NCBI GenBank assembly: GCA_016870055.1
Contig: VGCQ01000005.1
Location: 1-38,146, forward strand
From: Alphaproteobacteria bacterium
Lineage (GTDB): Bacteria; Pseudomonadota; Alphaproteobacteria; Reyranellales; Reyranellaceae
Reading direction: 5' to 3'
DNA: 38,146 nucleotides
The translations under genes and the position numbers were made by a program. Each line of letters opens with the position of its first letter. The first letter of the stretch is position 1. Positions 1 through 38,146 of the stretch are shown one piece after another. A model generated the notes under the pieces. That model had not been told where the DNA came from. It was given only the letters and a program-made list of their open reading frames with translations, and did not search any database.

Positions 1-101
1 GGATCGATGGCGCGCAGCAGCAGGGCATTCAGCAGCACGAGGATGGCCACGGCCCACGGCGCGCGCACGTTACCTCGGCCAAACAACCAGTCCATGCGCA
101 T
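1..101 (-). CDS. N-terminal fragment of a probable CHASE2-type adenylate/guanylate cyclase (partial)
   Basis: Only the first 33 codons are inside the window; the gene runs off the left edge. From the ATG at 101 the peptide has a short basic/polar start (MRMDWLFGRGNVRAP), one hydrophobic helix of about 18 residues (WAVAILVLLNALLLR) and then the sequence RAID. A short cytoplasmic start, one membrane helix and an Arg-Ala-x-Asp exit is how many bacterial CHASE2-sensor class III cyclases begin, so that is my best guess. No catalytic domain is visible here, so another membrane protein is possible. A G-rich stretch (AGGGGG) lies about 10-15 bases upstream of the ATG. A second ATG two codons in (95) could also be the start. 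The gene diverges from the DMT transporter across about 60 bases. Confidence 0.35.
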   Translation of the reverse strand, partial: MRMDWLFGRGNVRAPWAVAILVLLNALLLRAID

Positions 102-144
102 GCCGCGCCGATCCCCCTGCAAACATCACTTTACTCAGGAAGTC

Positions 145-170
145 GGGCAAGCAAAATAGCTTGCTTGTCC
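145..170. promoter_or_regulatory. Inverted repeat overlapping the TTG start of the DMT transporter
   Basis: Bases 145-154 (GGGCAAGCAA) and 161-170 (TTGCTTGTCC) form a 10-bp stem with one G-T pair, around a six-base spacer. The repeat sits between two divergent genes and covers the proposed TTG start at 165. It could be an operator for a dimeric regulator or an RNA hairpin hiding the start codon. No poly-T tract follows, so a terminator is unlikely. The function is inference. Confidence 0.4.
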
Positions 171-1061
171 GACGGAAGCCGACACGCCGTCCTGCACGGC
201 ATCTACCTCAAGCTTGGTTCCCTGGCGCTGTTCTGCACCATGGATGCCTTGGTGAAGGCGCTCGGCAGCACCTATGACGCCTTCCAGCTCATGTTGTCGC
301 GCAGCGTCGTCGCCTTGCTGCCGGTGGCGGTCATGATCTGGCGCGCCGGCGGCATGAAGTCGGTGCGCGCCAACCGGCCTTGGCTGCAGGCGGTGCGTAT
401 CTGCGTGGCGTTCGGCAGCACATTTGGCTTTTTCTATGTCTTCCCGCGCATGCCGCTGGTCGACGCCTATGCGATCTCCTTCGCGGCGCCGCTGTTCATG
501 GTGGCGCTGTCGGTGCCGATGCTGGGCGAACCGGTTGGCTGGCGGCGCTGGACGGCCGTGGTCGTTGGCTTCATCGGCGTGCTGATCATGCTCGATCCGT
601 GGGGGATCGAGATTCACACCATGTCGCTCATCGTGCTGGGGGCCACTTTCTGCTACGCCCTGTCGACCGTGATGATACGGCTGCTCAGCCGTCACGATTC
701 GGACATCGTGGCGTTGTTTTGGCTGTTCTTGGCGACCAGCGTCGCCTCGCTGGCCGGCGCGATTCCCACCTGGATATGGCCGACGCCGATCGATTGGGTT
801 TGGCTTCTGATGATCGGCCTGCTGGGTGGCGTGGCGCAGATCCTGAGCACGCGGGCGTGGCGGCTGGCCCCGGCGGCCATCCTGGCGCCGTTCGACTACA
901 CGTCGATCGTGCTCGCCGTCCTGTTCGGCTATCTTTGGTTCAAGGAAGAACCGTCATGGACGGTGTGGCTTGGCTTGCCGCTGGTCATCGGCTCGGGGCT
1001 GTACATCCTCCATCGTGAGCGCGTCCGCGCCCGGCAGCGCGCCATGGCCGCTTTGCCCTGA
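165..1061 (+). CDS. DMT superfamily (EamA) transporter
   Basis: This is a 298-residue, very hydrophobic protein with about ten predicted membrane helices arranged as two repeated EamA halves, the normal size and layout of drug/metabolite transporters. The first helix carries the family-like segment LFCTMDALVKALGS. The second half (from about residue 150) begins with GATFCYALSTVMIRLLS and ends with a basic cytoplasmic tail (HRERVRARQRAMAALP). Such proteins export or import small metabolites at the inner membrane; the substrate cannot be told from sequence. The start is uncertain. TTG at 165 gives a normal-length first helix, but it lies inside an inverted repeat and has no good ribosome site. 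The first in-frame ATG (240) would cut into helix one. The gene stands alone, upstream of erpA. Confidence 0.85.
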   Translation: MSDGSRHAVLHGIYLKLGSLALFCTMDALVKALGSTYDAFQLMLSRSVVALLPVAVMIWRAGGMKSVRANRPWLQAVRICVAFGSTFGFFYVFPRMPLVDAYAISFAAPLFMVALSVPMLGEPVGWRRWTAVVVGFIGVLIMLDPWGIEIHTMSLIVLGATFCYALSTVMIRLLSRHDSDIVALFWLFLATSVASLAGAIPTWIWPTPIDWVWLLMIGLLGGVAQILSTRAWRLAPAAILAPFDYTSIVLAVLFGYLWFKEEPSWTVWLGLPLVIGSGLYILHRERVRARQRAMAALP

Positions 1062-1150
1062 ACGACACTGCCCAGATCGATTATCCGTAACCTAGGTGAG
1101 GATATTCGGCCAGCATTGACGAACCGATCGGGCCACCACATCTTGTGGTT

Positions 1151-1480
1151 ATGAGCGACACTTTCTCCGTGACGGCGAACGCAGCCAAGCGGATCGCCTT
1201 TCTTGCAGCCAAGGAGACCAAGCCCGTCATGATGCGGGTGGCGGTCCTGGGCGGCGGCTGCTCGGGCTTCCAGTACAATTTCTCGTTCGAGGAACAGCGC
1301 AACGACGACGATTTCGTGATCGAACGCGATGGCGCCGCGGTGCTGATCGACAGCACGTCGCTCGAGCTCCTGAAGGGCAGCCAGCTCGACTACGTCGAGG
1401 AGATGGTCGGGTCGTCCTTCCAGGTGAAGAATCCCAACGCAACCTCGTCCTGCGGCTGCGGCAACTCCTTCAGCGTGTGA
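1151..1480 (+). CDS. erpA: Iron-sulfur cluster insertion protein ErpA (A-type carrier, HesB/IscA family)
   Basis: This 109-residue protein is a standard A-type iron-sulfur carrier, which accepts Fe-S clusters from the assembly scaffold and delivers them to target proteins in the cytoplasm. The three conserved cysteines are present: C37 in GGGCSGFQY and C101/C103 in the C-terminal SCGCGNSF motif. I chose ATG 1151 because it gives the usual short start (MSDTFSVT); a GTG two codons earlier (1145) is in frame but adds nothing. No strong Shine-Dalgarno is visible. xthA follows after 10 bases, and an erpA-xthA pairing is familiar from alphaproteobacteria. IscA-like housekeeping carriers are similar, so the exact symbol is less certain than the family. 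Confidence 0.9.
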   Translation: MSDTFSVTANAAKRIAFLAAKETKPVMMRVAVLGGGCSGFQYNFSFEEQRNDDDFVIERDGAAVLIDSTSLELLKGSQLDYVEEMVGSSFQVKNPNATSSCGCGNSFSV

Positions 1481-1490
1481 CCGGGCCGCG

Positions 1491-2279
1491 ATGAAGATCG
1501 CGACCTGGAACGTCAACTCCGTCCGCAAGCGGACCGGAAACCTCGTCGCCTGGCTGCAGAACGCCAAGCCCGATGTCGTGGTCCTGCAGGAGATCAAGGC
1601 GCAGGAAGCGCAGTTCCCGCGGCTGGAGATCGAGGCCGCCGGCTACAAGGTCGAGATCGTCGGCCAAAAGGGTTTCAACGGCGTCGCCCTGCTGTCGCTG
1701 CATCCTGTCGAGATCACCGCCCGCGCCCTGCCCGACGCCGAGGCCGACGAGCCGGCGCGCTACATCCAGGGCCGCATCGCCACGCCAAAAGGGCCGCTGA
1801 CGGTGGGCGGCATCTATCTGCCCAACGGCAATCCCATCGCCACCGACAAGTTCACCTACAAGATCGCCTGGATGGGCCGGCTGATCCGCCAGGCCAAGGC
1901 ATTGCTGCAGGCCGAGGAGATGTTCGTGCTGGGCGGCGACTACAACGTTTGCCCCACCGACCTGGACGTCTACGACCCGAAAGCCTTCGCCAATGACGCG
2001 CTTTGCCAGCCGCAGTCGCGTGCCGCCCTGCGCACGCTGCTCAATCTCGGCCTGACCGATGCCGTTCGCGCCTTCCACCAGGACGCGCCCTGCTACACCT
2101 ATTGGGACTATCAGGCCGGCGCATGGGCCAAGGACTGGGGTCTGCGCATCGACCATTTGTTGCTGTCGCCGCAGGCTGCCGACCGGCTGGCCGCGGTCGG
2201 CATCGATAAGCCCGAGCGCGGCCGGCCCGATCCGTCGGACCACGTGCCGGTATGGTGCGAGCTCGACCTCGCCGCTTGA
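1491..2279 (+). CDS. xthA: Exodeoxyribonuclease III (AP endonuclease)
   Basis: The 262-residue product is a complete ExoIII/APE1-type nuclease, which removes 3' blocking groups and cuts abasic sites during base excision repair. Family motifs occur in order: TWNVNSVRKR near the N-terminus (metal/phosphate Asn), LQEIKAQE around residue 33 (metal-binding Glu), GGDYNVCP around residue 147 (catalytic Asp/Asn), the RIDHLLLS segment, and the C-terminal SDHVPVWCEL with the catalytic His. GGDYN replaces the commoner GGDFN, a conservative change. The gene begins 10 bases after erpA and is probably co-transcribed with it. It ends only two bases from the convergent flavoprotein gene, leaving no room for a separate terminator. 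Confidence 0.95.
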   Translation: MKIATWNVNSVRKRTGNLVAWLQNAKPDVVVLQEIKAQEAQFPRLEIEAAGYKVEIVGQKGFNGVALLSLHPVEITARALPDAEADEPARYIQGRIATPKGPLTVGGIYLPNGNPIATDKFTYKIAWMGRLIRQAKALLQAEEMFVLGGDYNVCPTDLDVYDPKAFANDALCQPQSRAALRTLLNLGLTDAVRAFHQDAPCYTYWDYQAGAWAKDWGLRIDHLLLSPQAADRLAAVGIDKPERGRPDPSDHVPVWCELDLAA

Positions 2280-2281
2280 AG

Positions 2282-3442
2282 TCAGATCATCGACGGATCG
2301 GTGTCCAGTCCCAGCAGCACGCGACCGGCGACCTCGTAGCTGGGCGGTGCCACCATCATGTGCTGCGTGATCACGTGCACGTCGCGGAAGCGGCGCTGCA
2401 GAGGGCTGGTGCGATAGACCGAACTGCCGCCGGCCATGGTGTAGCAAAGATCGACGGCACGCACCGCAGCATCGGTCGCATTGGTCGAGGCAAGCCGCAG
2501 CGCCATGCGTTGCCGGAGTGAAATCTCGCCACCCTGGTCGGCCGCCCCCCACGCCTCCTCGACCGCCTCGACAAGGAAAGCGCGCGCGCCGCGCACCGCA
2601 GCTTCGGCCTTGGCGATGTCGGATTGGGTGGCGTTGCGCTCGGCGAGCTTGCGGCGACTGAGCGTCGGCACCTTGGCGCCGGCCAGTTCGGCGAGATCCT
2701 CGATCGCGCCCCGGGCGATACCCAGTGCCACCGCGCCACATCCCATGGCGAGCAAGCCGAACACCGGGAAGCGATAGAGCGGTGCGTCGACGCGCGGCCG
2801 ATCGCGGGTCAAGGACACGGCATGAGACAGCGGCACCGTGAGCTCGCGCACGCTCATGTCGCACGAGCCGGTGCCGCACAGGCCGGAGCTGTACCAATTG
2901 TCTTCGAAGGCGATCCGGTCGCGCGGGAAGTAGACCGTCAGCACCTCCGGCACGCCATCGCGGATCAGGCGCGGCTTGCCGTTTTCCCAGGCCACGCAGC
3001 CGCCCTTCATCCATTGCGCATGGCTGTTGCCCGACGCCCACTGCCAGGAGCCGTCGACGATCCAGCTGTCGCCGCGCCGCTCGGCCTTGCCGCGCGGGGC
3101 GAAGATGCCGCCGGTGACGGCGTCGGGCGCACCGTGGATCAGCTTGGCCGCCTCTGGCTCGAGCCAAGCCGCCGTCATGCCCGACGTGGCGCCGATCATG
3201 ACGTTCCAGCCGACCGCGCCGTCGGCCTGCGAGGCCGTCTCGATCGCTTGTAGCAGCACCAGCGGATGGGCAGCATGACCGTGCAGGCTTTCGGGGACGC
3301 AGAGCTTGAAGACGCCGGTGCCGATCAGGAGCTGCGCGATGTCGGCCGGCAGCCGGCGCGCCGTCTCGATCTCGGGCGTGCGTTCGGCGAGCGACGGCAG
3401 CAACGGCTGCAGCCGGTCGAGAACGGGGTGCGAGGTCGCCAT
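2282..3442 (-). CDS. Acyl-CoA dehydrogenase-like flavoprotein (group D monooxygenase type)
   Basis: This 386-residue protein has the acyl-CoA dehydrogenase fold order: a helical N-terminal domain (LPSLAERTPEIETARRLP), a central beta domain with GGIFAPRGKAERRGDSWIV around residues 131-150, and a C-terminal four-helix domain. The sequence resembles the oxygenase components of two-component flavin monooxygenases (HsaA, HpaB-C2, IacA type) more than true dehydrogenases. The marks are the GSWQWASGNSHAQW-like segment around residue 152, the SSGLCGTGSCDMSV region near 205, and the late YTMAGGSSVYRTSPLQRRFRDV segment. Such enzymes use reduced flavin from a partner reductase to hydroxylate aromatic or related substrates. 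No flavin reductase lies next to it. It is the last gene of a minus-strand run, seven bases after the SDR. Confidence 0.8.
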   Translation of the reverse strand: MATSHPVLDRLQPLLPSLAERTPEIETARRLPADIAQLLIGTGVFKLCVPESLHGHAAHPLVLLQAIETASQADGAVGWNVMIGATSGMTAAWLEPEAAKLIHGAPDAVTGGIFAPRGKAERRGDSWIVDGSWQWASGNSHAQWMKGGCVAWENGKPRLIRDGVPEVLTVYFPRDRIAFEDNWYSSGLCGTGSCDMSVRELTVPLSHAVSLTRDRPRVDAPLYRFPVFGLLAMGCGAVALGIARGAIEDLAELAGAKVPTLSRRKLAERNATQSDIAKAEAAVRGARAFLVEAVEEAWGAADQGGEISLRQRMALRLASTNATDAAVRAVDLCYTMAGGSSVYRTSPLQRRFRDVHVITQHMMVAPPSYEVAGRVLLGLDTDPSMI

Positions 3443-3449
3443 GCCGCCA

Positions 3450-4217
3450 CTACTCCGCGCCCGACCCGATCACGCCGCCGTCGGCGATGATGCACTGGCC
3501 GCAGACGAAATTACCGGCCCTCGACGCCAGGAACACCGCAACACCGCCGATATCGTCGGGCTGGCCGATACGCTTCAGCGCCGCCTTGCCCTCGTTGGCG
3601 CGGCGGATGTCGGGATTGTCCCACAGCGCCTTGGCGAAGTCGGTCTGGATCAGGCCCGGCGCGATGGCGTTGACGCGGATGTTGTGCTTGCCCCACTCCA
3701 TGGCGAGCGACTTCACCAGCGAAAGGTCGGCCGCCTTGCTCATGTTGTAGGCGGCGATGTGCGCCGAGCCGATCAAGGCGCCGATCGACGAAATAACGAT
3801 GAACACGCCGTCCTTGCGCTCGGCCATCTCGGGGCCGACCATGTTCATCAGCCAGAGATTGGACATCACGTTGTTCTGCATGATCTTGGCGAACACTTCC
3901 TCCTTCAGCCCGGTGAGCGGCCCGAAGTAGGGGTTGGAGGCCGCGTTGCAGACCATGATGTCGATCTTGCCGTAGGCCTTGCGCGCCGCGGCGACCAGGT
4001 TCTCGAGCTGGGCCTTGTCGGAGATGCTGGCGGCGACCGCCGTCGCCTCGCCGCCCTTGGCCTTGATGCCTTTCACGACCTCCTCGCAGGCCGGCAGCTT
4101 GCGGCTCGACACGACGACCTTGGCGCCATGAGCTGCCATCTGCTCGCAGATCGAGCGGCCGATGCCGCGACTGCCGCCCGTCACCACCGCCACCTTGCCC
4201 GTCAGGTCGAACATCAT
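3450..4217 (-). CDS. SDR family NAD(P)-dependent oxidoreductase
   Basis: This is a 255-residue classical short-chain dehydrogenase/reductase. The cofactor motif TGGSRGIG is at residues 13-20, the NAAS structural motif at 91-94, the catalytic Ser at about 143-144 (VISSIGA), and the YxxxK pair at Tyr157 and Lys161 (YNMSK). The C-terminal ends with DGGVIGSG, common in 3-ketoacyl-ACP reductase-like members. The residues after the first strand (VSSRK) favour NADP, but that is inference. Two adjacent ATGs (4217 and 4214) could start it. It sits 31 bases after the RNA methyltransferase gene and seven before the flavoprotein gene, so all three are probably on one transcript. The substrate is unknown; the neighbour suggests alcohol or keto intermediates of a degradation route. 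Confidence 0.92.
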   Translation of the reverse strand: MMFDLTGKVAVVTGGSRGIGRSICEQMAAHGAKVVVSSRKLPACEEVVKGIKAKGGEATAVAASISDKAQLENLVAAARKAYGKIDIMVCNAASNPYFGPLTGLKEEVFAKIMQNNVMSNLWLMNMVGPEMAERKDGVFIVISSIGALIGSAHIAAYNMSKAADLSLVKSLAMEWGKHNIRVNAIAPGLIQTDFAKALWDNPDIRRANEGKAALKRIGQPDDIGGVAVFLASRAGNFVCGQCIIADGGVIGSGAE

Positions 4218-4248
4218 CGCGTCGTCTCCTCAATGCTCTGTCATCGCC

Positions 4249-5517
4249 TCAGCCGACCTTAGCGGCGCGGACAAACAGCGCAATCAACTCGACATGCGCC
4301 GACCAAAGGAACTGGTCGATCGGCAGCAGTTTCTCCAGCCGATATCCGCCTTCCTGAAGGGTGCGCGCATCGCGGGCGAAACTGCCGGGATCGCACGAGG
4401 CATAGACCACGCGCGACACCGTGGATTGCGCCAGCTCGGCTGCCTGCGCCGCCGCCCCGGCGCGCGGCGGATCGAGCACGACGGCGTCGAAGCCCGTGAG
4501 CTCTGCCACGGTCAGGGGACGTCGGAAAAGATCGCGCCGCTCGGCGGCGATCCGGCCGCCAGCCAGTCGACGCGCCGCGGCCAATACCGCAGCGACGGCC
4601 GCGGCATCGCTCTCGAACAGGCTCGTCCGGCCAGCCCGGCCGAGCGACAGCGCGCCAACCCCGGCGAACAGATCGGCCAGTCGGTCCACACCCTGCGTCC
4701 ACTCGGCGATCGCCGCCTGCATCGCCCGTTCGGCGCCACGGGTCGCCTGCAGGAAGACACCGGGCGGCGGTTCCACCCGCAGGTCGCCGAAGATCATCAG
4801 CGGCGGTCGCCGGACGACCACCGGCTCGGCCGCAGCACGATCGCCCCAACTCAGCCGCGCGAGGTCGGCGCGCTCGGCCAACGCCACCAACGCCTCCCGG
4901 CGCTCCAGCGACAGGTCGAGCCGCCGATGCGGTCGCACCAAGAGGTCGAGCCCGCCATCGGTCTCGTTGACCACCGCGTCGGCTGCCGCTCCATCGGGCA
5001 GCACGGAAGCCAGACCGGCGCGCAGCGACGACACCAGCCCAGACACTGCAGGTCGAGCGACGACGCACGTCGCGACATCGGCGATCCGCGGGCTTGTCCT
5101 CCGGTGGAAACCAGCCAGCAGCTTCCGGCCCTGCCGGCGCACCACGAAGTCGGCGCGGCGGCGCTCACCCTCGCGGCAGGCCACCGGCGGCTCGAATGGC
5201 GGCGTCGCGACCCCACGTTGCGTCAGCGCGCGGGCGATCAAGGAAACCTTCCATGCGCCGTAGGCATCGCGCCGCCAGTGCTGCAAGGCGCAGCCGCCAC
5301 AGTCGCCGAAATGGGCGCAGGGCGGCGCCTCGCGATGGCGCGATGGCGCCAGCACCTGCACGAGATCGGCGACGATCCCTTCGCCTCGACGTTCGCGGGG
5401 TTCGGCTTCGACTGTCTCGCCCGGCAAGCTGTAGGGCACGAAGTAGCGCTGGCCGTCCTTCTCGGCGACGCCATCGCCGCGGCCGCCGACTTCCTGAATA
5501 TCGAGCGTGACGCTCAC
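4249..5517 (-). CDS. TrmA/RlmD-family RNA (uracil-5-)-methyltransferase with [4Fe-4S] cluster motif
   Basis: This 422-residue enzyme should transfer a methyl group from S-adenosylmethionine to C5 of a uridine in rRNA or tRNA. An N-terminal TRAM-like segment is followed by an iron-sulfur cluster motif with Cys67, Cys73, Cys76 and Cys151. The methyltransferase domain has a conserved Gln257 (FLQATRGAE), LFAGVGALSL at 283-292, DPPRAG at 349-354, the catalytic nucleophile Cys375 in YASCDPGSFARD, and the general base Glu410 in HVEL. I place the start at GTG 5517, because residues read further upstream do not look like protein of this family and would run back into the asparaginase gene. The 7-base gap behind asparaginase supports this start and co-transcription. 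RlmD, RlmC and TrmA cannot be separated by eye. Confidence 0.9.
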   Translation of the reverse strand: MSVTLDIQEVGGRGDGVAEKDGQRYFVPYSLPGETVEAEPRERRGEGIVADLVQVLAPSRHREAPPCAHFGDCGGCALQHWRRDAYGAWKVSLIARALTQRGVATPPFEPPVACREGERRRADFVVRRQGRKLLAGFHRRTSPRIADVATCVVARPAVSGLVSSLRAGLASVLPDGAAADAVVNETDGGLDLLVRPHRRLDLSLERREALVALAERADLARLSWGDRAAAEPVVVRRPPLMIFGDLRVEPPPGVFLQATRGAERAMQAAIAEWTQGVDRLADLFAGVGALSLGRAGRTSLFESDAAAVAAVLAAARRLAGGRIAAERRDLFRRPLTVAELTGFDAVVLDPPRAGAAAQAAELAQSTVSRVVYASCDPGSFARDARTLQEGGYRLEKLLPIDQFLWSAHVELIALFVRAAKVG

Positions 5518-5524
5518 ATCGAGC

Positions 5525-6526
5525 TCATCCCAGCCAGCTCTTGGCTGGCCGCATCTCGCCGACCAGCAAACCCACCACGTTCTTGACCGGCGGATGGACG
5601 ATCTCGTCGCGGAGGCTGGCTGGCAGCACGCCGAGATGGCCGAGCACGGCGGCCATCGCGACTTCGGCGGCGCGGCCTGCGCCATCCCTCATCTTGAGCG
5701 CGACACCCAGCCCCAGAGTCGGCAGCATGCCGCAGAACATGCCCTCGGCGCCGCCCTTGACCTGGGCGATGCCGGGCAGCGCCTCGTTGAGACGGGTGCC
5801 GAAGCTGCCGGTGCCGGCCATCATGAACGGCTCGGCGTTCATTGCCGCACGAATGCGCGTCGCCGCCTCGGCGTGCTTGTTCGACAGCCGCGACGGATCG
5901 GCCATGCTGGCCATCGCCTGGGCGAGGAGCTTGAGCGGCGTAGCAAGAGTCGGGATGCCGCAACCGTCGGTGCCGTGGCGAAAGCCGTTGGCGTCGGCGC
6001 CACAGAGATCGCTCATCACGTCGCGCAGGCGGCGCTGCACCGGGTGGTCGTACTTGATGTAGCCCTCGGTCGGTTCGCCATACTGGACCGCCGTGGTCAG
6101 CATGCCGCTGTGCTTGCCCGAGCAATTGTTGAAGGCCGGCGTCGGCGCCTTGCCCTCGCGCACCAGCGCTTCGATGCTGTGCTGCAGGCGCGGCGCGTGC
6201 GTGCCGCATTCGAGATCGTCTTCGCCCAAGCCGACAGCCTTCAGCCAGGAGCGAACCGTCTCGACATGGCGCTTCTCGCCGAGATGGGACGCGCAGGCGA
6301 GCGAGATGTGCTCGTTGCCCAATCCGAATCGCTCGACCGCGCCGCTTTCGACGAAGGCCATGGCCTGGATCGGCTTGTTGGCCGAGCGCGGCAGTACGGG
6401 CTGGTCGATGTCGCCCCACGCCGCCACGACCATACCGTCGGGTTTCACGACCGCAGCGATGCCTTCATGGTGGCTTTCGACCACCGGGCCGCGCGTGACT
6501 TCGATCAGGACGGAACTCTTGCTCAC
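5525..6526 (-). CDS. L-asparaginase, Rhizobium etli ReAV-like (asparaginase II family, class 3)
   Basis: This 333-residue protein belongs to the rhizobial-type asparaginases, unrelated to E. coli AnsA/AnsB. Counting from the GTG at 6526, the known active-site residues of R. etli ReAV fall at the same positions: Ser48 and Lys51 in PRSANKPIQA, Ser80 in ACASHLG, and the zinc ligands Cys135, Lys138 (NNCSGKHSG) and Cys189 (GTDGCGIP). The second lysine (ReAV Lys263) is probably Lys257 in QVKGGAEG. This numerical match also confirms the start. The enzyme hydrolyses asparagine to aspartate and ammonia in the cytoplasm. Its GTG overlaps the TGA of the PP2C phosphatase gene in a four-base GTGA, so translation is probably coupled. 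Pairing with a phosphatase is unusual. Confidence 0.92.
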   Translation of the reverse strand: MSKSSVLIEVTRGPVVESHHEGIAAVVKPDGMVVAAWGDIDQPVLPRSANKPIQAMAFVESGAVERFGLGNEHISLACASHLGEKRHVETVRSWLKAVGLGEDDLECGTHAPRLQHSIEALVREGKAPTPAFNNCSGKHSGMLTTAVQYGEPTEGYIKYDHPVQRRLRDVMSDLCGADANGFRHGTDGCGIPTLATPLKLLAQAMASMADPSRLSNKHAEAATRIRAAMNAEPFMMAGTGSFGTRLNEALPGIAQVKGGAEGMFCGMLPTLGLGVALKMRDGAGRAAEVAMAAVLGHLGVLPASLRDEIVHPPVKNVVGLLVGEMRPAKSWLG

Positions 6527-7230
6527 CGGGTGCGCTCCAATTTGATGACCGTGACATTGTCCTGATGTTCCTTGGCGACTGCCAGCACGGCGTCGATCAG
6601 TCCAGCCGACGACTTGGCCGCGGCGGCGGCGATCTCGGCCTCGCTCAACGACTGTACGCCGTCGCTGCACAACAAGAGCTTGGCATCGGGGCCGAGCCTG
6701 TGGCTGCCGCGATCGATCAGGTTGAGCGGCTGCCCCATGACGGCTTCGCGCAGCGTATGACGGCCGGGGTGGTGGGCGGCGTCTTCGACCGACAGCATGC
6801 CCCGCGCGACCAGCGCAGCGATCTGAGGCGCCATCGAATGGTCGGCGTTGAGGCGCTGCAGCCGACCGGCCGAGACGACGAAGAACGGCGAATCTCCGAC
6901 GCTGACCCAGCGCACCTCGTCGCCGCGTATCAGTACGCCGACCAGCGTGGTGCCCATGCCGGCAAGCCCCGGCTTCCCGGCCGCCGCCCGGCGGACCGCG
7001 GCATTGGCCTCCTCGAGGCCATCGAGCAGGCTGCCCCCCTGCTCGACGGCATTGAGAAAAGCCTCGACCGCGACCTTGCTTGCCACCGCACCGCCGGCAT
7101 GCCCGCCCATGCCGTCGGCGACCACCGCCAGCAGCGAGCCGTCGCCCAGGGCGCGCAGCGCCCAGCTGTCCTCTTGATACGGCCGTGCGCCCTTGTGTTG
7201 GCTGCCCTCGCCCCGCCAGCCTGCCGCCAT
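6523..7230 (-). CDS. PP2C-family serine/threonine protein phosphatase
   Basis: This 235-residue protein has the PP2C (PPM) motifs in order: the N-terminal R-x-x-x-x-E-D box with Glu20 and Asp21 (ARPYQEDSW), the metal-binding VVADGMGGHAGG at residues 37-47, the GMGTTLV strand, the GDSPFFV segment, LLLCSDGVQSL with its conserved Asp, and a final DNVTVIKLE with the last metal-binding Asp. It is a compact catalytic domain with no sensor or membrane part, and should dephosphorylate Ser/Thr phosphoproteins using Mn/Mg. No Hanks-type kinase or FHA partner is in the window, so the target is unknown. The gene starts 13 bases after the P450 stop and overlaps the asparaginase start by four bases. Confidence 0.92.
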   Translation of the reverse strand: MAAGWRGEGSQHKGARPYQEDSWALRALGDGSLLAVVADGMGGHAGGAVASKVAVEAFLNAVEQGGSLLDGLEEANAAVRRAAAGKPGLAGMGTTLVGVLIRGDEVRWVSVGDSPFFVVSAGRLQRLNADHSMAPQIAALVARGMLSVEDAAHHPGRHTLREAVMGQPLNLIDRGSHRLGPDAKLLLCSDGVQSLSEAEIAAAAAKSSAGLIDAVLAVAKEHQDNVTVIKLERTR

Positions 7231-7243
7231 CGTCGGTACCGGC

Positions 7244-8494
7244 CTAGTGCCAAACCGCCGGCAGCTTGCTCAATCCACGCAAAGTAAAGCTGTGTCGCCA
7301 AGCCGGCTTGTCCTTCTCCGGCAGGGTGAGATTGGGCAGGCGCTCGATCAACGCGGTAAAGACCAACTCGGCTTCGAGTCGGGCCAGTTGGGCGCCCAGG
7401 CAATGATGGATGCCGCCGCCGAACGACATTGGCCGGATATTCTCACGCCCGACGTCCAGGCGATCGGGATCGGAGTACTGGGCGGGATCACGGTTGGCCG
7501 CACCCAGCAGCACCACGATGCTCTGATCGGCCGGCAAGGTCACGCCGCCCAATTCGACCTCGGTATTGGTCACCCGTCCGCTGAGCTGCACGGAAGAATC
7601 GTAGCGCAGCAGCTCCTCGACGGCGTTGGGGATCAGCGATGGATCGGCCTTGAGCCTCTCCCACTGATCGGGGTTGCGATGCAGGGCGAGCAGACCGTTG
7701 CCGATCAGGTTTGTCGTGGTCTCGTGGCCGGCGCCGAACAGCAGACCGATATTGGCCTCCAGTTCCTCGGCGCTGAGCTTGTCTCCCGCCTCCTCGGCGC
7801 GCACCAGTTCGGTCGTGAGGTCGTCCTGCGGCTCGCGGCGCCGCAGCTCGCAGAGTTGCCGGAAATAAACACCGGCCATCTGCGTCGCGAGGTTGGCCTG
7901 GTCGAGTTCGGCGCGGCTCATCGGCACCGGCTCGAGGATGCGGCCATTGACGTTGCTGCCGGCAAGGAATGGCGCCCGGTGAGCTTCGGGAATGCCCAGC
8001 ATGTCGCAGATCACGATCACAGGCAGGCGATGGGCGAGATCGCGCATCACGTCCATCTCACCCTTGTCGATCACACGATCGAGCTGGTCATCGACGATTT
8101 TCCTGATGCGCGGCCGCATGTCGGCGACGCGACGGGCGGTGAAGGCCTTGATGACGAGGCCGCGCAGCCGCGTATGGTCAGGCGGATCCAGGACCAACAT
8201 GGTGCGCGCGAGATTGGCGATCGCCGGTTCCTTCATGCGCGCCAAGTCGCCGTAGCGGCGTTGAATGTTGCCGGCAAAGTCCTTGCCGAACCGCTTGTCG
8301 CGCAAGGCAAGGGCGACATCGTGGTAGCGTGTGATCAGCCAGAAGCCCTGTGGCGTCCTGAGGACCGGTGCGGCCTCGCGCAAGCGGCGGTAATACGGAT
8401 AGGGATCGACGATGAAGTCCGGATCGAGCGGATTGAACTCCAGCTGCGTTTCGGCTTTCCCTGGCGGTGTCATGTCGTTCATGACCGCATCCAT
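7244..8494 (-). CDS. Cytochrome P450
   Basis: This is a 416-residue soluble bacterial class I P450 without a membrane anchor. Landmarks are the I-helix oxygen-binding motif GAGHETT at residues 254-260, the ExxR pair Glu294/Arg297 in VEELLRY, and the haem loop FGGGIHHCLGAQLARLE with the cysteine ligand Cys365. The DPPDHTRLRGLV segment near residue 103 is typical of the CYP107/CYP125-like bacterial group. The enzyme oxidises a small hydrophobic substrate using electrons from a ferredoxin and reductase, neither encoded nearby. It is the first gene of the six-gene minus-strand run, and about 480 bases without a clear gene lie upstream, which may hold its promoter. ATGs at codons 1 and 5 are both possible starts. 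Confidence 0.94.
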   Translation of the reverse strand: MDAVMNDMTPPGKAETQLEFNPLDPDFIVDPYPYYRRLREAAPVLRTPQGFWLITRYHDVALALRDKRFGKDFAGNIQRRYGDLARMKEPAIANLARTMLVLDPPDHTRLRGLVIKAFTARRVADMRPRIRKIVDDQLDRVIDKGEMDVMRDLAHRLPVIVICDMLGIPEAHRAPFLAGSNVNGRILEPVPMSRAELDQANLATQMAGVYFRQLCELRRREPQDDLTTELVRAEEAGDKLSAEELEANIGLLFGAGHETTTNLIGNGLLALHRNPDQWERLKADPSLIPNAVEELLRYDSSVQLSGRVTNTEVELGGVTLPADQSIVVLLGAANRDPAQYSDPDRLDVGRENIRPMSFGGGIHHCLGAQLARLEAELVFTALIERLPNLTLPEKDKPAWRHSFTLRGLSKLPAVWH

Positions 8495-8977
8495 AGCACG
8501 AAGCCCCTTGCCGCGCGAACAAGCAACGCCCTAGCATCACGGCATGTTCTCGCCGATCCAGGAGCTGCGAGGCGCCGTCCACATCGAGCTCAACATCGTC
8601 TCGACCGGTTTTGGCGGTCGTTTGCAGCTTCCTGGACAAGCCGTCGCTAGAACATGCCATGTCACGGGCAGCCATTTCGCGTGGACCATGCGAGCCAATG
8701 ACCAAGCCGCCGTGCCCGGAATCGAGTGCTTCCCGAGTGACCCGAGTGTCCTCGTCCTATGCTCCGACACTGCCGCGTCGCATCAACGCAAGCCATTGAA
8801 TGCCATGGTGGAGGATCGGCACGGGATGGTCCGTCTCGATGACATGTCGGATCCCGAAGTGCGCCCAAGCCGCGAACGCCCGATCTGCCCACAGCCCGGA
8901 TCCGGTGTTGTCGCTATCGACATCCTAGGATCAAAGCCGGGTGAGCTCCGTCAAAAGGGCCACGCAAGGGCTGCGAA
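8495..8977. other. Gene-poor interval between P450 and cyclase genes
   Basis: I see no gene I can support in these 483 bases. Open frames exist on both strands, such as a 145-codon plus-strand frame from 8544, but their translations show no family motif, recognisable fold pattern or convincing ribosome site. The heptamer CCGAGTG-like repeat around 8730-8748 is the only local repetition noticed. The interval must contain the divergent promoters of the P450 run and of the adenylate cyclase. Confidence 0.5.
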
Positions 8978-10189
8978 TTGACCGCCGCCGACTCCCTTCA
9001 ATTGCCATCGGCCAAAAGCCGCGATTTCTTGTTGCGCGTAGGCTCGCGCTACGTCGCGATCTTGGTATTGCTCATGCACGTGCCGCTGGCGCTCATCGTC
9101 GGCCAAGCCTATTGGCTGAACACGATTCTGCCGAGCATGGCGTTGACCTGCCTGCATTTCCTGATGCCGGCCATTGTCACCCGCTTCGGTACGCTTCCCA
9201 GTGCCGTCTGGTTCCTGTCACTTTCGGCCTTCCACACCTTCTGGATCAGCGTGTGGTGTGGCGCAGCGAGCGGCACGCACTACTACTTCTTCTCGATCTC
9301 GGCGGTCAGCATCTACGTTTTCCATGGCTATCGGCGCGTCTGGTCTATTCTTTTCGTCGCGCTGTGTGCCTGCTTGTTCGCCATCGTCGAAGTCTTCGTC
9401 AGAGGCAATGGCTTGGTTATCGCCATCTCGCCCGAGGTGGCGCCGTGGTTAGCCACGGCAAACGGCCTCGCTTCGTTCGGCATCACCACTTTGATCGGCA
9501 TGGAATTCTCGCGCGCCACGACGGAGGCCGAACTACTGCTCGCCGCCGAAAAAGACCGTTCCGAGCGCCTGCTCCTCAACATCTTGCCCGAGCCGATCGC
9601 TGAACGACTGAAGAAGAGCGACGGCGAGGTGATTGCCGACCGGCTCGACCAAGTTTCAGTCATGTTCGCGGACCTCGTAGGCTTCACGCCCTATGCCCGC
9701 AATCGCGAACCGGCGGCGGTCGTCAATACGCTGAACGATCTGTTCAGTCGCTTCGACGGTCGTGTCGATACCCTCGGACTGGAGAAGATCAAGACCGTGG
9801 GCGATGCCTACATGGTCATCGCCGGCGCCCCGACCGTCCGCCCCGACCACCTCGAGGCGTTGGCGTCGCTCGCGCTCGACCTCGTCGACGAGGTCGGTCG
9901 CTACCGCGATCCTAATGGTGACAGCTTTTCAGTGCGTATTGGGCTGCATGTCGGCCCGGTCGTCACGGGCGTGATCGGCACGCGCAAGATGGCTTACGAT
10001 GTTTGGGGGGATACGGTGAACGTGGCAAGCCGGCTGGAAAGCACGAGCCTGCCCAACCGCATCCATGTCTCCCCGCAGGTCGTGCGCGATCTATCGGAAA
10101 GATTCATCTTCGAAGCGCGCGGCCTAACAGACATCAAGGGGGTTGGGCCGATGCCCACTCACTTCTTGGTCGGCAAGAAAGTCCCGTAG
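8978..10189 (+). CDS. Membrane-anchored class III adenylate cyclase
   Basis: This 403-residue protein should make cAMP from ATP. Residues 24-175 form about six membrane helices of a MASE-like sensor region. A cyclase linker (LLNILPEPIAERLK, 199-212) follows, then a complete class III catalytic domain at 223-400. Both metal-binding aspartates are present (Asp232 in MFADLVGFT, Asp276 in TVGDAYM), as are the adenine-selecting Lys272 and Asp341 (YDVWGDTVN) and the transition-state Asn348 and Arg352. One polypeptide carries all residues, so a homodimer would have two active sites. The start is TTG 8978, with AAGGG seven bases upstream. It is a single-gene unit, converging on a small membrane protein gene. 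The ligand sensed by the membrane domain is unknown. Confidence 0.92.
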   Translation: MTAADSLQLPSAKSRDFLLRVGSRYVAILVLLMHVPLALIVGQAYWLNTILPSMALTCLHFLMPAIVTRFGTLPSAVWFLSLSAFHTFWISVWCGAASGTHYYFFSISAVSIYVFHGYRRVWSILFVALCACLFAIVEVFVRGNGLVIAISPEVAPWLATANGLASFGITTLIGMEFSRATTEAELLLAAEKDRSERLLLNILPEPIAERLKKSDGEVIADRLDQVSVMFADLVGFTPYARNREPAAVVNTLNDLFSRFDGRVDTLGLEKIKTVGDAYMVIAGAPTVRPDHLEALASLALDLVDEVGRYRDPNGDSFSVRIGLHVGPVVTGVIGTRKMAYDVWGDTVNVASRLESTSLPNRIHVSPQVVRDLSERFIFEARGLTDIKGVGPMPTHFLVGKKVP

Positions 10190-10216
10190 AGTTTCACGCC
10201 GGCAAGAGGTGGCGCA

Positions 10217-10250
10217 TGGCGCGTCCAGTTGCAACTAGCCGAACGCGCCA
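10217..10250. terminator. Candidate bidirectional hairpin between convergent genes
   Basis: TGGCGCGT (10217-10224) and ACGCGCCA (10243-10250) pair perfectly over 8 bp. The 18-base loop itself contains the palindrome AGTTGCAACT (10227-10236). A second, A/T-rich hairpin TTTGAA/TTCAAA follows at 10256-10274. The structures lie between the stop of the cyclase gene and the stop of the minus-strand small gene, where a shared terminator would be expected. No strong poly-T run is present. Confidence 0.35.
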
Positions 10251-10288
10251 CGCCCTTTGAAATCGCTCTTCAAACCAACGCGTTTGCA

Positions 10289-10492
10289 CTAGCGGTGTTG
10301 CCGTTGGCCGTGCGGGAAAACCAGCGACTGCAGATAGCTCAGCACGAACCAGACGGCGAGGAAGGCCACGCACTCGAGGGCGAAACTCTTGAACTTGAAG
10401 AAGAACTCGGCGACGGCAAAAGCGACCAGGAACGGCACCGCCTCTTGCTTGGCCGCCACGCGGAGGCCAAGGTCCTTGATGAGCGAGAACAT
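10289..10492 (-). CDS. Small two-helix membrane protein, function unknown
   Basis: This 67-residue protein begins MFSLIKDLGLRVAAKQEAV and then has two hydrophobic helices separated by a short charged turn (KFKS), ending in a hydrophilic tail. The case for a real gene is a good ribosome site (AAGGGGAAG) 5-13 bases before the ATG at 10492, a protein-like composition with charges only at the ends and turn, and clean divergence from the acyl-CoA synthetase gene. I do not recognise a family. It could be a small inner-membrane subunit or stress protein. Confidence 0.6.
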   Translation of the reverse strand: MFSLIKDLGLRVAAKQEAVPFLVAFAVAEFFFKFKSFALECVAFLAVWFVLSYLQSLVFPHGQRQHR

Positions 10493-10574
10493 CGTATCTT
10501 CCCCTTGTTCGTGTAGTTCGTCTCGGCGACGCCATTGAAGTCACTTGGGTTCAGAAATTCAAGCCAATCCGACG

Positions 10575-12107
10575 ATGCCCACCATCCCCTACTACGATTG
10601 GATCGCCCACCATGCCGGCCGGCGGCCAACCAAGCTGGCGATTCACGACCTGCACACCGCGCGCAAGCTCACTTATGCCGACCTCCACGCGCGGACCGAA
10701 AGGCTGGCATCGGCGCTTGCTCGGCAGGGCATCGGCAAGGGTGATCGCGTGGCCCTGCTCGCCCCGAATTGCGCCGAATATTTCGAGCTGCAGTTCGCTT
10801 GCGGGCGGCTCGGCGCCATCATGCTGCCGCTCAACTGGCGGCTCGCGGTGCCGGAGCTGCAATACATCCTGGGTGATTCGACACCCAGCCTGTTGATCCA
10901 CGACAAGAGTTTCGCCGAGCAGGCGCGCCAATTGTCGAAACGACTTCTCGAAATCGATCACGAGTCTCCCGACAGCGCTTACGAGCAGGCACTGGCCGCC
11001 GCGCCGCCATTCTCGGCGTCGGCCACCCTCGACCACGACGACATCGCCATGGTGATGTACACCTCGGGCACCACCGGCCATCCCAAGGGTGCCATCATCA
11101 CCCATGGCATGACCTTCTGGAACTGCGTGAATCTCGGCATCCCGGCCCTGGTCACGCCCGAGACCGTGCAGCTCGTGGTGTTGCCGCTGTTCCACACTGG
11201 CGGCCTGAATTGCTACGCCAACCCCGTGCTGCATGCTGGCGGCACCATCCTCGTCATGCGCGCGTTCGACCCCGGGGCGGCGCTCGACTGCATCTCCGAC
11301 CCCGCCTTCGGCATCACTCACTTCTTCGCCGTGCCGGCGCCCTACCAATTCATGATTCAGCATCCCAAATTCCCGACCGCCGATTTGTCGCGCCTCAGGG
11401 TCGCCGGTGTCGGCGGCGCGCCCTGTGCGCTGACCATTCTCGAAACCTGGACGGGGCGCGGCGTCTCACTGGTTCAAGGCTGGGGCATGACCGAGACCAG
11501 CCCGGCCGGCACCATGCTCGACGCCACCGACGCCATCCGCAAGCTGGGCTCCGCCGGCAGGGTGCTGATGCATACCGCGATCCGCATCATCGATGACAAG
11601 GGCAACGACGTGGCGACGGGCGACATCGGCGAACTGCTGATCAAGGGGCCCAACATCACGCCAGGCTATTGGAACAATCCGCAAGCCACGACCAAGTCGT
11701 TCACCGACGGTTGGCTGCATACCGGCGACGCCGCACGGCAGGATGACGAGGGTTTCGTCTATATCGTCGATCGCTGGAAGGACATGTACATATCCGGTGG
11801 CGAGAACGTCTATCCGGCCGAAGTCGAGAACGTGCTGTTCCAAATCCCGGACGTGGCCGACGCCGCCATCATCGGCGTGCCCAGCGAGCGCTGGGGAGAG
11901 GTCGGGCTGGCCGTCGTCGTGCGCAAGCCGGGCGCGACGATCGACGAAGGCCACGTGATCCGCCATTGCCTGGGCAAGCTCGCCAAGTTCAAGGTGCCGC
12001 AGTCGGTCGCCTTCACCGACGTTTTGCCGCGCAACGCCACCGGCAAGGTCTTGAAGCGCGAGCTGCGCGTTCAGTTCGTCGGGATGGACAAGCCGGCGAT
12101 CACTTAG
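10575..12107 (+). CDS. AMP-binding acyl-CoA synthetase (long/medium-chain fatty acid-CoA ligase type)
   Basis: This 510-residue ANL-superfamily enzyme activates a carboxylic acid with ATP to an acyl-adenylate, then forms the CoA thioester. The P-loop YTSGTTGHPKG starts at residue 162. The adenine/acyl motif GWGMTETSPAGT, the hinge region WLHTGDAARQDDEGFVYIVD with RWKDMYISGGENVYP, and the C-terminal catalytic lysine region RNATGKVLKREL are all intact. The start is taken as ATG 10575 (MPTIPYYDWIAHHA); an in-frame TTG at 10545 would add ten untypical residues. No strong ribosome site is seen. The stop overlaps the convergent cupin gene by four bases. The substrate is not predictable; FadD3- and FadD13-like enzymes and feruloyl-CoA synthetases share this layout. 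Confidence 0.93.
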   Translation: MPTIPYYDWIAHHAGRRPTKLAIHDLHTARKLTYADLHARTERLASALARQGIGKGDRVALLAPNCAEYFELQFACGRLGAIMLPLNWRLAVPELQYILGDSTPSLLIHDKSFAEQARQLSKRLLEIDHESPDSAYEQALAAAPPFSASATLDHDDIAMVMYTSGTTGHPKGAIITHGMTFWNCVNLGIPALVTPETVQLVVLPLFHTGGLNCYANPVLHAGGTILVMRAFDPGAALDCISDPAFGITHFFAVPAPYQFMIQHPKFPTADLSRLRVAGVGGAPCALTILETWTGRGVSLVQGWGMTETSPAGTMLDATDAIRKLGSAGRVLMHTAIRIIDDKGNDVATGDIGELLIKGPNITPGYWNNPQATTKSFTDGWLHTGDAARQDDEGFVYIVDRWKDMYISGGENVYPAEVENVLFQIPDVADAAIIGVPSERWGEVGLAVVVRKPGATIDEGHVIRHCLGKLAKFKVPQSVAFTDVLPRNATGKVLKRELRVQFVGMDKPAIT

Positions 12108-12457
12108 ACCAGCGGCACGTAGTCGTAGTCCCCGATGCCCTGCAGGACCAGGAAGGTGAGCGACGTCTTGCCGGCATTGGTCACCAGATGCGGTCGGCCG
12201 GCAGCGGCGGTGAAACTCTCGCCCGGGCGCAGACGGATCTCCTGCTTGGGGTCCTGCAGGAACAATCGCATCTCGCCATCCAGAACATAAAAGGTATCGG
12301 CGATCGCGGTGTGATAGTGCCAAGGCACGGTCTGCGTCGGCGACAGTTGTAGCTCTGTGATGTGGAAGCCTGGGCGTGCGGCATGGCGCACGCGGCGCTC
12401 CACTTCGTAAAGGTGACTGGCGTCCTTGAGGGGCTCGTGCTTGCGTTTCGCCGTCAT
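12104..12457 (-). CDS. Cupin domain protein
   Basis: This 117-residue single-domain cupin has the first metal-binding motif as VPWHYHTAIADTFYVLDGEM (His-x-His, then Glu) and a second, weaker motif RPHLVTNAG with one histidine. The beta-barrel strands and the RLRPGESF turn between motifs are typical. Small cupins of this type bind a metal and act as isomerases, dioxygenases or sensors; the reaction is not predictable. An AGGTGG ribosome site precedes the ATG. It diverges from the GST gene over 44 bases and its 3' end overlaps the acyl-CoA synthetase gene. Confidence 0.88.
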   Translation of the reverse strand: MTAKRKHEPLKDASHLYEVERRVRHAARPGFHITELQLSPTQTVPWHYHTAIADTFYVLDGEMRLFLQDPKQEIRLRPGESFTAAAGRPHLVTNAGKTSLTFLVLQGIGDYDYVPLV

Positions 12458-12501
12458 GCTAGGCCACCTTGCGTGTGTGTGGGGAGATCATAGGAAACAC
12501 A

Positions 12502-13158
12502 ATGCTGACAATCTACGGCGTCCATCGCTCGCGCGCCTCGCGCAACATCTGGCTGGCCCACGAGCTTGGCCTGCCCTTCAAGCACGTGCCGGTGACCCAG
12601 CACTATCGGCTGGCCGACGCCGCCGCCCCCGGGGCGCCGATCAATACCCGATCGCCCGAGTTCCTGAAGGTCAATCCCAACGGCCACATCCCGTCGATCG
12701 ACGATGACGGGCTGGTGCTGCACGAGTCGCTGGCCATCAACCTCTACCTCGCCAAGAAGCACGGCGGCGGCCTGGCGGCGCGCTCCGCCGCCGAGGATGG
12801 CCAGATGGCCATGTGGTCGCTGTGGGCGGCGACCGAAGTCGAGCCGCACGCCATCAACATCATCTATCACCGCGTCGGCAATCCCACCGGCCTCAAGGAC
12901 CCAAAGGTCGCCGACGCCGCCGTGGCGGCCCTGCGTGGACCGTTCGCCGTGCTCGAGCGAGCGCTCGCCGGCAAGAGCCACCTCGTCGGTGATCGCTTCA
13001 CGGTGGCCGACATCAACGTCGCCGAGGTCGTGCGCTACGCCCAGGCGGCGCCGGAGCTGTTCGCCGACGCGCCCAAGGTCAAAACCTGGCTCGCCGCCTG
13101 CCAGGCACGGCCGGCCTTCCGCAAAATGTGGGAAGCCCGCGAGAAGGAGCCGGCGTAG
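12502..13158 (+). CDS. Glutathione S-transferase family protein
   Basis: This 218-residue protein has an N-terminal thioredoxin-like domain (LTIYGVHRSRASRNIWLAHELG) with the glutathione-binding turn NGHIPSIDDDG and the HESLAINLYLA motif near residue 75. The C-terminal helical domain carries the folding motif around GDRFTVADINVAEVV (residues 168-182). It conjugates or isomerises electrophilic substrates with glutathione. ATG 12502 is chosen because a TAGGAAA site lies five bases upstream and the fold starts at once; an in-frame upstream frame adds junk. It is divergent from the cupin gene and convergent with the sulfhydrylase gene. Confidence 0.92.
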   Translation: MLTIYGVHRSRASRNIWLAHELGLPFKHVPVTQHYRLADAAAPGAPINTRSPEFLKVNPNGHIPSIDDDGLVLHESLAINLYLAKKHGGGLAARSAAEDGQMAMWSLWAATEVEPHAINIIYHRVGNPTGLKDPKVADAAVAALRGPFAVLERALAGKSHLVGDRFTVADINVAEVVRYAQAAPELFADAPKVKTWLAACQARPAFRKMWEAREKEPA

Positions 13159-13168
13159 CGATCGCGGC

Positions 13169-14461
13169 TCAGACCGCCGCCAACGCCTGGTCGAGATCGG
13201 CCAGGATGTCGTCGATATGCTCGATGCCGATCGACAGGCGCACGTAGCCCGGCGAGACGCCGGTCTTGGCCTGCTCCTCCGGCGTGAGCTGCGAATGAGT
13301 GGTCGAGGCGGGATGGATGGCAAGGCTGCGCGCGTCGCCGATATTGGCGACGTGGTAGAACATCTTGAGGCTGTCGATGAACTTGCGGCCGGCCTCGATG
13401 CCGCCCTTGAGCTCGAAGCCGAGCAGAGCGCCCATGCCGCGCGACAGGTAGGCCTCGGCCCGCCGCTTGGCCTCGCCCGTCATCAGCGACGGGTAGATCA
13501 CCTTGGCGATCTTGGCGTGCTTGGCGAGGTGCTGCGCCACCTTGGCGGCGTTGTCGCAGTGCACCCGCATGCGCAGCGGCAGGGTCTCCAGCCCCTGGAT
13601 GAACATGAAGGCGTTGAACGGGCTCATCGGCGCGCCGACATCGCGCAACAGCGTCACTCGCGCCTTGATGATGTAGGCGATCGGCCCGAGCGGCTTGACG
13701 GCCTGCGTCCACACCGCGCCGTGATAGCTGGGATCGGGCGTGTTCAGCATGGGGAAGCGGTCCTTGTGCTTCTCCCAGTCGAAGTTGCCACCGTCGACCA
13801 GGATGCCGCCGATCGACGTGCCGTGGCCGCCGATGTACTTGGTGGTCGAGTGCATGACGATCGCCGCGCCGTGGTCGATCGGCCGGCAGATCACGGGCGC
13901 CGCCGTGTTGTCCATGATCAACGGCACGCCGAGCTCGCGGCCGATGCGCGCGACCTCGCCGACCGGAAACACCGTCAGCTTGGGATTGGGCAGGGTCTCG
14001 GCGTAGTAGCAGCGCGTCTTGGCGTCGGTGGCACGGCGGAAGTTCTCGGGGTCGGCCGGGTCGACGAAGCGGCATTCGATGCCCATCGTCTTCATGGTGT
14101 TGGCGAACAAGTTCCACGTGCCGCCATAGAGGTCGGTCGAGGCGACGAAGTTGTCGCCGGCATGACAGATGTTCTGGACAGCGAACAACGACGCCGCCTG
14201 CCCCGAACCCAACGCCAGCGCGGCCACACCGCCCTCGAGCGCTGCGACGCGCTGCTCGAGCACGTCGTTGGTCGGATTCATGATGCGGGTATAGATGTTG
14301 CCGAGCTCGGCCAGGCTGAACAGGTTGGCCGCATGCTGAGTGTCGCGGAACTGATAGCTGGTGGTCTGGTAGATCGGCACCGCGACGGCGCCGGTCGCCG
14401 AATCGCTGCGGTAGCCCGAGTGCAATACGACGGTTTCCGGATGCTTGCTGTTGGTCGGCAT
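13169..14461 (-). CDS. metY: O-acetylhomoserine sulfhydrylase / Cys-Met PLP enzyme
   Basis: This 430-residue protein belongs to the gamma-family of Cys/Met metabolism PLP enzymes. The PLP lysine is Lys208 in MHSTTKYIGGHGT. Other markers are IYTRIMNPTNDVLEQR near residue 56, ALEGGVAALALGSGQAA at 74-90, the DLYGGTWNLF loop at 110-119, and IMDNTAAP near 182 with the PLP-contacting Asp. The length and the GTSIGGILVDGG segment fit MetY-type O-acetylhomoserine aminocarboxypropyltransferases, which make homocysteine (or methionine) from O-acetylhomoserine and sulfide or a thiol. Start ATG 14461 is the family's usual beginning and removes a spurious 135-codon extension. It lies 74 bases downstream of the second GNAT gene on the same strand, so it may share the attenuated transcript. 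MetZ or MegL alternatives are less likely. Confidence 0.9.
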   Translation of the reverse strand: MPTNSKHPETVVLHSGYRSDSATGAVAVPIYQTTSYQFRDTQHAANLFSLAELGNIYTRIMNPTNDVLEQRVAALEGGVAALALGSGQAASLFAVQNICHAGDNFVASTDLYGGTWNLFANTMKTMGIECRFVDPADPENFRRATDAKTRCYYAETLPNPKLTVFPVGEVARIGRELGVPLIMDNTAAPVICRPIDHGAAIVMHSTTKYIGGHGTSIGGILVDGGNFDWEKHKDRFPMLNTPDPSYHGAVWTQAVKPLGPIAYIIKARVTLLRDVGAPMSPFNAFMFIQGLETLPLRMRVHCDNAAKVAQHLAKHAKIAKVIYPSLMTGEAKRRAEAYLSRGMGALLGFELKGGIEAGRKFIDSLKMFYHVANIGDARSLAIHPASTTHSQLTPEEQAKTGVSPGYVRLSIGIEHIDDILADLDQALAAV

Positions 14462-14535
14462 GATTGTCCCCGTTCGCTGTACGGCCTGCCACCGCCATAG
14501 TGAAAGGACCGACCGAGAGCAAGCGGTGAGCTGCG

Positions 14536-15024
14536 TCAGGCGGCCATGACCAACCGATCGATCGATGAAACGAAACCGAAACGCTCGTAGAAGCGTCGGG
14601 CATCGCGGTTGAAGGCGTGCACGCCGACCTCGATGTGGCTGGCACCTTGCGCGCGTGACCAGGCGACCATCGCGCGCAGAAGGTGCTCGCCGATGCCCTG
14701 GCTGCGTCGATCGCCGCGCACCGCCAGATTGTCGAGCTCGATCACCTTGCGCGGCACCCTGCCGGCGAAGGGCGACGGCGGACGCGTCAGCAACAGGGCC
14801 AAGCCAACCACCAGCCCGTCGTCTTCTTCCGCCGCCAGGATCGTCGAGCCTGGCCCGGCCAACCACCCCCCGATCTCGTCGCGACTCCGGGCCGGCCCGT
14901 CGAAGCGGCGAAAGACGTCGGGCCGCGCCCGCCGATGAAACTCGTCGAGCTCGTCGAACAGCGCCACCAGCGAATCGTAATCGGCAAGACTCGCCGTGCG
15001 GACACGGATGGATGGCGCGCTCAC
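14536..15024 (-). CDS. GNAT family N-acetyltransferase (second of a tandem pair)
   Basis: This 162-residue single-domain acetyltransferase has the acetyl-CoA motif A as VIELDNLAVRGDRRSQGIGEHLL (basic-Gly-x-Gly pattern RRSQGIG) and the C-terminal motif B NRDARRFYERFGF. It starts at a GTG (15024) that overlaps the TGA of the upstream GNAT gene as a four-base GTGA, indicating translational coupling. Its last 20 residues (RRFYERFGFVSSIDRLVMAA) closely match those of the upstream protein, so the two are paralogues from a local duplication. Substrate unknown; N-acetylation of an amine or amino acid is the family's usual reaction. Confidence 0.9.
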   Translation of the reverse strand: MSAPSIRVRTASLADYDSLVALFDELDEFHRRARPDVFRRFDGPARSRDEIGGWLAGPGSTILAAEEDDGLVVGLALLLTRPPSPFAGRVPRKVIELDNLAVRGDRRSQGIGEHLLRAMVAWSRAQGASHIEVGVHAFNRDARRFYERFGFVSSIDRLVMAA

Positions 15025-15479
15025 GCTGCCAGCACCAACCGATCGGCCGAAGCGGCGAAGCCGAAGGCCTCGTAGAAACGGCGCACGGCGCGGTTGGTCT
15101 CGCCGACCATGACCTCGACCTGGGCAGCGCGGCGCTGACGCGCCCATTCGACGGCCGCCGCCAGCAGCCGCCGGCCGATGCGCTGGCCGCGCTGCTCGGG
15201 ATGGACTACGAGGTTGTCGACCTCGACCACTTTGTGCATGCCGCCGCCCGGCTTGGGCATGATGCGCGTCAGCAATACGGCAACGCCCAGGACCCCGGCC
15301 TCACTCTGTGCCACCAGCAGCGTCGTGCCCGGTGTTTCCAGCCACGCCAAGACCTGTTCGCTGGCATGCGCAGGCTCGTCGAGCAAACCCGCCAGGGCTT
15401 CGCAATCGCGCGGCCCGGCCAAGCGCACGCGGATCGACGGCGGCGGCACCGTCCTCTCCTCGACATCAATGATCGGCAT
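15021..15479 (-). CDS. GNAT family N-acetyltransferase (first of a tandem pair)
   Basis: This 152-residue protein has acetyl-CoA motif A as VVEVDNLVVHPEQRGQRIGRRLL (QRGQRIG) and motif B NRAVRRFYEAFGF. It ends RRFYEAFGFAASADRLVLAA, nearly the same as its downstream neighbour. The ATG at 15479 has a good GGAGGA ribosome site six bases upstream, so the longer frame that continues into the hairpin region is not the protein. It is the first full gene after the leader peptide and attenuator-like hairpins at 15534-15640, so its expression is likely to depend on read-through there. Substrate unknown. The aromatic run in the leader hints at an aromatic amino acid or amine, but this is weak inference. 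Confidence 0.9.
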   Translation of the reverse strand: MPIIDVEERTVPPPSIRVRLAGPRDCEALAGLLDEPAHASEQVLAWLETPGTTLLVAQSEAGVLGVAVLLTRIMPKPGGGMHKVVEVDNLVVHPEQRGQRIGRRLLAAAVEWARQRRAAQVEVMVGETNRAVRRFYEAFGFAASADRLVLAA

Positions 15480-15533
15480 CTCGTCCTCCGTTTGCGGTCC
15501 CGCCGCGGCCCGGAGGCCCTCTCCAGAAACACA

Positions 15534-15558
15534 GAAGCCGCCGGGAAGCGGCGGCTTC
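15534..15558 (-). terminator. Attenuator terminator hairpin (segments 3:4) ahead of the GNAT genes
   Basis: On the minus strand GAAGCCGCCG (15558-15549) pairs with CGGCGGCTTC (15543-15534) in a perfect 10-bp stem with a five-base loop. TGTGTTTCTGG, moderately T-rich, follows. The hairpin lies between the leader peptide and the first GNAT gene. A competing upstream GGCGGC (15584-15579) can pair with the GCCGCC of the left arm and would prevent the terminator forming. Confidence 0.6.
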
Positions 15559-15583
15559 GTCAGGTCACAACCCTTCGCGCCGC

Positions 15584-15634
15584 CTATTTTGGCGACGTAA
15601 AGTACCAACCCTTCTGGAGCAGGTTCGTGTGCAT
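15584..15634 (-). CDS. Putative leader peptide with Trp-Tyr-Phe run (attenuation control)
   Basis: A 16-codon frame encodes MHTNLLQKGWYFTSPK and ends in TAG; an ATG two codons earlier (15640) would add Met-Ala. Trp, Tyr and Phe codons are consecutive at 15607-15599. Just downstream, GTCGCC (15596-15591) can pair with GGCGGC (15584-15579), with the stop codon in and beside the loop. That same GGCGGC can instead pair with the left arm of the terminator hairpin. This is the 1:2, 2:3, 3:4 arrangement of amino-acid attenuators. The ATG at 15634 is exactly where transcription from the promoter at 15641-15670 should begin, so the message would be leaderless, as known for the Sinorhizobium trp leader. 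Translation is not proven. Confidence 0.55.
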   Translation of the reverse strand: MHTNLLQKGWYFTSPK

Positions 15635-15640
15635 GGCCAT

Positions 15641-15670
15641 TTTGTACTCGCTGACGGGGCAATCTGTCAA
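15641..15670 (-). promoter_or_regulatory. Sigma70-type promoter for the leader-GNAT-GNAT-metY unit
   Basis: Reading the minus strand, TTGACA (15670-15665) matches the -35 consensus exactly, and TACAAA (15646-15641) is a four-of-six -10 box after an 18-base spacer. The expected start point, seven bases on, is 15634, the A of the leader-peptide ATG. Divergent vapBC signals lie about 35 bases away. Confidence 0.5.
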
Positions 15671-15702
15671 TTGGCTTCGATGTCGACTCGGTATGGACCG
15701 AC

Positions 15703-15737
15703 TAGACATCAAATCATCAAATCATATATGTCTTGAT
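15703..15737 (+). promoter_or_regulatory. vapBC promoter and operator
   Basis: ATCAAATC is repeated in tandem at 15708-15715 and 15716-15723. A palindrome spans 15716-15737: arms ATCAA and TTGAT around the perfect core CATATATG, matching at 18 of 22 positions. TAGACA (15703-15708) and TATATG (15725-15730) can serve as -35 and -10 boxes with a 16-base spacer, giving a start point at about 15737, only three bases before the vapB ATG. VapB-type antitoxins normally bind such sites with VapC and repress their own operon. Confidence 0.55.
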
Positions 15738-15739
15738 GC

Positions 15740-15988
15740 ATGCGGACGACCCTGACGATCGACCCCGATGTTGCTGCCCGGCTGAAGCGCCTACGGCAAC
15801 GCCGCGACATGCGTTTCAAGGATGCCGTCAACGAAGCCTTGCGGGAGGGATTGCGTGCCATGGAAGAAAAGCCGCGAACCCGCCCTCGGTCCTGGACCAA
15901 GCCGCGGCGTCTTGGAGGTTCGCGGATTGGAAGCTTGGATAATATCGCCGAGGTCCTGTCGATAGGCGAACGTGAAGCCTTCAAGTGA
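15740..15988 (+). CDS. vapB: VapB-type antitoxin (ribbon-helix-helix)
   Basis: This 82-residue protein starts MRTTLTIDPDVAARLKRL, the beta-strand and first helix of a ribbon-helix-helix DNA-binding domain, followed by the second helix FKDAVNEALREGL (residues 26-38). The C-terminal half is basic and extended (RPRSWTKPRRLGG), the part that usually threads through the toxin active site. It would bind DNA as a dimer at the palindrome just upstream and neutralise the VapC toxin. The message has almost no 5' leader. Its TGA overlaps the toxin GTG in a four-base GTGA, which couples the two products. Confidence 0.88.
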   Translation: MRTTLTIDPDVAARLKRLRQRRDMRFKDAVNEALREGLRAMEEKPRTRPRSWTKPRRLGGSRIGSLDNIAEVLSIGEREAFK

Positions 15989-16419
15989 TTCTCGTCGACG
16001 CCAACATCCTGATCTACGCTTTCGACGCCGACAGTCCTCAGCATGTCGCTGCTTACGACTGGCTCGACGCGCGTTTCAACGGCACCGCACGCATCGCGCT
16101 TCCCTGGAGCAGCCTCCTGGCGTTCCTGCGCATCGTCACCAACCCGCGCGTGATGCGTCGGCCGGCAAGCATGGTCGAGGCCCGGGCGCAGGTACGATCC
16201 TGGCTCGATTGCCCAGCCGTGTGGATACCGACGCCGGGCGAACGGCATGCCGAAATTCTCGATAGCCTCCTCGCAGCGGTGAACGTCCATGGCAATCTCG
16301 TCATGGACGCGCACTTGGCGGCGCTAGCTTTGGAGCATGGCCTGGAACTGCACTCCACGGACTCCGACTTTGCGCGATTTCCTGGACTACGGTGGCTCAA
16401 TCCCCTAGCAGCCGGTTGA
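15985..16419 (+). CDS. vapC: VapC-type PIN-domain ribonuclease toxin
   Basis: This 144-residue PIN-domain protein should cleave RNA (in studied VapCs often tRNA or rRNA) when released from the antitoxin. Acidic residues expected in the active site are Asp5 (ILVDANILIYAFD), Asp108 (NLVMDAHLAAL) and Asp126/Asp128 (STDSDFARF). The position where many VapCs have the second-motif Glu reads LPWSSLLAFLRI, with Ser instead; a branch of the family shares this pattern and NPRV after it. The frame ends in the family-like GLRWLNPL. It starts at a GTG overlapping vapB and is convergent with the DapA-family gene ten bases away. Confidence 0.88.
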   Translation: MILVDANILIYAFDADSPQHVAAYDWLDARFNGTARIALPWSSLLAFLRIVTNPRVMRRPASMVEARAQVRSWLDCPAVWIPTPGERHAEILDSLLAAVNVHGNLVMDAHLAALALEHGLELHSTDSDFARFPGLRWLNPLAAG

Positions 16420-16429
16420 ATAGTCGAAC

Positions 16430-17371
16430 CTACTCCGCCGCCACCGCCATCGCCTGCTTCAGGCCCGGCATGGTGAAACCAAGCTTGTCGAGCTTGGCGA
16501 TCATGTCGCGGCCGGTCTTTTCGTCGGTCTCGACCAAGGGCGGGCGGACCGGCGTCCAGGCGGCATCGCCGCCGTAGTGAGCGATGCAGTATTTCAGCGC
16601 CGGGATCATGACGTAACCCTGCATGACGCCGCGCACCTCGTTGATCCAGGCCTGCAGCTTCTCGCCCGCTGGCGTGGCGTGCGTCTTGTAGGTCTCGGCG
16701 ATCTTGCCGGGGTTGATGTTGGCGGTGGCGCTGATGCAGCCCGCGCCGCCCGCCTTGATGTTCTCGATCAAGGGCTTCTCGTTGCCCGAGAAGACGTCGA
16801 AGCCGTCCTTGGCGAACGCCTCGATCATGCTCTTGGTGTGCGGCCAGTCGTCGGAGCTGTCCTTCATGCCGGCGATCTGCCTGGGATAAGCCTTCATCAG
16901 CCGTTCGACCAGCTTGTGGGTGATCGGCACGGCCGACACCGGCGGGATGTGATAGAGATAGACGCGCAGCCGATCGTCGCCGACCCGCTGCACGACCTCC
17001 GAGAAAAAGCGGAACAGCCCCTCTTCCGGCACGCCCTTGTAGTAGAACGGCGGCAGCATCAGCACGCCGCCGACACCGAGCTTGGTGGCATGCGCGCTCA
17101 CCTTGGCGGCTTCGCTGATCGAACAGGCGCCGGTGCCGGGCATCATGCGGTCGGTCGGCACGCCGGCCGCGACAGCGGCCTCCAGGAGGCCCATCCGCTC
17201 CTCGGCCGACATGGAGTTGGCCTCGGAGTTGGTGCCGAACACGGCGAGCCCGCAATCCTGGCTCAGCAGCCATTTGCAGTGAGCGATGAAGCGGCCGACG
17301 TCGGGCGAGAGGTCGCGCTTGAAAGGGGTGACGACCGGCGAAAGAACGCCTTTGATCCGCGCTGCGGCCAT
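16430..17371 (-). CDS. Dihydrodipicolinate synthase (DapA/NAL) family aldolase or dehydratase
   Basis: This 313-residue TIM-barrel protein forms a Schiff base with a keto acid through Lys170 (IAGMKDSS). The partner tyrosine is Tyr140 (YLYHIPP) and the carboxylate-binding motif is GTNSEANS at 47-54, in place of the usual GTTGE. A divergent GTNSE and the lone setting beside a FAH-family hydrolase suggest a catabolic member (keto-deoxy sugar acid dehydratase or aldolase type) rather than lysine biosynthesis; this is inference. ATG 17371 is the start; the much longer open frame upstream runs antisense through the FAH gene. It is divergent from that gene over 57 bases, so both may share control. 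It converges on vapC. Confidence 0.9.
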   Translation of the reverse strand: MAAARIKGVLSPVVTPFKRDLSPDVGRFIAHCKWLLSQDCGLAVFGTNSEANSMSAEERMGLLEAAVAAGVPTDRMMPGTGACSISEAAKVSAHATKLGVGGVLMLPPFYYKGVPEEGLFRFFSEVVQRVGDDRLRVYLYHIPPVSAVPITHKLVERLMKAYPRQIAGMKDSSDDWPHTKSMIEAFAKDGFDVFSGNEKPLIENIKAGGAGCISATANINPGKIAETYKTHATPAGEKLQAWINEVRGVMQGYVMIPALKYCIAHYGGDAAWTPVRPPLVETDEKTGRDMIAKLDKLGFTMPGLKQAMAVAAE

Positions 17372-17428
17372 GATTTGATTTCTCCCGAGTGGCGCGCCTT
17401 TTCTGCAACGAAGCGCCGGAGACGTCCA

Positions 17429-18571
17429 GTGCCAGCTTCCGCCCGCGACATCCTTCCCGACGACGGCACTGCCGGTACCTTGATCGGCCGCCTTCGAGGC
17501 AGGGACGGTCCCAGCGTCGTGGCCGTCCGAGCCGATGGCGTTTTCGACATCACCGCCACCGCTCCGACGGTGGCCGACCTCTGCAATGCCGCCGACCCGG
17601 TGGCTGTGGCCCGCACCGAGGGCGAGCGTGTCGGCTCCCTGGAGGAAACGATCCCTGCCTTGCTCGCCCCCATCGATCTGCAGGCGATCAAGGCCGCGGG
17701 GGTCACCTTCGCCGTCAGCCTGCTCGAGCGGCTGATCGAGGAGCACGCCAAGGGCGATCCCAGCCGCGCCGATCAGGTCCGCAACGAGCTGAACTCGATC
17801 ATCGGCGCCGACGTCACCACCATCAAGCCGGGCTCGCCGGAGGCGGATGCGCTGAAGAAGACGCTGGTGGCGCGCGGGGCCTGGTCTCCCTATCTCGAGG
17901 TCGGCATCGGGCCCTACGCCGAGATCTTCACCAAGGCGCCGCCGATGGCTGCCGTCGGCTACGGCGCAGAGATCGGCATTCGCCCCGACTCCGACTGGAA
18001 CAATCCCGAACCCGAGGTGACGCTGGTCGTCAATGCCCGCGGCGCCATCGTCGGCGCGACCCTGGGCAACGACGTCAATCTGCGCGATTTCGAGGGCCGC
18101 AGCGCCCTCCTGCTCGGCGTTGCCAAAGACAACAACGCCTCGTGTGCCATCGGCCCCTTCGTTCGCCTGTTCGACCAGACTTTCACGCTGGACGACGTGC
18201 GCCGGGCCAAGGTCGACCTCGAAGTGACCGGACCGGATCAGTTCCGCCTGCGCGGGTCGAGCGATCTCTCCAAGATCAGCCGCGATCCGATCGACCTGGT
18301 TCGCCACGCCATGGGCGACAGCCATCAATATCCCGATGGCATGGTGCTGATGACCGGCACGCTGTTCGCACCCACCGAGCAGCGCACGCCCGGCGGACGC
18401 GGCTTCACACACGTGGTGGGCGATCTGGTCTCGATCCGCTCGCCCAAGCTCGGCACGCTCACCAACCGGGTCGACCATTGCGACAAGATCGCGCCCTGGA
18501 CGTTCGGCGTGTCGGCCTTGATGCGCAACCTCGCCGCACGAGGGCTGTTGACAGGAGGGCTGCTGAAATGA
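17429..18571 (+). CDS. Fumarylacetoacetate hydrolase (FAH) family protein
   Basis: This 380-residue protein carries the FAH fold in its C-terminal two thirds. The metal-binding acidic residues lie in VGYGAEIGIRPDSDWNNPEPE (around residues 177-197), followed by VTLVVNARGAIVGATLGNDVNLRDFEGRSALLLG and the late LMTGTLFAP and GDLVSI segments. Members cleave C-C bonds of 2,4-diketo acids or dehydrate or hydrate keto-deoxy sugar acids; which one applies is unclear. A GTG at 17429 with GGAG seven bases upstream is the start, discarding a long spurious extension antisense to the DapA-family gene. The stop overlaps the amidase ATG (ATGA). Together with the divergent DapA-like lyase it looks like a sugar-acid or keto-acid breakdown unit. 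Confidence 0.85.
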   Translation: MPASARDILPDDGTAGTLIGRLRGRDGPSVVAVRADGVFDITATAPTVADLCNAADPVAVARTEGERVGSLEETIPALLAPIDLQAIKAAGVTFAVSLLERLIEEHAKGDPSRADQVRNELNSIIGADVTTIKPGSPEADALKKTLVARGAWSPYLEVGIGPYAEIFTKAPPMAAVGYGAEIGIRPDSDWNNPEPEVTLVVNARGAIVGATLGNDVNLRDFEGRSALLLGVAKDNNASCAIGPFVRLFDQTFTLDDVRRAKVDLEVTGPDQFRLRGSSDLSKISRDPIDLVRHAMGDSHQYPDGMVLMTGTLFAPTEQRTPGGRGFTHVVGDLVSIRSPKLGTLTNRVDHCDKIAPWTFGVSALMRNLAARGLLTGGLLK

Positions 18572-19992
18572 GCGCCGACCTCTGCCGCCTTCCCGCTTCC
18601 ACGCTGCGCGGCATGATCGCAGCCAAGCAGGTCTCGCCGGTCGAGCTCACGGAAGCGGTGCTGGCCCGCGCTGCGAAGCTGCAGCCGGTCCTCAATTGCT
18701 TCATCACCATCGCCGCAGACCAGGCGCGAGCGGCGGCCCGGCAGGCCGAGGCGCACGTCATGCAAGGCCGGCCGCTCGGCCTGCTGCACGGCATCCCGTT
18801 CGCCGCCAAGGACCTGGTCAATACCGCAGGCGTGCGCACGACCTTCGGCTCGCTGCACCACGACGACAACGTGCCCAAGGACGATGCTGTCGCCGCTGCT
18901 CGCCTGAAGCAGGCCGGCGCGATCCTGTTCGGTAAGACCACGACCCCGGAATTCGGACACAAGGCGCTGACCGACGCGCCGTTGTTCGGCCGCACGCGCA
19001 ATGCCTGGAGCGCCCAACGCACGTCGGCCGGCTCCAGCGGCGGCGCGGCCGTTGCCGTAGCGACCGGCATCGGACCGATCGGTATCGCCACCGACGGCGG
19101 CGGCTCGACACGCATCCCGGCCGCGGCCAATGGCGTCGTCGGGTTGAAGCAGAGCAACGGCGTAATCCCGCACAGCCAGGTGGCCGATGCCTTCGGCAAC
19201 TACACCTATGTAACGCCCATGACGCGCACCGTCATGGATACCGCGCTGATGCTGCAGGCGATGGCCGGCCCTCATCCGTCCGATCCCTGGTCGATCGGCG
19301 TCGCGGTGCCCGACTATGTCGCGGCGGCACGACCCGACGGCGACCTCGCCGGCAAGCGCATCCTCTACAGCCTCACCTTCGGCAACACCCTGGTCGCCAA
19401 GGATGTGGCGGCCGCTTTCGAGCGTGCGCTCGGCCGGCTGCGCGAGCTGGGCGCCGAGCTGATCGAGCTCGACAGCGAGCTGCCCGACATGGAGCCGATC
19501 TGGAAAGTCATCAATCACACGACCTGGCGGGCGCGTTTCGACCACCTCGTCCGCCGCGAAGACAACCGACTGTCACCGTCACTGGTGCGTCAGGTCGCGA
19601 TGGCGGCCGAATGGAGCGGCGTCGACTACCAACAGGCGATGTTCCGGCGCACCGACCTGTTCCGCATCGTCCAAGGCTGGTTCGAGACTGCCGACTATCT
19701 GGTGACGCCGACCCTCTCGCGCACCGCGTTGCCGATCGACCAGGACCTGTTCGAGCCGATCCTCATCGACGGCGTCGAAGCGGGCGAGCTCCGGCGCAAT
19801 TGGTTCCCGTACACCATGCCGTTCAACATCACCGGCCACCCCGCTCTCACTTTGTGCTGCGGCCACGATCGTGAAGGCCTGCCGATCGGCCTGCAGATCG
19901 TCGGCCACTTCCGCAACGAGGCCGCGGTGTTGCGCGCGGCAGCGCTTTACGAAGTGAGCGAGAACTGGCTCGATCGATGGCCCGATCTGTAG
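18568..19992 (+). CDS. Amidase (amidase signature family)
   Basis: This 474-residue enzyme hydrolyses an amide bond with a Ser-cisSer-Lys triad: Lys81 in FAAKDLV, Ser156/157 in SAGSSGGAA, and the nucleophile Ser180 in DGGGSTRIP. The start ATG overlaps the FAH stop (ATGA), with AGGAGG ten bases upstream, so the two are translated from the same message. Length and an unbroken C-terminal half (ALTLCCGHDREGLPIGLQIVG) show it is complete. It is not clearly a GatA, because no gatC or gatB partner is nearby and the substrate-side sequence differs. Its 3' end overlaps the pseudouridine synthase gene by 16 bases. Confidence 0.92.
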   Translation: MSADLCRLPASTLRGMIAAKQVSPVELTEAVLARAAKLQPVLNCFITIAADQARAAARQAEAHVMQGRPLGLLHGIPFAAKDLVNTAGVRTTFGSLHHDDNVPKDDAVAAARLKQAGAILFGKTTTPEFGHKALTDAPLFGRTRNAWSAQRTSAGSSGGAAVAVATGIGPIGIATDGGGSTRIPAAANGVVGLKQSNGVIPHSQVADAFGNYTYVTPMTRTVMDTALMLQAMAGPHPSDPWSIGVAVPDYVAAARPDGDLAGKRILYSLTFGNTLVAKDVAAAFERALGRLRELGAELIELDSELPDMEPIWKVINHTTWRARFDHLVRREDNRLSPSLVRQVAMAAEWSGVDYQQAMFRRTDLFRIVQGWFETADYLVTPTLSRTALPIDQDLFEPILIDGVEAGELRRNWFPYTMPFNITGHPALTLCCGHDREGLPIGLQIVGHFRNEAAVLRAAALYEVSENWLDRWPDL

Positions 19993-20693
19993 CGTCGTCG
20001 AGAGCGCCGCCGCTCACGGCGGCCGAGATCCAGGCGCGCGTTCTCTACCGCGACGGCCTGATCCTAGTGATCGACAAGCCGGCCGGGCTCGCCGTGCATG
20101 CCGGCCCCAGCAAGGCGCCCAACCTCGAAGAGTGCTTCGACGCGCTGCGCTTCGGCCTGCCACGGCCGCCGGCGCTCGCCCATCGGCTCGATGCCGACAC
20201 GTCGGGAGTGCTGGTGCTCGGCCGCCATCCCAAGGCGCTCAGCAAGCTCGGACGGCTGTTCTCGGGACGCGACACCGAGAAAGTCTACTGGGCGGTCGTG
20301 CGTGGCGCGCCGCCGGCCGACCACGGCACCTTCGATCAGAAGCTGTTGAAGGTGAACACGCGCCAGGGCTGGTCGGTCAAGGTTTCCGACAAGGGCCAGA
20401 TCGCGGTCACGCGCTACAAGGTGCTGGGTCGGGGTTCGGGCATGACCTGGCTGGAGCTGCGACCCGAGACCGGGCGCACGCATCAAATCCGCGTGCACTG
20501 CGCCGCCGCCGGCTGCCCGGTGATCGCCGACCGCCTCTATGGCGAGGCCGAGCCCGGCGCGATGCTGCATCTGCAGGCCCGCGCCATCGTGCTGCCCCTC
20601 TCCAAGGCCAAGCCGGCTGTCGCCGTCACCGCCCCGCCGCCAGTGCACATGCTGGAGGCCCTGCAGGCCTGCGGCTTCAGTCCCTCGACCTGA
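19977..20693 (+). CDS. RluA-family pseudouridine synthase
   Basis: This 238-residue protein has the RluA catalytic motif HRLDADTSGVLVLG with the nucleophilic Asp72, the VIDKPAGLAVHAG strand near residue 31, and the RPETGRTHQIRVHCAAAGCPVIADRLYG segment late in the domain. It converts uridine to pseudouridine in rRNA or tRNA. There is no S4 RNA-binding domain, so it is of the RluA/TruC/RluE-like compact type. It starts inside the amidase gene (16-base overlap) and its 3' end overlaps the minus-strand gene that ends at 20677 by 17 bases. Confidence 0.92.
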   Translation: MARSVASSRAPPLTAAEIQARVLYRDGLILVIDKPAGLAVHAGPSKAPNLEECFDALRFGLPRPPALAHRLDADTSGVLVLGRHPKALSKLGRLFSGRDTEKVYWAVVRGAPPADHGTFDQKLLKVNTRQGWSVKVSDKGQIAVTRYKVLGRGSGMTWLELRPETGRTHQIRVHCAAAGCPVIADRLYGEAEPGAMLHLQARAIVLPLSKAKPAVAVTAPPPVHMLEALQACGFSPST

Positions 20694-21336
20694 CCCAGAC
20701 GCGCAGCGGATCGCCCTGCTCGAAGCCGGCATCGAGGGCTGCCGCCAACTCGGCACCGGACTCGTAGCCGACCACGGGCAGCCTCGGGAATGTCTGTGCC
20801 GCCAGAAGGATGAGCGACCGGAACACCGACACCGCGTCGGCCGCCTCGGCCACCACGTTCGACAGCCCGACCATGCCGTCGCTCTTGTAGAGCATGCCGC
20901 CCGCCACGACCTCGAAGCCGCGGCGGCCGGTGAACAACGCGAAGTTGGGATCGTCGACCGGCAATGCCTTGCCCGTCGTCTCCCGCCGCCAGACGATGTC
21001 GGATGAGACGCCCAAGGCCGGCATGGCGCTGCGTATCCACGATGCTTCGAGCAGCACGTCGAAGCTGCGGCGTGCAAGATCGAGCGTGCCAAAGCTGTCC
21101 TTCACGGCCCAGCGTCCCGGCAGATTCGACTTCATCAGGATATCGATCGTGCCCTGCTGCTCGGTCCGCGCCGCGGGATCGTCCACCAGCGTGACGGCGT
21201 TGGGATAGAAGCGCGGGACGGGTTCGGCATTGACCCAGATGTGCGGCAGGAAGGTTCCGGCCGCGCCTTGCACGCGACAGACCGCGTCGCACCAACGGGC
21301 GTTGTTGAGGGCTGCGGTCTTCGTCCAGTCCTTCAG
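20677..21336 (-). CDS. Conserved-looking protein of unknown function, possibly GNAT-like; apparent CTG start
   Basis: This frame is 219 codons if it starts at the CTG at 21336. That CTG overlaps the TGA of the ABC permease gene as CTGA, and a GAGGA ribosome site lies about ten bases upstream, so coupled translation from a rare CTG is plausible. No ATG or TTG is in frame near the N-terminus; a GTG about 20 codons in (VQGAAGTFLPHIW) is the alternative. The protein reads as a folded globular domain: a strand LPHIWVNAEPVPRFYPNAVT, a middle part MLYKSDGMVGLSNVV, and a final LPVVGYESGAELAAALDAGFEQGDPLRVWV. The last resembles the end of some N-acetyltransferases (neighbouring helix and Gly-Phe turn). 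That family call is tentative. It is the last gene of the NEW3-ABC operon. Confidence 0.6.
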   Translation of the reverse strand: MKDWTKTAALNNARWCDAVCRVQGAAGTFLPHIWVNAEPVPRFYPNAVTLVDDPAARTEQQGTIDILMKSNLPGRWAVKDSFGTLDLARRSFDVLLEASWIRSAMPALGVSSDIVWRRETTGKALPVDDPNFALFTGRRGFEVVAGGMLYKSDGMVGLSNVVAEAADAVSVFRSLILLAAQTFPRLPVVGYESGAELAAALDAGFEQGDPLRVWVRSRD

Positions 21337-22328
21337 GCTCTGACTTCCTCGCGTTGGAAGATCACGTAGGCCGCGGCGAACACCACGATCATGGCGGCGA
21401 TCAACCCGGTGACCTGCGGCCAGATCAAAAGCAGGCTCTGATCGAGCGGCAGAGGCGCCCCCAGGATGGCGCCGCGCATCAGGCTCGGGATCATCGGTCC
21501 CAACGTGCGGGTCTCGGGATTGAGCAGGCCGATCACCGCCTCGCCGAACAGGGTGTTGGGCGACAGCCGCTCGAGCGTCGACTGCAGCTGGATCATCGCC
21601 AGGGTCTCGTCGAGCCGGCCCAGGCCCATCGCGACGTCGGTCGGCGTCATTGCCAGCGTCAGCACCGGCACGATCAGCGGCCACAGGATGACGAAGAACA
21701 ACCATACGCCAAGCGCACACAGCGCCGAGGTCGCGGTCGAGCGGAAAATCACCGAGAACAGCATGGCGATGGCGAGCCACACGCCGCCATAGGCGATGGC
21801 GACGACCAGGAAGCCGATGCCGCGTGCCACCTCGACGCTGCGCGGCGGCAGTCCGAGCAGCAGCAAGCCGGCGCCCAGGACGATCAGCCACAGCGCGATC
21901 AAGGCCACGGCCAGCGTGGCGAGCCCGCCCAGGAACTTCCCGAGCAACAACGCGTCGCGATAGATCGGCTGCGACAGCACGCGCGACAGCGTGCGGCGGT
22001 TGAACTCGCTGTTGACCGAGTCGAAGCCGAGGCCGATCGCGAGCAAGGGGATGACCAGGGTCAGCGAAGCGGTGAACGAGAACGGAATGCGCTGCGGCGC
22101 CGACGTAAAAATGCGCAGGAACAGGAACGGGTCCGACTCGGTGATGTTGCGCAGTTCCTGCAGCGACAAGCCGACCGGTAAGGCCCCGAACACGATGACG
22201 AACAGCATCAGCACCATCATGCGGGCGCTGCTCAGGTGATCGGAGAACTCCTTCATGAACACCGCACTCAACCCGGTGAAGGGCGAGCCGAGGCGACGCG
22301 GTGCGCGTTGCGCGACGCTAGGCGGCAT
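21333..22328 (-). CDS. ABC transporter permease (NosY/ABC-2 type)
   Basis: This 331-residue membrane protein has six or more hydrophobic helices. A cytoplasmic start ([20 protein letters not shown]) leads into helix one, then a large external loop ([13 protein letters not shown]...PQRIPFSF), then a helix pair around [21 protein letters not shown]. The last helix ends FQREEVRA. The [24 protein letters not shown] segment near residue 110 is the typical ABC-2 permease coupling region. It pairs with the ATPase encoded upstream, overlapping it by 11 bases. Together with the NEW3 protein this looks like a three-part ABC system related in style to NosDFY or cell-envelope exporters. Substrate unknown. 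Confidence 0.9.
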
Positions 22329-23256
22329 GGCGCGCCTCCTGGAAGTAGCGGGTATAGACCTCCTCCAGGCTGGGCTGCAGGTCGGCGAGCCGCGTCAACG
22401 AACCGCCCGCCGCGACGATGCGTTCGGCGGCTTCGGCACGCACGTCGCGTGCTGCGACGACCCGCCAGGCACCCTCGCCCTCCGCGGTCACGCTCTGCAC
22501 GCCGTCGATGCCGCGCAGCGTGCCTGCAATGTCCGATCCCTTGGCCTCGATCAGGATGGGATGGCCTGCGCCCAGCACCTGGTTGGCGAGCTGCACGACC
22601 GTTCCGAGCAGCGCCACCCGGCCATTGTTGAACAGCGCCACCCGGTCGCAGACGCTTTGTACGCGATCGAGCAGGTGCGAGGACAGCAGCACCGCCACAC
22701 CGTTGCGTTTGAGGCCGCGGATCATCTCCAACAGCTCGAAGGTGGCGTGCGGATCGAGGCCCGAGGTCGGTTCGTCGAGGATCGCGACCTCGGCGCGTTT
22801 CATCACGATCTCGGCGATGCCCAGCCGCTGGCGCATGCCGCGCGAGAACGTGGCGACGCGCTTGTCGGCCACGTCGGCGAGCTTGACGCTGTCCAGCGCT
22901 TCCATGATGCGCCGTCCGCTCTCGCCGCGCGGGATGCCGAGCAGCCGCGCGGTGTAGGTGAGGTTCTCGCGCGCCGTCAGATGGTCGTAGAAGCCCACGG
23001 CGTCGGGCAGATAACCGACGCGGCGCTTGACCTCGAGCGGCTCGCGCACCGGGTTGAATCCCAGCACCTCGACCGTGCCGCCGCTCACCTCGGTCAGGCC
23101 CAACATCATCAGGATGGTCGTGGTCTTGCCCGCGCCGTTCGGCCCCAACAGTCCGAATATCTCGCCGCGCTCGACGTCGAGATCGATGGCATCGACGGCG
23201 CGCTGCTGGCCGTAGAGCTTGAGCAGCCCGCGCGCCGAGATGACGGTATCGGCCAT
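22318..23256 (-). CDS. ABC transporter ATP-binding protein
   Basis: This 312-residue ATPase has Walker [10 protein letters not shown] at residues 38-46, the Q-loop-region segment [20 protein letters not shown], the signature FSRGMRQRL at 137-145, and Walker [14 protein letters not shown] from 157, followed by the switch histidine in [12 protein letters not shown]-terminal extension of about 90 residues is typical of NosF/CcmA-like ATPases. ATG 23256 gives the normal start ([16 protein letters not shown]). It follows the NEW3 gene by seven bases and overlaps the permease gene. It powers the permease in the inner membrane. Confidence 0.95.
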
Positions 23257-23263
23257 TGCCCGG

Positions 23264-24427
23264 TCAGCGCCGGCCAAAGCGCGCCACCGCGCCCAGCAGC
23301 ACCAGCAGCGCAATCGCGATGACACCGATGCCGACCGCGCCCCACAGGGTCGAGGTCGTGACGGTGATGCGGAAATCGGCCGACGCCGATTCGCCGCGAC
23401 CGTTGGCGCGGAAGGAAGCGACGTAGTCGCCGGCGATCGCCTTGTCGGACGGCGTCACCGAGACCTGCACTTCCTTCTTCTCGTTCGGCGCAATGCCGGG
23501 AATGCTCTTGGGATTGAACTCGACCTTCCAGTTGGTCGGCACGGTGCCCGACATCTCGACTTCCTCGACCGGCGCGGTGCCGTCATTGGAAAGCACGAGA
23601 TTGTAAGTCGAAGCCTTGCCGACTTCGGCCTCGCCCGACAGGCGGCCGTCCTTGGTCGAAAGCGCGAGCCGGCCCTGGCCGCTGACCTGCAGCGTGACGC
23701 GCAGCTCGGCGGTGGCGCCTTCCGCGGCGACGCGGATCAGCACCGGATAGTCGCCTGCCTTGACGTCGCGCGGCGGCGTCACCTTGACCTTGATATCCTT
23801 GGTCTGGCCGGCCTCGATCGGGATCGAGCTGATCTCGTTGGAGCCGAAGCCCTCGGTGAAGGTCGTCTGGAAGTTGGCCGGGCCCTGGGCCGACAGCGCC
23901 ACCGTGAGATCCTTGCCGCTGTCGTTGCCGACTGTGACGGTGTACTCGAAGCTCGAGCGCGGCGTGCCGCGCAGCGACGGCAGACGCGATTTGACGCTGA
24001 GCTTGGCCGGCGCCTCGGTGGCGACTGTCAGCGTCAACACGAGATCGGGCGCCTGGGTGAGCGGGCCCTTGGCGCTCAGCGTGATCCTGTGCGAGCCGGG
24101 TTGGGCATCCTTGGGAACTTCGACGCGAAGCTGCAGGCTGACGTCCTGATTGACGCCCGGCATCGCCGACGCGACGGCCTGTCCGCCGCCCAGCAACTCG
24201 ACCTTCCAGCCCGTCGGTGCGCCCGACACCGCGAGCGCCACCGGCTCGGGCGGCAGGCCGGCATTGCTGAGCTTGAGCCGGATGGTCGCCGTCTCGCCCG
24301 CCCGCACCGCCTGGGCGGGATAGTCGGTCATCAGGAACAAGCCGCGCGGCGGATCGGCCTGGGCAAAGCCCGTGGCCGCGCCGGCGAGAACGATCACGAA
24401 AGCAAGGAGAGCAGTTAGGCGGCGCAT
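23264..24427 (-). CDS. Secreted, membrane-tethered NEW3-domain protein
   Basis: This 387-residue protein has a signal peptide ([20 protein letters not shown], cleavage near AFAQA-type residues 22-24), a periplasmic region made of about three repeated Ig-like NEW3 domains, and one C-terminal membrane helix ([20 protein letters not shown], about 361-380) with a basic tail. Repeat marks are the recurring pattern of a strand ending in a Gly-x-W-K-V(E) motif: [11 protein letters not shown] near residue 70 and [12 protein letters not shown] near 300, with related turns between. The ABC ATPase and permease genes follow at once, so it is likely the extracytoplasmic partner of that transporter. A CGGAGAA ribosome site precedes the ATG. 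Exact binding target unknown. Confidence 0.88.
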
Positions 24428-24445
24428 TGTCGAATTCTCCGATGA

Positions 24446-25063
24446 TCAGGCGGCAGCGCTGGGACGGGCCTTCATGCGGCCGAACCAGGCGGCGATGTTC
24501 TTGCAATCGGCGGGCAGTGGCTGGCCGACATTGCCCATGAAGTCGATGAAGGCGAACAGCAAAATGTCGGCCATGGTGAGCTTGTTGCCGGCGATGAAGG
24601 GCTTGTCGCCCATCAACCCGTCCAGCCACTTGAGCTTGTCCTGTGCCGTGGCCTTGAGCCCGTCGGCCGCTTCGGGAATGCAGCGGATGCGACTCTCGAA
24701 CAGCTTCAGCCCCTGCGAGAAGCGAAAGCCGTTGGCTGCCGGCTCGACGATATTGAGGTCGATGCGGCGGGTCCACATCCGGGTCTTGGCGCGCTCCTCG
24801 GCGGAATCGCCGATCAGCGACGGCGTGTCCTTCTTCTTCTCGTCGACATACTCGCAGATCGCCGTAATCTCGGTCAGCACCGAGCCGTCGTCGAGCTCCA
24901 GCGCCGGGCACTGCCCCGCCGGATTGACACCGCTGACATAGGGTTCACGCCGGTTCTCGCCGCCGCGCAGGTCGATATCGACCTTGGGCACCTCGAAGCC
25001 CTTCTCGGCCATGAACATACGAACCATGCGCGGGTTGGGCCCGACCGAGTTGTAGAATTTCAC
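24446..25063 (-). CDS. Glutathione S-transferase family protein
   Basis: This 205-residue protein starts at GTG 25063 (VKFYNSVGPNPRMVRMFMAEKG) with a strong GGGAGGAG site nine bases upstream. The thioredoxin-like half has NPAGQCPALELDDG and the glutathione-binding LTEITAICEYVDE. The helical half has the N-capping motif GNKLTMADILLFAFIDF near residue 160. The NPRMVR start is reminiscent of stringent-starvation-like or plant-type GSTs. It lies between the alcohol dehydrogenase gene (69 bases upstream) and the NEW3 gene (18 bases downstream) on the same strand. Substrate unknown. Confidence 0.92.
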   Translation of the reverse strand: MKFYNSVGPNPRMVRMFMAEKGFEVPKVDIDLRGGENRREPYVSGVNPAGQCPALELDDGSVLTEITAICEYVDEKKKDTPSLIGDSAEERAKTRMWTRRIDLNIVEPAANGFRFSQGLKLFESRIRCIPEAADGLKATAQDKLKWLDGLMGDKPFIAGNKLTMADILLFAFIDFMGNVGQPLPADCKNIAAWFGRMKARPSAAA

Positions 25064-25132
25064 TTGGCTCCTCCCTGAGCGCCGCACCGCTATCAAATCG
25101 GTCGGCTGGCGGTCAACATCCAGAGCGGTCGG

Positions 25133-26152
25133 TCAGCGCCATGGTTCGACCAAAATCTTGGTGTGGCGGTCGGGGTTCGCCAGCTCGGCAAAGGCGCCTT
25201 TGACCTCGGCCAGCCCGACCTTGCCGGTGATCAGCGCCTCGGCATCGACCGCGCCGTCGGCCAGCAGGCGCAGGCAGCGGGCGAACTCCTCGGGTGTGTA
25301 GCCGAGCACGAACTGCAGGGCCAGTTCCTTGACGATGCCGAAGAACGGCTCGAGCCGGTCGGGCTCCATGCAGACGCCGGCCACGACGATGCGTGCATCG
25401 CGCGGCGCCGCCTCGAAGATCTGCTGCAGCAGCCCCGGCACGCCGACGCATTCGAAGATCACGGCGCGGCGACCGGCCGGCAGCTTGGCGTAGGGCTGCT
25501 CCTTGGCCGGATCGATCACGATGTCGGCTCCCATCTTGGCGGCAAGCTCGCGCCGCTTGGGCGAAAAGTCGGCGGCGACGATCGGCCGGGCCCCTTTTTG
25601 CCGCAGCCCGACGATGGCCGCGAGCCCGACCGGCCCGCAGCCGATGACCAGCGGTGCATCCTCGCTCGACATGGCAGCCTTCTCGACGGCGTGGATGCCG
25701 ACTGCCAGCGGCTCGGTTAGCGCGGCATGCTCGGCCGACAGCCCGTTGGGCACTTCGAGCAGCAATGGCTCGGCGAGCACCATGCGCTCGGCATAGCCCC
25801 CGGGATAGTCGTTGGAGTAACCGACCGTAAGCCGCGCTTCGCCCTGCAGGATGATCGGCATCGAAACGACGCGCGCGCCTGGCCGCAACCGGCGGCCGGT
25901 GCCGGGGCCATGGTCGAGCACCTCGCAGCAGAATTCATGGCCGAACACGACGTCGCGCGACAGGTCCATCGGAACGCGGCCGGGCACGCGCTTGGACATT
26001 TCCACCATGCGCGGCGCATGCTGGGCCGCGTGCAGATCGGAACCGCAGATGCCGCAGGCCAGTGTCCTGACCAGCACCTGGCCCGCTGCCGGCTTGGGCT
26101 CCGCCACCTCGTCCACGACGATGTCGCCGCCGCGGAAGATCGCGGCCTTCAC
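25133..26152 (-). CDS. Zinc-type alcohol dehydrogenase (MDR family) lacking the structural-zinc lobe
   Basis: This 339-residue medium-chain dehydrogenase has the catalytic-zinc residues Cys36 (CGICGSDLH), His72/Glu73 (GHEF), and the NAD-binding motif GCGPVGLAAIVG around residue 175. The family's usual four-cysteine structural-zinc loop after GHE is absent; the region reads DHGPGTGRRLRPGARVVSMP, then YSNDYPGGYAE. It should oxidise an alcohol or polyol, or reduce the matching aldehyde or ketone. The GTG start overlaps the alpha/beta hydrolase TGA (GTGA), so both are probably translated together. Sorbitol or threonine dehydrogenase-like functions are possible. Confidence 0.9.
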   Translation of the reverse strand: MKAAIFRGGDIVVDEVAEPKPAAGQVLVRTLACGICGSDLHAAQHAPRMVEMSKRVPGRVPMDLSRDVVFGHEFCCEVLDHGPGTGRRLRPGARVVSMPIILQGEARLTVGYSNDYPGGYAERMVLAEPLLLEVPNGLSAEHAALTEPLAVGIHAVEKAAMSSEDAPLVIGCGPVGLAAIVGLRQKGARPIVAADFSPKRRELAAKMGADIVIDPAKEQPYAKLPAGRRAVIFECVGVPGLLQQIFEAAPRDARIVVAGVCMEPDRLEPFFGIVKELALQFVLGYTPEEFARCLRLLADGAVDAEALITGKVGLAEVKGAFAELANPDRHTKILVEPWR

Positions 26153-27033
26153 TTGATGAACTCGCGAGTCGTCGCGAGAAAGTCCTTTAGCCGGTCGTGG
26201 TGCACCCAGTGGCCGGCCTGGTCGAACTCGACCACCTCGGCGTTCTTGAAATGCTTGATGCGCCCGTCCTTCTCGGGATTGGAGGCCCAGCTCTCCTTGC
26301 CGTAGATGAGCATGGTCGGACAGACGATGCGCGCCCAAAGCTGCTCGATCTCGCCGTAGCTCATGTCGTAGGGCGGCCAGGCGCGGACGTAGTTGTCGAA
26401 CTTCCAGCTATAGGTGCCGTCCTCGTTCTGATTGACGCCCTGCTGCGTGAGATGCCGCGCCTGATCGGCCGACAGATGGGCGTTCTCGTCCTGCATGCGC
26501 TTGAAGGCGTCCTCGATCGTGGCGTAACGCCGCGGCAGGCGACCGGAGAGCTTGCGCTGCTCGTCGACCCACTCGCGCATGCGATCGGCCATCGTCTTGG
26601 TGCCGCGCTCCGCGATCACTTTGGGGGACGGTCCCAAGCCTTCGATGGCGACCAGCTTGCGCACCTTCTCGGGAAAGATTCCGGCGTAGCGCAGGCAGAT
26701 GTTGCCGCCGAGCGAGTGAGCGACGATGGTGACCGGCGCCAGACCCTGCTGATGGACGAGCTGGTCGAGATCGTAGATGTAGGACGACATGGCGTAGTTG
26801 CCGTCGGGCGACCACTGGCTGTCGCCATGGCCGCGCAGATCGGGGCAGATGATGTGCCAGTCGTCGCGCAGCGCCTGGGCCACCCAGTCCCAGTTCCGGC
26901 AATGGTCGCGCCCGCCATGCACCAATAGAAGCGGCGGCGCGTCGGGATTGCCCCAGTCGACATAATGCAGGCGCAGGCGCTGCGAATAGTAGTGGCGGGA
27001 AGTCGGCCCCGGCATGCCGTTCAGGGTGCTCAT
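26149..27033 (-). CDS. Alpha/beta hydrolase
   Basis: This 294-residue protein has the fold's oxyanion motif LLLVHGGRD near residue 37, the DLRGHGDS loop at 65-72, the nucleophile elbow AHSLGGN with Ser107, and the C-terminal catalytic His in QAGHWVHHD. The strand that normally ends G-x-x-D reads IYGKESW, so Glu may replace the acidic residue. It probably hydrolyses an ester, lactone or epoxide. The start ATG 27033 is followed by the family-like RHYYSQRLRLHYVDWG. It heads the minus-strand run and shares a GTGA overlap with the alcohol dehydrogenase gene. Confidence 0.92.
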   Translation of the reverse strand: MSTLNGMPGPTSRHYYSQRLRLHYVDWGNPDAPPLLLVHGGRDHCRNWDWVAQALRDDWHIICPDLRGHGDSQWSPDGNYAMSSYIYDLDQLVHQQGLAPVTIVAHSLGGNICLRYAGIFPEKVRKLVAIEGLGPSPKVIAERGTKTMADRMREWVDEQRKLSGRLPRRYATIEDAFKRMQDENAHLSADQARHLTQQGVNQNEDGTYSWKFDNYVRAWPPYDMSYGEIEQLWARIVCPTMLIYGKESWASNPEKDGRIKHFKNAEVVEFDQAGHWVHHDRLKDFLATTREFIK

Positions 27034-27350
27034 CGACGCCGTTATAGACGAAAGGGTGAAGGAGTAGGCGAGCCATTCTCGCCAAAATGTGCCATGGCGC
27101 CGAAACAGCGGACACGAACCACATGCCCGACGACGCCGCGAGCAACGAACAAATCCACCGGACGATCGGCGCCGACCAACCCGCGCCGGGTCTGACCGAT
27201 CCGGCTGAGGGTCGTCGGATTGCCGGGTCCATCAGGAGTCGCCTCGGACCAGCGATCTGGCGCATGATGATGACCGGGCCGTCAGCGCCGATGCCGTTCG
27301 TGATGTCCATGCCCGTTCTTGTCGACGGCCCACCGAACGAGAGAAAGCCG
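27034..27350. other. Gene-poor interval between divergent hydrolase and GFA genes
   Basis: I see no separate gene in these 317 bases. An open frame from about 27087 runs in phase into the GFA gene, but its translation (MCHGAETADTNHMPDD and onward) has no domain features and the GFA family starts at 27351. The interval must hold the promoters of the hydrolase run and the GFA-Rieske-GS run. Confidence 0.5.
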
Positions 27351-27764
27351 ATGACCAGATCCCTCGCCGGCATGTGCTTCTGCGGCGCCGTTCACTATTC
27401 CGTGTCGGACGAGTTCCGGTACGCCCTGAACTGTCATTGCTCGAACTGCCAGCGCACCACCGGCTCGGCCTTCAAGCCGTTTGCCGGCATCGAGTGCCGC
27501 AAGCTTTCCGTCACGCAGGGAGCAAGCGACCTACTGATTCATGGCGACCAGCCCGACATGGCGCACGACGCGCATTGCCGCCGTTGTGGCTCACTGCTCT
27601 ATTCCCTGGTGCGCGACGGCCAATGGGTACACGTCGCCTTGGGCTCTCTGGTCGATGCGCCGTCAATCCGCCCGACGGCGCACATCTTCGTCGGCTCCAA
27701 GGCGCCATGGTTCACCATCACCGATGACCTGCCCCAGTACGAGGGCCATGTGGTAGAGTCGTGA
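27351..27764 (+). CDS. GFA family (CENP-V/glutathione-dependent formaldehyde-activating) protein
   Basis: This 137-residue protein has the GFA zinc-binding cysteines: Cys9 and Cys11 (MCFCGAV), Cys28/Cys30/Cys33 (NCHCSNCQ) and Cys76/Cys79 (HCRRCGS). These family members bind zinc and sometimes glutathione adducts; many are not true formaldehyde-activating enzymes. The tail SKAPWFTITDDLPQYEGH is typical. ATG 27351 is chosen over an in-frame start at 27087. It ends two bases before the Rieske oxygenase gene, so the two are likely co-transcribed, and it may handle an aldehyde product there (inference). Confidence 0.9.
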   Translation: MTRSLAGMCFCGAVHYSVSDEFRYALNCHCSNCQRTTGSAFKPFAGIECRKLSVTQGASDLLIHGDQPDMAHDAHCRRCGSLLYSLVRDGQWVHVALGSLVDAPSIRPTAHIFVGSKAPWFTITDDLPQYEGHVVES

Positions 27765-27765
27765 C

Positions 27766-29100
27766 ATGATGAGCCCCGAACAGAACGAGCTGATCACCCG
27801 GGTCGGGCCCGGCACGAAGTGCGGCGCCTTGATGCGCCACTATTGGCATCCCGTGGCGCTCGCCGAAGAGCTGCCCGACGAGCGGCCGGCCAAGGCGGTG
27901 CGCGTGCTCGGCCAGGATTTCGTGCTGTTCCGCGACGAGCGCGGCCGCCACGGCCTGCTCGATCGCGACTGTCCGCATCGCGGCGCCGACCTCGCCTACG
28001 GTCGGCTGGAGGATGGCGGCTTGCGTTGCCTGTTCCACGGCTGGCTGTTCGACGTCGACGGCAAGTGCCTGGAGACGCCAGCCGAGCCGGACGGCAGCGT
28101 GCTCTGCCAGCGTGTGCGTCAGAAGAGCTATCCGGTCGTCGTCAAGAACGGCATCGTCTTCGCTTATCTCGGCGAAGGCGAGGCTCCCGCCTTCCCGGAC
28201 TTCGACTGCTTCCTGGCGCCCGCCACGCACGCGTTCGCCTTCAAGGGCCTGATCGACTGCAACTGGCTGCAGGCGCTGGAGGTCGGCATCGATCCCGCGC
28301 ATGCCTCCTACCTGCATCGCTTCTACGAGGACGAAGACCCGTCGGGCGACGCCTACGGCAAGCAGTTCCGCGCCAACTCTGCCGATTCCAACATCCCGAT
28401 GACGCGCATGATGCGCGAGTTCGCTCGGCCGACCATCGACATCGAGGGCACCGACTACGGCCTCCGCCTGTTCACGCTGCGCCGGATCAGCGAGAAGCAC
28501 ACGCATGTGCGGGTGACCAACCTCGTCTTTCCCTACGCCTTCGTGATCCCGATGAGCACGGAGATGACGATCACCCAGTGGCACGTGCCGATCGACGACG
28601 AGTCCTGCTACTGGTACGCGATCTTCACCAGCTTCGGAAAGCCGGTCGACCACCGGCAGATGCGCGAGCAGCGCCTGCAGCTCTACGAGTTGCCCGACTA
28701 TCGCCCGCGCATCGGCCGTCACAACAACTACGGATACGACGTCGCCGAGCAGAAGGCCCGGACCTATACCGGCATGGGCTTCGACATCAACGTGCACGAC
28801 CAATGGGCGATCGAGGGCCAGGGCCGCATCCAGGATCGCACGCGCGAGCATCTAGGCTACAGCGACCGGGCGATCGTGGCCTACCGCCGCCTGCTGCTGT
28901 CGGCGATCGGCCAGGTGGCCAACGGCGAAAAGCCGCCGATGTGGCTCGATGCGGCCCGCGCCGCCACGATCCGCGGCCCGGTCACCGTCGACGGCATGGG
29001 CCCGAGCCAGGGCTGGGAGGCCTATTGGAAGGAGTTCGATGCGCGTCGGCGCAGCGCGTCGAGCTGGGCGGCCGATACGCCCTCGCCGCTGGTGGCTTAG
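27766..29100 (+). CDS. Rieske non-haem iron oxygenase, alpha subunit
   Basis: This 444-residue oxygenase has the Rieske [2Fe-2S] ligands Cys69-x-His71 (RDCPHRGADL) and Cys88-x2-His91 (RCLFHGWLFD). The catalytic domain's mononuclear-iron motif is Asp176-x2-His179-x4-His184 in GIDPAHASYLH. Such enzymes add O2 to aromatic rings or demethylate; the phthalate-dioxygenase-like group is nearest by layout. No reductase or ferredoxin gene is adjacent, so electrons must come from elsewhere. The gene follows GFA by one base and precedes a glutamine-synthetase-like gene by six bases. ATGs at codons 1 and 2 both fit. Confidence 0.93.
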   Translation: MMSPEQNELITRVGPGTKCGALMRHYWHPVALAEELPDERPAKAVRVLGQDFVLFRDERGRHGLLDRDCPHRGADLAYGRLEDGGLRCLFHGWLFDVDGKCLETPAEPDGSVLCQRVRQKSYPVVVKNGIVFAYLGEGEAPAFPDFDCFLAPATHAFAFKGLIDCNWLQALEVGIDPAHASYLHRFYEDEDPSGDAYGKQFRANSADSNIPMTRMMREFARPTIDIEGTDYGLRLFTLRRISEKHTHVRVTNLVFPYAFVIPMSTEMTITQWHVPIDDESCYWYAIFTSFGKPVDHRQMREQRLQLYELPDYRPRIGRHNNYGYDVAEQKARTYTGMGFDINVHDQWAIEGQGRIQDRTREHLGYSDRAIVAYRRLLLSAIGQVANGEKPPMWLDAARAATIRGPVTVDGMGPSQGWEAYWKEFDARRRSASSWAADTPSPLVA

Positions 29101-29106
29101 ACGCGC

Positions 29107-30546
29107 ATGACCCTGGTCGAACGGGCGGGCCTGTGGACCGACGACCGCAAGGTCGCGACGGTGGAGGCCGAGCGGCGCATCCGTGCCGGCGAGATGTCGG
29201 TCGTGCGGCTGGCCTTTGCCGATCAGCACGGCGTGTTGCGCGGCAAGACCTATGCCGCGGGCGAGATCGACGCGGCGCTGAAGAACGGCATCGGCTTCTC
29301 GGCGACCATGCTGCTCAAGGACACCGCGCATCGCACCGTGTTCCCGGTGTGGCAGCCGGGCGCGGGTTTCGGTATGAAGGAATTGGAGGGCGCCGCCGAC
29401 GTGGTGATGCTGCCCGATCCCACGACCTTCCGGGCGCTGCCTTGGGCGCCGCATTCCGGCTGGATGCTGTGCGACATCCTGTTCGCCGATGGCCGACCGG
29501 TGCCGTTCGACACCCGTCATGTCTACAAGCGCGCCCTCGCTGCGCTGGCCGACCGCGGCTACGACTTCGTGGCGGGGTTGGAAGTCGAGTTCCATCTCTT
29601 CAAGCTGGAGAAGAGCCGGCTCGGCATGGGCGATGCCGGTGCGCCCGGCCAGCCCGGCGAGGCGCCCGACGTGTCGCTGCTCAACCAGGGCTATCAGTAT
29701 CTCACCGAGCAGCGCTACGACGAGATGGACCCGATCTTGGAGATCCTGCGCACCAACATCGTCGATCTCGGTCTGCCGTTGCGCTCGATCGAGGTCGAGT
29801 TCGGGCCGAGCCAGGTCGAGTTCACTTTCCGCGCCAGCACCGGCCTGGAGCCGGCCGACGCCATGGTGCTGTTCAGGAGTGCAGCCAAGCAGATCGCCCA
29901 GCGCAACGGCTATCATCTCACCTTCATGTGCCGGCCGCGGCTTGCCAACGTCATGTCGAGCGGCTGGCACCTCCATCAGTCGCTGAAGGACCGCAAGACC
30001 CACGCCAACGCCTTCATGGACGGGCGCGCGCCGCTGTCTGCGGTCGGCATGAACTATATGGCCGGCCTGCTGCAGCACGCGCGGGGGGCCACGGCCTTCA
30101 GCACGCCGACTCTCAACGGCTACAAGCGCTACCGTCCGTTCTCGCTCGCGCCCGATCATGCGGTCTGGGGCCGCGACAATCGCGGCGTCATGGTGCGGGT
30201 GCTGGGCGGTCCGGGCGATCCAGCCACGCGCTTGGAAAATCGAGTCGGTGAGCCGGCAGCCAATCCCTACCTCTATATGGCGAGCCAGATCGTGAGCGGC
30301 CTGGACGGGCTGGACCGCAAGCTCGAGCCCGGCCCGTCGGCCGACACCCCTTATGACAGCAAGGCGCCGAGCTTGCCGCGCTCGCTCGGCGAAGCCTTGG
30401 CTGCCCTCGGCGAGGACGAGGTGCTGCAAGCGGGTTTCGGCGACTTCTTCGTCGACTACTACCGGCGACTCAAGCAAGCCGAGATCGATCGCTTCAACCT
30501 CGAGGTCAGTGACTGGGAGCAGCGCGAGTATTTTTCGCTGTTTTGA
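29107..30546 (+). CDS. Glutamine synthetase-like ligase (gamma-glutamyl-amine synthetase type)
   Basis: This 479-residue protein has the GS catalytic fold but diverged motifs: metal-binding Glu159/Glu161 (GLEVEFHLF), Glu231/Glu238 in IEVEFGPSQVEF, SGWHLHQSL at 285-293 with His288, NGYKRYRPFSLAPDHAVWG at 337-355, DNRGVMVRV from 357, and RLENRVGEPAANPYLYM at 375-391. The N-terminal segment (SVVRLAFADQHGVLRGK) replaces the ordinary GS beta-grasp start. Such GS-like proteins often join glutamate to an amine (polyamine, ethanolamine, aniline). It starts six bases after a Rieske oxygenase, as in aniline-degradation clusters where a GS-like gamma-glutamylanilide synthase works with a Rieske dioxygenase. 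The specific substrate here is inference. Confidence 0.9.
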   Translation: MTLVERAGLWTDDRKVATVEAERRIRAGEMSVVRLAFADQHGVLRGKTYAAGEIDAALKNGIGFSATMLLKDTAHRTVFPVWQPGAGFGMKELEGAADVVMLPDPTTFRALPWAPHSGWMLCDILFADGRPVPFDTRHVYKRALAALADRGYDFVAGLEVEFHLFKLEKSRLGMGDAGAPGQPGEAPDVSLLNQGYQYLTEQRYDEMDPILEILRTNIVDLGLPLRSIEVEFGPSQVEFTFRASTGLEPADAMVLFRSAAKQIAQRNGYHLTFMCRPRLANVMSSGWHLHQSLKDRKTHANAFMDGRAPLSAVGMNYMAGLLQHARGATAFSTPTLNGYKRYRPFSLAPDHAVWGRDNRGVMVRVLGGPGDPATRLENRVGEPAANPYLYMASQIVSGLDGLDRKLEPGPSADTPYDSKAPSLPRSLGEALAALGEDEVLQAGFGDFFVDYYRRLKQAEIDRFNLEVSDWEQREYFSLF

Positions 30547-30607
30547 TTCTTGGACTGGCCTTCTCCACGTCGCGTTGAGTTCCCGAATTCAATCTGAGGG
30601 CTGCCCA

Positions 30608-31777
30608 ATGAATCGTGACGTCGAACCCGTTGTTCAATGGCTCATCGACGGCGCGCGCACAGCGACGATGCCTCAGGAGGTGCTGGCCACGCTGTGCGAC
30701 AGGGTAGTGGCATGCGGCATACCGCTCTGGCGCGTGGCCGTGTTCGTTCGCACCCTCCATCCCAATCTGGCTGGGCGGCGTTTCGAATGGCAGCTCGGCA
30801 AAGGCGTGACCATCGCTGAATTGCCATTCCAGGCGCTCGACGAAGCTACTTCCGTGGATAGCCCGGTCCTTCGCGTCTGCCAGACAGGGCTGCCCATTCG
30901 CTGCCGTCTCGACATCGAGCCGGCCGATTCCAGCCTTCCGGCTCTCGAGTTGCTCCGTTCGGAGGGCGTGACAGACTACTGGGCGACGCCTCTTCTGTTC
31001 TCCAACGGCGAGGTCCATGGGACAAGCTGGGCGACGCGTCAGGCAGGCGGCTTTACCGAGGAGGAAACTCGGGCGATCGGGCGCCTCCTGGCGCCGCTGG
31101 CGCGCGTCGCGGAAATCCACGCGTTGCGCCGCACCGCCATAAACCTGCTCGACGCCTACGTCGGCCGCCGCAGCGGCGAACGCATTCTCTCGGGCGCCAT
31201 TCGGCGCGGCGAGACCGAGACGATTCACGCAGCGATCTGGCTCTCGGACATGCGCGGCTTCACGCCGCTTGCCGATCGCCTTCCACCGGCCCAGCTCCTA
31301 GCCATCCTCAATCGCTATTTCGATTGCCAGATTCCCGCGATCACCCGCCATGGCGGGGAAATCCTGAAATTCATCGGCGACGGGCTCTTGGCGATATTTC
31401 CGATCGACGAGACCAACGTCGCCACGGTCTGCGCCAACGCTCTTGCTGCGGCACAAGAAGCGTCCGCCGCCCTCGCGTTGGTCGCCGCCGGACCCGACGT
31501 CGGCGCCGGCGGGCTGCGTTTTGGCATCGCCCTCCATGTCGGCGAGGTCGAGTACGGCAACATGGGGGGCGAAAAGCGCCTCGATTTCACCTGCATCGGC
31601 CCGGCGGTCAACCTCGCGGCCCGGCTGGAAAAGCTTACCGGGAAACTCGACTGCCACATCGTCGCCTCGAGCGCGTTCGCCAGCCATTGTCCGACGCCAC
31701 TGCAGTCGATTGGCGAATTCGCCTTGGCCGGTTTTGCTCGTCCCGAAACGATCTACACGCTTCAAACGACGTCATAG
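30608..31777 (+). CDS. Soluble class III adenylate cyclase with N-terminal GAF-like region
   Basis: This 389-residue protein should produce cAMP. Residues 1-180 form an alpha/beta sensor-like region (GAF-like pattern: LWRVAVFVRTLHP, YWATPLLFSNGEVHGTSWAT) without membrane helices. The catalytic domain (about 205-389) has both metal aspartates, Asp214 (WLSDMRGFT) and Asp258 (FIGDGLLA), the adenine-selecting Lys254 and Thr328 (DFTCIGPAVNLAARLE), and Asn335 and Arg339. This Lys/Thr pattern is known from bacterial and cyanobacterial adenylate cyclases. GAGGG lies seven bases before the ATG at 30608. The upstream in-frame frame extending to 30353 overlaps the GS gene and is not used. It may be co-transcribed with the Rieske-GS pair (61-base gap). 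Confidence 0.92.
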   Translation: MNRDVEPVVQWLIDGARTATMPQEVLATLCDRVVACGIPLWRVAVFVRTLHPNLAGRRFEWQLGKGVTIAELPFQALDEATSVDSPVLRVCQTGLPIRCRLDIEPADSSLPALELLRSEGVTDYWATPLLFSNGEVHGTSWATRQAGGFTEEETRAIGRLLAPLARVAEIHALRRTAINLLDAYVGRRSGERILSGAIRRGETETIHAAIWLSDMRGFTPLADRLPPAQLLAILNRYFDCQIPAITRHGGEILKFIGDGLLAIFPIDETNVATVCANALAAAQEASAALALVAAGPDVGAGGLRFGIALHVGEVEYGNMGGEKRLDFTCIGPAVNLAARLEKLTGKLDCHIVASSAFASHCPTPLQSIGEFALAGFARPETIYTLQTTS

Positions 31778-31960
31778 CCGTGTGAGCGGCGCGCGGTCGG
31801 CCAGCGACGATCCGGCGGCTCGCCGTTCGCGTTAGTCTCGGCGGTGAAGAGCGTCTGCCACTGGGAGGCTGACAAGCGGCAGGAGCCGGACTTCCGAGTA
31901 CCGTTCAACACGATTGACGAGCGCTGCGTCGAGATCGCAGCCGCGAGTCCCTTCGGTCGC

Positions 31961-32422
31961 CTACTCCGTCTTTCCGCCCTCCAGCATCTTGCTCCAGCGC
32001 CGCTGCATCTCCTCGGGACTGACAACCTCTTTGGTCGCCGCCAGGAACCAGCGATAGCCGAACGGGCAGGCCACCATGCCGGACCGGTCGCCATAGAACT
32101 GATCCTGCACCGGACGGACCAGCGTGGCGCCGGCGGCGACGGCGCGGGCCACCGCCTTGTCGGCGTCCGCCACCTGGATGTGGAAGGCGACCGGCGAGCC
32201 GCCGGTGGCCGCCGGGCTGCGCGAGCCGAAGTCGGGATATTCGTCGTTCATCATCAGCACGCTGTCGCCGATCTTGATCTCGGCGTGCCCGACCTTGCCG
32301 GACGGCTCGGTCAGGCGGAACAGCTCGGTCGCCCCGAAGGCCTTGCCGTAGAAGGCGATCGCCTCCTTGGCGTCGTGCACCGTCATGTGGGCCCGCACGG
32401 TCTGGTCGGTCTTTGCGCTCAT
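31961..32422 (-). CDS. VOC (glyoxalase/PhnB-like) family protein
   Basis: This 153-residue protein has two beta-alpha-beta-beta-beta VOC repeats: VRAHMTVHDAKEAIAFYGKAFG with TELFRL, then [21 protein letters not shown] with the YGDRSGMVACPFGYRWFLA end. The PhnB/YnbD-like members of the superfamily have this length. The role could be a metal-dependent isomerase, a dioxygenase or antibiotic binding; no key metal residues can be assigned with certainty. It diverges from a TetR gene across a 46-base spacer filled by a large palindrome, so it is almost surely that regulator's target. Confidence 0.9.
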   Translation of the reverse strand: MSAKTDQTVRAHMTVHDAKEAIAFYGKAFGATELFRLTEPSGKVGHAEIKIGDSVLMMNDEYPDFGSRSPAATGGSPVAFHIQVADADKAVARAVAAGATLVRPVQDQFYGDRSGMVACPFGYRWFLAATKEVVSPEEMQRRWSKMLEGGKTE

Positions 32423-32438
32423 GGCGTCACCTGTGATA

Positions 32439-32467
32439 TATTTACTTTACGTATCGTAACGTAAATA
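32439..32467. promoter_or_regulatory. TetR operator in the VOC/TetR divergent spacer
   Basis: A 29-base imperfect palindrome has arms TATTTAC-N-TTACG and CGTAA-N-GTAAATA around a three-base centre; 24 of 29 positions match. It ends one base before the TetR ATG at 32469 and 17 bases before the VOC ATG. TATATT (plus, 32437-32442) and TATATC (minus, 32440-32435) can serve as overlapping -10 boxes, so bound TetR would block both. Confidence 0.75.
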
Positions 32468-32468
32468 G

Positions 32469-33059
32469 ATGCCCCGTCAAGCCCCCGCCCCGCCTGCCCG
32501 CGGCCGGCCGCGCGATCCGCGCACCCGCGCCGCCATCCTCGCCGCTGCCCGCGCGCTTCTCGACAAAGGCGGCCTCACCGCCGTCACCATCGAGGCGATC
32601 GCCGCCAAAGCCGGGGTGAGCCGGCCCACGATCTATCGCTACTGGCCCAACGCCGCGGCCGTCGCCATGGCGGCGTTCCTGGAGGCCTCGGGCGCACCGT
32701 CAGCGGGCCGCAGCAGCCGCTCGCCGCTCACGGCGTTGCGCAGCCAGCTCCACGCGGTTGCCGACGCCTTCGCCGCCCCGACTGGCCGCAGCGTGGCCGC
32801 CATGGTGGCGGCGGCGCAATCCGAAACCGAGCTCGCCAAGGCGTTCCGCAACGAGTTCATTGCCCGCAACCGCGACGCCGCGCGGCATTTGCTGGAGCGC
32901 TGCGTCGCCGAACGACTGGTGGCGCCTCCGGCCGACCTCGACCTCGCGCTCGATCTGGTCTTCGGCGCCCTGTTCTACCGCCTGTTGATGGGGCATGCGC
33001 CGATCACCCGCGGCTTCGTCGACCAGCTGCTCGACGCCGTCGTCCCGGAACGCGCTTAG
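32469..33059 (+). CDS. TetR family transcriptional regulator
   Basis: This 196-residue repressor has an N-terminal helix-turn-helix: RAAILAAARALLDKGGL, then VTIEAIAAKAGVSRPTIYRYW (about residues 36-56), the most conserved part of the family. The C-terminal domain is all helical with a dimer-type end (LLMGHAPITRGFVDQLLDAVV). A basic, proline-rich start (MPRQAPAPPARGRPRDPRTR) precedes it. It should bind the palindrome just upstream as a dimer of dimers and repress itself and the VOC gene until a ligand binds. Ligand unknown. Confidence 0.93.
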   Translation: MPRQAPAPPARGRPRDPRTRAAILAAARALLDKGGLTAVTIEAIAAKAGVSRPTIYRYWPNAAAVAMAAFLEASGAPSAGRSSRSPLTALRSQLHAVADAFAAPTGRSVAAMVAAAQSETELAKAFRNEFIARNRDAARHLLERCVAERLVAPPADLDLALDLVFGALFYRLLMGHAPITRGFVDQLLDAVVPERA

Positions 33060-33126
33060 CAGCGGACTTGCCGACCGCGACGGCAACATGATCTTCTTCG
33101 GCGTGGAACCGCAGAAGGCATCCTGA
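33060..33126 (+). pseudogene. C-terminal relic of a VOC-type protein
   Basis: Immediately after the TetR stop, a different frame reads SGLADRDGNMIFFGVEPQKA with a stop at 33124. D-x-D-G-N-x-I-x-F-G is the hallmark end of glyoxalase/bleomycin-resistance-type VOC domains. There is no start or upstream body, so it is the 3' tail of a gene whose front was lost, perhaps when TetR moved in or by deletion. Only about 20 residues remain; the call rests on this motif alone. Confidence 0.5.
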
Positions 33127-33129
33127 AGC

Positions 33130-34533
33130 ATGGAACTCTGGCAATACGACGCGACCGACCTCGCCCGCCTCATCCGCACTGGCCAAGCCTCGGCGCGCGA
33201 CGCCGTCGATTCGGTGCTGAAGCGCCTGCACGCCGTCAACCCGGCGATCAACGCCGTGGTGCGTGTCCTCGAAGCAGAGGCACGCGCCGCCGCCGAAACC
33301 GCCGACGCTGCCCGCACCCGCGGTCACGCCTTGCCGCCGCTGCACGGCGTTCCGGTCACCACCAAGATCAATGTCGATCAGGCGGGCCTGCCGACCGACA
33401 ACGGCGTGGTGCCGCTCAAGGATTTCGTCGCCACCGAGGACAGCCCGGTCGTCGCCAACTTGAAGCACGCCGGCGCCATCATCGTCGGCCGCACCAATGC
33501 ACCCGCCTTCTCGATGCGCATCTTCAGCGACAACGCCCTGCACGGCCGCACCCTCAATCCGCGCGACCGCACGGTGACGCCGGGCGGCTCGAGCGGCGGC
33601 GCGGGTGCCGCGACCGCCACCGGCATCGGCGCCATCGCGCACGGCAACGATATCGGCGGTTCGGTCCGCATCCCCGCCTATTGCAACGGCGTGGTCGGCC
33701 TGCGCACCGGCTTTGCCCGCATTCCGTCGTTCAACCCGTCGGCGCCGGCAGGCCGGCCGATCGGCGCGGTGCTGATGGCCGTTCAAGGTCCCCACACGCG
33801 CACGGTGCGCGACGCGCGTCTGGCGCTTGAAGTCATGGCGCGCGGCGACCGGCGCGACTGGCGGTGGAACGATGTGCCGATGCAAGGCCCGCCGCCGGCG
33901 CGGCCGATCAAGGTGGCGATCGTGCCGGAGTTCCCCGGCGGCCCCACGCACCCCGCGCAGGCCGCCGCGGTGCGGCTGGCCGGCAAGCATCTGCAGGCCG
34001 CAGGCTACGCCGTCGAGGAGATCCTGCCGCCCGACCTCGAGCGTGGTGTCGAGTTGTGGCACTTGATCTGCGTCACCGACGTCTTCGGCGGGCTGTGGCC
34101 GCAGATGCAGAAAATGGGCGATCCCGATGCCATCGCCGCCATGCGCGCCTGGCTCGACCTGCACAAGCCGGCCGACCTTGCGACCTATGTCGCCGCGCTG
34201 ACCGAGCGCGAAGGCTTGGCGCTGCGCTGGATGACCTTCTTCCAGCAATGGCCGCTGGTCATCATGCCGACACTCGCCGACCTGCCGCCCAAGCAAGGCG
34301 CCGACATCACCACCGACGGCCAGCGTCAGGTGCTGCAGGCGATGCGGCCGGCGCTGCTTGCCCCCTTGCTCGGCCTGCCCGGACTCGCGGTCCCAGTGGG
34401 CAGCCACGGCAAGCTGCGCACCGGCGTTCAGATCATGGCCATGCGCAACCGCGAAGATCTCTGCCTCGACGCCGGCGAAGTCATCGAGGCGGCCGAAGGC
34501 GTCGTGACGCCGATAGATCCGGAACACCGCTGA
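33130..34533 (+). CDS. Amidase (amidase signature family)
   Basis: This 467-residue amidase has its triad at Lys79 (VTTKINVD), Ser154 (PGGSSGGAG) and Ser178 (IGGSVRIPA). It is complete but differs clearly from the amidase at 18568, for example in the Pro-rich middle (DVPMQGPPPARPIKVAIVPE). It hydrolyses an amide to an acid and ammonia or amine. It heads a plus-strand run with a HIBADH-family dehydrogenase, an amidohydrolase and a Bug binding protein, which suggests breakdown of an imported amide or cyclic amide. ATG 33130 follows the VOC relic. Confidence 0.92.
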   Translation: MELWQYDATDLARLIRTGQASARDAVDSVLKRLHAVNPAINAVVRVLEAEARAAAETADAARTRGHALPPLHGVPVTTKINVDQAGLPTDNGVVPLKDFVATEDSPVVANLKHAGAIIVGRTNAPAFSMRIFSDNALHGRTLNPRDRTVTPGGSSGGAGAATATGIGAIAHGNDIGGSVRIPAYCNGVVGLRTGFARIPSFNPSAPAGRPIGAVLMAVQGPHTRTVRDARLALEVMARGDRRDWRWNDVPMQGPPPARPIKVAIVPEFPGGPTHPAQAAAVRLAGKHLQAAGYAVEEILPPDLERGVELWHLICVTDVFGGLWPQMQKMGDPDAIAAMRAWLDLHKPADLATYVAALTEREGLALRWMTFFQQWPLVIMPTLADLPPKQGADITTDGQRQVLQAMRPALLAPLLGLPGLAVPVGSHGKLRTGVQIMAMRNREDLCLDAGEVIEAAEGVVTPIDPEHR

Positions 34534-34564
34534 GCGGCGCAAGAATCAGTTCGAGGTTCGCGGC

Positions 34565-35494
34565 ATGAGCAGTAAAGCGTCACACGACATCGGTTGGATC
34601 GGCCTCGGCCGCATGGGCGAGGCGATGGCCGCCCGCCTGGTGAAGGCCGGCCATCGCTTGTCCGTCTGGAATCGCACCGCCTCGAAGGCCGATCCGCTGG
34701 CCAAGATCGGCGCCGAGGTCGTCACCGACAAGACGGCGATGGCGCATTGCGCCACGGTGTTCACCATGGTGTCGACCACCGACGATCTGAAGGATGTGTT
34801 GTTCGGCAGCGACGGCGTGCTCGCGGCCGACGCTCGCCCCAAGCGGGTGGTCGACATGTCGTCGATCTCCGATACCGGCTCGGCCGAGATTCGCAAGGCG
34901 CTGACCGCGGCCGGCGTCGGCTACCTCAGCGCGCCAGTATCGGGCAACGCCAAGGTCGCCAAGGCGGGCAAGCTCTTGGTCGTGGCGTCCGGCCCCAAGG
35001 CCGACTACGACGCGGTGCAGCCCCTGCTCGCCGCGTTGGGCCGCGCCGCGATGTATGTCGGCGAGGGTGAACTCGCGCGCATTTGGAAGATCGCCCATAA
35101 CACCATGTTCGGGGTGATCATCCAGTCCTTGTGCGAGATCACCCTGCTGGCCGAGAAGGCCGGCATCCCGCGCCACATCTTTCTCGAGTCGATCAATCAA
35201 AGCGTGCTGGGCTCGATGTACACCAAGTACAAGACGCCGGCGCTGGTCAATCTCGACTTCACGACCACCTTCACACCCAAGCTCCTGCTCAAGGACATGG
35301 AGCTCGGCCTCGCCGCCGGCCGGGACCGGGGCGTCGTCATGCCGACCGCCTCGGTGACACGCGACAGCATCCTGTCGCTGTCTCATCAGTATCCCGGCGA
35401 CATCGACTTCTCCGTCTTGCTGCTGGAACTCGCCCGCGCCGCCGGCATGACGCTGAAGCCGGAGAACGTGGCCGTGAGCGATGGCCTGCACTAG
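34565..35494 (+). CDS. 3-hydroxyisobutyrate dehydrogenase-family NAD(P) oxidoreductase
   Basis: This 309-residue beta-hydroxyacid dehydrogenase has the Rossmann motif GWIGLGRMG (residues 10-18), the substrate motif APVSGNAKVAKAGKL (123-137, a DAPVSGG variant) and the catalytic Lys175 with Asn179 in WKIAHNT. It oxidises a 3-hydroxyacid, or reduces a semialdehyde such as tartronate semialdehyde. It begins 31 bases after the amidase and 12 before the amidohydrolase, in a clear operon. Confidence 0.93.
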   Translation: MSSKASHDIGWIGLGRMGEAMAARLVKAGHRLSVWNRTASKADPLAKIGAEVVTDKTAMAHCATVFTMVSTTDDLKDVLFGSDGVLAADARPKRVVDMSSISDTGSAEIRKALTAAGVGYLSAPVSGNAKVAKAGKLLVVASGPKADYDAVQPLLAALGRAAMYVGEGELARIWKIAHNTMFGVIIQSLCEITLLAEKAGIPRHIFLESINQSVLGSMYTKYKTPALVNLDFTTTFTPKLLLKDMELGLAAGRDRGVVMPTASVTRDSILSLSHQYPGDIDFSVLLLELARAAGMTLKPENVAVSDGLH

Positions 35495-35506
35495 GCCGCC
35501 GCACCG

Positions 35507-36880
35507 ATGACCAGGCTGCTGCTGAAGGCCGGCATCGTCGTCACGCAGGACAAGACGCTGGGCGTCCTGCCCAGAGGCGACGTGCTGATCAGCGGCGACC
35601 GCGTCGTTGCCATCGCGCCGGCTCTCGGCGTCGAGGCGGAGACGGTCGACTGCACCGGCCATTTCGTACTGCCGGGCCTGATCAACGCCCACATGCACAC
35701 CTGGCAAACCGCGCTGCGCTCGGTCGCCGCCGACTGGACCCTTCTGGAATATTTTCGCCACGTCCATGCCGGGCTCGCCACGGTGTTCACGCCCGACGAC
35801 ATCCATGTCGCCACCCTGGCCGGCGCGCTGAACCAGCTCGATCACGGCGTGACCACGCTGGTCGACTGGTGCCACAACAACCCGACGCCCGAGCATACCG
35901 ACGCTGCGGTGACGGCGTTGAAGGAAAGCGGCATCCGCGCCGCCTTCTTCCACGGCTCGCCCAAGCCCGATCCCAAGCCGGGCGAGCCGCATTTCTCCGA
36001 GGTGCCGCACCCGCGACGCGAAGTCGAACGCCTGCTCGCGGGGCCGCTCGCGAGCCGCGATGCTTTGGTGACACTCGGCATGGCGGTGCTCGGACCGCAC
36101 TATTCGACGCTCGCGGTCAGCGCCAACGACTTCGCACTGGCCCGGGAACTCGGCCTGGTCGCCAGCATGCATCAGGGCGGCGGCGAGGCGAAGACCCGGG
36201 GCGGCTGGGAGACGTTGATGGCGCGCGGCTTGGTCGGGCCGCACGTCAACATCGTGCACGGCAACAATCTCACCGACGACCAGCTCCGCGCTTTCGTCGA
36301 CCTCGGCGTTTCGTTCTCGATCACGCCCGAGAACGAGATGGCGCAAGGCCACGGCCATCCCATCACCGGCCGCCTGCGCACGCTGGGCAGCGGCCCGTCG
36401 CTGGGCGTCGATCTCGAATCCGCAGTGAGCGGCGACATGTTCACCGTGGCGCGCATGGCGCTCGCCTCGCAGCGCGCGCTCGACAATGCGGCAGAGCGCG
36501 CGAGGAGCGGCGGCATACCCGCGACTTCGACGGTGCCGGCCGCCGAAGCGCTGGACTGGATCACGGGACGCGGTGCGGCCATGCTCGGCATGGCCCATCG
36601 GATCGGCAGCCTGACGCCCGGCAAGCAGGCCGACATCGCGGTGATGTCACCCGGTCCGCTGGCGATGTGGCCGGTGCACGATGCGATCGCGTCCGTGGTG
36701 ATGCAGGGTTGCGGCGCGCGCGTGCGCGACGTGCTGGTGGCCGGTCGCTTCGCCAAGCGCGACGGCCGTCTGTCGTGGGGCGACCTCGCAACGACAAGAC
36801 GGAGGCTCGCGGCGTCCGGCGAGCGTATCCTGTCCAAGCTCGAAATAAATAGCATCAGCCGCGCCATAGCGGCGATTTGA
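35507..36880 (+). CDS. Amidohydrolase (AtzA/TrzN/guanine-deaminase-like superfamily)
   Basis: This 457-residue metal hydrolase has the first metal pair His62-x-His64 (LINAHMHTW), the later His in SMHQGG, VHGNNL with its His, and a late Asp in GVDLES. These are the marks of the cyclic-amidine deaminase/chlorohydrolase branch. It probably deaminates or dechlorinates a heterocyclic nitrogen compound, or hydrolyses a cyclic amide. The C-terminal part (SLTPGKQADIAVMSP) is the usual second beta-sandwich domain. It lies within the amidase-HIBADH-Bug operon. Exact substrate unknown. Confidence 0.92.
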   Translation: MTRLLLKAGIVVTQDKTLGVLPRGDVLISGDRVVAIAPALGVEAETVDCTGHFVLPGLINAHMHTWQTALRSVAADWTLLEYFRHVHAGLATVFTPDDIHVATLAGALNQLDHGVTTLVDWCHNNPTPEHTDAAVTALKESGIRAAFFHGSPKPDPKPGEPHFSEVPHPRREVERLLAGPLASRDALVTLGMAVLGPHYSTLAVSANDFALARELGLVASMHQGGGEAKTRGGWETLMARGLVGPHVNIVHGNNLTDDQLRAFVDLGVSFSITPENEMAQGHGHPITGRLRTLGSGPSLGVDLESAVSGDMFTVARMALASQRALDNAAERARSGGIPATSTVPAAEALDWITGRGAAMLGMAHRIGSLTPGKQADIAVMSPGPLAMWPVHDAIASVVMQGCGARVRDVLVAGRFAKRDGRLSWGDLATTRRRLAASGERILSKLEINSISRAIAAI

Positions 36881-36893
36881 AGGGAGGAACGTC

Positions 36894-37853
36894 ATGATAC
36901 GCCTGATCGCAATCGTCGCGACGGCCGCGCTCGCGGTACTGCCCGCTTCGGCCCAGACCTACCCCGACAAGACCGTACACATCATCGTACCCTTCACCGC
37001 CGGCAGCGCCACCGACGTCGTCGCACGCGCCGTGGCGCAGGTCATGTCAAAGAATCTCGGCCAGCCCGTCGTGGTCGAGAACAAAACCGGCGCCGGCGGC
37101 ACCATCGGTGCGGCTCAGGTCGCCAAGTCGGCGCCCGACGGCTACACGCTGATGGCCAACTCCTCGGCCCACACCGTCAACCCCTCGATCTATCCCAATC
37201 TCACCTACGACACGGCCAGGGATCTGCCGCCGATCACCCTGCTCGCCGTCCAGCCCAACATCATGGTCGCCTCGCCAGCCAAGGGCTGGAAGACGGCCGC
37301 CGACTTCGTGAAGACGGCCAAGGAGCAGCCGGGCAAGCTCACCTACGCTTCGGCCGGCGTCGGCAGCGGCACGCACATGAACGCCGAGAAGTTCAAGCTG
37401 TCGGCCGGGATCGATGCGGTGCACGTGCCCTATCGTGGCACGCCGGAAGCACTGTCCGACACCATGAACGGCCGCACCGACGTCTTCTTCGGGCCGGTGA
37501 TCGCGGTCCTGCCCATGATCCGCGATGGCCGCGTCGTGGCCCTGGGCAACGGCAGCCCCAGGCGCTCCTCGGTGCTGCCCGACCTTGCCACCACCGAGGA
37601 ACAGGGCTTCAAGGACAGCGGCTACAACTTCTGGAGCGGCCTGTTCGCACCGGCCGGCACACCACCCGCCCTGATCGCCCGCCTCAACGCCGAAGTGAGA
37701 AAGGCGCTCGACTCACCGGAGGTCAAGGAGCGGCTGGGCGCCCTCGGCGCCGACGCCTCGCCGACCACGCCCGAAGAGTTCGCCAGGATCGTAGCGTTCG
37801 AGCTCAAGGACAATGCCGAGCTGGTCAAGAAGGCCGGCATCAAGGTGCAGTAG
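36894..37853 (+). CDS. Bug/TctC family tripartite tricarboxylate transporter substrate-binding protein
   Basis: This 319-residue periplasmic protein has a signal peptide (MIRLIAIVATAALAVLPASA, likely cut before QTYPDK) and Bug-family motifs: YPDKTVHIIVPFTAGSATDV, VVENKTGAGGTIGAAQVAKS, the GYTLMANSS loop, and GRTDVFFGPVIAVLPMIRDG. It delivers a carboxylate or small organic solute to a TctAB-type permease; no tctAB is nearby, as is common for orphan Bug genes. A GGGAGGA site lies upstream of the ATG. Its stop is directly followed by the next ATG at 37854, so the two genes are one transcript. Confidence 0.93.
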   Translation: MIRLIAIVATAALAVLPASAQTYPDKTVHIIVPFTAGSATDVVARAVAQVMSKNLGQPVVVENKTGAGGTIGAAQVAKSAPDGYTLMANSSAHTVNPSIYPNLTYDTARDLPPITLLAVQPNIMVASPAKGWKTAADFVKTAKEQPGKLTYASAGVGSGTHMNAEKFKLSAGIDAVHVPYRGTPEALSDTMNGRTDVFFGPVIAVLPMIRDGRVVALGNGSPRRSSVLPDLATTEEQGFKDSGYNFWSGLFAPAGTPPALIARLNAEVRKALDSPEVKERLGALGADASPTTPEEFARIVAFELKDNAELVKKAGIKVQ

Positions 37854-38146
37854 ATGGCCACCACGTTGCTGCAGACCACCGTCGTCGGCAGCTACCCGCA
37901 GCCCGACTGGCTGGTCGATCGCGGGATGCTGAGCAAGGTCGTGCCGCGCACGCGCTTGCGCGAGATCTGGCGCGTGCCCGAGCCGTTGCTCGAGCAGGCA
38001 CAGGACGACGCCACCCTGCTCGCCATCCGCGACATGGAGCGCGCCGGCATCGACATCGTGACCGACGGCGAGATGCGGCGCGAAAGCTACTCCAACCGTT
38101 TCGCCACGGCGCTCGACGGCATCGACGACGAGCATCCGGGCGAGAT
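37854..38146 (+). CDS. Cobalamin-independent methionine synthase-like protein (MetE C-terminal type), partial
   Basis: The first 97 codons of a gene cut by the right edge read MATTLLQTTVVGSYPQPDWL, then a segment ending RDMERAGIDIVTDGEMRRES. The TTVVGSYPQP start and the TDGEMRRE motif are marks of stand-alone MetE-C-like methyltransferases, which bind zinc and transfer methyl groups. Many such proteins in catabolic operons are not methionine synthases. It starts right after the Bug gene stop. Confidence 0.85.
   Translation, partial: MATTLLQTTVVGSYPQPDWLVDRGMLSKVVPRTRLREIWRVPEPLLEQAQDDATLLAIRDMERAGIDIVTDGEMRRESYSNRFATALDGIDDEHPGE

Follow-up and report, generated by a model that had tools for sequence, protein, structure and literature searches.

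A putative leaderless attenuator with Trp-Tyr-Phe codons ahead of acetyltransferase genes in the Reyranellaceae

Introduction

Why would acetyltransferase genes be preceded by what looks like an amino acid attenuator? The question arises in a 38,146-nt stretch of DNA (the window; contig VGCQ01000005.1 of assembly GCA_016870055.1) from an alphaproteobacterium of the family Reyranellaceae. From the letters of the window, an initial annotation had proposed that a short minus-strand reading frame with Trp, Tyr and Phe codons works in the manner of the trp and phe attenuators, and that it controls two GNAT acetyltransferase genes and a metY-like gene. Following the element through its relatives, we find that it probably is a ribosome-mediated transcription attenuator, and that the conserved gene behind it, its likely target, is a GNAT.

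Results

Anatomy of the leader

Read directly, the minus strand from 15670 to 15479 carries a promoter, the leader frame, the pairing segments, a terminator and a hairpin over a Shine-Dalgarno (SD) sequence, in that order. The predicted features and the genes behind them are these:

15670-15665, minus strand: −35 hexamer TTGACA, exact in 55 of 64 leaders
15646-15641, minus strand: −10 hexamer TACAAA, in relatives mostly TATAAA
15634-15584, minus strand: leader ORF MHTNLLQKGWYFTSPK, 16 codons, ATG at 15634 and stop codon TAG at 15586-15584
15599-15607, minus strand: putative regulatory codons Trp-Tyr-Phe (TGG TAC TTT), codons 10-12, present in 65 of 65 leaders
15597-15591, minus strand: segment 1, CGTCGCC, pairing with segment 2
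15584-15578, minus strand: segment 2, GGCGGCG, pairing with segment 1 or 3; its first base is the last base of the leader stop codon
15555-15550, minus strand: segment 3, GCCGCC, forming the antiterminator with segment 2 or the terminator with segment 4
15534-15558, minus strand: terminator hairpin 3:4, a perfect 10-bp stem with loop CTTCC
15524-15533, minus strand: T-rich tract TGTGTTTCTG, directly 3′ of the terminator stem
15485-15516, minus strand: SD-covering hairpin CCTCCG...CGGAGG with inner stem GCGG/CCGC, pairing with the GNAT1 Shine-Dalgarno
15021-15479, minus strand: GNAT1, 152 aa, the conserved target (Pfam PF00583, 8.6e-16)
14536-15024, minus strand: GNAT2, the second target; its GTG start overlaps the GNAT1 stop (Pfam PF00583, 7.5e-18)
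13169-14461, minus strand: metY-like O-acetylhomoserine aminocarboxypropyltransferase (TIGR01326, 2.5e-184)

The promoter is as first described, with 18 nt between its hexamers, and its geometry is fixed in relatives: the spacer is also 18 nt in 51 of 64 leaders, and 6 nt separate the −10 hexamer from the leader ATG in 57 of 64. At the source locus TACAAA is followed by ATGGCCATG and then by the frame MHTNLLQKGWYFTSPK; an additional in-frame ATG lies at 15640 (MAMHTNLL...), and relatives keep the ATG at 15634 instead. Because the distance from the −10 hexamer to the ATG leaves no space for a Shine-Dalgarno sequence, the leader ORF is, by promoter geometry, most likely leaderless, as had been claimed of this 16-codon frame, and that geometry is kept across five genera and a second family.

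The three pairings, the perfect 10-bp terminator stem (arms GAAGCCGCCG and CGGCGGCTTC at 15558-15549 and 15543-15534) and the T-rich stretch also read as originally described, and the pairings 1:2, 2:3 and 3:4 would be mutually exclusive; the U-tract of the terminator is interrupted. The leader region is better folded than its shuffles (z-score −2.69). In the source sequence alone, two terminator-like sites were found where 0.9 were expected, which is not beyond chance; we take the element to be real because it is conserved in relatives.

Divergent from the leader, between it and a dapA-like gene, is a pair of ORFs that we named by eye, one VapB-like (MRTTLTIDPDVAARLKRL..., 15740-15988, plus strand) and one PIN/VapC-like (15985-16419, plus strand). 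In many relatives dapA is nearer to the leader.

Distribution and linkage to GNAT

Covariance model R1, for which 29 leaders were used, matches at E<=1e-8 in 69 of the 76 genomes of the order Reyranellales, or 49 of the 51 good ones, and in all five genera of the Reyranellaceae. The source genome holds a single copy of the leader coding motif. By simple pattern matching, AARGGNTGGTAYTTYAC was found in 29 of 75 family genomes, against one match for a reversed-pattern control.

The element travels with the acetyltransferase. Close GNAT relatives occur in 69 of the 75 family genomes (best E <= 2e-24), and the six with distant or no matches (G032, G036, G039, G047, G055 and G065) are the same six that lack the element; Fisher's test gives p 5e-9 for this co-absence, a value that ignores kinship and includes some incomplete genomes. 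When upstream regions were chosen by the position of GNAT rather than by the motif, the leader was seen wherever the contig extends far enough. In genomes of the family the leader is immediately followed by a close GNAT1 homologue, and the acetyltransferases behind the leader are often two in Reyranella and usually one in the other genera; GNAT2 is the one closest to the single GNAT of those genera. The AF2 model of GNAT1 has the GNAT fold (pLDDT 88), and many GNAT structures match it about equally, so that on its substrate profiles and fold say nothing beyond the superfamily. Of the targets first claimed, then, the GNAT genes are borne out by conserved linkage, but the metY-like gene is an accidental neighbour, since it follows the leader at three loci only (the source locus, L126 and L132), and we dropped it as a target.

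One genome (G028) carries a second leader copy in tandem (L128, 4800-5040), which has decayed: it reads Trp-His-Phe (Tyr changed to His), its terminator stem is damaged and the GNAT start behind it is truncated. This is what a leader released from selection would look like.

More widely, a tight-pattern scan of 84,980 species returned 76 stretches, mostly from Reyranellaceae, and the remaining ones have no GNAT behind them in the tblastn table, except for stretches cut by contig ends. A further model (R2, with stricter filters), run over 349 genomes of the phylum, matched the two sampled Reyranella alone; in plasmid collections neither the leader nor the GNAT was matched. No Rfam covariance model hit the leader, either at gathering thresholds or at E<=10, and the literature searched, of which coverage was partial, held no description of such an attenuator ahead of a GNAT gene; the initial annotation likewise knew of none in this position.

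The leader peptide and its codons

The pattern by which we gathered 65 leaders demands Trp-Tyr-Phe and permits TTC for Phe. All 65 have the three residues, which is partly by construction, although the upstream regions anchored on GNAT agree. The triplet occupies codons 10-12 (9-11 in two leaders of 15 codons) across the five genera, the second family has a Trp-Tyr-Phe leader too, and the stop codon comes seven codons after Trp in all such leaders compared; the check on codon conservation that the initial annotation had suggested thus came out in its favour. The rest of the peptide behaves differently: the residues ahead of Trp differ by genus (MTTNLLQKG, MRTTLSQNA, MNGRSIASR, MTGRRHHFG, MSNRCHAC, MANHPHSS), and WYFT is kept while the N-terminus diverges. 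The conserved nascent chain of arrest peptides (erm and TnaC type) is accordingly not seen here. The putative leader ORF does have its control codons where a stalled ribosome would cover segment 1.

The Tyr codon is TAT in 48 leaders and TAC in 17. The Phe codon (15599-15601 at the source locus) is TTT in 65 of 65, and since the collection pattern allowed TTC this count is a real observation; in five coding sequences of the source window TTC occurs 29 times and TTT 3 times, so the leader uses the rare codon. The invariant TTT might reflect a rare wobble codon or some structural need.

Stems, covariation and the predicted switch

Comparison supports the outer two stems by covariation. Stem 1:2 (helix 11-17:25-31 of A2) overlaps the codons after Thr, where the encoded residues change among Ser, Pro and Leu and most pairs are nonetheless kept: 96.9% of cells are paired, double changes run from G-C to A-U and from U-G to G-U, and a single clade, 6 of 28 sequences, has one pair (columns 15:27) disrupted. 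In stem 3:4, one pair covaries (AU in 11, UA in 6 and CG in 2 sequences), and the intrinsic terminator is conserved in relatives. For the two stems taken together, the cells paired and the covariation score exceed those of every shuffle (0/500). Stem 2:3 is complementary, and its near-invariance leaves no covariation to be seen in it; the proposed covariation test was therefore passed by two stems of the three. Stem complementarity is kept across the five genera and the second family.

We then folded the leaders with the footprint of a ribosome masked. With a Tyr or Phe codon in the A site, 2:3 forms in 65 of 65 nascent RNAs; with the ribosome at the stop codon, 2:3 forms in 0 of 65, and 3:4 in 65 of 65 full leaders. 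The stall logic proposed earlier, in which aromatic codons lead to 2:3 and the stop codon to the terminator, is thus reproduced by the folds for Tyr and Phe. In nascent RNA free of ribosomes the minimum free energy (MFE) structure favours 2:3 in 61 of 65, and untranslated leaders may on that account read through. Once the leader is complete, all masking states give 3:4, which would make the switch a kinetic one, as in trp.

The hairpin over the GNAT1 ribosome-binding site, in which CTCC pairs with GGAG, has a covarying inner stem and is retained in the consensus fold; it appears in the MFE structure of 50-55 of 65 leaders and is absent from that of the source sequence itself. We found no sign in the folds that this hairpin switches. 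Two further pairings were considered and set aside. A coupled translation switch, with segment 4 pairing to CCTCCGG and freeing the Shine-Dalgarno, would need a 4:5 pairing that is in the MFE of just 6 of 65 leaders. The pairing of leader CTCCAGAA with post-terminator TTCTGGAG, present in the source MFE, is by eye not kept in relatives.

Leaders beyond the Reyranellaceae

Strong covariance-model matches (4e-15 to 9e-11) occur in one further family, f94. Genus g98 of this family has an orthologous GNAT behind the leader (GNAT2 is 47% identical to the f94 protein), and by eye the two GNAT leaders L183 and L192 can form a similar SD hairpin with other bases, which is in the MFE of L183 and not in that of L192. 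In genus g179 (L182, L184, L189, L190 and L191), the gene behind the Trp-Tyr-Phe leader is instead a stand-alone protein of about 90 residues resembling the S4-type C-terminal domain of tyrosyl-tRNA synthetase (TyrRS-C); with E of 7e-4 to 1e-3, this match does not reach the Pfam cut-offs.

More distant GNAT relatives are less uniform. One from family f129 (L198, minus strand), of a type present in 1 of 23 f129 genomes, has a leader MLIAVHAALYFTGF... in which Leu replaces Trp (Leu-Tyr-Phe-Thr), with a −10-like hexamer 6 nt ahead of the ATG and a GC-rich hairpin; the signal may therefore have Tyr-Phe at its core. The relatives from f124 (L199 and L200) have no recognisable leader.

Two weaker matches stand before genes of aromatic biosynthesis. 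L187 (minus strand, about 1500; 7e-5) has a leader MITVATSYFWYFSYDSLL... that contains Trp-Tyr-Phe and is followed by a terminator before DAHP synthase, and is likely an aromatic attenuator; in L185 (about 1500; 7e-6) prephenate dehydrogenase is preceded by a GC-rich hairpin and a short ORF (...GLYYAASH...) that contains Leu-Tyr-Tyr. These are single cases, and they link the leader type to aromatic metabolism. They share with the GNAT leader the aromatic codons, the start codon beside a −10-like hexamer and the GC-rich terminator, and differ from it in their targets and their much weaker model scores. A DAHP synthase query in six genomes, meant to reach aromatic-gene leaders in Reyranella itself, gave no match.

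Discussion

The anatomy, the geometry, the covariation and the linkage to GNAT all draw their support from comparison of relatives. The start and termination of transcription, and the direction and identity of the signal, we infer as follows. From the promoter spacing, RNA polymerase would start on the A of the leader ATG or right beside it, and a ribosome would translate the leaderless ORF while the RNA emerges. Under a shortage of Trp-, Tyr- or Phe-tRNA, that ribosome would pause at codons 10-12 and cover segment 1, so that the 2:3 antiterminator could form and the GNAT genes be transcribed; a ribosome that had reached the stop codon would allow only the 3:4 terminator. The SD hairpin probably limits translation of the read-through mRNA. 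Given an attenuator-like fold with aromatic codons, the acetyltransferase is probably made when charged aromatic tRNAs run short, and the signal is likely aromatic tRNA charging.

The leader shares with E. coli trpL and the other ribosome-mediated attenuators (trp, his, phe, leu, thr, ilv) a short leader ORF, exclusive segments 1-4 and an intrinsic terminator, and in trpL the control codons are likewise 10-12 (PMC1183508). It differs from that class in having three different aromatic codons rather than one repeated codon, in being most likely leaderless and in its GNAT target. A further parallel is the alphaproteobacterial rnTrpL of Sinorhizobium meliloti, upstream of trpE(G), in which the ATG of a 14-aa peptide ORF is the very start of the RNA (PMC7298713); here the leaderless start is read from promoter geometry only, and a single Trp within Trp-Tyr-Phe ahead of GNAT stands in place of consecutive Trp codons ahead of trpE(G).

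Several points count against the attenuator reading: the near-invariance of 2:3, the preference for 2:3 in ribosome-free folds, the 1:2 pair disrupted in one clade, the interrupted U-tract, the partly built-in identity of Trp-Tyr-Phe, and the target, which is not an aromatic biosynthesis gene. In amino acid biosynthesis attenuators the gene under control produces the amino acid that is sensed, whereas here it is a GNAT (Reyranellaceae, g98 of f94, and f129) or a TyrRS-C/S4-like protein (g179 of f94). We think that the GNAT serves a response to shortage of aromatic amino acids or aromatic tRNAs, not a biosynthetic step.

Another reading is a general sensor of translation stress, with Trp-Tyr-Phe as a slow site, the ribosome slowed by antibiotics or other stress in the style of toiL or erm, and the GNAT detoxifying a translation inhibitor. 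The E. coli topAI-yjhQ operon is controlled by a uORF, toiL, that senses five classes of antibiotics; like the present leader, toiL lies 5′ of a non-biosynthetic operon, and RNA structure there blocks the ribosome-binding site (PMC12121999). Here too a hairpin covers the Shine-Dalgarno, the codons are three different aromatic ones and not a run of one, and aminoglycoside and streptothricin acetyltransferases are among the profile relatives of the GNAT, although every one of these matches falls far short of the cut-off. The parallel is nonetheless limited: in toiL, pairing between the ORF and the ribosome-binding site acts on translation and Rho termination, whereas the present leader has aromatic codons and an intrinsic terminator, and its SD hairpin takes in no part of the leader ORF. 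General slowing, moreover, needs no particular amino acids, yet the aromatic codons are fixed; the freely diverging N-terminus argues against an arrest-peptide code; and similar leaders stand before DAHP synthase and prephenate dehydrogenase. We regard a stress sensor as unlikely.

Still less probable, to the point that we give it little weight, is that selection keeps a product acting in trans, either the short terminated RNA or the 16-residue peptide itself. S. meliloti rnTrpL and its peptide peTrpL do act in trans (PMC7298713), and a leaderless ORF with a terminator would release an RNA of about 100 nt, but the N-terminus of the peptide is not conserved and the element is lost along with GNAT, which points to action in cis. 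An ordinary intergenic terminator beside an accidental ORF, which the terminator scan of the source window taken by itself would permit, is hardly credible in view of the conservation in 69 of 76 genomes, the covariation, the fixed geometry and the decayed tandem copy, which without a full GNAT has lost its Tyr codon and a terminator pair.

Attenuation by charged aromatic tRNA is thus the reading that we prefer, and with it amino acid attenuation would reach beyond genes that make the sensed amino acid. It would also add a second leaderless attenuator to that of rhizobial trp, and the comparative record across the family eases tests of mechanism. More speculatively, and with considerable doubt on our part, the GNATs and the TyrRS-C-like protein of f94 could be effectors of an undescribed response to aromatic-tRNA shortage, switched by a dedicated leaderless attenuator; if so, they might, for example, protect against inhibitors of the Trp-, Tyr- or Phe-tRNA synthetases, or modify an aromatic metabolite or one linked to tRNA. 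For the Reyranellaceae, an orphan GNAT family would gain a predicted input signal, the charging of aromatic tRNA.
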